Shown here piece after piece: positions 1 through 64,000 of a stretch of DNA of 64,000 nt. Below the pieces are notes generated by a model. That model did not search any database. It saw only the letters and a program-made list of their open reading frames with translations, and was not told the DNA's origin. Origin of the DNA: Bacteroidales bacterium (lineage in GTDB: Bacteria > Bacteroidota > Bacteroidia > Bacteroidales > P3); assembly GCA_017962665.1 (NCBI GenBank), contig JAGCUU010000032.1:32455-96454 (forward strand), in the 5' to 3' direction. Made by a program: the position numbers and the translations under genes. Every line of letters starts with the position of its first letter. The first letter of the stretch is position 1.

Positions 1-733
1 TGTATGGCATGTAGCGGCATCTTGGAAGGGAATCTTGGTAAGAAACAATAGTGTTGTTAACAGGGGTGGGGTAGAAATATGTGGGGATTCTGAGCTGTCC
101 GTACGAAGCGCGCCAAAAATAATTATGCAAGGATACTGAATTTGCAGAAGAGTCGTTGAACATGGATTCAATAGTGCTGTACGAAGTGGATATTTCCGTA
201 TCGTCAGAAAAACGAATGAATATTACGATATTATTTATTATGCCTCTGTTGAGGTTTGCGGCCCGTTTTGCCGATGAAGATGTTGACTTTGGCACGTATT
301 GTGATGGAATCTCCCATAGTTTGTGCAGCGAGTCTATTGTCAATGGTGATGCTATAAGATTTGGTCTAATGCCGTATTCAGCAGGGTTTGACTGTCCTGC
401 TATGAGTGACGTGGGAACGAGTGTCCAATCGTCAGCAGCACGTCCGTTCCTAATGTCTGCATAAACATACCATCCTGTGTTTTTATCCTGTAGGATTGTG
501 AACCCGTTTCCGTCGTGTAGACGGTGATAGAATTCGTCTCCAGAGACAAAACAATGGAGTGTGTCGCCATTGGGTTGGAGACGCATAACCGGCATGTTTT
601 TGACTGGTGCCGCTGCAAGGTTGTTGCAAGTCGAAATGGTTAAGACGGCGAGCAAGAAGAATAGACCGATTTTCGTAGCATGATGGCCAGAGATATTCCT
701 CGCGCGGCGAGATAGACCATGAAGGATAGCCAT
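1..733 (-). CDS. M6-family (immune inhibitor A-like) secreted metalloprotease, partial
   Basis: The gene reads leftwards and leaves the window, so only about 244 N-terminal codons are present and the zinc site is not visible. The frame shows a hydrophobic export signal (KIGLFFLLAVLTIS), then a segment typical of the N-terminal region of Bacteroidota M6 proteases: a Gln-Pro-Asn-Gly-Asp start, CFVSGDEFYHRLHD, and a Gly-Phe-Thr-Ile-Leu stretch before GWYVYA. Such proteins are usually secreted, often by the type IX system. The start is uncertain. The only upstream in-frame ATG is at 733, inside the MATE gene and about 20 codons before the signal peptide. An ATG at 681 sits perfectly for the signal peptide but is one base out of frame across a four-base A run (minus strand). 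Family assignment rests on the N-terminal region only. Confidence 0.65.
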   Translation of the reverse strand, partial: MAILHGLSRRARNISGHHATKIGLFFLLAVLTISTCNNLAAAPVKNMPVMRLQPNGDTLHCFVSGDEFYHRLHDGNGFTILQDKNTGWYVYADIRNGRAADDWTLVPTSLIAGQSNPAEYGIRPNLIASPLTIDSLHKLWEIPSQYVPKSTSSSAKRAANLNRGIINNIVIFIRFSDDTEISTSYSTIESMFNDSSANSVSLHNYFWRASYGQLRIPTYFYPTPVNNTIVSYQDSLPRCRYMPY

Positions 734-1998
734 AGGATATTGTTCCATAAGAATTCGTGTGATTGTGGGTTATTGAAATTTGAATTATTATTAAGCAGAG
801 CCATGAGACCGAAGAAGAGGATAAAAAAAACTGCTGTGGCGATGAACATTGTATTGCGCATCGTCCGTGATGCTGTGGCACCGACAAAGATGCCGTCAAA
901 AAGGAACGCAGCAAATCCGCATACTGGCACAATGAGTACCCAGAAAAGGTATGGACGTGAAGTTTCGATAATTTCAGGTTTGTCACTGAAAATACGTAAT
1001 ATTTGTTCTCCGCACAGTGCGTAAGCTATTGTAAAGAGTATTGTCAAAGCCAGTCCCCATAACAGTATGTGTCTGACTGCACTGACAAGAGATTTTCGGT
1101 TGCGGGCACCGATGTATCGACCTACAAGGGATTCTCCTGCGTAGGCAAAACCGTCCATAATGTAGCTGAAAAGAGTGAAAAACTGCATCAGCAGGGTGTC
1201 GACAGCAAGGATGTTGTCGCTGATGCGACCGGATTCAGATGTGATGAAAGTGAATACGGCCGCAAGGCATACGGTACGTAGAAAAATGTCGCCGTTGACC
1301 TTGAAGAAGAGTTTCATTTGTCGCCAATGAAGCGTTTCCTTGAGAAAATGAATCGAATTATACCGGCGGAACAATTTGCCGTATCTGAAATAAATAAAGA
1401 AGAGTCCTACCAATAGACCGCTGTATTGGGCAATAACCGTGCCAAGGGCTACTCCTTTGATATCCATTTTCAGTCCTATGACAAAGAAAAGGCTGCAGAT
1501 AATGTTTATAACATTGATAAAGATGGCAATCCACATTGGAAGTTTTGAATTTTGCATTCCAATAAACCATCCCTTTATTGCATAGAGACCGAGAGTGGCA
1601 GGTGCAGCCCAGATGCGAATATAGAAATAAATGAGTGCCATAGAAATCACATCGTCACTGCCGTTGAAGATTGCCTTTGAAATCATGGCCAACGGATATT
1701 GGAGAGCGACAAGGACAAGAGCTATTGCAATAGCAATAGAAATAGCTCGTATGAAAACGCGGACAGCTTCATCAAAACGGCGAGAGCCATAGGCTTGCGC
1801 TGTGAATCCACTGGTACCCATGCGCAGGAATCCGAAGTTCCAATAGATAAGGTTAAAGATTTGTGTGCCGATAGCTATGGCTCCTATATGTTGTTCGCTT
1901 AGATGTCCTACAATGGCGGTATCCACCATACCAAGTAATGGTACAGTGATGTTTGTAATTATGTTTGGAAGTGCCAGTTGCAGGATTTTGCGATTCAT
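640..1998 (-). CDS. MATE family multidrug/cation efflux transporter
   Basis: A 452-residue polytopic inner-membrane protein with about twelve hydrophobic segments and the N-terminal MATE pattern (LALPNIITNITVPLLGMVDT, then AIVGHL and an Ala-Ile-Gly-Thr-Gln-Ile-Phe-Asn stretch). MATE proteins export drugs or metabolites in exchange for Na+ or H+. The ATG at 1998 is preferred over the GTG directly before it. Length is normal, but the last residues (SVYSSCSPS) look atypical and the 3' end overlaps the N-terminal frame of the downstream protease. It follows the Omp28-like gene closely and may share its transcript. Substrate is unknown. Confidence 0.9.
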   Translation of the reverse strand: MNRKILQLALPNIITNITVPLLGMVDTAIVGHLSEQHIGAIAIGTQIFNLIYWNFGFLRMGTSGFTAQAYGSRRFDEAVRVFIRAISIAIAIALVLVALQYPLAMISKAIFNGSDDVISMALIYFYIRIWAAPATLGLYAIKGWFIGMQNSKLPMWIAIFINVINIICSLFFVIGLKMDIKGVALGTVIAQYSGLLVGLFFIYFRYGKLFRRYNSIHFLKETLHWRQMKLFFKVNGDIFLRTVCLAAVFTFITSESGRISDNILAVDTLLMQFFTLFSYIMDGFAYAGESLVGRYIGARNRKSLVSAVRHILLWGLALTILFTIAYALCGEQILRIFSDKPEIIETSRPYLFWVLIVPVCGFAAFLFDGIFVGATASRTMRNTMFIATAVFFILFFGLMALLNNNSNFNNPQSHEFLWNNILWLSFMVYLAARGISLAIMLRKSVYSSCSPS

Positions 1999-2002
1999 CA
2001 CT

Positions 2003-2893
2003 TTATTCTATCTCACATTCGGCGACATTGAGAATTCTCTTGCTGCTTTTTTCTGACACGAAAGCAACGATGTGGCAGTTTGAAAGGATCCAATCGTGAT
2101 GAACAGCAGTATAGAGGCATTTGCCTAAACGCTTTGTACCTGCTGCGACAGGATTGTTTGCGGATATGTCGCTGTCGGAACGTCCATCGTTAATGTATAT
2201 GCCCCAAGGATCGGTAATGACATCACGCAACACATGGTTGTGGATATAGTTTTCGTCGTCTGTTCCATCAGGTTGGCGCTGGGTCGCCACGATACCGTCT
2301 TCCATAATGAAGAGCGTGAGAGTCAGACTGTCGGTACGAGAGGTTAGATATTCGATGTCTACATCTATCATTATGGCAGTATCGCCCTGTATTGCTGCAT
2401 TAACTGCAAGAGCAATGGATGGATTCTGTGCTAATGCCGCGTCTGTGTGGCTTTCAATATTGGAGGTGGGGGTGAAGATATCCCAAGAAGAAGCAACGGA
2501 GTTGCGTCCAACGAGGGCCATTGGATAAGTACCCTCGCTACTTATGCCAAAGAAAACGCTCCACGTGTTGCCGTCTTCGGTGCGCAGGTCAGGGCTATTG
2601 CCAATAGGACGGCAGAATGCCAGAGAAGAGTCGTGGATGGCTACGGCGATAAGTTGGCCGTTGTATGCCTGTTGTGCTGCTGAAATAGCCACATCAGCCG
2701 TAGGACAGTTAACGCAACGAACACCAGTATATTTTTCCAATAATGTACGTTGGCTTTTGTCTGCGACCCCTGAACCGTTGTACCATTGCACAGAAGAGCC
2801 GGAATATATTAGATAGTTGTCTTCCTCTATTTTGTCGCATCCAGCGATAAATAAGAAAAGACAAGCAAAGAGACTATAGAAGATTTTTTTCAT
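2003..2893 (-). CDS. Omp28-related outer membrane lipoprotein with CxxC motif
   Basis: A 296-residue lipoprotein with signal and lipobox FLFIAGC, the Cys being the lipidation site. After about 50 residues comes LLEKYTGVRCVNCP, the Omp28-type signature: a thioredoxin-like start whose CxxC pair (CVNC) could be redox active. The rest is predicted beta-rich. It is the last gene of a three-gene minus-strand set (TlpA, DUF6029 barrel, Omp28), a combination seen repeatedly in Bacteroidales, which suggests a joint envelope function in thiol chemistry or outer-membrane assembly. The precise role is not established. The ATG at 2893 lies 22 nt after the DUF6029 stop. Confidence 0.8.
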   Translation of the reverse strand: MKKIFYSLFACLFLFIAGCDKIEEDNYLIYSGSSVQWYNGSGVADKSQRTLLEKYTGVRCVNCPTADVAISAAQQAYNGQLIAVAIHDSSLAFCRPIGNSPDLRTEDGNTWSVFFGISSEGTYPMALVGRNSVASSWDIFTPTSNIESHTDAALAQNPSIALAVNAAIQGDTAIMIDVDIEYLTSRTDSLTLTLFIMEDGIVATQRQPDGTDDENYIHNHVLRDVITDPWGIYINDGRSDSDISANNPVAAGTKRLGKCLYTAVHHDWILSNCHIVAFVSEKSSKRILNVAECEIE

Positions 2894-2915
2894 TTTAGTG
2901 ATTTAATATATTGTT

Positions 2916-4607
2916 TTAAAATGATGTTGTCAGACTGAAAGAAAAGCCGTTGCATGCTGGAACCTGACGACAGACTCCACCGATGCAAATGATTCCTTCA
3001 CGCTGTTTGCCATAACCTAATTGCAGGCGTGTTGCATTTTTGGTGTAGCCTACAGAGATATTATAGTAGTTTCCAATTCCGTCATGGTATGCATACTGGT
3101 CGCTTAAAGATATGAACCAGGCACTTGCAAAATTATATTCAACGAGTCCCATAATCCAATCGCCGCAACGTTTGTCATCAATGTTGGCATCATATTTGCT
3201 ATCGCTACCCATCCATTCGGTTTCGAATCGTAGGACATTTTTGCGGTTTATTTTCCATGTGAGGTCGGCAATAGCCACATGATTGTGGTGCAAGTCGCCT
3301 TCGTGGCCTTCTGTTACGGGGTTGAAAATGACATATCCGTATGTGGCAGTCAGTTTTACTTTGGTGCTAAGTTTTTTTGCCACTTCTAAGCTGAGGTCGG
3401 CATAGTAAAGATCACCTGTGCCGAAAAATTTAGAAGTGTAACCATCGCTTCCAGGAGCATCAAGCATCGTACTGTCGACAAGTGGTAGATATATACCTTG
3501 TCTGTCCAAGGCTGTGATGGCGGAAGCGTTTAGGTGGAGATCGGTTCCATATTTGCCGCCGAGCAGAGTCCCTTTCTTAATATTATAAATAATATCACCT
3601 TGCAGTCCCATCTCTCCTGAGGTTTGAGTCTGATAAGGATACATTGAGAGGAATGCGTAAGTGTGTTGTTTTGTTATGGAAGGAATGTAGTTGATGTATA
3701 GAGTCTCTTTGTATTTGTCAGTTCTTACTGATCTGAATCCCATATTGTCGACTCGTTTGGCCTGCAGGTTAGCACTGAATCCTTTTTGGGAATAGCTGGC
3801 ATTTAACCATAGAGCTTCGCCTTTGTGGTAAATGTAGCCATTTAGGTCGTTGGGATCTGCTCCCTTACGGGCATATTCACCAGACAAGTTGAATCCCCCG
3901 TGAGACAGGTCCATGCGTAAAGCATAAGATGCTACATTGTTGGGCAGATTCAGTTTAAATCCGTCGACATAAGAATTGATGTTTACTCCATCGCCATTTT
4001 CATATTTACTAACGAAACTTGCACCGAGGGTGAGTCGGGTCTTTGCCTCTTGTAAGGCGGTAAATGTTTCGTTGATGGTGATTTCTCCGTCAACGCCGCG
4101 AACCAATCCGCGAGACTCCCAGAAATAGCGTTGTTGTCCTATAAGACCCTTCAGCGTAATACCTTTATATGGACGGTATAAGACGTTGAATCCGCGTATG
4201 GCATTGTCGATGCCAAGATATCGATCTTCGTACGAACGAAGTGTGAGGCCGTTGCCGAACTGTTCATAGAAATGACCTGCCGTTACGGCAAAATCTTGAG
4301 TTTTGTAACTGACGAAATAGTTGGCAATGCCCTGGCCTGCATATTCGGCACGGAAACCTTCAAGAGGGTTAAGGTAGGCCTCGTAGCGTATACCTGCACT
4401 GAAGTTGCCGTTAGTGTAGAGAATGTCTCCGCGTGCGTTGAGATGCATCTGTTCAGGTAAGTTGCGAGATCCTATGACGGTGTCAAGTTTTGATGTCTGA
4501 CCATCTATTTGAAAGTTTCCTGTAACGTTGCCTCCAAGGATACCCTGCCCATTGGACACAAAAGGGAATGCCAATAGGATAGCAAAGGGAAAAAGGTGTT
4601 TTTTCAT
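2916..4607 (-). CDS. DUF6029-type outer membrane beta-barrel protein
   Basis: A 563-residue exported protein (signal ending near FVSNGQ) made mostly of alternating amphipathic strands. The C-terminus ends in Phe (LTTSF), as expected for an outer-membrane barrel. Segments such as FSAGIRYEAYLNPLEGF and GNGLTLRSYEDRYLGIDNA match my recollection of the DUF6029 family, commonly found beside TlpA- and Omp28-like genes in Bacteroidales. It probably lies in the outer membrane; function is unknown. It starts 7 nt after the TlpA-like gene, so translation is likely coupled within one operon. Confidence 0.75.
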   Translation of the reverse strand: MKKHLFPFAILLAFPFVSNGQGILGGNVTGNFQIDGQTSKLDTVIGSRNLPEQMHLNARGDILYTNGNFSAGIRYEAYLNPLEGFRAEYAGQGIANYFVSYKTQDFAVTAGHFYEQFGNGLTLRSYEDRYLGIDNAIRGFNVLYRPYKGITLKGLIGQQRYFWESRGLVRGVDGEITINETFTALQEAKTRLTLGASFVSKYENGDGVNINSYVDGFKLNLPNNVASYALRMDLSHGGFNLSGEYARKGADPNDLNGYIYHKGEALWLNASYSQKGFSANLQAKRVDNMGFRSVRTDKYKETLYINYIPSITKQHTYAFLSMYPYQTQTSGEMGLQGDIIYNIKKGTLLGGKYGTDLHLNASAITALDRQGIYLPLVDSTMLDAPGSDGYTSKFFGTGDLYYADLSLEVAKKLSTKVKLTATYGYVIFNPVTEGHEGDLHHNHVAIADLTWKINRKNVLRFETEWMGSDSKYDANIDDKRCGDWIMGLVEYNFASAWFISLSDQYAYHDGIGNYYNISVGYTKNATRLQLGYGKQREGIICIGGVCRQVPACNGFSFSLTTSF

Positions 4608-4614
4608 TGCTTGT

Positions 4615-5112
4615 TTACTGATTAATCAATTCTTTGATTTTTTCGTAAAGTTCTTCTTCATCGCCCTCGACGAATGAGGTATGCTGCCATACAATCTCGC
4701 CGTTTCCATTGACAAGGAAGGTGTGTGGCACGTTTACAACATTCATTGCACGCTTAAAATCCTGATTTTGGTCGAGATATATTTCATATTCCCATCCGTT
4801 TCCATCAACATGAGGCTTGACTTTTGATGCCGAGCGGGAATCGTCAATAGAGATTGCTACCAGTTTTACTTCAGTTTCTTCCTGCCACTGTTCATAGAGC
4901 TCCTTGATAGTGTTGAGTTCTCGATTGCATGGCTTGCACCAAGTAGCCCAAAAACTGATAATCATTGGTTTACCGTTATTTTTGATAACAGAGGTCTCGA
5001 CAGTTTTACCATCTATGGTTTTGATGGTGACATTTTCCGGGACTTTTGCATTTTGGGCAGAAACTAATCCGCATAAAAGGATTAAAAGTGCGGTGAAAAA
5101 AATTTTTTTCAT
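4615..5112 (-). CDS. TlpA-like periplasmic thiol-disulfide oxidoreductase
   Basis: A 165-residue protein with an N-terminal signal peptide (MKKIFFTALLILLCGLVSAQ) and a thioredoxin-like/AhpC-TSA fold. The active site FWATWCKPCNREL carries CxxC, and the cis-Pro loop is visible in NVPHTFLV. Members reduce or exchange disulfides on envelope proteins. It is the first gene of the operon with the DUF6029 barrel and the Omp28-like CxxC lipoprotein, so those products are plausible partners. AT-rich DNA between 5113 and 5226 separates it from the upstream prenyl synthase gene and probably contains the operon promoter. Confidence 0.88.
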   Translation of the reverse strand: MKKIFFTALLILLCGLVSAQNAKVPENVTIKTIDGKTVETSVIKNNGKPMIISFWATWCKPCNRELNTIKELYEQWQEETEVKLVAISIDDSRSASKVKPHVDGNGWEYEIYLDQNQDFKRAMNVVNVPHTFLVNGNGEIVWQHTSFVEGDEEELYEKIKELINQ

Positions 5113-5226
5113 AAGTTATAAAGTGTTAAAAATTATATACTTGATTTTATTATAAATTAAAAAGGGAGTTGTATTTTAAAAGCAAATTTTTAAATTTATA
5201 TGTTGAATAAAATCCTTTAGTATAGG

Positions 5227-6219
5227 TTATTTATTAGGTGGTGATGCATAGTTCAGTGTCAGTGATATTAATGCCTCGCGAAATTGGTTGTCAGGAAGTT
5301 GAAACAGATTATGTAAAGCTTTTTTTCGGTGTTCTTCCAGTGCGATGATGCTTTTTTCAATGGCCTCTGAGGCATTGATAATTCCAATTATGGATTGAAT
5401 GTCGTCATCAGTTATTGTTTCTTTATTTAGTATCGTCAGATGTCGTTCTCTTGTATAAGGATCACATTGGGACAGCAGATTTATTATCGGCAGTGTGCAT
5501 TTGTGTTCTTTAATGTCGTTACCACAAGGCTTGCCAGTTATGTTAGATGGAAGAAAATCCATGATGTCGTCTCGAATCTGAAAAGCCATTCCGAACTCAA
5601 GTCCAAATTGTCTGGCGGCATTCATTGTAGTATTCGACTTGTTTGGAGACAATGCAACACCTACAATACAACATGCCGAGAGGAGTGAAGCGGTCTTATT
5701 TTGTATGATTTCCAAATAGGTGGATTCTTCAGTATCGTATTTCCCAGTATACTGTTGTTGCATTAGTTCACCGACGCTCATGCTGATAACGGTTCGTGTT
5801 ACTATTTGTGTTATCTCCTTGTTGTCTATGTCGTTGAGAATCTTCATGACCTGGGCAAGATAGTAGTCTCCCATAAGTACAGCCGTTTTGTTTCCCCATA
5901 TATTGTTAACCGTAGGGTTACCACGACGTAGGTCTGAATTGTCAATCACGTCGTCGTGGATGAGTGTGGCAGTATGAAGGGTTTCAAGGGCTGCAGCAAC
6001 AGTAAAAAGAGGATAACGTGCATCTGTTTTCAGGGGTAGACCGCAGCAGCAAGAGGTGAGTAAAGCGAGTAGGGGACGTAGTTGCTTTCCATGTGATTTG
6101 GATACATGATCTCCCACCATTCCGATTAATGGAATATATGAGACAGTCATTTTGTCAAGGGCTGTCTGGTAATGCTTGAGTATTGGGGCTACGAGCTGTT
6201 CTATTTCAGGAAGTGTCAT
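5227..6219 (-). CDS. trans-polyprenyl diphosphate synthase (IspA/IspB family)
   Basis: A 330-residue cytosolic prenyltransferase that would condense isopentenyl diphosphate with allylic diphosphates, most likely to make the long side chain of menaquinone. Both Asp-rich motifs are present: LIHDDVIDNSDLRRG (first) and FQIRDDIMDF (second), and GKQLRPLLALL forms the substrate-binding start. The length fits medium- to long-chain synthases such as octaprenyl or heptaprenyl synthase; chain length cannot be read from the sequence alone. A hotdog thioesterase gene follows after 27 nt divided between the two ORF boundaries, and dapA comes next, so co-transcription is likely. Confidence 0.9.
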   Translation of the reverse strand: MTLPEIEQLVAPILKHYQTALDKMTVSYIPLIGMVGDHVSKSHGKQLRPLLALLTSCCCGLPLKTDARYPLFTVAAALETLHTATLIHDDVIDNSDLRRGNPTVNNIWGNKTAVLMGDYYLAQVMKILNDIDNKEITQIVTRTVISMSVGELMQQQYTGKYDTEESTYLEIIQNKTASLLSACCIVGVALSPNKSNTTMNAARQFGLEFGMAFQIRDDIMDFLPSNITGKPCGNDIKEHKCTLPIINLLSQCDPYTRERHLTILNKETITDDDIQSIIGIINASEAIEKSIIALEEHRKKALHNLFQLPDNQFREALISLTLNYASPPNK

Positions 6220-6246
6220 TGGTTTCTCTAAAGTCTTGTTGTTTTG

Positions 6247-6657
6247 TTATACTCTTGTACCCGATGCTATTACAATGGCGACCTGGTTGTCCAAACTGTC
6301 ATTTATTGAAATATGGAACACGGCATTTCGCTTGCCTTGACGGATTCGATTTGAGATGGCTATGAGTCTGTCACCTTTGCATTGGGATAGAAAATGAATG
6401 GTAGATGATGTTGACACCCATTGCGGTTCGTTACCTTCGGATAATATTTGACTGTTTGCGGCAATGGCGAATACAAAATCTGCAAGGGTAAATAAAACTC
6501 CTCCCATAATTGCACCTTTGGCGTTACGATGAACGTCTCTTAGCGACAACGAGCACTCCACATGGTCATTGTCGACATGTTCGATAACAATGCCTGTAAG
6601 GCCTGTGGCATATTTATCGTTCGAGAAGATATCGCGTGCCTTTTGTGTCAGGTCCAT
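6247..6657 (-). CDS. PaaI-type hotdog-fold acyl-CoA thioesterase
   Basis: A 136-residue protein of the hotdog superfamily. The motif HRNAKGAIMGGVLFTLADFVFA matches the PaaI/YdiI pattern, in which the Gly-Gly turn and the acidic residue on the central helix (here Asp) form the catalytic site for hydrolysing acyl- or aroyl-CoA esters. Length is normal for a single-domain homotetrameric enzyme. It lies between dapA and the polyprenyl synthase in the same direction. Some relatives act on 1,4-dihydroxy-2-naphthoyl-CoA in menaquinone synthesis, which would suit the neighbouring prenyl synthase, but that is inference. Confidence 0.85.
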   Translation of the reverse strand: MDLTQKARDIFSNDKYATGLTGIVIEHVDNDHVECSLSLRDVHRNAKGAIMGGVLFTLADFVFAIAANSQILSEGNEPQWVSTSSTIHFLSQCKGDRLIAISNRIRQGKRNAVFHISINDSLDNQVAIVIASGTRV

Positions 6658-6666
6658 TTTTGTAAT

Positions 6667-7551
6667 TTAGTTGTTCAGTTTTAACTCACGGAGTTTATTG
6701 TAGAGTGTTTTGGAGACTTTGCATAGCGGCAGTCTCAACTGGTTGGTAATACGTCCTTCGATTTCGAGCAGAGCTTTAACACCGCTGGGATTGCCCTCCT
6801 CGAAAATAGCGTTGATGATGGGTAGAAGTTTGTAATGTAATGGTAGAGCTTTCTTTATATCTCCTTTTTGGGCGAGATGAACCATATCTGACATCTCTTT
6901 GGGGTAGACATTGGCCACAACGGAAATAACTCCGGAAGCTCCCATTGCCATCATGGGGAGAGTGAGGGCGTCGTCACCGGAGATAACTTTGAAAGAGGCT
7001 GGTTTTCTGCGTAGGATTTCCATGATTTGTGTCATGTTACCCGATGCCTCTTTTATGCCAATAATATTGGGGCATTCTGATGCAAGTTGAAGGGTTGTTT
7101 CCGCTGATATGTTGCACGATGTTCTACCCGGAACATTGTAGAGTATTACAGGAACAGGAGAAACATCGGCAATGCTTTTGAAATGTTCTACAAGGCCTCG
7201 CTGTTGAGGTTTATTGTAGTAGGGGGCGACAGAGAGAATGCCACTTATTCCATCGAAATTTGTTTGACTGATGGCGTCGGTGACAGCACGGGTATTGTTG
7301 CTACCCATGCCTAAAACTATGGGTAATCTGCCGTTTACGGATTCGACTATAAATTGCAGGAGAGCCGTGCGCTCGCTCTCAGTCATTGTAGCAGCTTCAC
7401 TTGTTGTTCCAAGTGCTACAATATAATCTACACCAGAATTAATAACATATTCTATTAGCTCCTCAAGTTTGGAAAAGTCAATGGTTTCCTGTTTGCGGAA
7501 TGGTGTTATAAGTGCAACACCTGTACCAGAGAAGGGTTCTTTTTTTGCCAC
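6667..7551 (-). CDS. dapA: 4-hydroxy-tetrahydrodipicolinate synthase
   Basis: A 294-residue TIM-barrel aldolase that condenses pyruvate with aspartate semialdehyde in lysine and diaminopimelate synthesis. Visible signatures are GTGVALITPF at the N-terminus, LGTTSEAATM (the Thr-Thr of the proton relay), the Tyr region ILYNVPGRTSCN, and the Schiff-base lysine in IIGIKEASGN. Length matches E. coli DapA. The start appears to be GTG at 7551 (Val-Ala-Lys-Lys); I see no ATG close by in frame. It follows the DUF6913 gene by 25 nt and precedes the thioesterase by 9 nt. Confidence 0.95.
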   Translation of the reverse strand: MAKKEPFSGTGVALITPFRKQETIDFSKLEELIEYVINSGVDYIVALGTTSEAATMTESERTALLQFIVESVNGRLPIVLGMGSNNTRAVTDAISQTNFDGISGILSVAPYYNKPQQRGLVEHFKSIADVSPVPVILYNVPGRTSCNISAETTLQLASECPNIIGIKEASGNMTQIMEILRRKPASFKVISGDDALTLPMMAMGASGVISVVANVYPKEMSDMVHLAQKGDIKKALPLHYKLLPIINAIFEEGNPSGVKALLEIEGRITNQLRLPLCKVSKTLYNKLRELKLNN

Positions 7552-7576
7552 GATGATTGGTATTAAATGATTAATA

Positions 7577-8134
7577 TTATTTCTTGATTATCTTTAAGTA
7601 TTTGACTATTTGTTCTATGTAGTTTTTAAAGTCCATGGAGCCGTCGCCTTGGATTGTCATGTCGTACATCTCCATTATTCCTTCATCTGATTCTGAATCG
7701 TTGTTGGAATAGCCCACTTTAAGGTCTGCATTGCACAAGGTGGTGACGTATTTGCCAAAGAAATTAGGTTGGATGGTGCTGTCAATCAGCAAATCATATT
7801 TATTATTCAAAAACTGGTCAATGACACCGTCTTTAGGCAGCCCCATAAAGGAGAAGTCCTCTTTTTCGTGACAGATTGTAGACTTTGTATGTGTGAAGAT
7901 GTAATTTATTTCATATTTGTAAGGATGAAATCCGATGATAAATATTGACTTGCCTTGACTTTCTTGTGCGGTGATAAAACGTTGGATTAGTTTCCAAAAC
8001 TCCATATCGCCGACGGTGAAGATAAGTCCTATGGTTTTGATGTTGTCCCAGTTTTGTATTTTTTTTGTTCTGGGTTGTTGCATCAAATTGCGTATTTGAC
8101 GTTGTTGATATTTGTTTTTTATAAAACCGTTCAT
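7577..8134 (-). CDS. DUF6913-type conserved Bacteroidota protein
   Basis: A 185-residue soluble protein. The open frame extends upstream into rnhB, but the ATG at 8134, four bases past the rnhB stop, gives the plausible product beginning MNGFIKNKYQQRQIR. A basic N-terminal helix is followed by an alpha/beta domain (IKTIGLIFTVGD, IFIIGFHPYKYEIN) and a segment DLLIDSTIQPNFFGKYV. This matches DUF6913-type proteins that sit beside rnhB and dapA in Bacteroidales. No catalytic motif is recognised and the function is unknown. The gene lies in the rnhB-DUF6913-dapA run and is probably co-transcribed. Confidence 0.75.
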   Translation of the reverse strand: MNGFIKNKYQQRQIRNLMQQPRTKKIQNWDNIKTIGLIFTVGDMEFWKLIQRFITAQESQGKSIFIIGFHPYKYEINYIFTHTKSTICHEKEDFSFMGLPKDGVIDQFLNNKYDLLIDSTIQPNFFGKYVTTLCNADLKVGYSNNDSESDEGIMEMYDMTIQGDGSMDFKNYIEQIVKYLKIIKK

Positions 8135-8138
8135 TTTC

Positions 8139-8732
8139 TTAAAACAATTCAAGTTGACGATATAGGGTAAAGGACTTGCGGTGTAGGGGTGTGATGCCAA
8201 ATTGTTCGATGGCATCGTAGTGCTTGGATGTAGGATAGCCTTTGTTGCTGTCCCAGCCGTATTGGGGATAGAGCGCATGTTGTTGAGTCATGTACTCGTC
8301 ACGGTATGTCTTGGCCAGTATTGAAGCCGCAGCTATCGACTGGTATTTCCCGTCTCCTTTTACAATGCAGTAATATGGGAGATCAGTCTCGTTAACAAAC
8401 CTGTTACCGTCGATAAGCAGTTCTTGCGGTTGTACGTTAAGTTGCTTGACAGCGAGGTTCATGGCGTGAAATGATGCTCGAAGAATATTAAGTTCGTCAA
8501 TTCCATTGTTGTCTACCATAGCCACAGCCCATGCGATTGCATCGTGTTCAATCTGTACACGCAACTTGTTGCGTTGACTGGCGGTGAGTTTTTTTGAATC
8601 ATTGAGCGATTCATTGCTATAGTCATTAGGCAAGATGACTGCAGCGGCATAGACCGGACCTGCCAGACATCCACGCCCGGCTTCGTCGCATCCTGCTTCG
8701 ATCACAGATTTGTTATGGTATGACAATAGCAT
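8139..8732 (-). CDS. rnhB: ribonuclease HII
   Basis: A 197-residue RNase HII that cleaves the RNA strand of RNA-DNA hybrids and removes single ribonucleotides misincorporated into DNA. The N-terminal signature EAGCDEAGRGCLAGPVYAAA contains the DEAGRG acidic residues. The later catalytic acids fall in LLIDGNRF and in the SILAKTYRDEYM helix. Length is normal. It is adjacent to the DUF6427 membrane-protein gene upstream and the DUF6913 gene downstream, with very short spacing on both sides. Confidence 0.95.
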   Translation of the reverse strand: MLLSYHNKSVIEAGCDEAGRGCLAGPVYAAAVILPNDYSNESLNDSKKLTASQRNKLRVQIEHDAIAWAVAMVDNNGIDELNILRASFHAMNLAVKQLNVQPQELLIDGNRFVNETDLPYYCIVKGDGKYQSIAAASILAKTYRDEYMTQQHALYPQYGWDSNKGYPTSKHYDAIEQFGITPLHRKSFTLYRQLELF

Positions 8733-8734
8733 AA

Positions 8735-9700
8735 TTATGTGATTATTGAACTGACTATTAATATCCAGAATAGTGTTTCACTGATCCAAGGACGTTTTCT
8801 GTCTTGGGAGAGGAAGAGATTGGCAAGGAATGCAAAAGGGATAGCGGCAAACTGCGTGTTAATGGTGAATATTTGGTAATAGAAGAGCATGACACTTGCT
8901 GCAACAAGGGGTAGTATAACGACGCCGCTGTTTATACGTTGTTGTATGGTTTTGTCGTTGAGTGATGAGAGTAAGTTTAGCAGTGCAGCCATAAGCATTA
9001 ATATGAATATTATGTTTGTGGCAATTTCTAATCCGTTGTCATAGCTTGTGACAACATTGAGGTTTGTGATATCATATTGCAGCAGTATGAAGTAGTAATC
9101 GAATTTATCAGAAAGAAAAGCATACGAAAAAAGAATGATTGACGGTGCTATCAATCCTAAAATTGAAACAATGAAAGCGCGCCAGTTGTATAACTTATAA
9201 ATGACAAAAACCCCAAATAGTGGCACTATATACGTTAATGATGGCATGTGGCACATGCCAGCCATGGCAACAAGAAATGAGGCATTGAAGTTTTTCTCAA
9301 TATCCAACGACGAGCTACCCTCAGACAAAAGTTGGTTACATGCTGCAATAATGAAAATATTGGAAAAAAGAGTAGGGGTAATTGTCAGATTTTCGCTGCT
9401 CCAACTCATTGCAACCAGATACATCAGTGTTGGAAGCAGACTTCCGACTTTTGACATTTTGTGGTTAAACAGCATTAAGTTTATCCAGGCACCTTCTATG
9501 AGGACTATCAAGAGAGCTATGGCACTCGCCAATCTGGGTAATGGTGAAAGAAGTCCGAAAATTATTTCGTAAATAGGAGAAAAATGCTCTTCATAAACAG
9601 GTGTTATCGGTGCAATAAAAGCCCTGACCCACAGCGCAATGGCAGCGAGTATTATGACAAGAATCTGTCCGATTGTATTGTTTTTGAAGAGCTTCAACAT
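8735..9700 (-). CDS. DUF6427-type polytopic membrane protein
   Basis: A 321-residue integral membrane protein with about nine hydrophobic segments and short loops, starting MLKLFKNNTIGQILVIILAA. The N-terminal pattern (LFKNN..., then IAPITPVYEEHFSP) matches the Bacteroidota family DUF6427. No catalytic residues are recognised. Family members are often found near cell-envelope or T9SS genes; here it starts 1 nt after a T9SS-secreted subtilisin gene and ends 2 nt before rnhB. Function is unknown. A role in transport or envelope assembly is conceivable but unsupported by sequence. Confidence 0.72.
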   Translation of the reverse strand: MLKLFKNNTIGQILVIILAAIALWVRAFIAPITPVYEEHFSPIYEIIFGLLSPLPRLASAIALLIVLIEGAWINLMLFNHKMSKVGSLLPTLMYLVAMSWSSENLTITPTLFSNIFIIAACNQLLSEGSSSLDIEKNFNASFLVAMAGMCHMPSLTYIVPLFGVFVIYKLYNWRAFIVSILGLIAPSIILFSYAFLSDKFDYYFILLQYDITNLNVVTSYDNGLEIATNIIFILMLMAALLNLLSSLNDKTIQQRINSGVVILPLVAASVMLFYYQIFTINTQFAAIPFAFLANLFLSQDRKRPWISETLFWILIVSSIIT

Positions 9701-9701
9701 G

Positions 9702-11885
9702 TTAGTTCTTGACTACTTTTGCTGTACGTATTCCAGTTATGTCGTGTACACGAAGGAAGTAAACACCTCTCGGAAGTGTTGAAATGTCAATGGTGGCTTG
9801 GCCACTGACAGTCTGTTGCAGTATTTTGCGTCCGTCTGACGAGAAGAGTTCCATCTGCTCGGGTTTATTGCTGCCGGTGAGAACAGTGACATTGTCACGG
9901 GTGGGATTGGGGAACGCCACAAGACGTGGTGTAATATTGGATGCCTCTTCAACACTTAACAGATCGTAGGCGGCATTAACGGCATGGAGGGCATCAACCT
10001 TACCATGTCCCCATCGTACACTCACGCTGTCGTTGGCATGTAACAGACCTGTTTGCATATCGTTACGTGCTGTTGAGAAGAGAATCTCGCGGATACGGTC
10101 AACACTGAGATTGGGGTTGGCTTGAAGCATCAGCGCCACCACACCGGCAACAGCAGGTGACGACATCGAAGTGCCGCTCATTGAACCCCATGTGTAGTTG
10201 CGACCATTGGACATCGCAGAATATACTGCGGGGTAGTTGCCGACGTTCTGCCAAGAAGAGATGGATGAAACCACAGACAGTCCAGGAGCCGATATTTCAG
10301 GTTTTGCCCTTCCGTCAAGAGTGGGACCATAACTTGAGAATGATGTTATTCCGCCAATATGCTGGCCATAGTCGGATGAGTGTGCTGCAACGGTAATTGT
10401 TTTGTTAGAACATCCAGGTTCACCGATACCATAATATTTGTCCCCTTTGACGCATTTTAATGTGCTGTTGTTTTCAAAGTTACATCCAGTATTTCCTGCA
10501 TGATTCTGCACGTTACCCACATTCCAGATATTTACAACGGTCTCAGTGTCGGCAACACATTTCATTATCAATTTATAACCGCTGTTTCTACTAACATTAA
10601 GTAGTGCATGGGGGCGTCCGTCAAGAGGATTGGCACTTTCTGTCATCACGTCAAAGCGTATGGTGTCGTTGTCGGCGACCACAAACGATTCGAGATAATC
10701 GATGTCGTCGTCCGTGCTGAAAAGTGGGGAATCGAAAATCATGGAAATGTCAGTGTTTTTCGCCAGGCTGAAACCAACTTTGAATCCTTTGGGTTGCTGT
10801 CCTTCTTCGGCAGGTTCTCCCCAATAGATGAGAGCCTGGCCTATGCCGCCGCTAAGGTATGTGGCAATGGATCTAAGAGTGTCGTTGTTGCCGAAATAGT
10901 GCTGAATATGATAGTTGCAATCTCCATTGTTGCCGCCACTGGTAACAAATACTATGCCCGAATCGGAATAAGCGTCTATGGCTTGGCTTACATATGAGGT
11001 ACCGTCGAGCGTGCTGAATGTATACATGCCCCAGCTACCGTTAATGACCAGACGTTTGCCTTCATCTTGGGCCACTCTTTTCATCCATGCCACCTGGTCG
11101 AGCCATGAGGCCTCGTCAAGATACCACGAACCCAACAGAAATTGAGCTTTGGGTGCTTGTCCTATTACATGACCGTCGTTGGTGCCATTGCCTCCACAGA
11201 TGCCAGCTACATGGGTTCCATGTGTGCCATAGTTGTATAAGCCGGATGTGTCGCCTTTTGCAGTCTTGAGTTCATCATAGGTGGTATATTCGGTGCCGTA
11301 GTCGAAACCGTCTGGAGCAGGTCCCGAGAGTTTGAATTGATCCCAGGCACGCAGGATGCGTGGATTGCTTTTCTTGTTAAGGTTGGGATGGGTGTAGTCA
11401 AACCCCCAGTCTGTTATGCCGATAATAACCCCTTCACCGTTGAAAGGCATAGGCACACCCAAACCAGCCTGGACGCTGTCGGTACGTGTATCTTCGCGAG
11501 TCTTGTCCATCATTGGAGCAACGCGATGTGCAACGCTGAACGATATGATACCTTTGCATTTTTCAAGACATTGTAACTTGTCTACAGGTGCACGCATTGA
11601 GACTATGGAAGCAACTCTCGAAGTGACTTTTATACCATCCGATTCCAACTTGGAAGCATCAAACGTATTGTCGACTTTGGCTACTACACCGATGAATGGT
11701 TGGCCTTTGATGTAACGTATCGGATAGCGGTCCACCAGTTGTTTCGGCATTTTTTCCACGCTTTTCGATGAGTTATAGCATTTTATCAATGCTCGTGTTT
11801 CAACGGAACTTTTGTTTTGTGCCGAAATGTTTGAGGTTACAAAACCGACGACAATGAGTAATACGGCATATTTTAGCTTTGTCAT
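9702..11885 (-). CDS. T9SS-secreted subtilisin-like (S8) serine protease
   Basis: A 727-residue secreted protease. An N-terminal signal peptide (about residues 1-22, ending NISAQ) is followed by a propeptide-like segment and an S8 domain with the full triad: Asp in IGITDWGFDYTHP, His in GTHGTHVAGICGG, Ser in SMSGTSMSSPAVAG. A long insert separates His and Ser. The last 75 residues form a type A T9SS sorting domain (FPNPTRDNVTVL, then LFSSDGRKILQQ and GVYFLRVH), so it should cross the outer membrane and be anchored or released by the type IX system. Its substrate is unknown; nutritional proteolysis is the usual role. Confidence 0.92.
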   Translation of the reverse strand: MTKLKYAVLLIVVGFVTSNISAQNKSSVETRALIKCYNSSKSVEKMPKQLVDRYPIRYIKGQPFIGVVAKVDNTFDASKLESDGIKVTSRVASIVSMRAPVDKLQCLEKCKGIISFSVAHRVAPMMDKTREDTRTDSVQAGLGVPMPFNGEGVIIGITDWGFDYTHPNLNKKSNPRILRAWDQFKLSGPAPDGFDYGTEYTTYDELKTAKGDTSGLYNYGTHGTHVAGICGGNGTNDGHVIGQAPKAQFLLGSWYLDEASWLDQVAWMKRVAQDEGKRLVINGSWGMYTFSTLDGTSYVSQAIDAYSDSGIVFVTSGGNNGDCNYHIQHYFGNNDTLRSIATYLSGGIGQALIYWGEPAEEGQQPKGFKVGFSLAKNTDISMIFDSPLFSTDDDIDYLESFVVADNDTIRFDVMTESANPLDGRPHALLNVSRNSGYKLIMKCVADTETVVNIWNVGNVQNHAGNTGCNFENNSTLKCVKGDKYYGIGEPGCSNKTITVAAHSSDYGQHIGGITSFSSYGPTLDGRAKPEISAPGLSVVSSISSWQNVGNYPAVYSAMSNGRNYTWGSMSGTSMSSPAVAGVVALMLQANPNLSVDRIREILFSTARNDMQTGLLHANDSVSVRWGHGKVDALHAVNAAYDLLSVEEASNITPRLVAFPNPTRDNVTVLTGSNKPEQMELFSSDGRKILQQTVSGQATIDISTLPRGVYFLRVHDITGIRTAKVVKN

Positions 11886-11911
11886 GGGATTATTTGTGTG
11901 TTTTATATGAG

Positions 11912-13096
11912 TTATACAAGTTTTTCGACAAGTGCTGGTACAGCGGCCAGGTCACTCTCTTCCGGATTCCACAAAGAGCGGATGTTTTCGTCTATGACTT
12001 CGAAGCCGGCATCGCGCAGACGTTCCTGCAATATCTTAACCGATTCACCGCTCCATCCGTAACATCCGAAAGCAGCCGCACGTTTGTTCTTGAATTTAAG
12101 CTGTTTTGCAAATTCAAGCCAACCAGCAACACTTGAAAGTATGCTGTTGCTTACAGTGGGAGAACCTAAAGCGATGGCTTTCGATTTGAAAACTTCTGTC
12201 ATAATCTCGTTTTTGTCGGCTTTGGAGATGCTGAAAACCTTAACTACTGTGTCAGGGCTTTGTTTGTGAATTTCCTCGGCTATGCGGTGGGCAATTTTGG
12301 TAGTGCCCTCCCACATGGTATCGTATATTACTGTGATTTGATTCTCTTGGTAGGCATTGGCCCATTCGGCGTATTTTTTTACTATTTGTAGTGGATTGTC
12401 ACGCCAAATGGCACCGTGTGAAGGAGCAATGATATCAAACTGCAGGTTCATACCTTCAATCTCGACAAGTTTTTTTGCAACAAGTGGTGAGAATGGATTG
12501 AGAATATTGGTATAGTATTTTATTGCCTCTTTGTATAGCAGGCATTGGTTGGCTTTGTCGTTGAAAAGTTCCTCGACTGCAAAATGCTGGCCAAATGCAT
12601 CGTTGCTGAAAAGAATGTTGTCGCCAGTCATGTAGGTGGCCATAGAGTCTGGCCAATGAAGCATCTTCATCTCGACGAAGACTAATTTCTTGCCATTTCC
12701 AATCTCTAAAGTGTCACCAGTTTTCACCACGTTGAAATTCCATCCACGTTTGCCGTATTGTCCTTCAATGCTCTTCACTGCTTGTGCGGTGCAGTAAATA
12801 GGTGTTTCGGGAATTTCAGCCATAAGAGCTGTTAGTGCACCGGAGTGGTCGCATTCGCCGTGGTTGGCAATGATGTAGTCTATTTTCTTTAGGTCAATTT
12901 CTTTCTTTAGGTTCTCGACGAAATCAAATCTGTGAGGGGTCCACACTGTATCAATAAGAACAGTCTTTTCCTCCTCGACAAGGTATGCGTTTTGGCTTGA
13001 GCCATTAAGAATGGAATAGTCGTCGCCATGGAAAGTCTCAAGTTCCCAATCGATATAACCGACCCAGCTCACATTGTTTTTTACTTGTTTTCTCAT
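11912..13096 (-). CDS. FprA-family A-type flavoprotein (flavodiiron oxygen/NO reductase)
   Basis: A 394-residue two-domain enzyme. The N-terminal metallo-beta-lactamase-like domain holds the diiron site ligands in ANHGECDHSGA and in later His/Asp residues; the C-terminal flavodoxin domain starts near VIYDTMWEGTTKIA, whose loop would bind FMN. Such enzymes reduce O2 to water or NO to N2O and protect anaerobes. The open frame extends upstream into the YfhO gene, but ATG 13096 (MRKQVKNNVSWVGYIDWE) fits the family start and removes that overlap. No rubredoxin domain is fused, so an external electron donor is needed. Confidence 0.9.
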   Translation of the reverse strand: MRKQVKNNVSWVGYIDWELETFHGDDYSILNGSSQNAYLVEEEKTVLIDTVWTPHRFDFVENLKKEIDLKKIDYIIANHGECDHSGALTALMAEIPETPIYCTAQAVKSIEGQYGKRGWNFNVVKTGDTLEIGNGKKLVFVEMKMLHWPDSMATYMTGDNILFSNDAFGQHFAVEELFNDKANQCLLYKEAIKYYTNILNPFSPLVAKKLVEIEGMNLQFDIIAPSHGAIWRDNPLQIVKKYAEWANAYQENQITVIYDTMWEGTTKIAHRIAEEIHKQSPDTVVKVFSISKADKNEIMTEVFKSKAIALGSPTVSNSILSSVAGWLEFAKQLKFKNKRAAAFGCYGWSGESVKILQERLRDAGFEVIDENIRSLWNPEESDLAAVPALVEKLV

Positions 13097-13124
13097 TGGA
13101 TAGCTATTAAGGTTATTATTTTGA

Positions 13125-15740
13125 TTATGCTTTTGGATTGCTGTTCCCCCTTTTCCTGTAGACAAGGAAGAGGGCTCCTGCCATTGCGGCAATCATGACA
13201 AGGGAGATGATAAGCGTGATGGTATCGAGGCGGTGCAATGTCGGGGCCTCGTTGACAAACTCTATGGTATGGTCGCCAGCAGGAACGACAATGGCACGAA
13301 GCACGTAGTCTGCACGAATGTATTTGGCAGGTTCGCCGTCGATGTAGGCACGCCAGTCCGGTTCGTAGTATATTTCGGAAAACACAGCAAGTCTTGGCTG
13401 ATTGGTGTGTGACTTGTATGTTAGATGGTCTGGCGTCTGTGGGTAGGTGTGGACAACGGTTATGGTCTCGCTGCTGTCGCGTGGTGATTGTTTTGCGTCG
13501 ACATTGAACTTTGATTTGTCAACAATTGCAGTGCAATAGGGGTCGAAGTCGTTCAGTGCTAATATTTCTTCGTTGGGGTTCTCGACATATTTTATCTGTT
13601 CCACCAGCCAGCAACAGCCAAGAGCCGTCGTTCTGCGGACTGGCCTGGGTTGATTCTGCAAGTTGAGCATCATGTACCGTGCGTTGAGCATGTCAAGTAC
13701 AGGATAAGGCTCGCTGACAGACAGCAGGGGCTGTTGGTCCATATAGCCATGCATTCCAATCTGACAATTGTTGACATAGTCATAGAGCTTCTTGCTTCCC
13801 AAATAGAAATCAATCAGGTCTTGGTAGCGGCGTAGTTTTGCGGCACTATATCCACCGATTTCATTATGGAAAGCACTGGGACGGGAGTCATTGAAGGTGT
13901 TGACTGTAAGGTCATATACTCTATAGTCCTTGTCGCCGTTTGTTGCGGCAGTCTGGTCAAGTAGTTGCTCTGTCGGTGTGCGGTAGAGGGAGACGCGTTC
14001 AGGCGAGGAGTAATTGTTTTCGTTCAGGTAACGATTGTCGACACCCCATAGATCAATTGCCACAAGAATGGTCAGTATAGCAATTACTATGCCGGATTTT
14101 TTGATTTTGGCGTTTACGAACAGCAACAATGTTACCATCGCCAGGGCTATAAAGATTATTGAACGAATAGAGTCGCGTACAAATAGGCTGCAACGCTCAT
14201 TGTAAAGCATATCTTGGAAGACGGGCCACTGATTGCCGAGTTGGGCTTTGTATTGTTCGTCCACTATACCTTCGAACGAGAGTTTCGATTTTGCAACAAT
14301 GATTCCAATCAGTAGTATGCCACCAACGATGCCGCTTGCCCAATATAATGCGCGGACAAGTCTCTTGCGAGCATCGTAGTCATCGACTTTATCTTTTTTG
14401 TCCTCTTTGTTTTTCAGTGTATCAATTATGGTTTTTAGTGTAAGAGTTGCCATAATGGTCATGGTGACGTTGGCGAGGACGAGGCTCATCGACGGGGTGC
14501 GAAACTTGTTGTAGAGTGGGAGGTTGTTGAAGAGGAATTCGTTGAGTGGCAAGAAATGACGTCCCCATGACATCACGATTGCTATTAATGTGGCAATGAC
14601 AATCCACCACAGCTCCGGTCCGCGAACCACGAAGCATCCGAGTACGAATAGGAAGATAATTATGGCACCAAAATAGACAGGTCCTGAAGTAAATGGTTGA
14701 TCGCCCCAATAGAGCGGAGCCTGTTTGTATCCAGTGCGTCGTGCCCATTCGCTGTCGTCGGCAACACTTTCTCCCGAGCTGCCTCCCATGGCTCCGGGCA
14801 CAAGAATAGTGTATGTCTCACCTACACCATAACTCCAGCTGAAAGCATAGTTTATGTCAAGGCCTCCGCTCTGTGTGGCTCCGGAGTTGGTCTCGTTGTT
14901 CATTCCAAGATCCTGTGGTGTAACCGTAATCTCGCTGCCTCCACGCATGGTAACCTTTGCGTACTCCTGGTTTACGGTAAGATGGCGGTAATTGCCCCCG
15001 ACCGCAAAGAGACATCCAACAAGTAGAATGCCTACAATAGCAAGCATTTGCTTGAACCATTTGTCCTTGATGGCATAGACCAGATATATAAGGCCTATCA
15101 ATATACCGCCAATCATGGTGTAGAAAGTGATCTGTATATGGTTGAAGGTTATCTGCAGACCCAGAGAGAGGGTGAAGATTATTGTTCCCCAGATAAGAGG
15201 TTTCCATTTTATTTTTTTATTGTCCACAGATCGCAAAGACAAAACCATTCCGGCAAGAACAGGGGCAATCATAGCCATCGCCCAAGCCTTTGTGATGTGA
15301 CCGGCCTCGATGATGATGATGTTATAACTTCCAAGTCCGAAAGAGACAGCTCCAAGCAGGGCAAGCCACGGATTACATCCAAAGGCTATCATGGCTACAT
15401 AGAAACCTATAAGGTAGAGCCATAGCACGCCAATATTGCGCTCAACGCCGAGAGGACGCATAATCAGGATGGACTTAAGAGGAGTGAATACCGACTTCTG
15501 AGGTTCCACGGCAGTCTGGTAGCCGGGCATTCCGCTGAACATTGATGGGTTCCAGTTTGGAACTGTTCCTGTCGAGTCAGCGACAGTCTTTTGTTGGTGT
15601 GACATTGCTTCGGCTTTCTGCATATCGCCCTGTACGACTACTTCGCCACTAAGTACAGGAGAGAAATAGATACATGCCACAATCAGCATGATGACAATGG
15701 CAAGGATGTGGATAAGGCTTTTTTTCAATTTATTGTTCAT
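13125..15740 (-). CDS. YfhO-family multi-spanning membrane protein
   Basis: An 871-residue inner-membrane protein with an N-terminal TM helix, a periplasmic stretch beginning with GEVVVQGDMQKAEAM, roughly a dozen TM helices in the first 550 residues, a large extracytoplasmic C-terminal domain containing LYRTPTEQLLD and YEPDWRAYIDGEPA, and a final TM helix. This is the YfhO (GT-C-like) architecture; in Firmicutes YfhO glycosylates lipoteichoic acid. In Bacteroidales the role is not defined but it probably transfers sugars from a lipid carrier. Its start overlaps the end of the 7TM-HD gene by 11 nt, so the two are translationally coupled. Confidence 0.85.
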   Translation of the reverse strand: MNNKLKKSLIHILAIVIMLIVACIYFSPVLSGEVVVQGDMQKAEAMSHQQKTVADSTGTVPNWNPSMFSGMPGYQTAVEPQKSVFTPLKSILIMRPLGVERNIGVLWLYLIGFYVAMIAFGCNPWLALLGAVSFGLGSYNIIIIEAGHITKAWAMAMIAPVLAGMVLSLRSVDNKKIKWKPLIWGTIIFTLSLGLQITFNHIQITFYTMIGGILIGLIYLVYAIKDKWFKQMLAIVGILLVGCLFAVGGNYRHLTVNQEYAKVTMRGGSEITVTPQDLGMNNETNSGATQSGGLDINYAFSWSYGVGETYTILVPGAMGGSSGESVADDSEWARRTGYKQAPLYWGDQPFTSGPVYFGAIIIFLFVLGCFVVRGPELWWIVIATLIAIVMSWGRHFLPLNEFLFNNLPLYNKFRTPSMSLVLANVTMTIMATLTLKTIIDTLKNKEDKKDKVDDYDARKRLVRALYWASGIVGGILLIGIIVAKSKLSFEGIVDEQYKAQLGNQWPVFQDMLYNERCSLFVRDSIRSIIFIALAMVTLLLFVNAKIKKSGIVIAILTILVAIDLWGVDNRYLNENNYSSPERVSLYRTPTEQLLDQTAATNGDKDYRVYDLTVNTFNDSRPSAFHNEIGGYSAAKLRRYQDLIDFYLGSKKLYDYVNNCQIGMHGYMDQQPLLSVSEPYPVLDMLNARYMMLNLQNQPRPVRRTTALGCCWLVEQIKYVENPNEEILALNDFDPYCTAIVDKSKFNVDAKQSPRDSSETITVVHTYPQTPDHLTYKSHTNQPRLAVFSEIYYEPDWRAYIDGEPAKYIRADYVLRAIVVPAGDHTIEFVNEAPTLHRLDTITLIISLVMIAAMAGALFLVYRKRGNSNPKA

Positions 15741-17781
15741 TTTCTTCGTTTTTCATTGGGTAAGCAATACGGACATGGTATATGCTCATTATTTTTTCTT
15801 TAAGTCTTGTGCGTATCTGTGTGATGTCTTGGAGGGTAAGTGGACAGTTGTTAAGTTGGTTCATCGCTGTTTTTTCGTCTATGATTTTGTCAACCATCTT
15901 GTCGATACTCTCTTTGTCATGATTTTTAAGGCTCTTGCATGCGGCTTCCACAGAGTCGACAAGCATGACCACAGCAGTCTCGCGGCTGAATGGGGTTGGA
16001 CCCGCATAGCGGTAGTCCGAGATATTGATTTCCCCGTCGGGGTGGTGTAGCTTAGCCTGTGCATAGAAATAACCTGTCACTGTAGTGCCGTGGTGGGTGC
16101 GAATGAAATCTGTCACCTCGGTTGGCAGACGGTATTTCTTTGCCAAAGCAATTCCGTCACGAACATGTTGCGTGATGATGTGGGCACTTTCTTCATAGTC
16201 CAGATTATCGTGAGGGTTGAAGCCGTTATTTTGGTTTTCTGTGAAGTAGAGGGGAGCTTGTATTTTCCCAATGTCATGGTAGAGGGCACCCACTTTGGCA
16301 AGCAGTGCATTACCCCCAATTTCATTGATAAGATCCTCGGAAATGTTTGCAACCTGTATTGAATGTTGGAATGTTCCTGGAGCTTTCTGCGACAGTTCGC
16401 GCAGAGCGGGGGTGTTTGTGCTTGAAATTTCCATTAATGTCAGGTTGGTAGTCATGCCGAACATGCGCTCGAAGATGAAAATCATCGGGTAGGAGAGGAG
16501 CGTAAGCATTGCGTTGATGAAGAATATCAGGAAACGTTCAGGCTCTATGCTTGCAAATCTGGTGTCGGTACTCAGCACACCGGCAATGTATATCAGTGAA
16601 TATGTCGAGAAAATGACAAGAGCTACAGCAAAGAAACTGCTGCGTTTTTCAAAATTGCGCACAGTAATGATGCTCATCATACCGGAAACCAACTGATAGA
16701 AAATGAATTCGTAACTATTGGGTACCATGTTGCCAATTATGATGACCGCCACGATATGGATGTAAAGTGCAACACGCATGTCGAAAAAGATACGCATCAG
16801 TATCGGTACCATACATACTGGAGCTATCAATACAAAATCAGCATTACTGCGTACGATTAGAGCCACTACAGCGGAAATGAAAATCACAATAAAGAAGGCA
16901 AATGTTACCTTCTTCAGGTCGTCAAGCATCGAGTGACGGATGTTTTTCAAGAAGATGTAAAGTGCTACAAAAGCAATAATACATAACAACGCCTGACCGA
17001 TGTAGTGCATCACTATGTTGTATTCTGTCATCTTCTCTTTCGACTCCATCTCTGCCAACGATTCTATGGCCTGTGCGGTTTCCTCATCCACACGCTGTCC
17101 TTTGGCGATGATAAGTTCTCCCTGCTGAATCATACGAGACGAATAGCTGACCTGCGAAAGGCGTGTCTCGAGTTCTAAATGAGTGCGTTCTGCATCGAAA
17201 ACAAGCGATGGTAAAAGTATGGAATCTTTCAGAAGTGTGTATAGTTTTGCGGCTTCATCGGGATCGTTGACAGACTGTGACACTAACCTATCCACGTCGT
17301 CAGGCCTTCTTACTTCATTTGCGGATGCTTCACGGCCTACATTACCTGAAAGAATCAGTATGTGCCCGTTTCCACTATGCTTTTCCTCATCCCATTCATC
17401 GTTGTTGCAATATCCCTCGCCTCCATAAACGACACCAATAATTTGCCTGGCTAACGAAAGTTGTCGTTGTGGCAGTTTCATGGCGACCAATCTTTCCGTA
17501 GACTTACCTTTGGCGCTACTGTCTACTTTGTAGTATTTTATGGATTCGCTCTTAATCCTTGAAATCTCCTCTGCAGTCTCAGCATTTGTCTTTAGTACTG
17601 TAAAGTCATACGGAGCATAGAGGTCATCACTTCTCCAAAAGGATCCTACGGAATAGTCGTATTGTACTCGAGCAAAGTTATTGGGGAACATTATCAATAT
17701 GAGCACTACTGTGAACGCCATAATCCCCAACAGGTATAATATACGCAAATGCGATACGACGTATGATATGAATTTTCTCAT
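15730..17781 (-). CDS. 7TM receptor with intracellular HD phosphohydrolase (PgpH-like)
   Basis: A 683-residue protein: an N-terminal TM helix (near LLGIMAFTVVLILI), an extracytoplasmic 7TMR-HDED sensor region of about 220 residues, seven TM helices, and a C-terminal HD domain with the metal-binding GALYHDIGKIQ and later His/Asp (IITQHVRDG, RTHHGT). This is the architecture of PgpH, which hydrolyses c-di-AMP, so a c-di-AMP phosphodiesterase is the likely function. ATG 17781 (MRKFISYVV) is chosen because it directly precedes the signal anchor; upstream frame extension to 17844 crosses the promoter. Confidence 0.88.
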   Translation of the reverse strand: MRKFISYVVSHLRILYLLGIMAFTVVLILIMFPNNFARVQYDYSVGSFWRSDDLYAPYDFTVLKTNAETAEEISRIKSESIKYYKVDSSAKGKSTERLVAMKLPQRQLSLARQIIGVVYGGEGYCNNDEWDEEKHSGNGHILILSGNVGREASANEVRRPDDVDRLVSQSVNDPDEAAKLYTLLKDSILLPSLVFDAERTHLELETRLSQVSYSSRMIQQGELIIAKGQRVDEETAQAIESLAEMESKEKMTEYNIVMHYIGQALLCIIAFVALYIFLKNIRHSMLDDLKKVTFAFFIVIFISAVVALIVRSNADFVLIAPVCMVPILMRIFFDMRVALYIHIVAVIIIGNMVPNSYEFIFYQLVSGMMSIITVRNFEKRSSFFAVALVIFSTYSLIYIAGVLSTDTRFASIEPERFLIFFINAMLTLLSYPMIFIFERMFGMTTNLTLMEISSTNTPALRELSQKAPGTFQHSIQVANISEDLINEIGGNALLAKVGALYHDIGKIQAPLYFTENQNNGFNPHDNLDYEESAHIITQHVRDGIALAKKYRLPTEVTDFIRTHHGTTVTGYFYAQAKLHHPDGEINISDYRYAGPTPFSRETAVVMLVDSVEAACKSLKNHDKESIDKMVDKIIDEKTAMNQLNNCPLTLQDITQIRTRLKEKIMSIYHVRIAYPMKNEENEQ

Positions 17782-17811
17782 CTGAAATATATGATTACAC
17801 AAAAGAATCTG

Positions 17812-17868
17812 CAAAAATACAAAAAAAAGTTCGATTTCTGACACAATAAAAAAAGTTTATTATTTTTG
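17812..17868. promoter_or_regulatory. divergent promoter pair (7TM-HD gene / ClC gene)
   Basis: On the minus strand 17812-17819 reads TATTTTTG, a -7 box placed 31 bases before the 7TM-HD ATG at 17781. On the plus strand 17861-17868 reads TATTTTTG, just before the ClC ATG at 17879. Both match the Bacteroidota TAnnTTTG consensus. The plus-strand leader would be very short. The -33 elements are not distinct by eye. Confidence 0.6.
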
Positions 17869-17878
17869 CTTTTTGGAT

Positions 17879-19669
17879 ATGACTTTTAAAGATTTATATA
17901 AGCGGTTGATTGTTTGGAGAATGCGGCATATTAGCGACCGCGTTTTTCTGGTTATGCTCAGTGTTGTAGTCGGATTGTTTGCTGGACTTGCCGCAGTATT
18001 ATTAAAGACTTTGGTACATTTAACCAACCGTTTTTTACTCCAGTTTGAAATACCCACTTTTGTCGGTGGTAATTTGCTCATACTTCTATATCCTGCCATA
18101 GGCGTTCTCCTAACTATACTTTTTGTCCGCTTTGTGGTCAAAGGAGATATAGGTCATGGCCTTCCATCTGTCTTGCTTTCGTTGTCCCGTAAAAATGGTG
18201 TACTTCCTGCTCGCAACATGTATTCTTCACTTGTTGCCTCAACTTTAACTGTTGCATTTGGAGGCAGTGTCGGACTTGAGGCTCCTATAGCATCCACCGG
18301 CAGTGCTATAGGTTCCAATATTGGGCGCTTCTTCAGGTTGAGTTCCCGTGATGTCAAAATGCTTCTTGGTTGTGGCGCTGCAGGCGCTATTGCTGGTATC
18401 TTCAAGGCACCCATAGCCGGTGTCCTTTTTGTTATTGAAGTCTTCATGTTTGACATGACGGCCACTTCAATATTGCCATTGATGCTTGCTGCTGCAAGTG
18501 CATCTACGGTGGCATACTTTCTCATGGGTAATGACCTGCAGTTCGCCTTTAATGTGGTAGGCGAGGTTGGATTGTCTCAAATTCCCTATTATATTGTTTT
18601 GGGTGTTTTCTGCGCCGTGGTTTCAATTTATTTTTTAAGGGTTACGGACAAGGTTGAGGATTGGTTCGCTCGTCGAAAAAGTCAGTTGAGCCGTACTGCC
18701 ATTGGTGTCCTGTCACTTGGCCTTCTCATATTTCTCTTTCCTCCATTGTTCGGGGAAGGATATTCTTTTCTGACAGAACTTTTGAGAGGTGATGATGATT
18801 TGTTGTTTGAACACAGTGTTTTTTCGTCGTTTAGCAACAATAACTGGATGGTGATTTTCTATATCTTTGCACTGATTCTTTTCAAAGCTGTGGCAACTGC
18901 CACGACCATAGGATGCGGCGGTGTTGGAGGTACATTTGGACCTTCACTTATCATTGGTGGAATGTCGGGTTATTTCATCTGTATGCTTTCCAATCAACTC
19001 GGATTTCCTCCTCAGTCTACTGCGAACTTTGCACTCGTAGGTATGGCAGCCGTGATGACCGGTGTGATGCACGCTCCTTTTATGGCAATTTTCCTTATAG
19101 CTGAAATTACTGGCGGATATGCACTTATGATGCCTCTGTTTGTCGCCTCCTCGATAACCTATCTCTGTGTGTCTCCGTTTGAACGCCATTCAATCTATGC
19201 TCGCAAACTTGCTGAACATGGCGATTTGATGACACACGACAAAGATACTTCCGCATGGCATCTCATGAATCTCAGAAAACTTATTGAAACCAATTTTGTC
19301 GTTGTACGTGAGGGTGATATGCTACGCGATTTGGTTGAAGCCATTAAATATTCTCGCAGAAACGTCTTCCCTGTACTATCAAGTGATGATAAGTTTTTAG
19401 GAGTCATTCATCTTGATGATGTGAGACAGATTATGTTTCATCCGGAACTCTATGACAATACACCTGTGCAGAACCTTATGCACGATATTTCGGAAGGTGA
19501 TATCGTACGCATTAGCGAACCGCCAGAGGAGGTCGTCAACAAATTCAAAGTCGGCAACCGCTATAATCTTATTGTGATTGACGATGAAGGCTATTATCTC
19601 GGTGTTCTTTCGCGAGCCAACACTTTCTCGGCCTATCGTCGTTTTGTCAGTTCTCTTTCGGAAGAATAA
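17879..19669 (+). CDS. ClC-family chloride channel/transporter with C-terminal CBS pair
   Basis: A 596-residue protein. The membrane domain (about residues 20-430) has the ClC selectivity motifs: GSVGLEAP (the GxxGxEGP-like motif, with Leu-Glu-Ala), KAPIAGVLFVIE, and GGVGGTFGPSLIIGG (the second GxFxP-like motif). Two cytoplasmic CBS domains follow (residues about 450-590, e.g. SRRNVFPVLSSDDKFLGVI and YNLIVIDDEGYYLGVLSR), which may bind adenine nucleotides. The external gating glutamate position appears to be Glu in GLEAP. It moves chloride or fluoride-type anions; channel versus antiporter mode cannot be decided. The ATG at 17879 is used rather than the TTG two codons upstream. Confidence 0.92.
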   Translation: MTFKDLYKRLIVWRMRHISDRVFLVMLSVVVGLFAGLAAVLLKTLVHLTNRFLLQFEIPTFVGGNLLILLYPAIGVLLTILFVRFVVKGDIGHGLPSVLLSLSRKNGVLPARNMYSSLVASTLTVAFGGSVGLEAPIASTGSAIGSNIGRFFRLSSRDVKMLLGCGAAGAIAGIFKAPIAGVLFVIEVFMFDMTATSILPLMLAAASASTVAYFLMGNDLQFAFNVVGEVGLSQIPYYIVLGVFCAVVSIYFLRVTDKVEDWFARRKSQLSRTAIGVLSLGLLIFLFPPLFGEGYSFLTELLRGDDDLLFEHSVFSSFSNNNWMVIFYIFALILFKAVATATTIGCGGVGGTFGPSLIIGGMSGYFICMLSNQLGFPPQSTANFALVGMAAVMTGVMHAPFMAIFLIAEITGGYALMMPLFVASSITYLCVSPFERHSIYARKLAEHGDLMTHDKDTSAWHLMNLRKLIETNFVVVREGDMLRDLVEAIKYSRRNVFPVLSSDDKFLGVIHLDDVRQIMFHPELYDNTPVQNLMHDISEGDIVRISEPPEEVVNKFKVGNRYNLIVIDDEGYYLGVLSRANTFSAYRRFVSSLSEE

Positions 19670-19684
19670 TAAGAGGCATCGGGA

Positions 19685-20302
19685 TTAGCTGTTGCTTGTT
19701 CCGGTACCGGTCTTTTTCTCCACCTTGATGTAGTTGGGCATTGGAACAACATAACTGCCTACATTAAGTGAAGGTTTGATACGCAGGCCTACTTTTGACG
19801 ATGTGCCGTCATTCTTAAAACTGCTTACGAAGTTCTTGAGCGAGCTGATACCGTCCTTGCTGAACATGCTATACAGGTCGGTGTTTACTCCAAGAGGCAC
19901 GGTGGTTGTGGCGTTTTTTGTAATTGTGTAACTATTGTTGTTGCGACCGTCGGCAAACTGTTTCCCGTCAATGTCGAGAATCCAGTCCATAGTTGAAAGC
20001 ATGGCATTGTTCTCGGTGGGGTTTTTGACATCGATATTGACGTTCATAGCCATTGGCACTTGCTTGCTGACAAGAGCAGAAGTCAATTTTAGAACATCAG
20101 CTGCTGAAATGTTTCCATTGGTGATTGATTTAACATTGACACCTGCTATGGTGAGGCCGCTGACATTTTTCAGACTATACTCGCAGTTGGCAAGGTTGGC
20201 CAGTCCTGCAAGCTGGTTTGCAGTAGTCTGCAAAAGGCTGCAGGCAGAGAGCGTAATACATGTAGCTGCAACCAAAAAACAATTTATAATTCTTTTCTTC
20301 AT
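19685..20302 (-). CDS. putative lipoprotein with LEA/WHy-like domain
   Basis: A 205-residue lipoprotein: signal and lipobox in ATCITLSACS, Cys being the lipidation site. The mature part has a pattern of a late-embryogenesis-abundant/WHy beta-sandwich: alternating strands with MAMNVNIDVKNPTENNAML followed by MDWILDIDGKQFADG. LEA/WHy-like lipoproteins are widespread in Bacteroidota with no assigned reaction. The ATG at 20302 (MKKRIINCF) gives a standard signal; the frame extends 11 codons upstream across the promoter and is not used. It converges with the ClC gene (15-nt gap). Confidence 0.65.
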   Translation of the reverse strand: MKKRIINCFLVAATCITLSACSLLQTTANQLAGLANLANCEYSLKNVSGLTIAGVNVKSITNGNISAADVLKLTSALVSKQVPMAMNVNIDVKNPTENNAMLSTMDWILDIDGKQFADGRNNNSYTITKNATTTVPLGVNTDLYSMFSKDGISSLKNFVSSFKNDGTSSKVGLRIKPSLNVGSYVVPMPNYIKVEKKTGTGTSNS

Positions 20303-20339
20303 ATTGTTAGAGTTTTTTTTATTTAAACCTTTCAAAATG

Positions 20340-20427
20340 CAAATTTACGAAAAAAATATTGTTGGAAAAACGGTTTATAAAACTTTTCGTAGGTATAGCT
20401 GTTTTTTAATTATTGTATGTAATTTTG
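20340..20427. promoter_or_regulatory. divergent promoter pair (lipoprotein / parC)
   Basis: Minus strand 20340-20347 reads TAAATTTG, about 38 bases upstream of the lipoprotein ATG. Plus strand 20420-20427 reads TAATTTTG, 22 bases before the parC ATG at 20450. Both fit the TAnnTTTG -7 box. The intervening DNA is AT-rich and shows nothing else recognisable. Confidence 0.6.
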
Positions 20428-20449
20428 CAAATTATTTATTATTGGAAAA

Positions 20450-23107
20450 ATGGACGAAGAAAATAACGATATTATCCAAGGACAGGAAGAACAACAGTTT
20501 GATGTTCAAGACAACATGAATACACGCAATGACGGCGAGACAATATCGCTAAATGCAATGTTCAAGGATTATTGGGTGGATTATGCGTCTGATGTTATTT
20601 TGGATCGCAGTGTTCCATCTGTCGACGATGGATTAAAACCTGTTCAGAGACGCATCCTTCATGCTATGAAGGAGACTGATGATGGACGTTTTACCAAGGT
20701 CGCCAATATTGTCGGCAACACCATGCAATATCATCCTCATGGCGACGCTTCCATCAAGGATGCTTTGGTGAACATGGGACAAAAGGATCTTCTCGTTGAC
20801 TGCCAGGGTAACTGGGGAAACATTCTGACCGGTGACGATGCCGCCGCTCCCCGTTATATAGAGGCTCGCCTCTCCAAATTCGCCAACGAAGTCGTGTTTA
20901 ACAAGAAAACAACAGAATGGAAACCATCATACGACGGTCGAAAACAGGAACCTGTTTCGTTACCAATAAAATTCCCTCTACTATTGGCACAAGGAACAAA
21001 AGGTATTGCCGTCACACTCACCTCTTTGATACTCCCATACAATTTCTGCGAATTGCTTGAGGCCTCAATCAAAATACTTCAAAATGTTCCTTTTGAGATT
21101 TTTCCCGATTTTCCAACGGGAGGTCTTATCGATGTGTCCAAGTATAACGACGCAGCTATTGGTGGTAAATTGCGCATACGTGCGAAGATGCACTATGACG
21201 AGAAGCGCAAGGGTATAGTTATTACAGAATTACCTTATACTGTCACTACGGATATACTTATTGACAGTATTATCAAAGCCAATGAGAAAGATAAAATCAA
21301 AATCAAGAAGGTAGACGACAATACTGCTGCAGAGGTGGAAATCGTGGTATATCTGCCTCAAGGGATGTCTCCTGACCAAATGATTGATGCACTCTATGCC
21401 TTTACAAGCTGTCAGATTAGCATAACTCCACAGACTTGTGTCATCGTTGACAACAAACCTGTTTTTATGACAGCATCGGACATCCTTCGTCATTCCACGA
21501 TGCGTACCAAGGATCTGTTGCGTCAGGAGCTTGAAATTCAACTTGCAGAACTTGAAGACAAATGGCATTGGGTGTCACTTGAGAAGGTTTTCTTCGAAAA
21601 ACGCATATACAAACAGTTGGAAAAGGACCAGGCCAGCTGGGATGATCAAGTCTCAGCTATCGAGAAGGCGTTTGACCCATACCGAAAACTGTTCAAACGT
21701 GAGATTACCCGCGAGGATGTTCTGAAACTGTGCGAAAAACCCGTGAGAAAAATCTCCAAGTTCGACATCAAAAAGGCTGATGAAGAAATAGAGAACATCG
21801 AAATAAATATCGATGAGACAAAGAATCACCTCGAACATTTGACCGAATATGCAATAGGTTATTTCCGCCATATCCTTGAAAAGTACGGCAAAGGTCGTGA
21901 ACGTAAAACGGAGATACGCAACTTTGAAGATATTCAAGCCGTCACCGTCGCTGTAGCCAATGAAAAATTATATGTCAACCGCACAACAGGTTTTGCTGGT
22001 TACGGACTCAAAAAGGACGAAGGTGCCGAGTATGCATTTGACTGCTCAAAAATGGACGATATTATCGTTTTCCGCAAAGATGGCTCTATGATTGTGACAA
22101 AGGTACAGGAAAAAGGTTTCGTAGGTAGTAATGACTGTAAGGAGATTGAATATATTGGCCTCTTCCGTAGGGGCGATGAACGTACGGTATACAACATGAT
22201 ATACCGTGATGGGGCTTTCGGATTCGTCTATGTCAAACGATTCTCTGTGCTTGGTATTACACGAGACAAGGAATATCCACTCACCAAAGGTACTAAAGGA
22301 TCCAAGATTCTATATTTTACTGCCAATCCCAATGGAGAGGCTGAGACGGTGACAATCCATCATGTCTCGAAACCAAAATTGAAAAAGACAAGTTTCGATT
22401 TCAACTTTGCTTCACTTGCAATAAAAGGGCGCTCGTCAATGGGAAATATATTGACTCGCAATGCTGTGCGTAGCATCAATATGAAAGGCGAGGGAGTATC
22501 TACACTCGGTGCCAGAAAGATATGGTTCGACGAAAGTGTTAAACGCCTCAATGTCAATGAGGCAGGTACTTATCTCGGTGAATTCAAGGGCAAAGACAAG
22601 ATTTTGACTTTGATGTCGTCAGGTCATATCCGTACCACAAATTTCGATTTGTCCAACCATTATGACGACGATCTGCTGGTTATACGTAAATATGCTCCAA
22701 AAACAATTATTAGCGTTGTATACCAGGCTGCAGACAGTGGCAGTTATTATTTGAAACGTTTCCAGGTAGAGGAGTTTGACAAAAAAACATCATTCCTTGA
22801 CGAGGGTTCTGGCGATAAAATGATTACATTCGCTCTTGACACATTCCCACGTCTTGAGGTTAGATATGATGAAAATTCAAACAAGAAAATCGAATCGGAA
22901 ATAATTGAAGTGAGCGATTTTATTGCAGTCAAAGGCTATAAGGCTAAAGGTAAACGTATTACTACTGTACCAGTAAAAGAGTTTTCATGGTTGGATCCCT
23001 TGCCTGAACCAGAACCCGAACCAGAGCCGGAAGATGTAGAAATAGACGACATTCCATTTGACGATCGTGAAGGTTTTGCTGAGGGTACACAGACCACATT
23101 GTTCTAA
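20450..23107 (+). CDS. parC: DNA topoisomerase IV subunit A
   Basis: An 885-residue type IIA topoisomerase A subunit. The winged-helix/tower core is recognised by RSVPSVDDGLKPVQRRILHAM, YHPHGDASIKDALVNMGQ and the active-site Tyr in AAPRYIEARLS. The C-terminal half is a degenerate beta-pinwheel and ends in an acidic Pro-Glu repeat (PEPEPEPEPEDVEIDD). In Bacteroidales this family is annotated as topoisomerase IV A and decatenates chromosomes with ParE. No parE gene is next to it in this window, so the pair must be split or lie elsewhere; a gyrA identity is less likely given the divergent C-terminus and the length. Confidence 0.88.
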   Translation: MDEENNDIIQGQEEQQFDVQDNMNTRNDGETISLNAMFKDYWVDYASDVILDRSVPSVDDGLKPVQRRILHAMKETDDGRFTKVANIVGNTMQYHPHGDASIKDALVNMGQKDLLVDCQGNWGNILTGDDAAAPRYIEARLSKFANEVVFNKKTTEWKPSYDGRKQEPVSLPIKFPLLLAQGTKGIAVTLTSLILPYNFCELLEASIKILQNVPFEIFPDFPTGGLIDVSKYNDAAIGGKLRIRAKMHYDEKRKGIVITELPYTVTTDILIDSIIKANEKDKIKIKKVDDNTAAEVEIVVYLPQGMSPDQMIDALYAFTSCQISITPQTCVIVDNKPVFMTASDILRHSTMRTKDLLRQELEIQLAELEDKWHWVSLEKVFFEKRIYKQLEKDQASWDDQVSAIEKAFDPYRKLFKREITREDVLKLCEKPVRKISKFDIKKADEEIENIEINIDETKNHLEHLTEYAIGYFRHILEKYGKGRERKTEIRNFEDIQAVTVAVANEKLYVNRTTGFAGYGLKKDEGAEYAFDCSKMDDIIVFRKDGSMIVTKVQEKGFVGSNDCKEIEYIGLFRRGDERTVYNMIYRDGAFGFVYVKRFSVLGITRDKEYPLTKGTKGSKILYFTANPNGEAETVTIHHVSKPKLKKTSFDFNFASLAIKGRSSMGNILTRNAVRSINMKGEGVSTLGARKIWFDESVKRLNVNEAGTYLGEFKGKDKILTLMSSGHIRTTNFDLSNHYDDDLLVIRKYAPKTIISVVYQAADSGSYYLKRFQVEEFDKKTSFLDEGSGDKMITFALDTFPRLEVRYDENSNKKIESEIIEVSDFIAVKGYKAKGKRITTVPVKEFSWLDPLPEPEPEPEPEDVEIDDIPFDDREGFAEGTQTTLF

Positions 23108-23123
23108 TTTAAAGTAAAAAGCA

Positions 23124-24329
23124 ATGAAGATATTGGTTGTTTTGCCGAGATTTCCATTCCCTCTTGAAAAAGGTGACAAGTTGAGGGCCTATAATCAGAT
23201 AAAGTCCTTGGCTCAGAAAAACGAAATACATCTTTTTGCCTTGTCACATACTGGTGTTGGAGAGGATGCCCTTGAAGAAATGCGCAAATATTGCAAAAGT
23301 ATTTGCGTGGCACGTTTGAATAAATTGTCTGGCGGCTTGCGCATGCTACGCAATTTCTTCAGTGTCCGTTCCCTTCAACTGGGCTATTGGAGCAGTTCTA
23401 AGGCAAGGAAAATGTTTCGCCGTTATGAAGCCCGTGTCTGTCCTGATGTGGTATACGCACAGATGGTACGCACTGCTGGATATGCCGCCTTGTCAAGAAA
23501 CCCTAAGGTTTTGGACTTTCAGGACGCTCTTTCCATGAACATGGAGCGAAGTATGTCTATGCATCGCGGATTGCACTATTTTGTACTGCATTACGAATTC
23601 AAGATGCTTCGTTCTTTAGAGTACAATGCCTGCTCAACATTCGACGCTCTTACAATTATTTCCGAGATCGACAGCGAAGCTATACCCCAACACAAGAATA
23701 CAGTTATCGATATAGTGCGCAACGGTGTGGATTTTGATTATTACCGACCTGTGACGATGGAGAAAACCAACGATATTGTCTTCTGTGGTAATATGCAATA
23801 TAAGCCTAATATTGACGCATCGAAATATCTTATAGGCGAGGTTATGCCGATAGTTTGGCGTACTCATCCCAATGCCCATGTAATCCTTGCAGGCGCCACT
23901 CCTAAAACGGCTGTCAGGCAATTGGCCGGAGAACGTGTTACTGTTACTGGATGGGTTGACGACATACGTCCATACTATGCTAAATCAAAAGTTTTTGTGG
24001 CACCTATGAGGATTGGATCAGGATTGCAAAACAAACTTCTGGAAGCCATGTCAATGGGCGTGCCATGTGTTACAACCCCGCTTGCAAATGACTCTCTTGG
24101 TGCCACCGAGGGTAAAGAGATACTTGTCGGTCGCGACGCAGGGCAACTTGCGGCATCCATAGTACGTCTTCTCGATGACGAAGGGCTGCGACTCTCTCTG
24201 TCAGAAAGCGCCTCCGTTTTTGTCAAAGAACATTTCTCTTGGGATGCGGCAGGCAACATACTCGAAGGTGTCTTGAAAAAAGCAGTACAGTACCATACGA
24301 GCAATGAAGAAACAGAATTTGAAGACTGA
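23124..24329 (+). CDS. GT4-type glycosyltransferase (TIGR03087-like)
   Basis: A 401-residue GT-B fold glycosyltransferase. N-terminal motif ILVVLPRFPFPLEKGDKLRA resembles the TIGR03087/sugar-transferase group linked to exopolysaccharide synthesis. The C-terminal donor-binding half has VVRNGVDFDYYRP-like sequence (IVRNGVDFDYYRP), VTVTGWVDDIRPYYAKSKVFVAP and GSGLQNKLLEAMSMGVPCVTT, with the Glu of the EX7E-type motif. Donor and acceptor are unknown. The 3' end overlaps hflX by 26 nt, indicating co-transcription with it and perhaps with parC, 16 nt upstream. Confidence 0.85.
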   Translation: MKILVVLPRFPFPLEKGDKLRAYNQIKSLAQKNEIHLFALSHTGVGEDALEEMRKYCKSICVARLNKLSGGLRMLRNFFSVRSLQLGYWSSSKARKMFRRYEARVCPDVVYAQMVRTAGYAALSRNPKVLDFQDALSMNMERSMSMHRGLHYFVLHYEFKMLRSLEYNACSTFDALTIISEIDSEAIPQHKNTVIDIVRNGVDFDYYRPVTMEKTNDIVFCGNMQYKPNIDASKYLIGEVMPIVWRTHPNAHVILAGATPKTAVRQLAGERVTVTGWVDDIRPYYAKSKVFVAPMRIGSGLQNKLLEAMSMGVPCVTTPLANDSLGATEGKEILVGRDAGQLAASIVRLLDDEGLRLSLSESASVFVKEHFSWDAAGNILEGVLKKAVQYHTSNEETEFED

Positions 24330-25521
24330 GCCGGTTCCAGAACGTGCAATACTTGTTTCGGTATGCGATGCAAAGACTTCAATGGAATGCACCGAGGAGT
24401 GTTTGAACGAACTCTCGTTTCTTCTTGAAACGGCTGGAGGTATACCTGTAAAAACAGTTATACAAAAACTGGAACGCCCGGACAATCGTACCTATATTGG
24501 TAGCGGTAAACTGGAAGAAGTGGTGGAATACAAAAATGCCCTCGATGTCGATTTTATCGTTTTCGACGATGAGCTTTCTCCAGCGCAGCTGCGAAACTTG
24601 GAAAAGGCGTTCAACTGTCGAATCCTTGATCGGACAACCTTAATTCTGGATATTTTTGCCAAACGTGCACGCACGTCGATTGCAAAAACCCAGGTTGAAC
24701 TGGCGCAACTTCAATATATGCTTCCTCGTCTCACACGTATGTGGACCCATCTTGAAAGACAGCGAGGCGGTATAGGCATGCGTGGTCCTGGCGAAAGTCA
24801 GATAGAGACGGACCGGCGTCTTATCACGGAAAAGATAACGCTGTTGAAGGAAAGACTTAAGGATATAGACAAACAGAAAGTCCAACAACGTAAAAATCGT
24901 GAAAGCCTTGTCAGAGTTGCCTTGGTGGGCTATACCAATGTAGGAAAATCAACGCTGATGAACTTGCTGTCCAAATCTGACGTTTTTGCCGAAAACAAAC
25001 TCTTCGCGACTTTAGATACCACCGTGCGCAAAGTTGTAATTGCCAACCTGCCTTTCTTGCTTACCGACACCGTGGGTTTTATCCGTAAGCTGCCTCACGG
25101 CTTGGTGGAGTCTTTTAAGTCGACACTTGATGAGGTATGCGAAGCGGATATACTCATGCATGTCGTTGACATTTCACATCCTGACTATGAACAGCAAATC
25201 GACTCTGTTAACCGTACATTAGAGGAAATTGGAGCCATCGATAAACCTACCATAATGGTATTTAACAAAATTGACGCTTACAAATATGTCATGAAGGATG
25301 AGGATGACCTTACTCCAATGACCAAGGCCAACTGGACACTTGAAATGCTTCAAAAATCATGGATGTCGAAAAATTATTCCGATTCCAGAGTCAGCCCGCG
25401 GCAGACGGTCTTTATCTCCGCAACTGAGAAAGGTAATATAGATTCCTTGCGTGACATAATGTATGAGGAGATTAAACGTATTCATGCAATAAGATACCCC
25501 TACAACAATTTCTTGTGGTAG
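24304..25521 (+). CDS. hflX: GTPase HflX
   Basis: A 405-residue ribosome-associated GTPase that rescues or splits stalled 70S ribosomes under stress. The N-terminal HflX domain includes NRTYIGSGKLEEV and DDELSPAQLRNLE; the glycine-rich linker GGIGMRGPGESQIETDRR is typical. The G domain has G1 GYTNVGKSTLMN, G3 DTVGFIRKLPH and G4 FNKID. The ATG at 24304 lies inside the end of the glycosyltransferase gene. Its final codons form the left arm of a terminator hairpin. Confidence 0.95.
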   Translation: MKKQNLKTEPVPERAILVSVCDAKTSMECTEECLNELSFLLETAGGIPVKTVIQKLERPDNRTYIGSGKLEEVVEYKNALDVDFIVFDDELSPAQLRNLEKAFNCRILDRTTLILDIFAKRARTSIAKTQVELAQLQYMLPRLTRMWTHLERQRGGIGMRGPGESQIETDRRLITEKITLLKERLKDIDKQKVQQRKNRESLVRVALVGYTNVGKSTLMNLLSKSDVFAENKLFATLDTTVRKVVIANLPFLLTDTVGFIRKLPHGLVESFKSTLDEVCEADILMHVVDISHPDYEQQIDSVNRTLEEIGAIDKPTIMVFNKIDAYKYVMKDEDDLTPMTKANWTLEMLQKSWMSKNYSDSRVSPRQTVFISATEKGNIDSLRDIMYEEIKRIHAIRYPYNNFLW

Positions 25522-25545
25522 GGGTATCCTCTTATTGTTTTTTTC
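25493..25545 (+). terminator. intrinsic terminator overlapping the hflX stop
   Basis: A perfect 11-bp inverted repeat, GATACCCCTAC at 25493-25503 and GTAGGGGTATC at 25518-25528, encloses a 14-nt loop. A T-rich run follows (25537-25545). The left arm and the loop encode the last residues of HflX. It acts on the plus strand only; the reverse direction has no T tract after the stem. Confidence 0.75.
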
Positions 25546-25554
25546 TTTTAAAAA

Positions 25555-27885
25555 CTATTTCTTTTTTTTTGATTTTTTCTCCTGCATTTCGCGGATTATG
25601 GCCACAGCCTCGGCAATGCTGATGGTGAGTGGATCAGCGCTGTTTTTCGGCATCCGGTAGTTGTCACCCTTGTAAGTGAGGTAGGGACCGTATTTGCCAA
25701 TATTGGAGACTACTTTCTCGCCCTCGTATTCGCCAATCTCATGAGGATATAATTCTTTTAAGCGTTCTTTCTCCTCTGCCTGTTTCTGTTTTGTTTTAAT
25801 GATTTCGGTTGCACGCTCTATACTGACTGTGTATGGATCATCTGTTTTTGAAAGGGAATAGAATTTTCCGTTATGGCGTACATAAGGTCCAAAACGGCCA
25901 ATGCTTACAACCACATCATAACCTTCAAATTCCCCTATGTTGCGTGGCAAGCTGAACAGTTCGAGGGCTTCGTTGAGTGTGATGTTCTCTATGCTTTGAC
26001 CCTTCTTCATGGATGCAAATCGAGGTTTCTCGTCGGCGTTGGTGTCACCTATTTGGATAAGTGTTCCATATCGGCCTATCTTGGCATAAACGTTCTTTCC
26101 GGATACCGGATCGGTTCCGAGCAACCGTTCTCCGCTTGTACGTTTAGAATGGCTCTGCGTCTGTTTTACATTACGATGGAAAGGAATGTAGAATTGTCCT
26201 ATGACATCCCTCCATGCCTGTGTTCCGTTAGCGACATCATCAAAGTCTTTCTCTACCTTGGCGGTGAAATTGTAATCCATGATGTCTGTGAAATGCTCCA
26301 TGAGGAACTGGTTGACAATGGCTCCAATGTCGGTGGGGAAGAGCTTGCCCTTTTCTGCACCTATATGTTCGTTCTTCTGTGTTCGAGTTATCTCTTTTCC
26401 TGGGGTAAGTGTAATAGTGGTTATTTCCACCTCGTTGGCAGGACGATCCTCCTTGATGACATATTCTCGTTTTAATATTGTAGAGATGGTGGGGGCGTAA
26501 GTTGACGGACGACCGATGCCGAGGTCTTCGAGTTTTTTTACGAGGCTCGCTTCGGTATAGCGTGGAGGATGCTGGGTATAATGTTGTGTGGCGTTGGCAA
26601 CTTCCATAAGAATGTTGTCGCCTTTCTTGACTGTCGGGAGGATGTGGTTTGGATTCTCTTCCTCTTCATCGTCAGTGGATTCGAGGTACACCTTAAGAAA
26701 ACCATCGAAAAGTACCTGTTCTCCTGTACATCCAAAACGTTCATTATGATTGCTGATATTGATGTCAATTGTCGTTTTTTCCAGTTCGGCATCAGCCATC
26801 TGTGAAGCAATCGCACGTTTCCAAATGAGTTCATAGAGTCTGCGTCCAGCGGTGTCAGAATTGATTTCCGTTGCCTGCATATCGGTGGGACGGATAGCTT
26901 CATGGGCTTCCTGTGCTCCTTTTATCTTGGTATGATAACGACGAGTATTAACATATCTCTCACCGTAGGTTTCGGTTATTTGTTTCTTGGCCATTGCTAA
27001 TGCCATCTCACTGAGGTTGGTCGAGTCGGTACGCATGTAGGTAATATATCCAGACTCATATAATTGCTGGGCGATCTGCATGGTACGGGCAACGGAGAAT
27101 CCTAATTTACGGCTGGCTTCTTGCTGCAACGTAGATGTGGTGAAGGGTGGGGCGGGACTACGGCGAGCAGGTTTTGTCTCTACTTTCTCGATGGTAAAAT
27201 TATCACCTGCAATACTTTTAAGGAAAGCGGTAGCCTCCTCTTCCGTATCAAAGCGGCGGTTCAGTTCTGCAAAGAGCTTGCGGTTGTCTGTACCAGTGAA
27301 AGTGGCCGTCACTCTGAAAAAACTCTGCGATTCAAAGTCGCGAATCTCGTTTTCGCGTTCCACTATCAAGCGAACGGCGACACTCTGCACACGACCGGCA
27401 CTGAGAGCGGGCTTGATTTTTGCCCATAGGATAGGGCTGATCTCGTAGCCTACAAGTCTGTCAAGAACACGTCTTGCCTGCTGCGCGTCAACAAGATTCA
27501 TGTCTATGTCACGAGGATTCTCAATGGCATGAAGGATGGCATTTTTGGTTATTTCGTTAAAGACAATACGCTTTGTTTTCTCGGGCTTCAAATTAAGTGT
27601 TTCACGTAGATGCCATGCAATGGCTTCTCCTTCACGGTCCTCATCAGAAGCGAGCCATACCATATCGGCAGACTTGGACGCTTTTTTTAAGTCGGCAACA
27701 AGTTTGCTCTTTTCTTCAGCTATCTGGTATTCTGGTTCGTAGTTGTTGTCGACATCAATACTCATCTCCTTTTTGGCAAGGTCTCTAATATGACCGTAAC
27801 TCGACATGACCGTGTAGTCCTTACCAAGAAATCTCTCTATGGTTTTGGCTTTTGCCGGAGACTCTACAATAACAAGGTTCTTCAT
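25555..27885 (-). CDS. topA: DNA topoisomerase I (type IA)
   Basis: A 776-residue topoisomerase that relaxes negative supercoils by single-strand passage. A TOPRIM domain starts at NLVIVESPAKAKTIERFLG, with acidic residues in ASDEDREGEAIAWHL. The active-site Tyr is in YITYMRTDSTNLS. Instead of the four-cysteine zinc fingers of enterobacterial TopA, the C-terminus has repeated GRFGPYV/GKYGPYL modules (TopoI C-terminal repeats) and a Lys-rich tail (KKSKKKK), the usual arrangement in Bacteroidota. It has its own promoter at 27954-27961. Confidence 0.95.
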   Translation of the reverse strand: MKNLVIVESPAKAKTIERFLGKDYTVMSSYGHIRDLAKKEMSIDVDNNYEPEYQIAEEKSKLVADLKKASKSADMVWLASDEDREGEAIAWHLRETLNLKPEKTKRIVFNEITKNAILHAIENPRDIDMNLVDAQQARRVLDRLVGYEISPILWAKIKPALSAGRVQSVAVRLIVERENEIRDFESQSFFRVTATFTGTDNRKLFAELNRRFDTEEEATAFLKSIAGDNFTIEKVETKPARRSPAPPFTTSTLQQEASRKLGFSVARTMQIAQQLYESGYITYMRTDSTNLSEMALAMAKKQITETYGERYVNTRRYHTKIKGAQEAHEAIRPTDMQATEINSDTAGRRLYELIWKRAIASQMADAELEKTTIDINISNHNERFGCTGEQVLFDGFLKVYLESTDDEEEENPNHILPTVKKGDNILMEVANATQHYTQHPPRYTEASLVKKLEDLGIGRPSTYAPTISTILKREYVIKEDRPANEVEITTITLTPGKEITRTQKNEHIGAEKGKLFPTDIGAIVNQFLMEHFTDIMDYNFTAKVEKDFDDVANGTQAWRDVIGQFYIPFHRNVKQTQSHSKRTSGERLLGTDPVSGKNVYAKIGRYGTLIQIGDTNADEKPRFASMKKGQSIENITLNEALELFSLPRNIGEFEGYDVVVSIGRFGPYVRHNGKFYSLSKTDDPYTVSIERATEIIKTKQKQAEEKERLKELYPHEIGEYEGEKVVSNIGKYGPYLTYKGDNYRMPKNSADPLTISIAEAVAIIREMQEKKSKKKK

Positions 27886-27953
27886 ATTAATGTATTCTAT
27901 TTATTTTATATTCAATTATAATAAGCAATTTGACGATATGTCAATCGCATTTG

Positions 27954-27999
27954 CAAAAGTAGCAACTTTTTTGAATTTGAAAAAAAAAATGTAACTTTG
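27954..27999. promoter_or_regulatory. divergent promoter pair (topA / glycosyltransferase)
   Basis: Minus strand 27954-27961 reads TACTTTTG, 69 bases upstream of the topA ATG. Plus strand 27992-27999 reads TAACTTTG, 75 bases upstream of the glycosyltransferase ATG at 28074, with a TTTG at about 27976 in the right place for a -33 element. Both leaders are AT-rich. Confidence 0.65.
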
Positions 28000-28073
28000 C
28001 ATTATAATTTAGAAAACAAAAGTCGATTTCTTCTTTAGGAATCAATTGATTATAGTCCTGTAAAATAAAAGTG

Positions 28074-29204
28074 ATGCGTCGTATTGTGCTTTCGGTGACC
28101 AACGACCTGGTTACAGACCAAAGGGTACATCGTGCCTGTACCGCACTGCATGAAGAGGGCTATAAGGTTACACTAATCGGCAGAATGCTACCGGAAAGTG
28201 GAGCAGTAAAGAGAGATTACAGCACCGTGAGAATGAAACTTCTTTTCAAGAAAAAAGCCATCTTCTATGCTGAATACAATATAAGGTTGTTCCTTAAGTT
28301 GATGTTTGTTCGGACAGATGCTTTCTATGCCAACGATACGGACACTCTTGTAGCCAACTATCTCGCTTCCCGGATAAGACACAAACCTATGTTCTTTGAC
28401 GCACACGAAATGTTTCCGGAGGTTCCGGAACTTGTGGGTCGTGATCGTGTAAAACGATTCTGGACAAGGATAGAGGATTTCATTTTCCCTAAAATAGCAC
28501 GACGCGATGACATGGCTGCAGTAACTGTATGCCAGTCCATCGCAGAAATATACAAGCAGCGTTACGGGCTGGAAATGGCAGTGGTGCGTAATGTGCCTAT
28601 GAGTTACAATAATACCACCATCATGCAGCAAGAGCCTTTGTTGACCATCCCAGAAGGGAAAAAAATACTTCTATATCAAGGTGCTGTAAATATTGGTAGG
28701 GGCATTGAATGGGTAATGGATGTGATGCCTCAACTGCCGGATTGTCATCTTGTCATAGCCGGTGTGGGCGACATATACGACGCTCTTGTGGAAAAAAAAC
28801 AGAAGGATGGGACTGAAAATATTACTTTTCTTGGCAGGGTGGCCCCCGACAAACTACACTCTTTGACTCCCAAAGCCAGTTTGGGATTGTCATTGCTTGA
28901 GAACAGAGGTCTGAACTATTATTATTCGTTGCCTAACCGTATTGCCGATTTTGTGGCTGCCAGAGTACCGGTACTTGCTACTGATTTTCCAGAAATACAT
29001 CGTGTTGTAGAAAAATATGGCATTGGTACACTTGTCCCAGATGGTTGCAAAGACCTTGCCGCAAAAATAAGAGAGTCTCTTTCTTACTGGGAGGCACTTC
29101 CGGAAGATGAACGTGAAGCTCGATTCTGTTGTGCGGCAAAGGACCTGTCTTGGGAAAACGACAAAAAGATATTGCTTTGCAAGGTTGATACAATTTTTTC
29201 ATAA
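28074..29204 (+). CDS. GT4-type glycosyltransferase
   Basis: A 376-residue GT-B glycosyltransferase. It begins MRRIVLSVTNDLVTDQRVHR, a start shared with many Bacteroidota group 1 transferases, and has DAHEMFPEVPELVGRDRVK in the acceptor half. The donor half contains ILLYQGAVNIGRGIEW, CHLVIAGVGDIYDALV and LSLLENRGLNYYYSLPNRIADF. Donor and product are unknown; surface polysaccharide synthesis is the usual role. ATG 28074 is used rather than the GTG one codon earlier. It stands alone between divergent topA and the signal peptidase gene. Confidence 0.85.
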   Translation: MRRIVLSVTNDLVTDQRVHRACTALHEEGYKVTLIGRMLPESGAVKRDYSTVRMKLLFKKKAIFYAEYNIRLFLKLMFVRTDAFYANDTDTLVANYLASRIRHKPMFFDAHEMFPEVPELVGRDRVKRFWTRIEDFIFPKIARRDDMAAVTVCQSIAEIYKQRYGLEMAVVRNVPMSYNNTTIMQQEPLLTIPEGKKILLYQGAVNIGRGIEWVMDVMPQLPDCHLVIAGVGDIYDALVEKKQKDGTENITFLGRVAPDKLHSLTPKASLGLSLLENRGLNYYYSLPNRIADFVAARVPVLATDFPEIHRVVEKYGIGTLVPDGCKDLAAKIRESLSYWEALPEDEREARFCCAAKDLSWENDKKILLCKVDTIFS

Positions 29205-29312
29205 AAAGGCCGTTATTCTATTAATGAAATAAAACAATTATGTAACGATAAAAAAAAGTTGTAAAAACGTTAATAATTAGTTTGTTTACAATGAGCAAGA
29301 AATAATCTTTAT

Positions 29313-29333
29313 CCTTTAACCTTTAACCTTTAC
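29313..29333 (+). repeat. heptamer array, three units, upstream of lepB
   Basis: Three tandem 7-mers, CCTTTAA, CCTTTAA, CCTTTAC, end 10 bases before the lepB ATG. The stretch before it (29290-29309) resembles bases 48458-48477 upstream of alaS: both read AATGAGCAAG, then AATAA, then CTTT. Confidence 0.8.
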
Positions 29334-29343
29334 TATAAACAAG

Positions 29344-31080
29344 ATGCTCTATAATCTTTTTGCATTTATCTATCTACTTGGACCTGTTTTTGGATTGTGG
29401 TTCATTTTTAAAAAAGTCAATATTGCCCCTTGGAAATCTCTGATTCCCGTATACAATATTATATTATGGATTAAAGTATGCGGCAAGGACTGGAAATGGT
29501 ATATCTATTTTCTGATTCCGGCAATCAATATCTTCACCTATTTGATGCTTGTTGTCGAGACTGCAAAGGTTTTCAATCGTCATAATTTCTGGGAACAGAC
29601 ATTTGCGGTCATTTTTCCGTTTGTCTATATGCCTTTTCTTGGTCTAAGCAAACTTGAATACCTCGATCCTGCAAAAAATGAAAACGTTAAGTATTCATCG
29701 GGAAGGGAATGGCTCGATGCAATAGTTTTCGCTCTGATTGCCGCTGTAATTATTCGTGGTTACTGCTTTGAGTTCTATAAAATACCAAGTTCGTCAATGG
29801 AGAAATCGTTGCTTGTTGGCGACTATCTTATGGTAAGCAAGGTTGCATACGGCCCACGCGTTTCGATGACGCCTCTGTCATTTCCGTTGGTTCACAATGT
29901 CCTGCCTTTTACTGGCGGACAGGTGGAGTCGTATCTTAAATGGATAAAACTACCATATCATAGATATCCGGGGCTGCGTTCGGTCAGGCGCTTCGATGCA
30001 ACCGTGTTCAACTATCCCGATGGAGATACTGTGTGTACCGCATTTCAAAGCAACGCTTCGTACCATGATTTGGTTAGAGAATATGGACGCGAAACAGTGA
30101 AATCCAATCCTTCTGTATTTGGCAAGATCGTTGCACGTCCAGTTGACAAAAAGGAGAATTTTATCAAGAGATGCATAGGTCTCCCTGGCGAAACCATCGA
30201 AATTCGAGACCAACAGGTTCTGATTGATGGCAAACAGATTGAGAATCCCAAAGATATGCAGTTTAATTATGCAGTACAGATAAAAACGGGTTTCGATGCC
30301 TGGAGCACGTTCAAATCGGTGGGCGTATCCGACGAAGATTGCGAGAACTCACTTGGCCCTATCTTCCTTTTCTTGAACGAGCGGCAGCTTGAGGTGGCAT
30401 TGAAATACAGAGAGAAACTCCGTATAGAGCCAATGAGCTATATTAATGACGACAGTTGTAGACTGGTACGTATTTCTCCAGCTCTTGATTTATTCGGTTC
30501 CCAACCTGTCAGTAAGATTCTTGGTAAGATGGAAGAAGAGCTTATTCTTAACGGTGTGCCAGCATCGTACTTTAGTTTGCAGGCCATGACACCAATATTT
30601 ACAGTTCCATTGACTGAGGAAAAACGTCAGATGTTGCTAAACAATGGATGTGTGGAGTCTATCATGCCGTTGTCTGAGGTGGCTGGATATTCTGGCACAA
30701 AGCTCTTCCCTCATGTTGAGGGCTACAGCTGGTCGGTGGATAACTTTGGCCCGGTAACAATCCCGTCAAAGGGAATGACTATGCAACTTAACTGTGAAAA
30801 TATAGAACTCTACCGTCGTGCTATTGTCAATTTCGAAGGCAACAGTCTGGAGGTCAAAGACGGAAAAATAATTATTAATGGAAAAGAGACGACAAGCTAT
30901 ACTTTTAAGATGAACTACTACTGGATGATGGGTGACAACCGTCACAACAGTGCCGACAGTCGCTATTGGGGATTTGTACCTGAAGACCACATAGTCGGTC
31001 GTGCTTCAATGGTGATGTTCTCTCATGATGGCGATTCGCGTAAAGCTCGATGGAACAGAATCTTTAAAATGAAGCTTTAA
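29344..31080 (+). CDS. lepB: signal peptidase I with N-terminal membrane domain
   Basis: A 578-residue signal peptidase, much longer than E. coli LepB (324). Residues 1-115 form a four-helix membrane segment resembling DUF5684 (ends EYLDPAKN). The S26 domain then starts with a TM helix (AIVFALIAAVIIRGYCF), catalytic Ser in YKIPSSSMEKSLLVGD, catalytic Lys in ENFIKRCIGLPGE, and box E MMGDNRHNSADSRYWGFVP. A large insert of about 220 residues lies between the Lys and box E, as is usual in Bacteroidetes. It releases exported proteins at the periplasmic face. Confidence 0.93.
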   Translation: MLYNLFAFIYLLGPVFGLWFIFKKVNIAPWKSLIPVYNIILWIKVCGKDWKWYIYFLIPAINIFTYLMLVVETAKVFNRHNFWEQTFAVIFPFVYMPFLGLSKLEYLDPAKNENVKYSSGREWLDAIVFALIAAVIIRGYCFEFYKIPSSSMEKSLLVGDYLMVSKVAYGPRVSMTPLSFPLVHNVLPFTGGQVESYLKWIKLPYHRYPGLRSVRRFDATVFNYPDGDTVCTAFQSNASYHDLVREYGRETVKSNPSVFGKIVARPVDKKENFIKRCIGLPGETIEIRDQQVLIDGKQIENPKDMQFNYAVQIKTGFDAWSTFKSVGVSDEDCENSLGPIFLFLNERQLEVALKYREKLRIEPMSYINDDSCRLVRISPALDLFGSQPVSKILGKMEEELILNGVPASYFSLQAMTPIFTVPLTEEKRQMLLNNGCVESIMPLSEVAGYSGTKLFPHVEGYSWSVDNFGPVTIPSKGMTMQLNCENIELYRRAIVNFEGNSLEVKDGKIIINGKETTSYTFKMNYYWMMGDNRHNSADSRYWGFVPEDHIVGRASMVMFSHDGDSRKARWNRIFKMKL

Positions 31081-31093
31081 AGCATAGCTTTAA
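31077..31093. terminator. weak hairpin between convergent genes
   Basis: A perfect 7-bp inverted repeat, TTAAAGC and GCTTTAA around a three-base loop, overlaps the lepB stop and precedes the stop of the opposing ATPase gene. No long T run follows in either direction, so it is at best a weak terminator. Confidence 0.35.
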
Positions 31094-31638
31094 TCATTGT
31101 AGTGTATCTCTTTTAGGTTCTCTTGAACCATCTCTTTTAGCCAATTGTACACTTTTACATCGTTCATGTCCATACCGTCAAGGGCTTCGTGTATCTCATC
31201 TGTATCGAATACGAATTCTCCCTGGTCGGTGATATGGGTATAGATGATATGGATGTCTTGATGTGCGGCACATAGCATAACAATGGTTCCAGACAAATCT
31301 CCCATTGGCGGCCTGTCCCAATGGTTGTGCTGAAACCAGAAATCAAGTCGGGTACCTTTGCCAAGTTCACTTTGCAATTTCATCCCACCACCACAGTTTT
31401 CGGTATTCATTTTTATCAGTGGCAGTCCAAGGCCGACCTTGCGTGTGGTTCGTGAAGTGGTATATGGGTCGGTGACCTTGGCAAGGAATTCCGGCGACAT
31501 ACCCTTGCCATTGTCTTCTATTGTAAAAGCATAAATGTTGTCTTTGATGCTATCCCGTATGGTTAGCTTTACTAATGTAGAGTTAGCGGCTGTGGAATTT
31601 TCCATCAAGTCGTAAACATGCATTGCCAGTTCTTTCAT
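31090..31638 (-). CDS. stand-alone HATPase_c ATP-binding protein
   Basis: A 182-residue protein containing a GHKL ATP-binding fold with no dimerisation/His box: N-box-like region LMENSTAANSTLVKL, G1 DNGKGMSPEFL, G2 GLGLPLI. About 75 extra residues follow the ATPase core. The N-terminal pattern (MKELAMHVYDLMENS) resembles the small ATPases found near [FeFe]-hydrogenase and NuoE-like genes in anaerobes, but no hydrogenase genes lie in this window. It may be an anti-sigma-type or accessory kinase domain; its partner is unknown. It precedes the phosphoesterase gene in the transcription-reversed order and is probably co-transcribed with it. Confidence 0.7.
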   Translation of the reverse strand: MKELAMHVYDLMENSTAANSTLVKLTIRDSIKDNIYAFTIEDNGKGMSPEFLAKVTDPYTTSRTTRKVGLGLPLIKMNTENCGGGMKLQSELGKGTRLDFWFQHNHWDRPPMGDLSGTIVMLCAAHQDIHIIYTHITDQGEFVFDTDEIHEALDGMDMNDVKVYNWLKEMVQENLKEIHYND

Positions 31639-31663
31639 AATAGTATGGTGTATCTATTGGGAG

Positions 31664-32152
31664 TTAGTATTTTGGAAATTCACATATCTCCAGATCCTTG
31701 GGCTTGTCGTCGAGCGTGAGGCGCACAAGTGTCGAAACTCTGTGAAAACCTTGCTGTCCGGCAGCGCCGGGATTGATATGTAATAGATTGTATGTCTTGT
31801 CGTACATGACACGGAGAATATGCGAATGCCCGGCCACAAAAATGTCGGGTTTTTCGCTATTAATAATTGTCAGCATCTGTTTTTCGTAGTGGTCAGGATA
31901 TCCTCCTATATGAGTCATGAGGATTTTGAACTTCTCACGGTTGAATAGTTGGGTTTGTGGCACTATGAGACGAACGTCCATACCGTCTGTATTGCCATAG
32001 ACGGCTACGATAGGCTTGAAAAGCCTGAGCTGATGAAGGACTTCAGGACCGATATCCCCTGCATGCCACAACTCGTCGCAGTCTTTGAAGAAGGTGTATA
32101 CCTGTTGTGGGATGGTTCCGTGTGTATCCGAGAGTATACCTATTTTGAGCAT
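31664..32152 (-). CDS. YfcE/MJ0936-type metallophosphoesterase
   Basis: A 162-residue calcineurin-like phosphoesterase. Metal-binding motifs are in order: GILSDTHGTIP, LWHAGDIGPEV, YGNTDGMD, MTHIGGYP and VAGHSHILR. Length and motif spacing match the YfcE/MJ0936 subgroup, which cleaves phosphodiesters in vitro; the natural substrate is not known. It is transcribed from the palindromic promoter region 32201-32228 and precedes the HATPase gene by 25 nt. Confidence 0.88.
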   Translation of the reverse strand: MLKIGILSDTHGTIPQQVYTFFKDCDELWHAGDIGPEVLHQLRLFKPIVAVYGNTDGMDVRLIVPQTQLFNREKFKILMTHIGGYPDHYEKQMLTIINSEKPDIFVAGHSHILRVMYDKTYNLLHINPGAAGQQGFHRVSTLVRLTLDDKPKDLEICEFPKY

Positions 32153-32200
32153 TTATTTTGCTGCGTTATTGCTTAGTGGTATTGAAATTGAAAAAAAGTG

Positions 32201-32228
32201 TACTTTTGCAAAAATTTTTGCAAAGGTA
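32201..32228. promoter_or_regulatory. palindromic face-to-face promoter pair
   Basis: Positions 32201-32208 read TACTTTTG on the plus strand (drug/metabolite transporter gene) and 32221-32228 read TACCTTTG on the minus strand (phosphoesterase gene). The 28-base block is a near-perfect palindrome, matching its reverse complement at 26 positions, centred on 32214/32215. The two start sites should almost coincide, with each transcript leaving over the other promoter. Confidence 0.7.
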
Positions 32229-32251
32229 CGCAAAAATGATTACCTGACAAA

Positions 32252-33142
32252 ATGAATGTTTTAAAAAGATATTTGCCCCAATTATTGATGCTGTTCTCGT
32301 CGGCATTATGGGGCGCATCTTTTATTTTTACCAAGGGTTTGTTCAACAGCGAGGAAGCCATCACGCCAACAATCATATTGTCAGGCAGAATGCTGATAGC
32401 CACGATTGTGACTTTTCCATTCTTAATGCTGACACACAAGCTGGAACGGATAAAAAAAGGAGATTTGAAATTCTTTCTGATGTTGGCCTTTACAGAGCCG
32501 TTCATGTATAGTCTGTGTGAAACAGGTGGAATCAAATATGTCTCTGGCAGTCTGGCGTCAATAATCATAGCCACCATCCCGCTTTTCATTCCGTTCGGAA
32601 TGGCGTTGGTATATAAAGAAAAGCTTAAGGCAAGGGCGATAATAGGTGTGCTCCTCTCTCTTATAGGAATAACTCTGATGTCTCTGAACGATGACTTGTC
32701 CTTTACCGCCAATCCCAAAGGTCTGCTGATGTTGGGTTGTGCTGTCATTATCGCAGTAATATATACTCTTTTGCTTGTCAAGGTTTTAGGGCGATATAGC
32801 CCAATAACCATTACGGCATACCAAAATCTTATAGGCCTTTTCCTGTTTTTTCCATTAATGTTGATTCTTGACCACAATAGCCTGCCTTTGCTGTCGTTTT
32901 CCCCGAAAATGTTTTTGTTGATAGGCTTTCTGGGGCTCTTTTGTTCCACAATTGCCTATATGTTCTTTAATTATGGAATGCGCAGTCTCGGAGCCACGGC
33001 AGCTTCTGTATACAATAATGCCATCCCCGTTTTTTCCTTGCTGCTTGCTCTCGCCATAGGGCAGGAGGGACTGACAATTCTGAAAGTCGCGGGAATGGCT
33101 GTTGTACTATTGGGCCTTACTGTGGCACAGGGCAAAAAATAG
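32252..33142 (+). CDS. EamA-type drug/metabolite (DMT) transporter
   Basis: A 296-residue inner-membrane protein with ten hydrophobic segments in two EamA repeats. The start LLMLFSSALWGASFIFTKGL has the DMT signature (SALWGASF), and the second half has the corresponding LIGFLGLFCSTIAYMFFNYGMR and NNAIPVFSLLLAL. Substrate is unknown; relatives export amino acids or other metabolites. It has its own promoter and is not clearly linked in function to neighbours. Confidence 0.9.
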   Translation: MNVLKRYLPQLLMLFSSALWGASFIFTKGLFNSEEAITPTIILSGRMLIATIVTFPFLMLTHKLERIKKGDLKFFLMLAFTEPFMYSLCETGGIKYVSGSLASIIIATIPLFIPFGMALVYKEKLKARAIIGVLLSLIGITLMSLNDDLSFTANPKGLLMLGCAVIIAVIYTLLLVKVLGRYSPITITAYQNLIGLFLFFPLMLILDHNSLPLLSFSPKMFLLIGFLGLFCSTIAYMFFNYGMRSLGATAASVYNNAIPVFSLLLALAIGQEGLTILKVAGMAVVLLGLTVAQGKK

Positions 33143-33205
33143 TTTTTTTATGATTTGTTGCAGATGTCTATACAATAAAAAAAACGGTATGACGTTTATT
33201 TTGAC

Positions 33206-34123
33206 ATGAACAAGACATTAAAAACAATATCAATAATATTTACAGCGGTATTTATTTTTACCGCATGTGACCGTTTCGAAGGAAATGTCTCTGTCCCGTC
33301 ATTTCTTCGTATCGAAGCCATGAATGTCGAAGACAACCCAAGTGATTCATGGAGCCTTGAAAACGGTTTTTTTACAAGTGAAATTGATGCAGTGAATGTG
33401 GTTATTTGGGTTAGCGGTGACACTGCCGAAACGAACCTTGGAACGTTCCAGCTACCTTGCGATATTCCAGTGCTGCGCAACGGCAAAATAGACCGCATAC
33501 TGATAAACCCCGTTGTAAAACAGGATGGTATAGCGGGCAAACGTATCAACTATCCCTATTATGAATCTGTCACATTAACGGATGTTATTCTTGCGGAACA
33601 AGATACCACCAACCTTGGTACCATAGCCACAAAATACGTCTCCAAATCACGCATGAAGGTGTTGTGGCAGGAATTCTTCGAGCCTGGTCCAAACTCATTC
33701 TCCCTCGACTCTGTTGTGATGCCTTTTACAAGTTTGGATTCTGTTCGCTCAGGATATGGCAGCGGTGTAGTGCATATCCGCGCCGACCAGAGTTCTGTTA
33801 GCTTTTGGAGCGACACGACCTATAGGATTAGCGATCCATCGGCAATCGTCTATATCGAGATGGACTATTGGAGCGATATTGATTTCAGCGTAGGTCTTTA
33901 CAATCCCATCTACGAAGGTGGCGCCAATGTGTTAAAATCACACATGACTATCTATGGCAAGCCGGAGAAGGGGTGGCAGAAGATATATATCAATATTGGC
34001 TCCCTATGGTCAAAGACTTACAGCCATTATCCAAATATTAGGCCGTATTTTACTGTCCTGAATGATAAAGGAAAAGAAGGAAACCTTTATCTCGACAATA
34101 TCAAGCTCGTTGTTTTGGATTAA
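33206..34123 (+). CDS. conserved lipoprotein upstream of sugar transferase
   Basis: A 305-residue lipoprotein (lipobox AVFIFTACDRF). The mature part is beta-rich, with the repeated features of carbohydrate-binding-like sandwiches (FEPGPNSFSLDS, then YIEMDYWSDIDFSVGLYN and a C-terminal NLYLDNIKLVVLD). I do not recognise a named family with certainty. It precedes the undecaprenyl-phosphate sugar transferase gene by 11 nt, so an envelope role linked to exopolysaccharide assembly is plausible by context only. Confidence 0.6.
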   Translation: MNKTLKTISIIFTAVFIFTACDRFEGNVSVPSFLRIEAMNVEDNPSDSWSLENGFFTSEIDAVNVVIWVSGDTAETNLGTFQLPCDIPVLRNGKIDRILINPVVKQDGIAGKRINYPYYESVTLTDVILAEQDTTNLGTIATKYVSKSRMKVLWQEFFEPGPNSFSLDSVVMPFTSLDSVRSGYGSGVVHIRADQSSVSFWSDTTYRISDPSAIVYIEMDYWSDIDFSVGLYNPIYEGGANVLKSHMTIYGKPEKGWQKIYINIGSLWSKTYSHYPNIRPYFTVLNDKGKEGNLYLDNIKLVVLD

Positions 34124-34134
34124 GTCGGTGCTGA

Positions 34135-35553
34135 ATGAATAAGAGGCTACAGCGTGCGAAATATATTGCATGGGACGCTTTTGCCGCCATGCTGGCGTGG
34201 GGACTTTTCTTTTTCCTTCGCAAGACTGCCATAGAGAAAACGGATTTCGTTGGTATAGGTCAGATTCTTTGTGATGTCAATTTCTGGAGAGGAGTGTTGA
34301 TTCTTCCTTTAGCCTGGTGCTGTTTCTATGCAGTGCAGGGTACCTACAGGGATGTCTACAGGAAAGCCCGACTTAAGGAGCTTCAAATGACCGTCTGGGC
34401 TTCGTTGATAGGAACAATTGTTATTTTCTTCACGTTATTGCTCGACGACAAAATCAATACTTATCAAAGTTATTATATCAGTTTCCTGATGCTTCTGGGA
34501 CTGCATTTTTCTTTGACATATATTGGTCGTGTCATCATCACATCACACACGGCGAAACTGGTCCATACTCGCAAAATCGGCTTTCCGACATTGCTCATCG
34601 GCAGTAAGGATAAAGCCTACCGAACCTATCTTGATCTCGAAAACCAGGCTGTGCATTCAGGTAACATATTCGTCGGCTTTGTCACTGTCAACGGCAGCGT
34701 CAACGCTGAACTCGAGAAGGTTATGCCTTGCCTTGGCACGGCTTCCGATATCAACGACCTGATAGGAAAATATGGAATTGAAGAGGTTATATTTGCTATA
34801 GAAGATTATGAAAATGACAAAATCAACAAGATAATCATGTCGCTTGACCGACGGGACGACGTGATTATTAAAATCACCCCCGACCTTCGTGATATCGTAT
34901 ATGGCTCGGTCAAGATTAGCTCTATATTTCATTCACCCCTGATTACTATCAATCCTCGCGCAATGGAGGAATGGCAATATTCTGTCAAGCGTCTGATGGA
35001 TATAGTAATCTCGTTGTTGGCGCTGGTTTTGCTCTCTCCTGTATTCCTTGTCACTGCACTTATAGTCAAATTTACTTCGCCCGGACCAGTGTTTTATGCT
35101 CAAGAACGTATAGGATATCGTGGCAAACCGTTCAAAATGCACAAATTCAGATCCATGTATGTGGATGCCGAGTCGTCTGGACCAGCATTGTCAAAAGATG
35201 ATGATCCTCGTATCACTCCTTTTGGCAAGATAATGAGGAAATATAGACTGGACGAAATACCTCAGTTCTACAATGTGCTGAAAGGAACCATGTCGATTGT
35301 CGGTCCTCGTCCGGAACGCCAATATTTCATTGATCTCATAGTGGAACGTGCTCCTGAATACCTGTTGTTGCAGAAGGTAAAACCCGGCATCACTTCATGG
35401 GGACAGGTAAAATTCGGATATGCGGAAAATGTCGACGAAATGGTGGAACGACTGCGCTATGACCTGCTCTATCTTGAGAACATGTCACTGACAACCGACA
35501 TTAAAATACTGTTGTATACAGTTTTGATTATTATCCAGGGACGCGGTAAATAA
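34135..35553 (+). CDS. undecaprenyl-phosphate sugar-1-phosphate transferase (WbaP/EPS type)
   Basis: A 472-residue polyprenyl glycosylphosphotransferase. Four N-terminal TM helices and a CoA-binding-like domain (residues about 140-260) precede the catalytic bacterial sugar transferase domain: QYSVKRLMDIVISLLALVLL, SPGPVFYAQERIGYRGKPF, KFRSMYVDA, KYRLDEIPQFYNVLKG and MSIVGPRPERQYF. It starts glycan repeat-unit synthesis by transferring a sugar-1-phosphate onto undecaprenyl phosphate at the inner membrane. Its stop is 1 nt from that of the convergent GH3 gene. Confidence 0.92.
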   Translation: MNKRLQRAKYIAWDAFAAMLAWGLFFFLRKTAIEKTDFVGIGQILCDVNFWRGVLILPLAWCCFYAVQGTYRDVYRKARLKELQMTVWASLIGTIVIFFTLLLDDKINTYQSYYISFLMLLGLHFSLTYIGRVIITSHTAKLVHTRKIGFPTLLIGSKDKAYRTYLDLENQAVHSGNIFVGFVTVNGSVNAELEKVMPCLGTASDINDLIGKYGIEEVIFAIEDYENDKINKIIMSLDRRDDVIIKITPDLRDIVYGSVKISSIFHSPLITINPRAMEEWQYSVKRLMDIVISLLALVLLSPVFLVTALIVKFTSPGPVFYAQERIGYRGKPFKMHKFRSMYVDAESSGPALSKDDDPRITPFGKIMRKYRLDEIPQFYNVLKGTMSIVGPRPERQYFIDLIVERAPEYLLLQKVKPGITSWGQVKFGYAENVDEMVERLRYDLLYLENMSLTTDIKILLYTVLIIIQGRGK

Positions 35554-35554
35554 T

Positions 35555-38470
35555 CTATCTCACTCCAATGGACTTATATATTAAAGACTGGATATCAGTA
35601 CGGATATTCATGTTCGCCAATTTATTTGGCGTTGAGGTGGGATAGACTCTGTTTGACAGAAAAATATACACCAGATTGTATTTTGGGTCAACCCATACCA
35701 TTGTTCCGGTAAAACCAGTGTGGCCAAAGCTGCTTTGTGACGCCTCGGGAGCGATGTGGGTGCTACGTCCTTTGATGAACGGCTTGTCAAATCCCAACGC
35801 TCGACGATTTCCTTTGTCTGCAAAATGCCTACTGTTGAAAGTGTTGAAAGTGTTGGGGGAAATATAGCAGTGGCCATTGAACGAGCCTGAATCAAGCATC
35901 ATCTGGCATAGACGGAAGAGATCGTTTGCCGTTGAGAAAAGTCCGGCATGTCCGGCAACGCCTCCCATGGCCGCTGCATTCGGGTCATGGACGTAGCCGC
36001 GGAGCTGCTGGTTACGGAAGCTCTTGTCATTTTCCGTAGGTGCTATGCGTGTTATTTCTATACCGTTTTGTAGTGGCATGAAGGTGGTGGATTTCAGCCC
36101 CATAGGCGTGTAGAATTGCTGCTGCATGAACAGGTCGAGGGTCTGCCCGCTGACATGCTGTACAACATCTGCAAGGAGGATAAAACCTAAATCGCTATAT
36201 AGGTATTTCTGTTTTTTTTCAAGTTCGCTGGTGGCTATTTTTAAAAGAATGTTTTTCCGAAAACTATTTTTGATATAAATATTGTCACCTATTGGGGTGT
36301 ATTCGTCCGGAGGTATGGTACCGATATAGATGTTGTCTCCCTCCAATGCCTCTTTCCAATAGGAATCGAATGATTTTAATCGGGCAAAATGGGAGAGTGC
36401 CTGCTCTATGGTGATGTTTTTTTTGCTTGTGTGCTTTAAATAAGGCAGGTAACGGGACAGGCGGTCATTGATTGATATTTTACCGGCATCAACAAGTTTC
36501 ATAACAGCAAGATTTGTTGCCATTACTTTTGTGAGCGATGCAAGGTCGAACACCGTGTTGGTGTCGATAAGCGGAGCGTCGTTATCGTAAGTCTGACGGC
36601 CATAGCAACGATTGTACACTATCTTACCGTCTTTGGCAACAAGTATCTGACATCCAGGATATGCATTCTGTCTGATTCCGTTGATGGCTATAGTGTCTAT
36701 TTTGTAAAAGCAGGAGACATCCATCCCCGCACTGATCAGTTCGTCGTATGGAGTCTTTTGCGGCTTTGGCTCAGGTTTCACTGCTGTTCCTTCGCAATAT
36801 CCGCCGGCACTCACTGGCAGTCTTCCCTCGAATGCAGTGTTTCCATACAGGGCCGATGGAACGACATCTACAACCTCAGCCATATTCTGATATGCAATAA
36901 CAATTGCCGATGCGCTTTTTGAATTTTTTGGAAACGACTCGAGAAGATACGGAGAGCCATAAATGACAAGTATTGAGTTGACACCATCTATGGCGGTAAT
37001 GCTGTTGATCAGGTTTATGGTCTCTTTGCTTACTCCGTAATTGTTGTTTGGCCCGAGATTTGCGTATAGCGAGATGACGACATTGCCGGCATCGCTTATT
37101 TTGCTTTGCAATCGGCTGTCGAGTTTTGTTACTGCCGTGTCGGAAACGCCAACGGCAATGTTTACAACAGACTGGCTTTCCTGCAAAGGAAGCGCACCTT
37201 TCTCGCATCTGACAAGTGTCAGGGCTTTTGCAGCAATCTCCTTGCTGAGATTGGAGCATCGTTTGTAGTCAGCCTGGGTGGGTGCGGAAAGTTTATCAAG
37301 GTCCATTTTGTTCAGGCCGCACAGGTATTTCTCTCGAAGAATACGGTGACAGCGTTCGTCGATCATTATTTTGAATTCCGGATCGTGGTTTGCCTCTTCG
37401 ACCATGGCGCTGATGGTCTTTTCAACATCGATTGGCAGGAGGATGACATCCGAACCTGCACGTATTGCCCGAATGGCGCCTTCACCGTCTTTGAAATTCT
37501 TGGATACGGCTTTCATATCAATACCATCGGTAAAGACCAATCCGTCATAATTCATTTCGTTGCGTAGCAACGGTGTGACAATAAGTTCGGAAAGTGATGA
37601 TGGCATATTGGACCGTGAATCGTAGGCAGGCACATGAATATGTGCTATCATGACACCTCTGATACCTTCTTTAACTAACCGACGGAAAGGGAAGAGGTCG
37701 ACACTGTCAATATAGGCTTTCGTGTGTCCGATAATTGGCAGGTCAAGATGACTGTCAATATCGGTATCACCGTGTCCGGGAAAATGTTTTGCCACAGCAA
37801 CGACTCCTTTGGATTGCATGGCGCGAGCATATAATGCCGATTTACGTGCCACACGTTTTTTGTTTTCGCCAAACGAACGGTAACCAATCACGGGATTGTT
37901 GGGGTTGCAGTTAATATCACATACCGGTGCAAAATTAATATGTATTCCCATTTTTCGACATTGTTGGCCTACCATTGCACCAAATTTTGAAATCAAGGTA
38001 TCGTTTGCGGGTGACAATGCTCCCATGAGCATTTGGCGAGGAAACGAATAACAGTCGGTAAGACGCATTCCGAGCCCCCATTCACCGTCTATGGTTACAA
38101 AAAGCGGGATGTCGGACATTTTTTGATAACGACGGGTACGCTCAAGTTGCGCGGAAGCGGTACCTTTGAAAAAACAGATGCCACCAACGCCTCGTTTTGA
38201 AAAATTCTTTTCAAAATCGTGTTGTTGTTTTTTTGTCATCGTCATTGGCACCCTGACAAACATGAGTTGCCCGACACGCTCTTCAAGAGAAAGGTGACGC
38301 ATCTTGGCGTCTGCCCATCTGTTTGCCGCCGACATGGCGGTGTCAACAGTTTCTTTTTCGTTCTTTATTATCGCCTTCTTTTTGCTGTCACGTGTGTTTT
38401 GTGCAGCAACAGGCATGAAAAATGCTGCTATAATTATTATTGACAGCAAACCCTTGAAAAACTGACGCAT
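35555..38470 (-). CDS. GH3 (NagZ-like) / beta-lactamase-like serine hydrolase fusion
   Basis: A 971-residue exported protein (signal ending PVAAQ). Residues about 50-400 form a GH3 TIM barrel with the NagZ-like His/Asp loop KHFPGHGDTDIDSH and nucleophile region LVFTDGIDMKAVS. A shortened second GH3 domain follows. From about residue 600 comes a class C beta-lactamase-like domain: SxxK in FDLASLTKVM, YSDLGF at the YxN position and HTGFTGT replacing KTG. The pairing suggests an enzyme that removes GlcNAc and acts on peptides of peptidoglycan fragments in the periplasm. Fusions of this type are recurrent in Bacteroidales. Confidence 0.88.
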   Translation of the reverse strand: MRQFFKGLLSIIIIAAFFMPVAAQNTRDSKKKAIIKNEKETVDTAMSAANRWADAKMRHLSLEERVGQLMFVRVPMTMTKKQQHDFEKNFSKRGVGGICFFKGTASAQLERTRRYQKMSDIPLFVTIDGEWGLGMRLTDCYSFPRQMLMGALSPANDTLISKFGAMVGQQCRKMGIHINFAPVCDINCNPNNPVIGYRSFGENKKRVARKSALYARAMQSKGVVAVAKHFPGHGDTDIDSHLDLPIIGHTKAYIDSVDLFPFRRLVKEGIRGVMIAHIHVPAYDSRSNMPSSLSELIVTPLLRNEMNYDGLVFTDGIDMKAVSKNFKDGEGAIRAIRAGSDVILLPIDVEKTISAMVEEANHDPEFKIMIDERCHRILREKYLCGLNKMDLDKLSAPTQADYKRCSNLSKEIAAKALTLVRCEKGALPLQESQSVVNIAVGVSDTAVTKLDSRLQSKISDAGNVVISLYANLGPNNNYGVSKETINLINSITAIDGVNSILVIYGSPYLLESFPKNSKSASAIVIAYQNMAEVVDVVPSALYGNTAFEGRLPVSAGGYCEGTAVKPEPKPQKTPYDELISAGMDVSCFYKIDTIAINGIRQNAYPGCQILVAKDGKIVYNRCYGRQTYDNDAPLIDTNTVFDLASLTKVMATNLAVMKLVDAGKISINDRLSRYLPYLKHTSKKNITIEQALSHFARLKSFDSYWKEALEGDNIYIGTIPPDEYTPIGDNIYIKNSFRKNILLKIATSELEKKQKYLYSDLGFILLADVVQHVSGQTLDLFMQQQFYTPMGLKSTTFMPLQNGIEITRIAPTENDKSFRNQQLRGYVHDPNAAAMGGVAGHAGLFSTANDLFRLCQMMLDSGSFNGHCYISPNTFNTFNSRHFADKGNRRALGFDKPFIKGRSTHIAPEASQSSFGHTGFTGTMVWVDPKYNLVYIFLSNRVYPTSTPNKLANMNIRTDIQSLIYKSIGVR

Positions 38471-38516
38471 GACTTGTACTTACTTGTGTGTAGATGATTC
38501 TTTGGTGCTAATTACT

Positions 38517-38557
38517 AAAAAAAGCGCGAGGCTATATTGCACCTCGCGCTTTTTTTT
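38517..38557. terminator. strong bidirectional terminator downstream of HU gene
   Basis: A perfect stem, AGCGCGAGG at 38523-38531 with CCTCGCGCT at 38542-38550, is flanked by an A run on the left and a T run on the right. It would end HU transcription (minus strand) and insulate the GH3 fusion gene from it. Confidence 0.88.
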
Positions 38558-38572
38558 GACAGAAATACTGTC

Positions 38573-38857
38573 TTACTTTACGTTATCCTTAACTTCGTTC
38601 AAGAAGCTCTTGGCGGGCTTGAAAGCGGGGATATTGTGAGCAGGAACAATCACAGAGGTGTTCTTGCTGATGTTACGACCGGTCTTCTCTGCACGACGTT
38701 TGATGATGAAGCTACCAAAACCTCTCAGGTAAACATTCTCTCCACCAATCATGGCGTCTTTAACGGTGGTCATGAATTCCTCAACAACTGCGAGGACTGC
38801 AACTTTCTCAATGCCAGTCTTCTCGGAAATAGAAGCTACGATTTCTGCTTTTGTCAT
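38573..38857 (-). CDS. HU/IHF-family DNA-binding protein
   Basis: A 94-residue nucleoid protein. The dimerisation helices begin MTKAEIVASISEKTGI and the DNA-binding saddle has NVYLRGFGSFIIKRRAEKTGRN, with the conserved GFGSF and the Pro in IPAFKPAKSF that intercalates DNA. Length is normal. It has its own promoter (38900-38907 on the minus strand) and a strong terminator, so it is monocistronic. HU versus IHF subtype cannot be fixed from sequence alone. Confidence 0.93.
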   Translation of the reverse strand: MTKAEIVASISEKTGIEKVAVLAVVEEFMTTVKDAMIGGENVYLRGFGSFIIKRRAEKTGRNISKNTSVIVPAHNIPAFKPAKSFLNEVKDNVK

Positions 38858-38899
38858 AATTCAATTATTTTTAAGGATTAATTTTTACGTTTGAGTTTG

Positions 38900-38907
38900 C
38901 AAAAATA
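38900..38907 (-). promoter_or_regulatory. HU gene promoter, -7 box
   Basis: Minus strand reads TATTTTTG, 42 bases upstream of the HU ATG, matching TAnnTTTG. The DNA beyond it (38908-39110) is very AT-rich with no gene or clear structure. Confidence 0.6.
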
Positions 38908-39110
38908 CACAAAAAAAATTGATTGAAAATATTTTTAATAATTTTTTTTCTTTTTTATGTTTTTATCAGCCCTGATTATGTCGATAATCTATTGATAATA
39001 AGACAATAGCAAAAATCATTGTTTCTTATGTGTTGATTGATAGTTTTTTTTGACAAAAGCATGAAAAGAAGGTTAAAATCATAAAATGCTGTTTTTTTGA
39101 ATTTATTTTG

Positions 39111-39118
39111 TATCTTTG
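39111..39118 (+). promoter_or_regulatory. promoter of the 39.1-48.0 kb operon, -7 box
   Basis: TATCTTTG matches the consensus and lies 22 bases before the ATG at 39141. It is the only clear -7 box seen before the eight-gene run and probably drives all of it. Confidence 0.65.
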
Positions 39119-39140
39119 CAAATTATTAATAAATATAAAT

Positions 39141-39632
39141 ATGAACCTTATTATCTCAAAGACAGATAGACTGGCAAAAGTGATTATTGTCGACATGATT
39201 GTATTGGCGATGATTTGTCTTGTTCCGGCTCTTTCGCACGCTTTTGCCTTCCCCTTATACAAGTTCAACCCAATGCTGCTTTGCTTGCTTGCCGGGATGG
39301 TTTTTGTTAATGACCGCAGAAACGCGTATATGCTAGCCTTCCTGTTGCCGGTAGTGTCAATGTTGGTTTCGGGTATGCCGACACCTTTAAAGGCGTTGTG
39401 CATGGTGGCGGAATTCGAGGCATTTGTGGCAATTTTCTATATAATCGAGAAACGCATGCCTGTTTTTTTGGCCGTCGTTTTGGCAGCAGTGGCCGGAAAG
39501 ATAATCTTCTATCTGCTGGAGGCACTGATTATTGCTCCTGCAGTATTGATTGGAACCAATATCTGGCTTCAACTATGCGTGATATTGGTTTATGCTATTG
39601 CTTTTTCGCTTTTGGTTGTCAGAAGATATTAA
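39141..39632 (+). CDS. small polytopic membrane protein, ECF S-component-like
   Basis: A 163-residue protein with about five TM helices and few charged loops (MNLIISKTDRLAKVIIVDM, then LAGMVFVNDRRNAYMLAFLLP). Size and topology resemble substrate-binding (S) components of ECF vitamin transporters, but no diagnostic motif is certain. The ATG at 39141 follows directly after a promoter; the frame extends upstream across that promoter and is not used. It is the first gene of the glycan-related operon, 3 nt before the cytidylyltransferase gene. Confidence 0.55.
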   Translation: MNLIISKTDRLAKVIIVDMIVLAMICLVPALSHAFAFPLYKFNPMLLCLLAGMVFVNDRRNAYMLAFLLPVVSMLVSGMPTPLKALCMVAEFEAFVAIFYIIEKRMPVFLAVVLAAVAGKIIFYLLEALIIAPAVLIGTNIWLQLCVILVYAIAFSLLVVRRY

Positions 39633-39635
39633 ACA

Positions 39636-40367
39636 ATGAAAGACAAAGACATTCATAATATCGCTATTGTTCTTGCCGGTGGAACGGGTAGCCGCTTGGG
39701 TTGCGACATACCTAAGCAGTTTCTGGCCATTGCTGGCAAAACAGTTATCGAGCATACGGTTGATGTCTTTGAAAACAACAGGAATATTGACGAGATTGCC
39801 ATCGTTGTTCACCCTGCGTATATTGGCATGATGGAGGGAATCGTCGCTCGCAACAGTTGGACAAAGGTTAAGAAAATACTTGAAGGAGGCAAAGAACGTT
39901 ACAACTCTTCTTTGGCCGCCATCAAGGCGTATGCCTCAGTGGATGACGATATCAATATGCTCTTCCATGACGCCGCACGTCCGATGGTAGACGACAGAAT
40001 CATAAACGATGTCATTTCCTCGTTGGAGCATTACTCCGCTGTTACTGCCGCTGTAGCGACGACAGACACAATCCTTGAGGTCGACGCCAAAGGTGACAAT
40101 CTGGTCAGTATTCCAAACAGGAAAATGTTGCGTCAATGCCAGACACCACAAGGTTTCAAAAAGAGTGTTATTTCCAAAGCCTATGAACTTGGAATGAATG
40201 ACCCCGATTTCAATCCCACCGACGACTGCGGTGTTGTGAAAAAATACCTTCCGACAGTGAATATCGCCATTGTGGAAGGGGCAGACTATAATATTAAGCT
40301 TACCAACAAAAAAGATGTTTCCGTATTGGAAATACTATTAACCAACAGGGATAATTATTGTTTGTGA
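39636..40367 (+). CDS. IspD/TarI-family cytidylyltransferase
   Basis: A 243-residue nucleotidyltransferase. CTP-binding loop ALAGGTGSRLG-type sequence (VLAGGTGSRLGCDIPKQF), GKERYNSS, FHDAARPMVDD and QTPQGFKKSV are the family signatures. The family makes either CDP-methylerythritol (IspD, isoprenoid synthesis) or CDP-ribitol (TarI). The context, with a CDP-glycerol transferase-like gene and a glycerol-3-phosphate cytidylyltransferase in the same operon, favours a polyol-phosphate role, but if no other ispD exists in the genome it may serve the MEP pathway. Its TGA overlaps the next gene's ATG. Confidence 0.75.
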   Translation: MKDKDIHNIAIVLAGGTGSRLGCDIPKQFLAIAGKTVIEHTVDVFENNRNIDEIAIVVHPAYIGMMEGIVARNSWTKVKKILEGGKERYNSSLAAIKAYASVDDDINMLFHDAARPMVDDRIINDVISSLEHYSAVTAAVATTDTILEVDAKGDNLVSIPNRKMLRQCQTPQGFKKSVISKAYELGMNDPDFNPTDDCGVVKKYLPTVNIAIVEGADYNIKLTNKKDVSVLEILLTNRDNYCL

Positions 40368-42709
40368 TGTCCTTCTCCCGTCTGACATATAAAATCATCA
40401 TTCTATTTTTGTTGATTCCTTTCGGACTCAATGGACAGAATGTTTTGTCGACTATGGGAACGGATTTTTGGTTGCTTTTCATGGACAACTATGACAATAC
40501 CGCGAACAACAACAGAATGAAGGTGTATGTTTCCGGCAGGGACACTTGTCAAGTGACGTTGACTAATCCCAACACCAATTGGTCCGTTACTGCAGACGTT
40601 TATCCAAACGAGGTCACATCAATAGCAGTCCCTTTTGCTGAAGGGATCAATACCTCGTCAGGAGTTGTCACTAATACCGGTTTTCATCTCGTCGCAACAG
40701 ACACTGTATCTGTTTATGTATCGACTCTTGGGACATACAATTATGAAGTTGCCAACGTGTATCCTACAGTTGCTTTACGAAACGACTATATGATCACAAC
40801 ATATCCATCGGATACATACGGCGCAGAGTTTTCAATTGTTGCAACCGAAGATAGCACATGGGTCGATATTCATCTTACAGCCGCTTCCAATGCCGGACAT
40901 GCCGCAAATAGCGACATAAGTGTTTTTCTTGAAAATGCTGGTAAAGTGTATCAACTGAAAACGATGAGTGTCGGCAGTTTTTCGGGAACGAGAATCATTT
41001 CCAGAGACTGCAAAAAAATTGCAGTTTTTCATGGCGATGTATGTGTCTATATACCAGACCACCCAACCGGAGGTTCTTGCGATCATGCAGTAGAACAAGC
41101 TGTACCTGTCGAATATTGGGGAAAACGCTTTTTTGTCAACCATTCGGGAGCCGTTGTGAATGATCATGTTCTTGTTACTGCACTTGAAGATGCAACGTCT
41201 GTTATTGTCAATGGCACACAATTGGCATGGCTCTCATCCGGAAGTACATACGAATTTGAGATGCCCATCAACTCTTCAAAATACATTAAAACAAATAAAC
41301 CGGCATCAGTCAATGTGTTTTTTGGAAGTACGGGCAATTCTTATGGCGATCCATCCATGCTTACTGTCAATCCGATAGAACAGATGGTACGAAGGATTAC
41401 TTTTGGCTGCTTCAATACATACAACACTCAATCGCATTATCTGCATGCAATAATAAAGACGAGTGACAGGCCTTATCTCAAACTTGACGGCGAAAGAGTA
41501 CCAACAGGAGATTTTCATTTTCTTCAGTATGACAGTCAGTACTCATATATTAAAAGACTTGTTTCTGCAGGCAGTCATACTTTAAGTATGCAGATTGGCA
41601 GTGGTTTTAACGCCATTGCATACGGTCTGGGTAATCATGAAAGCTACGCCTATTCGATAGGTTCGTCCATGCGAGACCTTTCAATGAGCCTGTATGTTAA
41701 TGACATACTTGTCAATGAGATTGATAACACTTTTACAATATGCAAAAAAGATACAATGTCCATGTATGTTGTGAGTACGGATTCGATTGGTGCTGTAACT
41801 TGGGTTGTGGATAACGACACAGTGTTTTATGGTGTCACTCAGCAATATTCTTTCAGCACTCCCGGATTACATCATATCAATGTTACGATAAGTAAAGCCG
41901 AGGGATATTGTTATGGAATAGAAAAAAACTATTTGGTAAATGTAATTGTAAAAGACTTTGATACCACAATGATTGATACCGTCTATTGCGATGGTTCTTT
42001 CACATGGTTCGACGAAACCCTGGATTCCCCAGGGGAGTATACACACCATTTGGACAACATATTCGGTTGCGACAGCCTGCTCAACCTAAACTTAAGGGCG
42101 AGTGGTCCAGTGAACACCTATTTGGAAACACACGGATGTGACAGCGTAATCTATGAAGGGAATGTATATTACAGGAGAGACACTGTACTTGTCGCAGCAT
42201 ATCAGACCTATTTGGGGTGCGATAGTGTCGTGAACATGGTTACTGTCGTGCATCCAAGCTCTAAGAATATACAGAGGATTGAAATAACAGAGGGAGACAC
42301 TCTTCTATGGATTGACGGCAACGAGTATTATATGTCAGACAGCAGCGCTTCATATCATTATACAAGCAGTGCTGGATGTGACAGTATAGTACGTTTGTAT
42401 TTGACCGTATTAAAAGCTCCGCCTCCCGATGAGGCAAAAATATGGGTTCCCAATGCCTTCACTCCTGACGAGGAAACCAACAACCTCTTTTTCATCTTGG
42501 GAGAGAACGTGCTTTCAGTACATGTGTATATCTATACGCGTGAAGGATTGTTTATTACCGATTTCGACGGCATGAACGATTATTGGGACGGGAAGCACAA
42601 TGGAACAAAGTGCAAGGAGGGGTCCTATGTGTATTTGATAGAATATGAATCAATGGCGATTCCGAAATACAAACAAAAAATCAAAGGTACAGTGACTTTG
42701 TTGCGATAG
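40367..42709 (+). CDS. type B T9SS cargo with IgGFc-binding-like N-terminus
   Basis: A 780-residue secreted protein. A signal peptide (ending PFGLNGQ) is followed by a beta-rich domain of about 430 residues starting GTDFWLLFMDNYDN, resembling the IgGFc-binding-protein N-terminal domain of other T9SS proteins. Three Cys-containing modules each end near GCDS (FGCDSLL, LGCDSVV, AGCDSIV). The last 90 residues form a type B (gliding-motility-associated, CHU-like) sorting domain: VPNAFTPDEETNNLF, VYIYTREGLFI, DYWDGKHNGTKCKEGSYVY. It should be exposed on or released from the cell surface. Its ligand is unknown; the overlapping TGATG couples it to the cytidylyltransferase. Confidence 0.82.
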   Translation: MSFSRLTYKIIILFLLIPFGLNGQNVLSTMGTDFWLLFMDNYDNTANNNRMKVYVSGRDTCQVTLTNPNTNWSVTADVYPNEVTSIAVPFAEGINTSSGVVTNTGFHLVATDTVSVYVSTLGTYNYEVANVYPTVALRNDYMITTYPSDTYGAEFSIVATEDSTWVDIHLTAASNAGHAANSDISVFLENAGKVYQLKTMSVGSFSGTRIISRDCKKIAVFHGDVCVYIPDHPTGGSCDHAVEQAVPVEYWGKRFFVNHSGAVVNDHVLVTALEDATSVIVNGTQLAWLSSGSTYEFEMPINSSKYIKTNKPASVNVFFGSTGNSYGDPSMLTVNPIEQMVRRITFGCFNTYNTQSHYLHAIIKTSDRPYLKLDGERVPTGDFHFLQYDSQYSYIKRLVSAGSHTLSMQIGSGFNAIAYGLGNHESYAYSIGSSMRDLSMSLYVNDILVNEIDNTFTICKKDTMSMYVVSTDSIGAVTWVVDNDTVFYGVTQQYSFSTPGLHHINVTISKAEGYCYGIEKNYLVNVIVKDFDTTMIDTVYCDGSFTWFDETLDSPGEYTHHLDNIFGCDSLLNLNLRASGPVNTYLETHGCDSVIYEGNVYYRRDTVLVAAYQTYLGCDSVVNMVTVVHPSSKNIQRIEITEGDTLLWIDGNEYYMSDSSASYHYTSSAGCDSIVRLYLTVLKAPPPDEAKIWVPNAFTPDEETNNLFFILGENVLSVHVYIYTREGLFITDFDGMNDYWDGKHNGTKCKEGSYVYLIEYESMAIPKYKQKIKGTVTLLR

Positions 42710-42726
42710 TAATAACGTGTAAAGCG

Positions 42727-44061
42727 ATGAAAAAAAACTACGACAAATCGTTATCATACAAAATGCGGCTATTGCTCGCGTACAAAGATGTGCTGCGCAA
42801 CCATTCGTCATTTGTGTTCAACAAATACTCAAGCGAATACCGAACACACCAAAACGAAGCCGCCCATAGACTGAAAGATAAATGGCAGGCAGCATCCGAA
42901 GGGGGGAAGCCTGTCGAAGTGGCATTTCTCATTACAATACCTGGAATGTGGAAGGTCGACTACCTTTTTAAGGCTATGGAGAAAGACTGCCATTATCATC
43001 CATACGCCGTAATTTACCCTTACAGTGTTTTCAAGGGTTTCTCCAAAGAGGAAACGGAGACGACGCTGGAAAAAACACGCGCATTTATCGAGTCCAAAGG
43101 ATTCGAATATGTGATTCCTCGCGGAAATGATGGAAAGTGGCAAGATATAACAAAGACACTCAAACCTGACATTGTGTTTTTTTCTACACCGTATAAAGAC
43201 ATTCCTCCACAATATTACATATATAACTTCAAAGACACTTTTAATTGTTACGTTCCTTATGGTTTGACCATAATGAACACATACAAAAACAACTACGACT
43301 TGATTTTCCATAATCTTACAGGTGTCTATTTCCTTGAGTCGGCATTCAACAAAAAGATGGCTCAAAAATATGCCCGTAATCATGGTTCCAATGTCGAGGT
43401 TGTCGGTTATTTGCCATCAGAGGTTTTCCTGAGACCCGATTATAGCCCTGCAGATGTGTGGAAAAAACAGGAGAAACCTAAAAAACGTGTCATTTGGGCT
43501 CCACACCATACTATCGAAACGGAGACTGACTGGTCAATGTTCCTTTCATGCTGTGACGACATGGTTGAATTGGCTAAAAAATACAAGGAGAGTATCCAGT
43601 TTGCATTCAAGCCACATCAACTCCTTAAATTCAAGCTGGTACAGCTATGGGGCGAGGAGAAAACCGACTTCTATTACCGGCAGTGGAGTGAGATGGAGAA
43701 TACTCAGTTGGAAGAATCGTCATATGTCGATCTTTTTCTGACTTCGGATGCCATGATACATGACAGCGGCTCATTCACATTGGAATACCTCTTTACTCAA
43801 AAACCGGTCATGTACCTCGCCAAAAGCGAAGCGTTCAAGGATAGGTTTAGCGAAGAAGGCGCCAAAGCGTTTATGTGCCACTACTTGGGCAGGAGCGTCC
43901 AGGAGATAGACGGTTTTTTAGAGAATGTGGTGTTGGAAGGTAAAGACGACAAAGAGAAAGACAGAAAGCTATTCTATAATACAGTACTGAGACCGGACGA
44001 CAGTGTCTTGCCTTCTGAAAAAGTACTGCAAATATTACATGATAAAATTTTTGAAAACTAA
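42727..44061 (+). CDS. CDP-glycerol glycerophosphotransferase-family protein (TagB/TagF-like)
   Basis: A 444-residue protein without a clear signal. The C-terminal half has the family landmarks: VIWAPHHTIETETDWS, FAFKPHQLLK (His of the HP motif), and FLTSDAMIHDSGSFTLEYLFTQKPVMYL, like the acidic/Ser region of TagB, TagF and capsule phosphoglycerol transferases. It would move glycerol phosphate (or a related polyol phosphate) from a CDP donor onto a glycan. The cytidylyltransferase that could supply CDP-glycerol is the next gene. The N-terminal region is less conserved by eye. Confidence 0.82.
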   Translation: MKKNYDKSLSYKMRLLLAYKDVLRNHSSFVFNKYSSEYRTHQNEAAHRLKDKWQAASEGGKPVEVAFLITIPGMWKVDYLFKAMEKDCHYHPYAVIYPYSVFKGFSKEETETTLEKTRAFIESKGFEYVIPRGNDGKWQDITKTLKPDIVFFSTPYKDIPPQYYIYNFKDTFNCYVPYGLTIMNTYKNNYDLIFHNLTGVYFLESAFNKKMAQKYARNHGSNVEVVGYLPSEVFLRPDYSPADVWKKQEKPKKRVIWAPHHTIETETDWSMFLSCCDDMVELAKKYKESIQFAFKPHQLLKFKLVQLWGEEKTDFYYRQWSEMENTQLEESSYVDLFLTSDAMIHDSGSFTLEYLFTQKPVMYLAKSEAFKDRFSEEGAKAFMCHYLGRSVQEIDGFLENVVLEGKDDKEKDRKLFYNTVLRPDDSVLPSEKVLQILHDKIFEN

Positions 44062-44082
44062 ATTAATATTCAGTATTGAAAA

Positions 44083-44103
44083 ACTTTAACCTTTAAACTT
44101 TAC
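44083..44103 (+). repeat. heptamer array, three units, upstream of tagD-like gene
   Basis: Tandem 7-mers ACTTTAA, CCTTTAA, ACTTTAC end 19 bases before the ATG at 44123, in the only gap larger than 20 bases within this operon. Confidence 0.75.
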
Positions 44104-44122
44104 AAAAAACACTCTATATATT

Positions 44123-44557
44123 ATGACTATAGGTTATACAACTGGTGTATACGATTTGTTCCATATCGGTCACCTTAATTTATTGAAGAATGCTAAAGGA
44201 ATGTGCGATAAACTGATTGTCGGTGTCACAGTCGATGAACTGGTCAGTTACAAAGGCAAGAAGGCATTGATACCCTTCGAGGATCGCATCGAAGTCGTTC
44301 GTAGTTGCAAATACGTTGACGCCGCTGTACCACAATACGACATGGATAAGCTGAAGGCCTGCAAGAAACTTGGAGCCGAGTTTCTTTTTGTCGGTGACGA
44401 TTGGTATGGCACTGAGAAATGGATTGAATACGAGAAGCAGTTTGCCTCGGAAGGGATAAAAATAGTCTATTTCCCATATACGCAAGGTGTTTCGTCCACA
44501 CAGATAAGAAAGGCTCTTGACACTATCCGTGTTGACAATCTCGAAGACCTCAAATAA
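44123..44557 (+). CDS. tagD: glycerol-3-phosphate cytidylyltransferase-like protein
   Basis: A 144-residue enzyme of the HxGH nucleotidyltransferase family, with GVYDLFHIGHLNLLKNAK (HIGH box), FVGDDWYGTEKW and GVSSTQIRKAL (the second, ISSTxI-like motif). Size and motifs match TagD/GCT, which makes CDP-glycerol from CTP and glycerol-3-phosphate. It lies right after the glycerophosphotransferase-like gene, a donor-synthase/transferase pair. Related enzymes accept other alcohol phosphates such as ethanolamine or choline phosphate, so the exact substrate is not proven. Confidence 0.87.
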   Translation: MTIGYTTGVYDLFHIGHLNLLKNAKGMCDKLIVGVTVDELVSYKGKKALIPFEDRIEVVRSCKYVDAAVPQYDMDKLKACKKLGAEFLFVGDDWYGTEKWIEYEKQFASEGIKIVYFPYTQGVSSTQIRKALDTIRVDNLEDLK

Positions 44558-44569
44558 TCACCATCCTCT

Positions 44570-45628
44570 ATGCGAATCGCTGATAAAAAATACTGCATGA
44601 GTTCGTTCCTGATGTATCGGACTGTCATTGACAGGAACAGGTGCTTTGTCGACGGTATCAAGGATTTTCATGTCTATCCTCCCAAAGGAAGGACTGTGGT
44701 ATACAACAGCAACGAATTGGAATCCGCTTTAAGGAAAGAGATGCAGCGTGCCACAGAAAGCGGAAAATGTGCATTGGCACTGAGTGGAGGTATCGACTCC
44801 GCTATACTTGCCAAAATGATGCCCAAAGGCAGTGTGGCTTATACTTTTAAGTGTATAGTCCCCGGCATTGAGGTCGTCGACGAGTCTCCTGTGGCGGCGA
44901 AATATGCGGAGGAGTGTGGCTTGGAACATCGTATTGTCGAAGTCTATTGGGAAGACATGGAAAACATGTCCAAAATCCTCATGCAACACAAGGGTGCACC
45001 GTGCCACTCTATAGAGGTGCAGATTTACAAGGCCTCGGTGATGGCCAAACTATCCGGATTCGAGAATATAGTGTTTGGTGAAAGCGCCGATATCGTCTTT
45101 GGTGGTATGAGCAGCCTCTTGTCTAAAAACTGGACCATAGGTGATTTTATAGAGAGATACTCTTACGTCCTTCCCTACAAGGTATTGAAGGATCCCATGC
45201 TTATTATCGAACCGTTTATGGAGTGCGAGAAGGATGGTTATGCCGACGTGCATCGTTTTCTGAACAAAACCATGTACGAAGAGGCGATTAATTCCTATGA
45301 GGATGCATGTGCGACGGCTGGCATTAAGCTTTTCATGCCATATTCCCTTACTGAGTTAGGAGGCGAGCTGGACTATACCCGCATAAGGGCCGGAGAGAAC
45401 AAGTACCTTATCAGGGAGATTTTCCAAAGACTCTATCCAGGATGGGAAATACCTGTCAAGACACCCATGCCGCGTCCATTGAATGAATGGATGAAGGAAT
45501 GGGGTGGTCCAAAGAGGAATGAGTTCTGGCCTAACTGCACCGAAAATATGACAGGCGACCAAAAATGGTATGTATATGCCTTGGAGAAATTCTTAAATAT
45601 GTTAGACAATAATGAGTACAATAAATAA
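44570..45628 (+). CDS. asparagine synthase-like ATP-pyrophosphatase
   Basis: A 352-residue protein with the PP-loop of asparagine synthetases, CALALSGGIDSAILAKM, and later FGESADIVFGGM, which resembles the GEGADELFGGY motif. It lacks the N-terminal glutamine amidotransferase domain (no Cys1), so ammonia or another nucleophile must come from elsewhere. Stand-alone domains of this type adenylate carboxylates in amidation reactions, for example of uronic acids or modified sugars in surface glycans. It sits between the tagD-like and DUF362 genes (overlapping the latter by 17 nt); its substrate is unknown. Confidence 0.75.
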   Translation: MRIADKKYCMSSFLMYRTVIDRNRCFVDGIKDFHVYPPKGRTVVYNSNELESALRKEMQRATESGKCALALSGGIDSAILAKMMPKGSVAYTFKCIVPGIEVVDESPVAAKYAEECGLEHRIVEVYWEDMENMSKILMQHKGAPCHSIEVQIYKASVMAKLSGFENIVFGESADIVFGGMSSLLSKNWTIGDFIERYSYVLPYKVLKDPMLIIEPFMECEKDGYADVHRFLNKTMYEEAINSYEDACATAGIKLFMPYSLTELGGELDYTRIRAGENKYLIREIFQRLYPGWEIPVKTPMPRPLNEWMKEWGGPKRNEFWPNCTENMTGDQKWYVYALEKFLNMLDNNEYNK

Positions 45629-46835
45629 ACAGCGGGTAGTTATTGCTGCAGCCGACAGCTATCGTCCAAACAAAGTCAATCATGCTCTGGATGAGATTTT
45701 TTTAGGATTGGGATTGAATCCCAAGAATCCTTTTGATGGTTATATCCAACCTGGCATGCGTGTGTTTATCAAGCCCAACTGGGTGGCTTCGCGTTGGCGC
45801 GAGTCGTGTCCTCACAAGGACGACCTCTATTCCGTTATCACGCATCCTGCTGTCATCGAGGCAATGGCGGACAGGGTGGCTTTGGCATTGAAAGGAGAAG
45901 GCGAGATAATCATTGCCGACAACCCGTCTATCGATGCCGACTTCGAAGAGTTGATGGCCTTTACCGGCATTCGCATACTGGAACAGAAATATGATGTTCC
46001 TTGTCATATTTACGATTTGAGACCACTTGTCTGCAAGGATTTGAAAGATTATGGCAAGAAAGACAAGATGGCGCCTCAGCCAGGCGATCCCAATGGCGAG
46101 GTGGAGGTGAACCTCGGCAAGGAGAGCCTGTTGTATGATGTGGATTCTACACTTTTTAGGGGTGTTTTCGATGAGAGGGAGGAGACAGTGGCTGCACATA
46201 CCGGCGACACACAGCTATATACCATCTCAAAAAGTCTTTACGATTCGGATGTGTACATATCGATACCAAAACTCAAAACGCATCAAAAAGTCGGTGCCAC
46301 TCTGAATCTTAAAGGCCAGGTCGGCTCTATTACCAAAAAGAATCAACTGGTACATTGGCGTGTAGGTTCACCGGAGACCGGCGGAGATGAATATCCCGAC
46401 AGGGCAAGCTGGGAAAAAGCACAGCATGCAAAAGTGACCCATAGAGGAGCTCATCCGGGTAACGACACAATATGGCGTATGGTCGTAGACCTTTACAAAA
46501 GCCTGCTCACCAAAGAGAGAAAATATTTTACCGTCATTGACGGCATCATGGCAGGAGAGGGGCAAGGTCCTTTCTGTCCCACCTCTCTCCACTCCAATGT
46601 ATTGCTGGGCGGATTCGACTTTGTGACATCCGACATCGTCGCCGTACGCTATATGGGAATGGATCCTGCAAAAATAAAATATCTGCAGTATTTTATCGAG
46701 ACGAACAATATCAATCTCAACGATATCGAGGTTGTTTTGAACGGCGCAACGGTTCCCGGGTTCTTCTATGCACCTACAAGATATGCCGATTTTGAGGTCT
46801 CGCCGGCATGGCAGGTTATCAAATATATTATTTGA
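45612..46835 (+). CDS. DUF362 family protein
   Basis: A 407-residue protein matching DUF362, with PGMRVFIKPNWVASR near the start, DVYISIPKLKTHQKVGATLNLKGQ in the middle and VIDGIMAGEGQGP near the end, all familiar signatures. No CxxCxxC ferredoxin motif is visible, unlike some relatives. The reaction is undefined, though the family often appears with polysaccharide or cofactor genes. It is translationally coupled to the asparagine-synthase-like gene and followed after 11 nt by UDP-galactopyranose mutase, suggesting involvement in the same glycan. Confidence 0.82.
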   Translation: MSTINKQRVVIAAADSYRPNKVNHALDEIFLGLGLNPKNPFDGYIQPGMRVFIKPNWVASRWRESCPHKDDLYSVITHPAVIEAMADRVALALKGEGEIIIADNPSIDADFEELMAFTGIRILEQKYDVPCHIYDLRPLVCKDLKDYGKKDKMAPQPGDPNGEVEVNLGKESLLYDVDSTLFRGVFDEREETVAAHTGDTQLYTISKSLYDSDVYISIPKLKTHQKVGATLNLKGQVGSITKKNQLVHWRVGSPETGGDEYPDRASWEKAQHAKVTHRGAHPGNDTIWRMVVDLYKSLLTKERKYFTVIDGIMAGEGQGPFCPTSLHSNVLLGGFDFVTSDIVAVRYMGMDPAKIKYLQYFIETNNINLNDIEVVLNGATVPGFFYAPTRYADFEVSPAWQVIKYII

Positions 46836-46846
46836 TTGGTTCAGAT

Positions 46847-47962
46847 ATGAAACCGTACGACTTTCTTATTGTTGGAGCAGGTCTTTATGGGGCTGTCTTT
46901 GCCCATGAAGCCACAGCCAAAGGCAAGCGGTGCCTGGTTGTCGACCGCCGTAACCATATTGGCGGAAACTGCTATACAAAACGTATCAATGACATTGATG
47001 TGCATTGGTACGGAGCTCATATTTTCCATACTTCAAACGAGAAGGTTTGGCAATTCATGAACCGTTTCTGTCGCTTCAACAACTATATAAACAGTCCTAT
47101 TGCCAACTATCATGGAGAGCTGTATAATCTGCCGTTCAATATGAATACTTTTTGCAAGTTGTGGGACGACGTTCATACCCCCGACGAGGCAAAGGCTCGC
47201 ATTGCCGAACAACAGGGAGAGTTTGAAGGTATCGGAGAACCTCGCAATCTTTATGAGCAGGGAATGAAACTGGGAGGTCGTGACGTCTTCGAAAAACTTG
47301 TAAAAGGCTATTCCGAAAAGCAGTGGGGTAGACCTGCCGAGGAGATTCCGGCTTTTGTACTGAAACGGCTTCCGATGCGGTTCACTTTCGACAACAACTA
47401 TTTCAACGACACATATCAAGGAATTCCTATAGGAGGTTATACTGCTGTTTTTGAACGGATGCTTGACGGCATTGAGGTTCGCTTGGGAGTCGATTTTGTC
47501 GCAGAACGGGATAAATATTCCGCTTTGGCAGACAGGATAGTCTATACAGGAGCCCTGGATGAATATTTTGATTACAGACTTGGCTGTTTGGAATACCGAT
47601 CGCTCCGCTTCGACCATCAACTGAAAAAAGGTGTCCAAAACTTTCAGGGCAATGCTGTATTTAACTATACAGATGCCGAGACTCCCTATACTCGGGTCAT
47701 AGAACACAAACATTTCGCTTTTGGCAATCAGCCCGACACTGTGGTTTCCTATGAGTTCCCGCAGGTATGGAGTCGTGGTTCCGAGCCTTATTATCCAGTC
47801 AATGATGATTGTAACGAGGTTCTGGCCGAAAGTTACAGGTCTTTGGCGGCAAAAGAAGATGGTGTGTGGTTTGGCGGCAGGCTTGGCGAATATCGTTACT
47901 ACGACATGGACAAAGTTGTTGCAAGCGCTCTGGACAATCCCTGGCTAAGCGAAAAACAATAA
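46847..47962 (+). CDS. glf: UDP-galactopyranose mutase
   Basis: A 371-residue flavoenzyme that interconverts UDP-galactopyranose and UDP-galactofuranose. The Rossmann FAD loop FLIVGAGLYGAVFAHEA is followed by VVDRRNHIGGNCYT and HWYGAHIFHTSNEKVW, with the conserved His. Substrate-loop residues are seen in ALDEYFDYRLGCLEYRSL and in the C-terminal GRLGEYRYYDMDKV. The ATG at 46847 (MKPYDFLIVG) is chosen over an upstream extension that lies in the DUF362 gene. It provides galactofuranose for surface polysaccharide and ends the operon. Confidence 0.93.
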   Translation: MKPYDFLIVGAGLYGAVFAHEATAKGKRCLVVDRRNHIGGNCYTKRINDIDVHWYGAHIFHTSNEKVWQFMNRFCRFNNYINSPIANYHGELYNLPFNMNTFCKLWDDVHTPDEAKARIAEQQGEFEGIGEPRNLYEQGMKLGGRDVFEKLVKGYSEKQWGRPAEEIPAFVLKRLPMRFTFDNNYFNDTYQGIPIGGYTAVFERMLDGIEVRLGVDFVAERDKYSALADRIVYTGALDEYFDYRLGCLEYRSLRFDHQLKKGVQNFQGNAVFNYTDAETPYTRVIEHKHFAFGNQPDTVVSYEFPQVWSRGSEPYYPVNDDCNEVLAESYRSLAAKEDGVWFGGRLGEYRYYDMDKVVASALDNPWLSEKQ

Positions 47963-47990
47963 CACTGTTTTTGCAGTGGGGAAAAAAGTG

Positions 47991-47998
47991 TAAATTTG
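47991..47998 (+). promoter_or_regulatory. promoter of groES-family gene, -7 box
   Basis: TAAATTTG lies 55 bases before the ATG at 48054, with TTTTTG at about 47968-47973 near the -33 position. It marks the end of the glycan operon and the start of a new unit. Confidence 0.6.
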
Positions 47999-48053
47999 CA
48001 AAAATAAAATATTTGTCATATTTGTTTAACTAATAGATTTTAAAATTTTTATA

Positions 48054-48434
48054 ATGATAGATAAAGAGCAATCATCGCGCAGGAACGCTCTTGACAAACT
48101 GATTGTGGTAGGCGACAGAGTGCTCATTCAGCATGGCACAGCGACTCAACGCACCAAGAGCGGCCTTTATCTTCCTTCGGGTTATCAAGAGAAGGAGGAG
48201 ATACAATCCGGATACATCTTGAAATGCGGTCCGGGATACGCTCTGCCCAACATGGACAACGATGAGGAGTGGAACCCTAAAGACAAGGAGCCTAAATACC
48301 TTCCGCTCCAAGTTAAGCCTGGAGACCTCGCACTTTTTATGCAAAAGAATGCTGTGGAAATAAAATACAACGGAGAAAAATACTTTATCGTCCCTCAAAG
48401 CGCCATACTGCTGGTCGAGAGAGACGAGTTTTAA
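48054..48434 (+). CDS. GroES-family co-chaperonin-like protein
   Basis: A 126-residue protein with the Cpn10 fold signatures VVGDRVLIQHGTATQRTKSGLYLP and an extended loop, then KPGDLALFMQKNAVEIKYNGEKYFIV and SAILLVE at the end. It is longer than ordinary GroES (about 90-97 residues), with an insert (MDNDEEWNPKDKEPKYLP) where GroES has its roof loop. No groEL is adjacent. This fits the Bacteroidota group of stand-alone GroES-family proteins whose role is unknown. Confidence 0.85.
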   Translation: MIDKEQSSRRNALDKLIVVGDRVLIQHGTATQRTKSGLYLPSGYQEKEEIQSGYILKCGPGYALPNMDNDEEWNPKDKEPKYLPLQVKPGDLALFMQKNAVEIKYNGEKYFIVPQSAILLVERDEF

Positions 48435-48449
48435 TTGTTGAAAAAACAA

Positions 48450-48516
48450 GTTTGCTCAATGAGCAAGGAATAACCTTTCTGCCTGCTTTGCAGGCCTGCG
48501 AGCCCGATGAGCAAAC
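48450..48516 (+). promoter_or_regulatory. structured leader or intergenic hairpin set before alaS
   Basis: GTTTGCTCA at 48450-48458 can pair with TGAGCAAAC at 48508-48516, enclosing a perfect GCCTGC/GCAGGC hairpin at 48481-48495. A second copy of TGAGCAA at 48460-48466 offers a competing partner. It could be an RNA leader for alaS or a terminator-like element after the GroES-family gene; no T run supports the latter. Confidence 0.45.
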
Positions 48517-48557
48517 CTTTAACCATTAATCTTTAAACATTAACCTTTAACCGTTAT
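48516..48557 (+). repeat. heptamer array, six units, upstream of alaS
   Basis: Six perfectly phased 7-mers, CCTTTAA, CCATTAA, TCTTTAA, ACATTAA, CCTTTAA, CCGTTAT, end 2 bases before the alaS ATG. It is the longest array of the family in the window. Confidence 0.85.
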
Positions 48558-48559
48558 TT

Positions 48560-51202
48560 ATGACTTCCAAAGAGATAAGACAAAAATTTCTTGAATATTT
48601 CGAAAATAAGAACCATCATATCGTTCCCTCCTCACCAATGGTGGTGAAAAACGATCCTACTTTGATGTTCACCAACGCAGGAATGAACCAGTTCAAGGAT
48701 ATCTTCCTTGGCAACAGTCCTGCGCAATACCCAAGGGTATGCGATTCGCAAAAATGCCTTCGCGTAAGCGGTAAACACAACGACCTTGAAGAGGTGGGGC
48801 ACGACACTTACCACCATACCATGTTTGAGATGCTTGGCAACTGGTCGTTCGGCGACTACTTCAAGAAAGAGGCTATCGCTTATGGCTGGGAATTCCTCAC
48901 CGATGTTATGGGAATAGATAAAAACCGCCTGTACGTCACCGTATTCGGCGGCGACGAGAAAGAAGGTCTCAAAATGGATGACGAGGCTTATGAATATTGG
49001 AAGGAACATATTGAGGAGGCTCGCATACTGAAAGGCTCGAAAAAAGATAACTTTTGGGAAATGGGCGACCAGGGACCCTGCGGACCCTGCAGCGAAATTC
49101 ATATCGACCTGCGTGACGACGAAGAACGTGCAAAAGTGGCAGGCGCCGATTTGGTAAACAAAGACAATCCGCTGGTTATTGAGATTTGGAACCTCGTCTT
49201 TATGCAATACAACCGACTGGCCAACGGAACACTCGAACCTCTTAAAGCCAAGCATATCGATACCGGCATGGGCTTTGAACGTCTCTGCATGGTCTTACAG
49301 GGAAAGAAATCCAACTACGACACCGATGTGTTTCAGCCGCTGATTCAAGAAATTGCCGTCAAGGCCGGTATGACTTATGGCAAAGAGGAGAAGGCTGACA
49401 TAGCCATGCGTGTATGCGCTGACCACCTCAGGGCTGTAAGTTTCTCTATTGCCGACGGTCAGCTTCCATCAAATGCCAAGGCTGGCTACGTCATTCGCCG
49501 CATCCTGCGTCGCGCCGTGCGCTACGGATATACTTTCCTCAACATGAAAGAACCTTTCATGTATTCTCTCGTGGCTAAGCTGACGGAGCAGATGGGCGAC
49601 CAATACCCTGAGCTGAAAAAACAGGAAGAGCTCATCAGACGTATCATCCTTGAAGAGGAGCAGTCCTTCCTTAAAACTCTCAGCAACGGCATCCAAAAGT
49701 TCGAAAACTATATCTCCAAAGCATTGGAATGCGAGACATCATGCGAGGCTTGCGAACAAAAGGTCAAGGCTGACAAGGTTATCGACGGCGCTTTCGCTTT
49801 CGAACTGTTTGACACCTACGGATTCCCTATCGACCTCACTCAGCTTATGGCAGCTGAAAAAGGATGGACCGTGGATATGGACGGATTTGCCAAAGGACTT
49901 GCCGAACAGAAAGACCGCTCGCGTGCCGCCGCGAAGACCGAAAATGACGACTGGGTTGAGCTGATGCCAGGAATAGAGGAACAGTTTGTGGGTTATGACG
50001 AACTGGTCTGTGAGGCAAAAATAGTGCGTTACAGACATGTCCGTACCAAAGAAAGGGATTTCTATCAACTGGTGTTCGAACGCACGCCATTCTATGGCGA
50101 AGGCGGTGGTCAGGTCGGAGACCTGGGCACTATAGGAGCCGGTGAAGAGGTGATTCCTATTGTGGATACAAAAAAAGAGAACAACCTCATTGTCCATATT
50201 GTCACCAAACTCCCGTCGGATATCAACGCCACATTCAAACTCGAAGTAGACAAATGCCGTCGTTTTGCCATACAATGCAACCACACAGCAACACACCTGT
50301 TACATAAAGCTTTGCGCAACGTGCTTGGCTCGCACGTCGAGCAGAAGGGCTCAAGTGTTGACGACCAGCGCCTGCGTTTCGACTTCTCGCATTTTTCCAA
50401 GATGACTCAAGAGGAAATCCGTGAGGTTGAAAAACAGGTGAATATCGACATCTGGCACGCTATGCCTCTTGAAGAACACAGAGAGATGCCTATTGCCGAG
50501 GCTCAAAAGCTCGGTGCCATGGCCCTGTTTGGAGAGAAATACGGTGAGAGGGTGCGTGTGGTCAAGTTCGGCGACAGCGTGGAGTTTTGTGGCGGCACAC
50601 ATACCGACAATACAGGCCACATCGGTTCGTTCCGCATCGTGAGCGAAGGGGCTGTGGCTGCGGGCATGAGACGAATAGAAGCTGTCACCGGTGGCGGTGC
50701 ACAGCGTTTTGTCGACGCAATGCAGGACCAACTCGAGGCTGCAAAGAATCTTTTGAAAAATCCTAAGGATTTGGCTTCCGCCATCGAGAAACTGCAAGGC
50801 GAAAACTCCGAATTGCGTGCCCAGATTGCATCATTCCAGAAAGAGAAGGTGGCCGGTATCTGTAAGGCACTCGGCGATGAATTGAAGTCGTCTCCGATGC
50901 TTGCCAAGAAGATGGACTGCGACATAATGCAGCTCAAGGATGGTGTCATGCAGCTTAGAATCGACAATCCCGACATGGCACTTGTGCTTGGAAGTGTTCA
51001 GGACGGCAAGCCACAGCTGATGATATGTCTGGGACAAAACCGTGTGGATGCTGGCAAGAACGCAGGTACAATAATTCGTGTCGCTGGCAAGGAAATCCAA
51101 GGCGGCGGTGGCGGACAGCCGGCTTATGCCACAGCAGGAGGTCGCAACGCCGACGGACTGGCCAAAGCCATTGAAACAGCAAAAACAGAATTGGAGAAAT
51201 AG
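48560..51202 (+). CDS. alaS: alanyl-tRNA synthetase
   Basis: An 880-residue class II aminoacyl-tRNA synthetase. Motif 1/2 region NDPTLMFTNAGMNQFKD and the tRNA-recognition region DTGMGFERLCMVLQG are typical. The editing domain carries HTATHLLHKALR and the CxxxH pair in FCGGTHTDNTGHIG; the C-terminal part has the GGGGGQPAYATAGG glycine-rich motif of the C-Ala/DHHA1 domain. Length matches AlaRS of other bacteria. It charges tRNA-Ala and clears Ser/Gly-tRNA-Ala. A small gene follows 1 nt after its stop. Confidence 0.97.
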   Translation: MTSKEIRQKFLEYFENKNHHIVPSSPMVVKNDPTLMFTNAGMNQFKDIFLGNSPAQYPRVCDSQKCLRVSGKHNDLEEVGHDTYHHTMFEMLGNWSFGDYFKKEAIAYGWEFLTDVMGIDKNRLYVTVFGGDEKEGLKMDDEAYEYWKEHIEEARILKGSKKDNFWEMGDQGPCGPCSEIHIDLRDDEERAKVAGADLVNKDNPLVIEIWNLVFMQYNRLANGTLEPLKAKHIDTGMGFERLCMVLQGKKSNYDTDVFQPLIQEIAVKAGMTYGKEEKADIAMRVCADHLRAVSFSIADGQLPSNAKAGYVIRRILRRAVRYGYTFLNMKEPFMYSLVAKLTEQMGDQYPELKKQEELIRRIILEEEQSFLKTLSNGIQKFENYISKALECETSCEACEQKVKADKVIDGAFAFELFDTYGFPIDLTQLMAAEKGWTVDMDGFAKGLAEQKDRSRAAAKTENDDWVELMPGIEEQFVGYDELVCEAKIVRYRHVRTKERDFYQLVFERTPFYGEGGGQVGDLGTIGAGEEVIPIVDTKKENNLIVHIVTKLPSDINATFKLEVDKCRRFAIQCNHTATHLLHKALRNVLGSHVEQKGSSVDDQRLRFDFSHFSKMTQEEIREVEKQVNIDIWHAMPLEEHREMPIAEAQKLGAMALFGEKYGERVRVVKFGDSVEFCGGTHTDNTGHIGSFRIVSEGAVAAGMRRIEAVTGGGAQRFVDAMQDQLEAAKNLLKNPKDLASAIEKLQGENSELRAQIASFQKEKVAGICKALGDELKSSPMLAKKMDCDIMQLKDGVMQLRIDNPDMALVLGSVQDGKPQLMICLGQNRVDAGKNAGTIIRVAGKEIQGGGGGQPAYATAGGRNADGLAKAIETAKTELEK

Positions 51203-51203
51203 T

Positions 51204-51647
51204 ATGGAAAAAACGCTGAAAGGCAGCAAACACCAATATCAGATAGAGTCAACCGTCGACAGCAACGACTACGGTACCACGTATAGCGCTTTCGCTCGCC
51301 GCAACGATGGCAGGACTGTCAAAAGACAGTACTATGCAATTATTGAAAAGAAATCTGGCGTCAATGTGGAGGACTTCAAAAATGAGATACGCAGGTCTTT
51401 GAAAAATCTGCCATACCAAATCCATATTGAGGAAAAGATTGTTAATGACGACGAGTTTATAGTTGTTGTCGCCAAAGGTGCAAAAGAGAAAAAAAACGAT
51501 AGCCGCTGGGCATCCCTCCAGAACAAGGGTTTGCTAATGGTAATCCTTGCCGCGATAATAATGATATTGATGATAATACGATTCTTCCAATCGCCATCCG
51601 ATGATAATGTAGTCAAGGACGACAAGATTGAAAATATATCACAATAG
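51204..51647 (+). CDS. small single-TM protein after alaS
   Basis: A 147-residue protein, unrecognised. The first 100 residues are soluble and charged (MEKTLKGSKHQYQIESTVDS..., KSGVNVEDFKNEIRRSL); one TM helix follows near LLMVILAAIIMILMIIRFF, with a short acidic tail. It is probably anchored in the inner membrane with the bulk in the cytoplasm. It starts 1 nt after the alaS stop and ends before a strong terminator, so it shares the alaS transcript. The frame extends upstream within alaS; the chosen start avoids that. Confidence 0.7.
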   Translation: MEKTLKGSKHQYQIESTVDSNDYGTTYSAFARRNDGRTVKRQYYAIIEKKSGVNVEDFKNEIRRSLKNLPYQIHIEEKIVNDDEFIVVVAKGAKEKKNDSRWASLQNKGLLMVILAAIIMILMIIRFFQSPSDDNVVKDDKIENISQ

Positions 51648-51686
51648 AACGCATACCCAAATTGGGTGGTTTGCCTGAAGATAAAA

Positions 51687-51724
51687 AACAATACAGCCGC
51701 AATTTTTGCGGCTGTATTGTTTTT
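51687..51724. terminator. bidirectional terminator between alaS unit and S9 peptidase
   Basis: Perfect inverted arms, AAACAATACAGCCGCAA and TTGCGGCTGTATTGTTT (17 bp) with a short T loop, followed by further T on the right and preceded by A on the left. It serves both converging genes. Confidence 0.9.
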
Positions 51725-51746
51725 ATATTATGATTGTTGACAATGG

Positions 51747-53831
51747 TTATTTCAAGTATTTGTCAAACCAGTCGATAAAGTTGCGATGCCACAGTAGGCT
51801 GTTCTGGGGACGGAGTACCCAGTGGGTCTCGTCGGGGAAATAGAGATAGCGTGCGTCGAGTCCGCGGAGCTTTGCGGCATTGTATGCTGCCATACCCTGA
51901 GAGGCGACGATGCGGAAATCGAACTCGCTGTGGACTACGCAAATGGGAGTGTTCCACTTGTCGACAAAGAGGTGGGGAGAGTTGGAGTAACTCTTGATGG
52001 TCTGAGGTGTCTTTGCCCAGTAGGGACCGCCGAGATCCCAGTTGGTGAACCACAGTTCTTCAGTTTCAAGGCTCTGCTGTTCGAAGTTGAACATTCCGTT
52101 GTGTGCCAGGAACACCTTGAAACGTCTGTTCTCGTTATGACCGGCAAGCCAATAGATGCTGAAACCGCCGAAGCTGGCGCCACAGGCGCCTATACGCTCT
52201 TTGTCAATCTGTTTCATGTTGTCGGCAAAATAATCGGTAGCGGTCATGTAGTCGCGCATGCAAAGTCCGCCATAGTCACCGCTGATCTCCTCACACCATG
52301 CAGTGCCAAATCCCGGGCATCCGCGGCGGTTGGGGGCTATCACGAAATAGCCGGCACCAGACATTACCTGGAAGTTCCAGCGGGTGCTCCAGAATTGCGA
52401 CACCATGCTTTGGGGACCGCCTTCGCAGAAGAGCAGGGCAGGGTAGGTCTTGGTGGAATCATAGTTGTAAGGATAGATAAGCCATGTAAGCATATCTTTG
52501 CCGTCGTGGGTTTTTATCCATTTTTCCTCAACGCGTCCCATATTGACCTGCGAGAGTATATCGTCATTGAAGGTGGTGAGTTTGGTACCCTCTTTGCAGT
52601 CATCGTTAAGGTTGTAGGTGTAAACGGTTGCAGGATAGGAGATGGACACCTGGTTGGCATAGATTTTGTCTCCTGCAAGCTGGAAGCCGTTGATGTCATG
52701 GTAGCCATGACTTACCTGACGGCGTTTGGATTTGTCTGCAACATTGAATGCAAAAATTTCATTCATGCCCTGGTACATGACAACGGCAAGGAGTTCTGAG
52801 TCGTCATTGGTCCAAGTGATGCCGCTGACGCCATAGTCAAAGCCCTCAGTATAGTCGGTAAGACTCTCGCTGTTGAAATCATAAACCATAAGGCGGAGTT
52901 TGTCGCTCTCGTATCCGTCGCGTTCCATGCTTTCCCAAGCAATGCGGGTACCATCGTGGCTGAACACAGGGTTTTGGTCGTAGCCCATAATACCCTCTGA
53001 GATGTTGACTGTTTTGCCGTCAGCGATGTTGTAGACATAGATATCGCTGTTTGTTGACAAGGCATAGTCCTTGCCGCTCTTCTTGCGGCAGGTGTAGGCC
53101 ACCTTGCTTCCGTCAGACGAGAAATTGTACTGTTCAATGCCACCCCAAGGACGCATCGGACATTCGAAAGTGGAGTCGACAATTGCGACAGAGTGCTCCA
53201 CGTCAAGGGTGCCGTCGAGGTTGGCAAGGAAAATCTGGGGATATTCGTCTACCCAGTTGTCCCAATGGCGGTACATGAGATCTTCGTTGATACGGCCGGT
53301 GGTCTTGTCAAGACCTTTGTAAAGAGGTTCGATGTCGGCAGGATGCTTTACGGGAAGATCGGTGATGTATACCACCTTTTTTCCGTCGGCAGAGATTTTG
53401 AATCCCTCTATGCCATTCTCAAAAGTGGCCAGGAGTTTTTCCGACTTGCTGTTGACATCGATAGAACGCATCTCGTTGCCACGGCAGAAAAGCAGCGTGT
53501 TGTCGTCAAGGAAGACCGGATTGAATTCGCTTTGGGCAGTGACAGTAAGACGTGTGGCTTCGCCGCCGGCAGTGGGCATCATATAGATTTCGGCGTTGCC
53601 TTTGTTCTCGTCCATGTCGTAATAGGTGAGGGTATAGGCCAACTTGGTGCCGTCAGGCGATATGGCTGTTTCTCCCATCTTTCCTAAAGCCCACATGACC
53701 TCTGGAGTGAACTGTCCGTCGGTGACCTGTATCGTAGGCTTCTCGACGATTTTGGTTTCCTGGTCGCCCTCTCTTCCGCAACTGGCGGCAAAAAGAGCCA
53801 GGGTGGTTAATGCTAAAAATGTTTTTTTCAT
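51747..53831 (-). CDS. S9 family prolyl oligopeptidase-like peptidase (DPP5-like)
   Basis: A 694-residue exported peptidase with a lipobox-like N-terminus (ALFAASCGRE). A seven-bladed propeller (residues about 40-420) precedes the alpha/beta-hydrolase domain: Ser in GACGASFGGFSIYWLAG, Asp in VVHSEFDFRI, His in DETHWVLRP. Sequence and length resemble dipeptidyl-peptidase 5 of Porphyromonas, which releases dipeptides in the periplasm to feed amino-acid metabolism. It is monocistronic, with a degraded short reading frame just upstream. Confidence 0.88.
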   Translation of the reverse strand: MKKTFLALTTLALFAASCGREGDQETKIVEKPTIQVTDGQFTPEVMWALGKMGETAISPDGTKLAYTLTYYDMDENKGNAEIYMMPTAGGEATRLTVTAQSEFNPVFLDDNTLLFCRGNEMRSIDVNSKSEKLLATFENGIEGFKISADGKKVVYITDLPVKHPADIEPLYKGLDKTTGRINEDLMYRHWDNWVDEYPQIFLANLDGTLDVEHSVAIVDSTFECPMRPWGGIEQYNFSSDGSKVAYTCRKKSGKDYALSTNSDIYVYNIADGKTVNISEGIMGYDQNPVFSHDGTRIAWESMERDGYESDKLRLMVYDFNSESLTDYTEGFDYGVSGITWTNDDSELLAVVMYQGMNEIFAFNVADKSKRRQVSHGYHDINGFQLAGDKIYANQVSISYPATVYTYNLNDDCKEGTKLTTFNDDILSQVNMGRVEEKWIKTHDGKDMLTWLIYPYNYDSTKTYPALLFCEGGPQSMVSQFWSTRWNFQVMSGAGYFVIAPNRRGCPGFGTAWCEEISGDYGGLCMRDYMTATDYFADNMKQIDKERIGACGASFGGFSIYWLAGHNENRRFKVFLAHNGMFNFEQQSLETEELWFTNWDLGGPYWAKTPQTIKSYSNSPHLFVDKWNTPICVVHSEFDFRIVASQGMAAYNAAKLRGLDARYLYFPDETHWVLRPQNSLLWHRNFIDWFDKYLK

Positions 53832-53837
53832 GTTTTG

Positions 53838-53980
53838 TTATTTATTGATTTGATCAATCCAGTTCGTGTCCCAATAATACAAATCCGCCTTTCGCTCGCC
53901 AAACTGAATCACCGGCAAGGTATTCTGGGCAAAGGACAGGCCCGACAATATTATCAACGTTGTAAAATAATACGTTTCAT
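53838..53980 (-). pseudogene. remnant of a small exported protein, frameshifted
   Basis: Reading the minus strand, ATG at 53980 gives MKRII and then hits TGA two codons after a one-base slip point near 53962. In the shifted frame a clear signal peptide and mature part continue (LIILSGLSFAQ, then VIQFGERKADLYYWDTNW) to a stop at 53838. The text resembles short T9SS-era exported proteins of Bacteroidales. The remainder of such a protein is absent, so it is a truncated remnant, or a sequencing error in a short gene. Confidence 0.5.
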
Positions 53981-54054
53981 GATTTATATATTGGGGAATG
54001 ATAAAAAAACGCAAAGTTATTATATATTATTTTATTGATTGTAAAATAAAAAAT

Positions 54055-54075
54055 TCTTTTAACTTTAACCTTTAC
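54055..54075 (+). repeat. heptamer array, three units, at the tgt 3' end
   Basis: Phased 7-mers TCTTTTA, ACTTTAA, CCTTTAC run up to the tgt stop codon. It is the only array in the window not directly upstream of a plus-strand start codon. Confidence 0.55.
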
Positions 54076-55205
54076 TATATCCTCGTCATTAATCTGTCAA
54101 TCACACTTGCTTTCCATGACGAATAATCTCCTTCTAAGATATGTTGCCGCGCTGTACGTACCAGCGACAGATAGAACGTAAGGTTATGTATAGAGGCAAT
54201 CTGCAGCCCGAGAAGCTCCTCCGACTTGATAAGATGATGAAGGTAGGCAAAGGTGTATTCCCTGTCTGATCGTGCCGACGACTGTGGATCAATAGGCTCG
54301 AAGCAGTGTTCCCATTTTTTGTTTTTGATGTTGACGGTGCCGCTCCAAGTGAAGAGCATCCCGTTGCGTCCGTTGCGGGTAGGCATGACGCAGTCGAACA
54401 TGTCCACACCGCGCTCTATGGCTTCGAGGATATTGGCTGGAGTGCCCACACCCATCAGATAGCGGGGTCGGTCGACAGGGAGGATGGCGTTGACGACCTC
54501 AATCATCTGGTACATCACCTCTGTGGGTTCTCCAACAGCGAGACCTCCGATGGCGTAGCCAACACAGTCTTTCGATGCCGCATGCTCGGCGCTTATACGC
54601 CTTAGCTCAGGATACTTGCATCCCTGCACTATCGGGAACAGTGCCTGTCTGTGCCCGTAAACTGGTTCGGTCTCTTTGAAACGTTTCACACAACGGTCCA
54701 GCCATCTATGGGTGAGCTCCATGGATTTCTTAGCGTAAGGGTAGGGGGATTCTCCTGGAGGACACTCGTCGAAAGCCATCATGATGTCGCTGCCTATCAT
54801 GCGTTGAATGTCAATCACATTCTCTGGAGTGAAGGTATGTTTGGAGCCATCTATATGTGATTTGAATGTGCACCCTTCCTCCTTGATTTTGCGGTTCTCG
54901 GCGAGCGAGAACACCTGGAAACCGCCGCTATCGGTAAGTATTGGACGCTCCCATCCCATAAACCGGTGAAGTCCGCCGGCCCTGTGCAGAGTATCGGTGC
55001 CTGGACGCAGATAGAGATGGTATGTGTTCCCAAGTATTATTTTTGCATCAATATCGGAGACCAACTCGCTCTGGTGTACTGCCTTAACGCTGCCCACCGT
55101 CCCTACAGGCATGAAGATTGGTGTAGGGATGTCGCCGTGGTCGGTATGAAGCAGGCCGGCGCGAGCATTGGTCATGGTGTCGGTTTTGATGAGGTCAAAT
55201 GACAT
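54075..55205 (-). CDS. tgt: queuine/preQ1 tRNA-guanine transglycosylase
   Basis: A 376-residue TIM-barrel enzyme that exchanges guanine-34 of GUN-anticodon tRNAs for preQ1. Key pieces are FMPVGTVGSVKAV, ILGNTYHLYLRPG, LTDSGGFQVFSL, the nucleophile region GVDMFDCVMPTRNGRNG and IGGLAVGE. Unlike E. coli Tgt, no CxCxxC zinc motif is present after GTVNIKNKKW; the equivalent region is EHCFEPIDPQSSARSD with a single Cys, before IHNLTFYLSLV. This looks to be the zinc-poor Bacteroidota form. It is transcribed from a promoter at 55328-55335. Confidence 0.93.
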   Translation of the reverse strand: MSFDLIKTDTMTNARAGLLHTDHGDIPTPIFMPVGTVGSVKAVHQSELVSDIDAKIILGNTYHLYLRPGTDTLHRAGGLHRFMGWERPILTDSGGFQVFSLAENRKIKEEGCTFKSHIDGSKHTFTPENVIDIQRMIGSDIMMAFDECPPGESPYPYAKKSMELTHRWLDRCVKRFKETEPVYGHRQALFPIVQGCKYPELRRISAEHAASKDCVGYAIGGLAVGEPTEVMYQMIEVVNAILPVDRPRYLMGVGTPANILEAIERGVDMFDCVMPTRNGRNGMLFTWSGTVNIKNKKWEHCFEPIDPQSSARSDREYTFAYLHHLIKSEELLGLQIASIHNLTFYLSLVRTARQHILEGDYSSWKASVIDRLMTRI

Positions 55206-55327
55206 GGGGAAGAATTCTAAAAAAGATAAAAGCGTTTACAGGTAACTGACCGAAAGAAAAGAATAACTTGTTTTGTATCATGCGCTGGCATGACAAGCTG
55301 TTGATAAATTGTTTTTAAAATCAAGTG

Positions 55328-55365
55328 CAAAGGTACATCTTTTTTTGAAAATATAGGTACTTTTG
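55328..55365. promoter_or_regulatory. divergent promoter pair (tgt / GT2)
   Basis: Minus strand 55328-55335 reads TACCTTTG for tgt, with a leader of about 115 bases. Plus strand 55358-55365 reads TACTTTTG for the glycosyltransferase, 21 bases before its ATG at 55387. Confidence 0.65.
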
Positions 55366-55386
55366 TAAAATCAAAAATAAAGAGAA

Positions 55387-56532
55387 ATGGATTTTACCAA
55401 TGTGTTAAACAGTACATATACACTGGTTTTATTGGTGTGCCTACTGCTCTCTTTTGTCCTGTTATGCCTTTATTACGGCCTTGTATGGATGAAAGTCGGT
55501 CTGAAGAGCAGAAAGGGGACGGGTAATGAATCCACCGAGCTGCCCTCTGTGTCGGTAGTGATGGTGGCCCACAACGAGGCAGAGATGCTAAAGAAAAGCC
55601 TTCCCTACCTTTTGGAGCAAGACTATCCTGACTTTGAGGTGGTGGTAGTGGACTACCTTTCGCAGGACGACACAAAATTTGTGCTTAGAGTGTGTAAGGA
55701 AAACTACAGCTGTCTGAAACCTATCAGCTTCCATGAAGATGTCAACATGTTCAAAGGAAAGAAATATCCGCTTTCCATTGGCATTAAATCGGCCACAAAG
55801 GATGTCATTCTTCTTACCGACCCCGACTGCGTCCCGTCCGGATTCGACTGGATAAGGACAATGGTAAGCGGCTACAGGCATGGTGTCGACATGGTGCTTG
55901 GTTATGGCATGCTGACCGGCGGCAAGGGACTGCTCGGCGACATGCAACAATACGAGAACATGACTTTCAGCGCCTCCTATCTTGGCATGGCTCTGATGGG
56001 AGTCCCTTATGCAGGAATGGGACGCAACCTCTCATACAAGAGAAAGTTCTTCTTCGACCAGGAGGGATTTATCAGCCACTATAGTATTCCCGATGGCGCC
56101 GACGACTTGTTCGTCAACCAAAACGCCAAAAAGGAAAACACCGCCGTAATGCTTGATTACAATGGTGCAGTCAATTGCGAGGCTCGTGAAACGATGCACC
56201 AATGGCACCAGGACCGTCTGCACCGCTACGCCACACACCGTCTTTACAAGCCTGCACACAAGATGATTCTGTCTGTTTACCCAGCATCCCAGTATCTTTT
56301 TCTTGCCTCGATTCTATGGCTTTGGATTGGCGCACTTTTCCCATGGCAAATACTGGCAGCAGTGCTTGCCGTGAAAATCGCATGGCAAATTATTTGTGCA
56401 TATCATCTTGCCAAAGTGTTTAAAGTCAATAGAGTGCAATATTTTTCACCTTTTTTGGAACTTTATTTTCTTATTACAAATACTTTTTTAACGTTCTTTG
56501 CGTTACGTAAGAAAAATAAACAATGGAGGTGA
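55387..56532 (+). CDS. family 2 glycosyltransferase, membrane-bound
   Basis: A 381-residue GT-A enzyme. An N-terminal TM helix (YTLVLLVCLLLSFVLLCLYYG) is followed by the GT2 domain: VSVVMVAHNEAEMLKKSLPYL, DLSQDDT-type acidic region (VVVVDYLSQDDTKF), TDPDCVPSG (DxD-like) and a QWHQDRLHRYATHR motif in place of QxxRW. Two or three C-terminal TM helices follow. It transfers a sugar at the inner-membrane cytoplasmic face; substrate is unknown. Its last 10 bases overlap the sigma factor gene. Confidence 0.87.
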   Translation: MDFTNVLNSTYTLVLLVCLLLSFVLLCLYYGLVWMKVGLKSRKGTGNESTELPSVSVVMVAHNEAEMLKKSLPYLLEQDYPDFEVVVVDYLSQDDTKFVLRVCKENYSCLKPISFHEDVNMFKGKKYPLSIGIKSATKDVILLTDPDCVPSGFDWIRTMVSGYRHGVDMVLGYGMLTGGKGLLGDMQQYENMTFSASYLGMALMGVPYAGMGRNLSYKRKFFFDQEGFISHYSIPDGADDLFVNQNAKKENTAVMLDYNGAVNCEARETMHQWHQDRLHRYATHRLYKPAHKMILSVYPASQYLFLASILWLWIGALFPWQILAAVLAVKIAWQIICAYHLAKVFKVNRVQYFSPFLELYFLITNTFLTFFALRKKNKQWR

Positions 56533-57134
56533 ACGCTCAATTGACGACCGATAAGGCGCAAAGGGACTACCAGCTGGTATGCCGTGCCAGGGAGCACGGC
56601 GACGAGCGTGCATATGCTGACCTGATGCGTATGTACAAGGAGCCGATATACCTTATGTTGCTCAAGATGACCAACAACCCCACCGAGGCCGACGACCTGA
56701 CAATCGAGGCTTTCGGCAAAGCTTTCGCCTCGCTGCACCTCTACACACCAACCCATGCTTTCAGCACATGGCTCTTCTCGATAGCATCGAACAACTGCGT
56801 TGACTTTATCCGTAAGAAAAGGCTACAGACTGTCTATCTCGACGACATACGCACCTGTACCGGAAACGACGCATACGAATACCCCATTCCGTCTGAATCA
56901 CACAATCCTGAGGAAAACATCATCCACGAACAGAGAATACAGATGCTTCGCGACGTGGTGCGACAACTGAAACCTCGTTACCGTAGACTTGTTGAGCTGC
57001 GTTACTTTGAGGAAAAATCGTACGAGGAAATCGCCGAAGAGATGGCTATGCCTCTCGGGACGGTGAAAGTGCAGCTCTTCAGAGCCCGCGACCTGCTTCA
57101 TAACATCCTCTCTGCGAAAAAGGATGTGATATAA
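56523..57134 (+). CDS. ECF-type RNA polymerase sigma factor
   Basis: A 203-residue sigma-70 family regulator with only regions 2 and 4. Region 2 is seen in ADDLTIEAFGKAFASLHLY and FSTWLFSIASNNCVDFIRKK; region 4 in RYRRLVELRYFEEKSYEEIAEEM followed by PLGTVKVQLFRARDLL, the helix-turn-helix that reads the -35 region. No anti-sigma gene is adjacent, though the outer-membrane protein gene after it could be a target. It overlaps the GT2 gene by 10 nt, so the pair is co-transcribed. Confidence 0.92.
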   Translation: MEVNAQLTTDKAQRDYQLVCRAREHGDERAYADLMRMYKEPIYLMLLKMTNNPTEADDLTIEAFGKAFASLHLYTPTHAFSTWLFSIASNNCVDFIRKKRLQTVYLDDIRTCTGNDAYEYPIPSESHNPEENIIHEQRIQMLRDVVRQLKPRYRRLVELRYFEEKSYEEIAEEMAMPLGTVKVQLFRARDLLHNILSAKKDVI

Positions 57135-57141
57135 CTAAGAA

Positions 57142-57176
57142 CCAATGACCATTAACCTTTAACCCTTAACCATTAA
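57142..57176 (+). repeat. heptamer array, five units, upstream of the outer-membrane gene
   Basis: Phased 7-mers CCAATGA, CCATTAA, CCTTTAA, CCCTTAA, CCATTAA lie between the sigma factor stop and the outer-membrane protein. Confidence 0.8.
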
Positions 57177-57232
57177 CAGACTTCGACTCTAAAACCCCAT
57201 ATATAAAACATCTACTTTGCGGTATCTTTTTA

Positions 57233-58087
57233 TTGCAAGGTTTATTTTTTGCCACTGCGGGCAGTTTGTCTGCGCAAGGGGTGTTGCGTGGTCTCTCGCT
57301 TACTGTCGATGTCGGCGTGCTGCGTCCAGACAACTATGCGGCGAATTTCTATAATGGCTCCCCGACAAATGTCAACACCTTGAACCGAATCCTTTATAGC
57401 GAGACCTATGGAAACCAGATATGGAACAACCTGACCACACAGGACCTTATAGGCAGCTCCGTGGCGAACTATAACCAAATCACCGTTGCCGAATACGGTG
57501 ACATGTACTATAAGCTTGCATTACAGCTCGGCATGGGGTTCCGCTACGATTATGAAAACAGCAACTGGGCTTGGAACACACGTTTCGACTATGCCAAACT
57601 GCATGCCCAGGGTGCTGTGTTGCTCAATAGCGGACACGGCACAGCGTATCTCACCAACCAAAACCGCTATGTCGTATGCCCCACGGCAGGTGTGGAAGAA
57701 CGTATTTATATAGATTTAGGTGTCATTCGGAAATTCAAGAGCTATCACGGCATCGATTTCGAGCTTACCCTGGGTGGAAACCTCAACAACACCAAGGTTG
57801 AGAGTAGCGACATCAGCATCGGCGGAGTCACCTACAGCATCCTCGACATTTGGGGAGGAAACAGTCCTTCATCCTACGTAGCGAGTTACGAATACATCAA
57901 CCAGGGAGGTATAGGTTATGGAGGATATGCCTCGGCGGCGGTGGGATTCACTCTCCCCATAGGCACTGCGATGTGGCTCGCCTACACCTTCCACTACAAC
58001 AAGGTAAACCTGCAAGGCTACGAATCGTTTGCAATGCATCATGCCGTGAACCTCAACGTCGCCATCAACAATTTCTCCTTCTTTTGA
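57233..58087 (+). CDS. putative outer-membrane beta-barrel protein, start unresolved
   Basis: About 284 residues from a TTG at 57233. The mature part is rich in aromatic-flanked strands with Gly turns (MYYKLALQLGMGFRYDY, YGGYASAAVGFTLPIG, AMWLAYTFHYNKVNLQ) and ends in NFSFF, as in outer-membrane barrels. The true start is unclear: the frame is open upstream to a TAA near 57167 and contains no ATG. An ATA at 57203 followed by KHLLCGIFLLQGLFFATAG would give a normal signal peptide, as if ATG had mutated to ATA. The barrel probably sits in the outer membrane; function is unknown. Confidence 0.6.
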   Translation: MQGLFFATAGSLSAQGVLRGLSLTVDVGVLRPDNYAANFYNGSPTNVNTLNRILYSETYGNQIWNNLTTQDLIGSSVANYNQITVAEYGDMYYKLALQLGMGFRYDYENSNWAWNTRFDYAKLHAQGAVLLNSGHGTAYLTNQNRYVVCPTAGVEERIYIDLGVIRKFKSYHGIDFELTLGGNLNNTKVESSDISIGGVTYSILDIWGGNSPSSYVASYEYINQGGIGYGGYASAAVGFTLPIGTAMWLAYTFHYNKVNLQGYESFAMHHAVNLNVAINNFSFF

Positions 58088-58131
58088 AATCATACATGAA
58101 TCTCAATAAGAAAATTTTTTTTTAAATAAAA

Positions 58132-58166
58132 ACATTAAACCTTAAACGTTAAACATTAACCTTCAC
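58132..58166 (+). repeat. heptamer array, five units, upstream of GNAT
   Basis: Phased 7-mers ACATTAA, ACCTTAA, ACGTTAA, ACATTAA, CCTTCAC end 8 bases before the acetyltransferase ATG. Confidence 0.8.
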
Positions 58167-58174
58167 ATAAAAAA

Positions 58175-58708
58175 ATGATAGAATTCGAACCTTTGTCTGA
58201 AAGCAGACATCACCATTTTGCCAAAGAGCTCCTCGAATCGGCTTTCCCCGAAGAGGAGCGCCCTCCGTTTAGTAGCCTCGAGGACCGTGACGAACGTTTC
58301 CATTTTCTTGTCGCCACATTCGACGACGAGCCACTTGGAATACTGACATACTGGGTCTTCGAGGAATTTGCATTCATTGAACATTTTGCCATTGACAAAG
58401 AGTTCCGCAACCGTGGTCTTGGAAAGGCAACGATGCTGAGCTTCTTGTCACAGTATCCAGACCAGGTAGTCCTTGAGACTGAAATCCCTTCGACGGAACA
58501 GGCCGACCACCGTCTCGAATTTTATACCGATCTTGGCTTCACACGCAACCCGCAGGAATATTGGCAACCTTCGTACCACAAGAAAGACAAGCTCTCACTG
58601 CAAATGATAGTCATGTCTAAATATGAGCTGGACGATGGTGAATTTGACGAGATGAGAGATATATTATACCGCGAAGTATACCACTATAAAGCTTATAAGA
58701 AAAATTAA
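58175..58708 (+). CDS. GNAT family N-acetyltransferase
   Basis: A 177-residue GNAT enzyme. The acetyl-CoA binding motif A is visible in EHFAIDKEFRNRGLGKATMLSFL (the RNRGLG loop), with preceding strands LGILTYWVFEEFAFI. Domain length is normal and a charged C-terminal extension (EMRDILYREVYHYKAYKKN) adds about 30 residues. Substrate is unknown. It stands between the beta-barrel gene and tRNA-Arg and is likely co-transcribed with nothing downstream. Confidence 0.85.
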   Translation: MIEFEPLSESRHHHFAKELLESAFPEEERPPFSSLEDRDERFHFLVATFDDEPLGILTYWVFEEFAFIEHFAIDKEFRNRGLGKATMLSFLSQYPDQVVLETEIPSTEQADHRLEFYTDLGFTRNPQEYWQPSYHKKDKLSLQMIVMSKYELDDGEFDEMRDILYREVYHYKAYKKN

Positions 58709-58798
58709 TTTTTAGTTTTAAAATCTTTTAAATTAATTATATAAATATTATTTTGAGCTGCAGAGCAAAAAAAAATTTGCCAGTATAAAAAATGTACG

Positions 58799-58806
58799 TA
58801 TCTTTG
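58799..58806 (+). promoter_or_regulatory. tRNA-Arg promoter, -7 box
   Basis: TATCTTTG lies 16 bases before the tRNA 5' end and matches the consensus closely. Confidence 0.65.
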
Positions 58807-58822
58807 CAACTCGAAAAACGAT

Positions 58823-58896
58823 GGCTCCTTAGCTCAACTGAATAGAGCATCTGACTACGGATCAGAAGGTTGCAGGTTTGAATCCTGCAGGAGTCA
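58823..58896 (+). tRNA. tRNA-Arg (ACG anticodon)
   Basis: A 74-nt cloverleaf. Acceptor arms GGCTCCT and AGGAGTC pair with one G-U; the D stem is GCTC/GAGC. The anticodon stem TCTGA/TCAGA encloses loop CTACGGA, giving anticodon ACG (34-36). The T arm is GCAGG-TTTGAAT-CCTGC, with discriminator A at 58896. CCA is not encoded, so it must be added. The anticodon A would be edited to inosine by TadA to read CGN codons. Confidence 0.96.
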
Positions 58897-58901
58897 CAGA
58901 G

Positions 58902-58929
58902 AAAAGAGAGGAAAAATTCCTCTCTTTTT
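58902..58929 (+). terminator. intrinsic terminator after tRNA-Arg
   Basis: A perfect 12-bp stem, AAAAGAGAGGAA with TTCCTCTCTTTT around a three-A loop, ends in T. It lies 6 bases past the tRNA. Confidence 0.85.
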
Positions 58930-58991
58930 CATTTTTTAGTATTCGTCCTTTCGCTTTTTCCGCAATAGGGAAAATTCAAAAACACACTATA

Positions 58992-59645
58992 ATGAATATA
59001 GAAGAGCGACTATTTGCCATGCAGGACATTCGCTATCGCGAATTTCACAAGGGGCTTGTGCCCGGAATGCCGGAAGACTACATCATCGGTGTGCGTATGC
59101 CGGATTTGCGACGTCTTGCCAAAGAGATCGAGGCTGAGCCACTACTATCCACTTTGCCGCACCGTTACTATGAGGAAAATCAGTTACATGCCATATTGCT
59201 TAGTGGCATGAAAGATTTTGACCAATGCTTAAAACAGGTCGAACGCTTCCTGCCATACGTCAACAACTGGGCCACATGTGATGGGTTGCGTCCCCGTTGT
59301 TTTGCAAAGCATACCGACGATCTGCAGAAATATATACTGCGGTGGCTTGAGGACAAACACGAGTATACTGTTCGTTTTGGCATCGGCATATTGGAGGCCT
59401 TTTATCTTGACAAAGCATTCAAAAAGGAACAGCTGAAATGGGTGGCAAATATTCGACGAGAGGAGTACTATATAAAAATGATGCAAGCCTGGTATTTTGC
59501 CACTGCATTGGCTAAGCAATGGGATGCAACTTTTCCAATAATGTCCACGCTGCCGGACTGGGTACGTCGCAAAACCATACAGAAAGCCTGTGAGAGCTAC
59601 CGCGTCAGCGACAAGAACAAATCGACTCTGAGAACGATTTTATAA
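58992..59645 (+). CDS. DNA alkylation repair (AlkD-like) HEAT-repeat protein
   Basis: A 217-residue all-alpha protein of the AlkD/ALK family, which removes bulky or charged alkylated bases without base flipping. The pattern includes FHKGLVPGMPEDYIIGVRMPDLRRLAKE, SGMKDFDQCLKQVERFLPYVNNWATCDGL and YTVRFGIGILEAFYLD, which carry the family signature helices. The ATG at 58992 is chosen; the frame extends upstream through the terminator and tRNA. Length is close to AlkD (about 230). Confidence 0.85.
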   Translation: MNIEERLFAMQDIRYREFHKGLVPGMPEDYIIGVRMPDLRRLAKEIEAEPLLSTLPHRYYEENQLHAILLSGMKDFDQCLKQVERFLPYVNNWATCDGLRPRCFAKHTDDLQKYILRWLEDKHEYTVRFGIGILEAFYLDKAFKKEQLKWVANIRREEYYIKMMQAWYFATALAKQWDATFPIMSTLPDWVRRKTIQKACESYRVSDKNKSTLRTIL

Positions 59646-59920
59646 AAAGACTGCATCAATCTTGATTGTCCCACAGTAATGAAAAACAGGACGTCAATCA
59701 AATCGGGACAACTGTAAACGAAAACAGGTAAACATAACAAAAAGCGTAAACCGAAACAGTTATAGTGTAAACCCGATTAGAGATATTAAACAAACACCGT
59801 TAACCAATTCAGTTTTGCTGAGGCGTCGGCGAGGCCGACAACCATCCCAAATCTGTCAACCAATTTCAGGGAAAGTCAACCTGGGCGAAAAGCAGTTACA
59901 TTTATACTATGAAATAACGC

Positions 59921-59969
59921 TGAGTTTTTTCCAAAATCTTCAAAAAATGACAATTTTGGAAAAAACTCA
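59921..59969. repeat. perfect 17-bp inverted repeat with 15-base spacer
   Basis: TGAGTTTTTTCCAAAAT at 59921-59937 is exactly the reverse complement of 59953-59969. It is too far from any 3' end to be an obvious terminator and has no flanking T run; it may be the end of a mobile element or a binding site. Confidence 0.85.
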
Positions 59970-60137
59970 ACCCGATTATCAAAGAATAGGGTCATCTTAT
60001 CTCACCCATTTGCATTTCGCGTTTACTTCCCACATTTCCCCCTCCAAATTCCAGTGTGAATTGCCCCAAAAATTCAGCGATCCATCTTCCATCATCCATC
60101 CTCCTGCGGCCTCTTTTTGTCTTTGAGGAAATTGTTT

Positions 60138-60185
60138 TTGCTGTTTCAGAAAGATTGCGTATCTTTGCAAATTGAAAAATAGGTA
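60138..60185 (+). repeat. promoter-containing direct repeat, copy 1 (left of ATPase)
   Basis: About 48 bases closely matching 61627-61674 on the other side of the ATPase gene; both contain TTGCGTAT, a TAnnTTTG box (60160-60167 here) and GCAAATTGAAAAA. It also offers a promoter. Confidence 0.75.
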
Positions 60186-60213
60186 TTTAAATTGCGAACC
60201 TATTTATTTGGAT

Positions 60214-60290
60214 GCAAAATAGTGCAATTTGAATGTTCAAAAATTGCAAAACAATGCAATCTGTATCATGTAAATTTGCAAAATAATGCA
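60214..60290 (+). repeat. three 13-bp iterons at exact 32-bp period
   Basis: GCAAAATAGTGCA at 60214, GCAAAACAATGCA at 60246 and GCAAAATAATGCA at 60278; consensus GCAAAAYARTGCA. The 32-bp spacing is close to three helical turns, so the sites lie on one face of DNA. The third overlaps the expected -33 region of the ATPase promoter. Likely an operator array for a DNA-binding regulator. Confidence 0.8.
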
Positions 60291-60309
60291 GTATGTGAAA
60301 AATATTTCT

Positions 60310-60317
60310 TATCTTTG
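60310..60317 (+). promoter_or_regulatory. ATPase promoter, -7 box
   Basis: TATCTTTG lies 20 bases before the ATG at 60338, with TTTG at 60275-60278 at the -33 position, inside the iteron array. Confidence 0.7.
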
Positions 60318-60337
60318 CACCGCAATTTGATAAAAAT

Positions 60338-61618
60338 ATGATAGACAAACGGACACTGGAATTCATTCTCTCCGACCAACAGGAGGAACTCGAAGCAAAG
60401 ACGCAGGAAACACTGTGCCACAGGCGCGAAGAAGCGCTCGTCGATTTGAAAAGCACTCAGGCGCAGGTGGTGATAGGCGTGAGGCGCAGCGGCAAGTCGA
60501 CACTCTGCTACCAGGCGGTGCAGAGCAATGGCGGCAAGTTTGCCTACGTCGACTTCGACGACGAGCGGCTGGCCGACATCGAGGCAAAACAGTTGAACGA
60601 TGTGCTGGAGGTGCTCTATAAGATTTATGGCGACTTCCAATACCTCTTCCTTGACGAAATACAGAACGTCAACGGCTGGCACCTCTTCGTGAACCGTATG
60701 CTTCGGAAGAAGATGCACGTGATTATCACTGGCTCCAACGCCAAGTTGCTCAGCGGTGAGCTGGCCACACACCTCTCGGGGCGCAACAAGGAAATTCCAC
60801 TCTATCCTTTTTCATTCAATGAGTTCTGTATTATGAAACAGGTGGATACCGTGCGTCGTACCACCAAGGCTGAAGCTTTCCGCAGGGCGGCCTTTGATGA
60901 CTATCTGAAACAAGGTGGCTTCCCCGAGTTGCTGACCATCGAGGACAACAAAGGCTATGTAGGCACCCTCGTGGACAACATCCTGAAACGCGACATCGAG
61001 CAGCGCTATAAGATATCCTACAAGGCAGCCTTCGAGCAGCTTTCGCATCACCTGCTGAATGTGGCACCCACCGTGGTTGTCGTCAAAGACCTTGCGAAAC
61101 TCTTCAACATCAAGTCCGAGAACACCGTCAAGAACTATGTGAAATACCTGAAGGAGGCCTACCTGCTGACAGGTATCCAGAAGTATTCGCAGAAGAGCCG
61201 TCGGCGGGTGGTGCAGGAGAAGTACTACGCCGTCGATGTGGCGATGATGGACCAACGCGAGAACGCTTTTGCGGGCGAGAACCTGGGGCACAGGCTGGAA
61301 ACCATTGTGGCCATCCATTTGAAGCGGAAATGCAAGATGGAGGACCTTGATGTGTATTACCTCAACGACCGTTCAGGCGAGTGCGACTTCGTTGCCTGCA
61401 AGGGGAACCAGGTCGTTCAGGCCATCCAGGTGTCCTACGACATCTCGGCCGAGAAGACCCGCAAGCGGGAGATCAACGGACTCCTGTTGGCCGCTCGTCA
61501 AACGGGATGCAACAACCTGCTGTTGCTCACCGACCACGAGAGCGAAGAGATTGACATGAACGGCCACCATATCAAGGTGCAGCCCGTTTACGAGTGGAGC
61601 CTCGAACTGGGAGTATGA
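60338..61618 (+). CDS. AAA-type ATPase with DUF4143
   Basis: A 426-residue ATP-binding protein. Walker A is VVIGVRRSGKST; Walker B is YLFLDEIQNV; an arginine-finger-like region follows in TGSNAKLLSGELATHLSGR. The C-terminal DUF4143 part includes NLGHRLETIVAIHLKRKC and DLDVYYLNDRSGECDFV, whose Glu-Asp residues resemble a degraded PD-(D/E)xK nuclease fold. Such genes are numerous and mobile in Bacteroidota; their function is undefined, with defence or mobile-element roles suspected. Codon use is clearly more GC-rich than in the surrounding DNA, a sign of transfer. Confidence 0.87.
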   Translation: MIDKRTLEFILSDQQEELEAKTQETLCHRREEALVDLKSTQAQVVIGVRRSGKSTLCYQAVQSNGGKFAYVDFDDERLADIEAKQLNDVLEVLYKIYGDFQYLFLDEIQNVNGWHLFVNRMLRKKMHVIITGSNAKLLSGELATHLSGRNKEIPLYPFSFNEFCIMKQVDTVRRTTKAEAFRRAAFDDYLKQGGFPELLTIEDNKGYVGTLVDNILKRDIEQRYKISYKAAFEQLSHHLLNVAPTVVVVKDLAKLFNIKSENTVKNYVKYLKEAYLLTGIQKYSQKSRRRVVQEKYYAVDVAMMDQRENAFAGENLGHRLETIVAIHLKRKCKMEDLDVYYLNDRSGECDFVACKGNQVVQAIQVSYDISAEKTRKREINGLLLAARQTGCNNLLLLTDHESEEIDMNGHHIKVQPVYEWSLELGV

Positions 61619-61626
61619 TAGCCATT

Positions 61627-61674
61627 TTGCGGTTTCAAAAAAATTGCGTATTTTTGCAAATTGAAAAAAGTGTA
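61627..61674 (+). repeat. promoter-containing direct repeat, copy 2 (right of ATPase)
   Basis: Matches 60138-60185 at most positions, with a TATTTTTG box at 61649-61656. It brackets the ATPase gene together with copy 1. A third, weaker relative lies around 61747-61785. Confidence 0.75.
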
Positions 61675-61762
61675 TCAAAGTTCCTGTCCCTTTGCTTCCC
61701 CTTGTATTCAGTATATTTTGCGTTGCCTTGTCAAAAATCTACATCAGTATCAAAAAAATGCG

Positions 61763-61770
61763 TACCTTTG
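61763..61770 (+). promoter_or_regulatory. promoter for the hairpin RNA/HTH unit, -7 box
   Basis: TACCTTTG, about 92 bases before the first arm of the long hairpin at 61862. No plausible coding sequence starts between it and the HTH gene. Confidence 0.6.
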
Positions 61771-61861
61771 CAAACAAAATAGGAAAAATAATATGACTTA
61801 AAAACAAACTATATTGTAGAATATAAACGATAAATAACATAGCGTTTGCTATTTGTTCCGA

Positions 61862-61984
61862 CCTGTCTGAAACGTGGAAAATTTCTAATCAGGGTACTTT
61901 TACGGAAGACAAATGTGCAAATGCTCGCAGACAGCGAGCATTTTGTCTATTCCGTAAAAGGTGATTTCCACGACCTCAGACAGG
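61862..61984 (+). ncRNA. candidate structured RNA: 123-nt multi-arm hairpin
   Basis: Five nested complementary arms: CCTGTCTGA/TCAGACAGG (61862-61870 with 61976-61984), CGTGGAAA/TTTCCACG (61873-61880 with 61965-61972), CTTTTACGGAA/TTCCGTAAAAG (61897-61907 with 61950-61960), GACAAA/TTTGTC (61908-61913 with 61942-61947) and AATGCTCGC/GCGAGCATT (61920-61928 with 61934-61942), which overlap by one base. A T run after CGAG/CTCG at 61987-62012 resembles a terminator. The promoter at 61763 would transcribe it. It may be an RNA, a DNA palindrome of a MITE-like element, or both. Confidence 0.6.
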
Positions 61985-62062
61985 AGACGAGATTGCTCGC
62001 CTTCTTTTTTTGTCTGCGGTCGTCGGAATGTATATACGGATTCGGTAGCACGCTGGCTGTAG

Positions 62063-62084
62063 GGGCGTACCCCCGTGTACGCCC
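62063..62084. repeat. short GC-rich palindrome (REP-like)
   Basis: GGGCGTAC (62063-62070) pairs perfectly with GTACGCCC (62077-62084) over a six-base loop, 19 bases before the HTH ATG. Elements of this look occur in many copies in related genomes; copy number cannot be judged here. Confidence 0.65.
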
Positions 62085-62102
62085 ACAAAAACAAATAGCA
62101 AC

Positions 62103-62306
62103 ATGCAGATACACATAGGCAACCTTATCCGTGACGAATTGCGCCGTCAAGGCCACACCAACCAATGGCTCGCCGACCAATTAGACATTGATCGTCGCAC
62201 CCTCCAGCGTCTGTACAACAAACCCTCTATCGACACACAGCAGCTGTTTCGCATCAGCAAAATACTTGGAGTAGACCTGTTTAAACACTATTCCGAACAG
62301 CTTTAA
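62103..62306 (+). CDS. small XRE-type helix-turn-helix protein
   Basis: A 67-residue protein, almost entirely one HTH domain: LADQLDIDRRTLQRLYNKPS has the Q-ladder pattern of XRE family regulators, with scanning helix residues DRRTLQRLY. It has no sensor or dimer extension. It lies between the hairpin RNA candidate and the RiPP operon and is the only regulator in the block, so it may control one or both. TGGCAA/TTGCCA arms at 62312-62326 just past its stop could be a terminator stem or operator. Confidence 0.75.
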   Translation: MQIHIGNLIRDELRRQGHTNQWLADQLDIDRRTLQRLYNKPSIDTQQLFRISKILGVDLFKHYSEQL

Positions 62307-62365
62307 GGTATGGCAAATGTTGCCACATGGCAATATCCGTCGCACCCTAATTGGAATAATGGTCG

Positions 62366-62373
62366 TACCTTTG
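62366..62373 (+). promoter_or_regulatory. RiPP operon promoter, -7 box
   Basis: TACCTTTG with TTGG at 62351-62354 near the -33 position. It lies 192 bases before the first precursor ATG, giving an unusually long leader. Confidence 0.65.
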
Positions 62374-62425
62374 CACAAGAAATACTTACTTTTAAGTAAA
62401 AGTAAAAAAATAAAGTAAAGGAATA

Positions 62426-62512
62426 ATGTGTTGAAGACACATACTTTCAATAACCCCACACGTAGTGTGGTGAATTAAGAATCAGAAAGATAAATGCGTC
62501 TCGAAGAGACGC
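62426..62512 (+). promoter_or_regulatory. three successive perfect hairpins in the RiPP leader
   Basis: ATGTGT/ACACAT (62426-62442), CCACAC/GTGTGG (62456-62470) and GCGTCTC/GAGACGC (62496-62512), each with a 3-5 base loop. They fill the leader between promoter and first precursor. The third covers an upstream in-frame ATG at 62494, supporting ATG 62566 as the true start. Confidence 0.75.
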
Positions 62513-62565
62513 TACAAAAAAGTATCGTATCACCTTATTTTTTAATCATCACTAAATTGATCACA

Positions 62566-62703
62566 ATGGTAGAAACAAGCACTAAAGAAATCCACGAATT
62601 CGAAATTAATGCTCACAAGTTAATCAGAGAAAGAATAAAAGAAAAGGCTTCAGTAATAACAGATTACTTCTATGATGATGACTTTTACAGTGAGCGCTGG
62701 TAA
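62566..62703 (+). CDS. putative RiPP precursor peptide 1
   Basis: A 45-residue peptide. A charged, helical leader-like part (HEFEINAHKLIRERIKEK) is followed by an aromatic/acidic core that ends YFYDDDFYSERW. It shares with the second small gene (63242-63370) a central I(R/K)ERI motif and a C-terminal YDD(D/E)xY(S/G)ERW. No signal peptide or Gly-Gly cleavage site is seen. Tyr, Phe and Trp in the tail are natural targets of a radical SAM enzyme. ATG 62566 is chosen over 62494 because the shared part begins there and the upstream frame crosses a hairpin. Confidence 0.75.
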   Translation: MVETSTKEIHEFEINAHKLIRERIKEKASVITDYFYDDDFYSERW

Positions 62704-62739
62704 AAACCATTTTTATATGATAATAAAAAATTAAAAATC

Positions 62740-63231
62740 ATGGACATATTAGTAATAATACAGATTGTACTCTTGCCTATAATCATCTCAATTATTTCAA
62801 ATTATGGTATTTGGGCATTCCCATATAAAAAATGGAAACCTAATATCTCCATAGGGGACGTATACACTAAAATTAAGAAGGTAGATAAAACAATAATCAA
62901 GGAGGATAAAACAACTGGCGAGGAGAAAGAGTTGAGAATTGAAGAAAAAGAAGTGAGGATAAAATTTGAAATGGTCAACACTACGAAAAGAAATGCATAC
63001 AGAATAGATGTGTATTTTGAGTTTATGGACAAGAGTGATGTGGTACAATATGTAAGAGCAGAACAACGACCATTTCTCGAAGGTGGAAAAAATTTGTTAA
63101 TAGATTCGCCATTTAAATATGACGGGATAAAAGTTGACAACATAGAGAAAGTCAATATCAATGTTGCATACCAAAACAAGTTTGGAGCAATATTCAGCAC
63201 ATGTAAGCAGAAAAAGCTAGATATAAAATAA
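62740..63231 (+). CDS. one-TM protein of unknown function within the RiPP operon
   Basis: A 163-residue protein not recognised as any family. An N-terminal TM helix (IIQIVLLPIIISIISNYGIWAF) is followed by a charged, beta-rich part (VDKTIIKEDKTTGEEKELR, FEMVNTTKRNAYRIDVYFEF) that could be an immunoglobulin-like domain on either side of the membrane. It lies between the two precursor genes with gaps of 36 and 10 nt, so it is part of the operon. Immunity, secretion or processing roles are all possible; none is shown. DNA is strikingly AT-rich. Confidence 0.7.
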   Translation: MDILVIIQIVLLPIIISIISNYGIWAFPYKKWKPNISIGDVYTKIKKVDKTIIKEDKTTGEEKELRIEEKEVRIKFEMVNTTKRNAYRIDVYFEFMDKSDVVQYVRAEQRPFLEGGKNLLIDSPFKYDGIKVDNIEKVNINVAYQNKFGAIFSTCKQKKLDIK

Positions 63232-63241
63232 ATACAGAAAA

Positions 63242-63370
63242 ATGAATACTGATAGTATGACTTTTGCCCAAAATTGCATTAAAGAGCGTATTGATTGTAA
63301 GATGGACACTTGCGAATCGCAATATTCTGATACCAAATACGATGATGAACAGTATGGAGAAAGATGGTAG
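63242..63370 (+). CDS. putative RiPP precursor peptide 2
   Basis: A 42-residue peptide: ATG at 63242, stop at 63368. The middle has CIKERIDCK and the end YDDEQYGERW, matching precursor 1 in order and spacing from the tail. Unlike precursor 1 it has three Cys (residues 12, 19, 24), all outside the tail. It begins 10 nt after the TM gene and ends 21 nt before the radical SAM gene. It is too short for usual gene-calling cutoffs. Confidence 0.75.
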   Translation: MNTDSMTFAQNCIKERIDCKMDTCESQYSDTKYDDEQYGERW

Positions 63371-63391
63371 TCCCACTTTCCGTGTGTGACG

Positions 63392-64000
63392 ATGACAATA
63401 ATTCTTAAACCGACACGAGCCTGTAACTTCCGCTGCAAATACTGTTATTTAAGCAACGGAACGAAGTCGCATACGGATATGTTTGACATAGACTTTGCCA
63501 AACGTATTGTATCGCAGATCAAGGAGGCTTTCGCATCAACACGCAAGGTATCTATCATCTGGCACGGTGGCGAACCTCTGTTGTGGGGCAAGGAGAACTA
63601 TCGTGAGATATTGGCCTTTATGCAACAGGTGTTGGAGGGATACGACGTACATCAGTCGATGCAGACCAACCTGTCGCTGATTGACGAGGAATACTTGGAT
63701 ATACTGACGCAGTACAATGTCAAGCCCGGCTTCTCTTTGGACGGCACACGCGAAATCCACGACAGCCAGCGTGTAGGTATCGGTGGACAACCTACGTTTG
63801 ACACCATTATGCAAAATCTCGCCCTGTGTCGGAATCGGGATTTGAAGATTGGTTGCATTGTGGTGGGCAGTCGCAAGCACATTGGGCGTATCCCCGAACT
63901 CTACCATTTTATGAAGGAACAGGAGCTGAACTTCAAGTTCAATCCTCTTTTCATCTCCGGAGAAGCCGAACAGAACCGTGACGAGTACGGCATCACGACA
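63392..64000 (+). CDS. radical SAM peptide maturase (SPASM-type), partial
   Basis: The first 203 codons of an open frame that continues past the window. The [4Fe-4S] SAM-binding motif is RACNFRCKYCYL (CxxxCxxC, residues 11-18). Further core features are WHGGEPLLWG (the GGEP motif), MQTNLSLID and GFSLDGTREIHD, all typical of the anSME/SPASM enzymes that modify peptides or sulfatases. The C-terminal SPASM cysteines lie outside the window. With two precursor genes directly upstream it is most likely their maturase rather than a sulfatase activator (no sulfatase gene is near). GC content rises again relative to the precursor genes. Confidence 0.85.
   Translation, partial: MTIILKPTRACNFRCKYCYLSNGTKSHTDMFDIDFAKRIVSQIKEAFASTRKVSIIWHGGEPLLWGKENYREILAFMQQVLEGYDVHQSMQTNLSLIDEEYLDILTQYNVKPGFSLDGTREIHDSQRVGIGGQPTFDTIMQNLALCRNRDLKIGCIVVGSRKHIGRIPELYHFMKEQELNFKFNPLFISGEAEQNRDEYGITT

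Follow-up and report, generated by a model that had tools for sequence, protein, structure and literature searches.

A conserved radical SAM–precursor cassette of Bacteroidales, read as a candidate triceptide-like RiPP family with a membrane-anchored partner

Introduction

Triceptides, YxdB, HaaB and dynobactin are treated in PMC11002830, where YxdB is described as joining Tyr C3 to Asp C-beta; PMC9055067 and PMC9062424 belong to the accompanying literature. In a RiPP-mining study of the Bacteroidales (PMC10352776), areas with a radical SAM enzyme only are the commonest, at 858 of 1,340. The published triceptide landscape may already contain part of the family described here.

The triceptide, or 3-CyFE, radical SAM enzymes (YxdB, XncB, OscB, MscB, HaaB and YhhB) share with the present locus the arrangement of a SPASM-type radical SAM gene adjoining a small precursor with aromatic-x-X3 motifs. 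By contrast, relatives of the present enzyme fall under the NCBIfam cut-offs for GrrM/OscB, XyeB, FxsB, YhhB and AmcB (YxdB was likened by description only), and the family has its own leader, a one-TM partner, no ABC exporter in the loci screened and up to 11 candidate triads in a single core (Asp, Glu or Asn at +2, with His counted among the aromatics). The dynobactin and darobactin maturases (DynA and DarE of NCBIfam) are also close, DynA being the best full-length profile match of the relatives, but these remain under the respective cut-offs of 450 and 650 and their precursors are of a Tyr/Asp triad type, from which the dynobactin core presumably differs. Anaerobic sulfatase-maturating enzymes (anSME; 4k36-4k39) align with the relatives over their full length and share the CX3CX2C and SPASM cysteines; the relatives differ in having Gly for Asp after a SPASM Cys, a precursor nearby and no sulfatase motif. 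A viperin reading was rejected: the similarity to the PADLOC pVip model (E 9e-14 for the relative L094) covers residues 10-181 only, and the gene context is that of a peptide.

The locus, from a gut bacterium and with related operons in other gut Bacteroidales, is best read as belonging to a new RiPP family that resembles the triceptides, has a partner anchored in the membrane and often adjoins genes for envelope proteins. To our knowledge, few radical SAM peptides of gut or rumen Bacteroidales have been characterised. The family offers a testable substrate rule, aromatic-x-Asp with many sites per peptide, as well as a new membrane partner and, in the relatives, small intact cassettes suited to expression.

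Results and Discussion

Organisation of the locus

The window is the whole 64,000-nucleotide stretch that was analysed (G000:C14:32455-96454). Its contig terminates exactly at the window end (position 64000), and the radical SAM gene is therefore visible only as its N-terminal 205 amino acids, with the SPASM domain out of view. The initial annotation had described two short ORFs flanking a one-TM protein, with a radical SAM gene following closely, and this arrangement was confirmed (Table 1). On sequence grounds the radical SAM gene most likely starts at ATG 63392, 21 nt past the stop of ORF B, because the start in the relatives suggests it. The reading frame of ORF A is open from 62494.

Table 1 Features of the operon and its upstream neighbour in the window.
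Feature	Position	Strand	Evidence
Small XRE-type HTH protein	62103..62306	+	Pfam HTH_3, 23.2 bits (cut-off 23)
Precursor A, 45 aa; leader ...INAHKLIRERIKEK, core ...YFYDDDFYSERW	62566..62703	+	ORF and leave-window-out profile
One-TM protein, 163 aa	62740..63231	+	Aligns with 25 relatives at 13-24% identity
Precursor B, 42 aa; leader TFAQNCIKERIDCK, core YSD..YDDEQYGERW	63242..63370	+	ORF and leave-window-out profile
Radical SAM maturase, cut to its N-terminal part by the contig end; cluster motif CNFRCKYC	63392..64000	+	Pfam Radical_SAM, 64 bits

The XRE-type HTH protein is a possible regulator of the operon and its membership of the operon is uncertain. Homologues are found upstream of the precursor and within 2 kb of the radical SAM gene in 7 of 35 loci (window included), and the protein is single-copy in the window genome at E ≤ 0.01.

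Another contig of the same genome, C17 (L061:1-905), opens with a 117-residue C-terminal fragment of a radical SAM enzyme that shares 79% of its residues with L094 and 75% with L074; for the N-terminal half in the window the corresponding identities are 62% and 75%. To judge from these sequences, the fragment may be the missing part of the window enzyme or belong to another copy. A lipoprotein gene follows it, with homologues in five other genomes of the genus; this synteny is compatible with either the same gene or a second copy, the window half and C17 having been compared and not joined.

Precursor peptides and their pairing with the enzyme

ORFs A and B share I(R/K)ERI and the C-terminal pattern YDD(D/E)xY(S/G)ERW (YDDDFYSERW in A and YDDEQYGERW in B). 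That the resemblance exceeds chance is borne out by a profile built from the precursors of other genomes only. Of the 421 small ORFs in the window, it gave the best score to B (E 2.1e-9) and the second best to A (E 0.001); the third reached only E 0.97. With a profile of the leader alone B stands out (E 2.8e-7) and A (0.034) is barely above the third ORF (0.071). When A and B were included in the profile, the whole window genome gave no other match at E ≤ 1. Neither ORF matched a Pfam or NCBIfam model at E ≤ 1.

A homologous precursor adjoins the radical SAM gene in all 33 close loci with upstream sequence, giving 39 precursors in total; the 34th close locus, L093, starts at a contig edge. This count excludes five ORFs rejected by eye, in L066 (-1022), L068 (-3609), L077 (-555), L083 (-613, the HTH) and L085 (-2487). 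The usual order is precursor, one-TM gene, radical SAM gene. A precursor on each side of the TM gene, as in the window, also occurs in L067, L074, L075 and L136, and two tandem precursors precede the TM gene in L069 and L079. In a separate search of 386 genomes of the order (precursor profile, E ≤ 1e-5), all five matches, in four genomes, adjoin a radical SAM gene; the profile included rows from G000, G289 and G496, and the match in G214 is independent of it. The radical SAM–precursor cassette is real and conserved. A short precursor with a leader and a variable core is thus found beside a modifying enzyme, which supports the RiPP-type operon of the initial annotation.

The homologous precursors carry a recurring leader, approximately T-x-A-Q-x-x-I-x-x-(R/A)-(I/A)-x-x-K. 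In the core, 15 of the 39 share the string YNDCHGDYYD without change, Muribaculaceae, Prevotella and Alistipes being among their sources, and variants such as NYSDYSDYSDYVDYGD are also present. The strings YNDCHGDYYD, NDCHGDYY, CHGDYYDAE and YSDYSDYSDY were absent from the literature searched. The ERW tail, which had been put forward as a family signature, did not hold: none of the 39 precursors of relatives ends in ERW, although a terminal Trp recurs in L067a and L136a. The pairing with the enzyme is therefore what other genomes conserve, and not the tail, of which the best reading is a terminal aromatic-x-acid triad (Y-S-E or Y-G-E) followed by RW. A scan of viral contigs with a degenerate DNA pattern for YD[DE]xxYx-E-[RS]-W gave one locus, L046 (tail YYEESW), with no radical SAM gene among the ORFs listed for this 3.7-kb contig region, and ERW was rejected as a signature.

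Relatives and phylogeny of the radical SAM enzyme

When 190 genomes from the same family were searched, G000 being one of them, a single further genome, G208, had a close radical SAM enzyme (63%). Searches of 393 genomes of the order and 395 of the phylum gave six genomes with a radical SAM enzyme at E ≤ 1e-50 and two at 1e-60, respectively, G000 being included in both. A pattern-based scan of GTDB species genomes supplied the loci compared here, the best 80 of 88 relatives, of which 34 are close (at least 47% identity) and 46 far. Titles or lineages place all 34 close loci in the Bacteroidales or Bacteroidia, and for many of them the titles point to herbivore guts. The far set of 50 consists of the 46, three viral-contig loci and one genome locus.

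In a tree of 83 rows the window enzyme is the sister of L074 (support 100/98), and a single clade of 33 rows (100/99) unites the window and the copy of G358 with the 31 intact close rows. The G358 enzyme is 39% identical and its genome lies outside the precursor matches, with a weak small-ORF hit (E 0.001) just before the gene; G048 (32% identity) had no precursor match. The enzymes of L078, L081 and L083, which have 30, 7 and 1 stops in frame, were left out of the tree and of the residue counts; the open downstream part of L078 (as L057) is one row of A2. The cassettes with these broken frames are otherwise similar to the rest, and the stops reflect either real decay or errors of MAG assembly.

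The initial assignment of the enzyme to the SPASM type is borne out in the full-length relatives, the window showing the N-terminal half only. Nine Cys are conserved in the C-terminal part of the relatives, and the SPASM model TIGR04085 is over its cut-off in L058. Among the best 25 models for each of five full-length relatives, no named maturase was over its cut-off, and the general SPASM domain model alone passed. The nearest was DynA (256-301 bits), and YhhB (130-151 against 445) and GrrM (105-129 against 310) were lower; the same five were below the cut-offs of all the named 3-CyFE subfamilies, and in their scores and the type of their cores they depart from DynA and a dynobactin-type precursor. 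In the libraries searched, neither the peptides nor the enzyme could be assigned to a named family by sequence comparison.

An anaerobic sulfatase maturase with unrelated small ORFs nearby would account for the best solved-structure match of L094, which is the anSME 4k37 (E 2e-36), and for the scores of 200-233 bits with TIGR03942 in the five relatives, although the cut-off of 349 is not reached. The column after the SPASM Cys is one that we take to hold the catalytic Asp of anSME, D277 of 4k36-4k39, the aligned Asp itself having been computed. This column is Gly in all 31 intact close enzymes, and a sulfatase maturase is therefore very improbable. The constant precursor pairing also argues against it, as does the failure of a sulfatase pattern to match in any of 35 loci, although it matched in 4 of the 50 far ones; three sulfatase-family genes were found in the window genome, on other contigs. 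In the 42 far enzymes without a triad peptide the column is Asp in 29 and Gly in 9, and among those with one it is Gly or Asn in 6 of 8, a set that includes L138, whose ORF has just four triads. The PCGRFC sequence in place of the PCD of anSME thus goes with peptide-linked enzymes, though not exclusively.

Aromatic-x-acid triads in the cores

In 27 non-redundant cores of the 41, Tyr, Phe or Trp has Asp at +2 in 100 cases, where shuffling within the cores leads one to expect 36.9 (z 12.7; none of 1000 shuffles as high). Spacing +2 is by far the strongest, with +3 depleted (20 against 35.8); there are lesser peaks at -1, +5 and -4, because period-3 repeats produce them. When His is counted as well, 235 of the 372 core aromatics in all 41 cores have Asp, Glu or Asn at +2 (unshuffled count). 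The aromatic-x-X3 triads expected of a triceptide precursor are thus found over the 27 cores; the window cores alone give 4 against 1.95 for Asp (p 0.08) and 6 against 2.8 for Asp or Glu (p 0.016). L083 and L111 have only 2 and 4 triads, respectively, among 7 aromatics. Metal binding or repeat expansion could also explain the enrichment.

The triceptide analogy drawn in the initial annotation is strengthened by this enrichment and by the conserved pairing, and by analogy the chemistry is most likely of the poly-cyclophane triceptide type. We propose, with a probability of roughly 0.6, that the locus is a RiPP operon of a family unnamed in the libraries, whose radical SAM/SPASM enzyme makes a triceptide-type poly-cyclophane at aromatic-x-Asp/Glu and has the one-TM protein as its partner. 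The enzyme would recognise the leader (approximately T-x-A-Q..I..RI..K) of both small precursors and work along the Tyr/Asp-rich tail, where, in several triads, it would link a carbon of the aromatic ring with the C-beta of the Asp or Glu at +2. Precursor A offers F-Y-D, Y-D-D and Y-S-E as candidates, and precursor B offers Y-S-D, Y-D-D and Y-G-E. The product would be a chain of strained three-residue cyclophanes, like that of YxdB. If so, poly-cyclophane peptides are more widespread than the named families indicate.

Counted against the cyclophane reading are the 3-CyFE scores below cut-off, the weak excess in the window alone, the few triads of L083 and L111, a TM gene that is missing or partial in L083, L111 and L082, the 43 of 50 far loci without a triad-rich ORF, the Gly at the anSME Asp position in peptide-less far loci, G048 and G358, and the lack of an ABC exporter. 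The same operon might instead carry out other chemistry on the Tyr/Asp core, such as an ether or C-N link (as in the daropeptides and dynobactin), another ring size, oxidation or decarboxylation of Asp or Tyr, or epimerisation. The position of DynA as nearest named model points this way, as does DynE, which according to PMC11002830 gives a C-C link of Trp to Asn (i+3) and a C-N link of Tyr C-beta to His. Against this stands the spacing in the cores, with +2 dominant and +3 depleted, and such chemistry appears rather unlikely.

The far loci were screened for plus-strand small ORFs with at least six triads within 2.5 kb of the radical SAM gene. Seven of the 50 have one (L096, L098, L103, L115, L118, L129 and L146; enzyme identity 24-33%), from Micrarchaeota, Woesearchaeota, Selenomonadaceae, Clostridiales, Muribaculaceae, another Bacteroidales MAG and a viral contig. 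On the minus strand, as a control, one of the 50 has a triad-rich ORF (L135), which is of low complexity; in the close set, the same screen gave 23 of 34 loci on the plus strand and none on the minus strand. The ORF of L115 lies 1.4 kb off and its enzyme is elsewhere in the tree, and that of L098 is 1.3 kb downstream.

The ORF in the Micrarchaeota MAG (L103:4786-5031) encodes 81 amino acids with 12 aromatic-x-acid triads within the last 45 residues, in a run of Y-x-D repeats; it lies about 80 nt ahead of a radical SAM gene and had no NCBIfam match. ORFs with His/Tyr-x-Asp repeats also adjoin related radical SAM genes in MAGs of Selenomonadaceae (L129:6658-6942), Clostridiales (L118:8170-8334) and Woesearchaeota (L096:8167-8526).

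The one-TM protein

The one-TM gene is present in 31 of the 34 loci with upstream data, window included; it is missing from L083 and L111, reduced to the C-terminal domain in L082 and to a 72-residue short form in L086. The window protein has a hydrophobic stretch at residues 1-19 with Lys/Arg following it. Lys/Arg residues are more numerous after the helix in 29 of the 31 proteins, and the domain is therefore predicted to be cytoplasmic. A model of the L089 homologue (pLDDT 93.7, pTM 0.83) has a helix at residues 3-31, then a mostly beta domain. The window protein is thus predicted to consist of an N-terminal helix and a cytoplasmic domain that, from the modelled relative, would be mostly beta. 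It would serve as a dedicated partner that holds the enzyme, the product or both at the inner membrane.

No Pfam or NCBIfam family was over its cut-off for the window protein, no Pfam family was common to more than one of 26 members, and a PDB sequence search with the profile gave nothing below E 0.067. A single weak PADLOC match of the window protein is to a CARF/PDDEXK model (E 0.003).

Neighbouring genes and the fate of the peptides

The gene directly before the precursor encodes a protein with a signal peptide or lipobox, as judged by eye, in 27 of the 33 loci with upstream data (L087 and L093 lack these); in every case the gap to the precursor is no more than 200 nt, or the two overlap slightly. 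No such gene precedes the precursor in the window, L076, L081, L083, L094 or L111. One type encodes a lipoprotein that matches CarboxypepD_reg, FN3 and Lcl_C, preceded in L056, which was examined with Pfam, by two further exported proteins. Another is a pair of CsgG-like proteins, the second gene of which ends between 58 nt before and 10 nt inside the precursor; one of the proteins scores 21.3 bits with Pfam CsgG (cut-off 20.8) and the other 16.5. CsgG-like exported proteins are encoded directly before the precursor or after the radical SAM gene in nine loci (L077/L080 and L084-L091).

An ABC exporter, suggested in the initial annotation as something to look for further along, did not appear: 35 loci have no ABC exporter signature (the same pattern matched 3 of 50 far loci), which leaves secretion unexplained. 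This screen and that for sulfatases used patterns that we take to be diagnostic, mostly over ±7 kb, with a shorter flank on one side in 12 loci and the right flank missing in the window.

The peptides could instead stay in the cell, where they would belong to a complex of the membrane or envelope as its ligand, its inhibitor or one of its structural components, modified by the radical SAM enzyme for stability or metal binding. Their partners would be the one-TM protein and, in other loci, envelope proteins of the CsgG-like and Lcl_C types. This would be compatible with cyclophane chemistry, and the lack of an exporter signature, the tethered domain predicted to be cytoplasmic, the upstream signal-peptide or lipobox genes and the YNDCHGDYYD string common to 15 of the 39 precursors favour it. 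On the other side, the window and five other loci are without such an upstream gene. Envelope genes are, moreover, common in Bacteroidales. We regard retention in the cell as possible, and hold it tentatively. If the envelope link is true, radical SAM peptides have a role besides that of a secreted antibiotic.

A more far-reaching version, which we consider doubtful, is an unnamed RiPP class with several Tyr/Trp/His/Phe-x-Asp/Glu cyclophanes (about seven in the commonest core), its pairing reaching Bacillota, Micrarchaeota and Woesearchaeota. The product would be handed to the membrane-anchored cytoplasmic partner, rather than exported as an antibiotic, and would work together with CsgG-like and Lcl_C-type proteins in the cell envelope of Bacteroidales, where it would have a structural or signalling role.

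Carriage on a mobile element was considered and rejected: plasmids gave no match at E ≤ 1e-30, and the matches in a phage collection (22-26%) and in viral contigs (24-34%) are distant. Upstream of the operon, at 60338-61618 of the window, lies a gene for an AAA_14/DUF4143 ATPase; in PADLOC it matches PDC-S01, a candidate defence protein, best of all (E 5e-97). ATPases of the same neighbour cluster flank the cassette in five further close loci.
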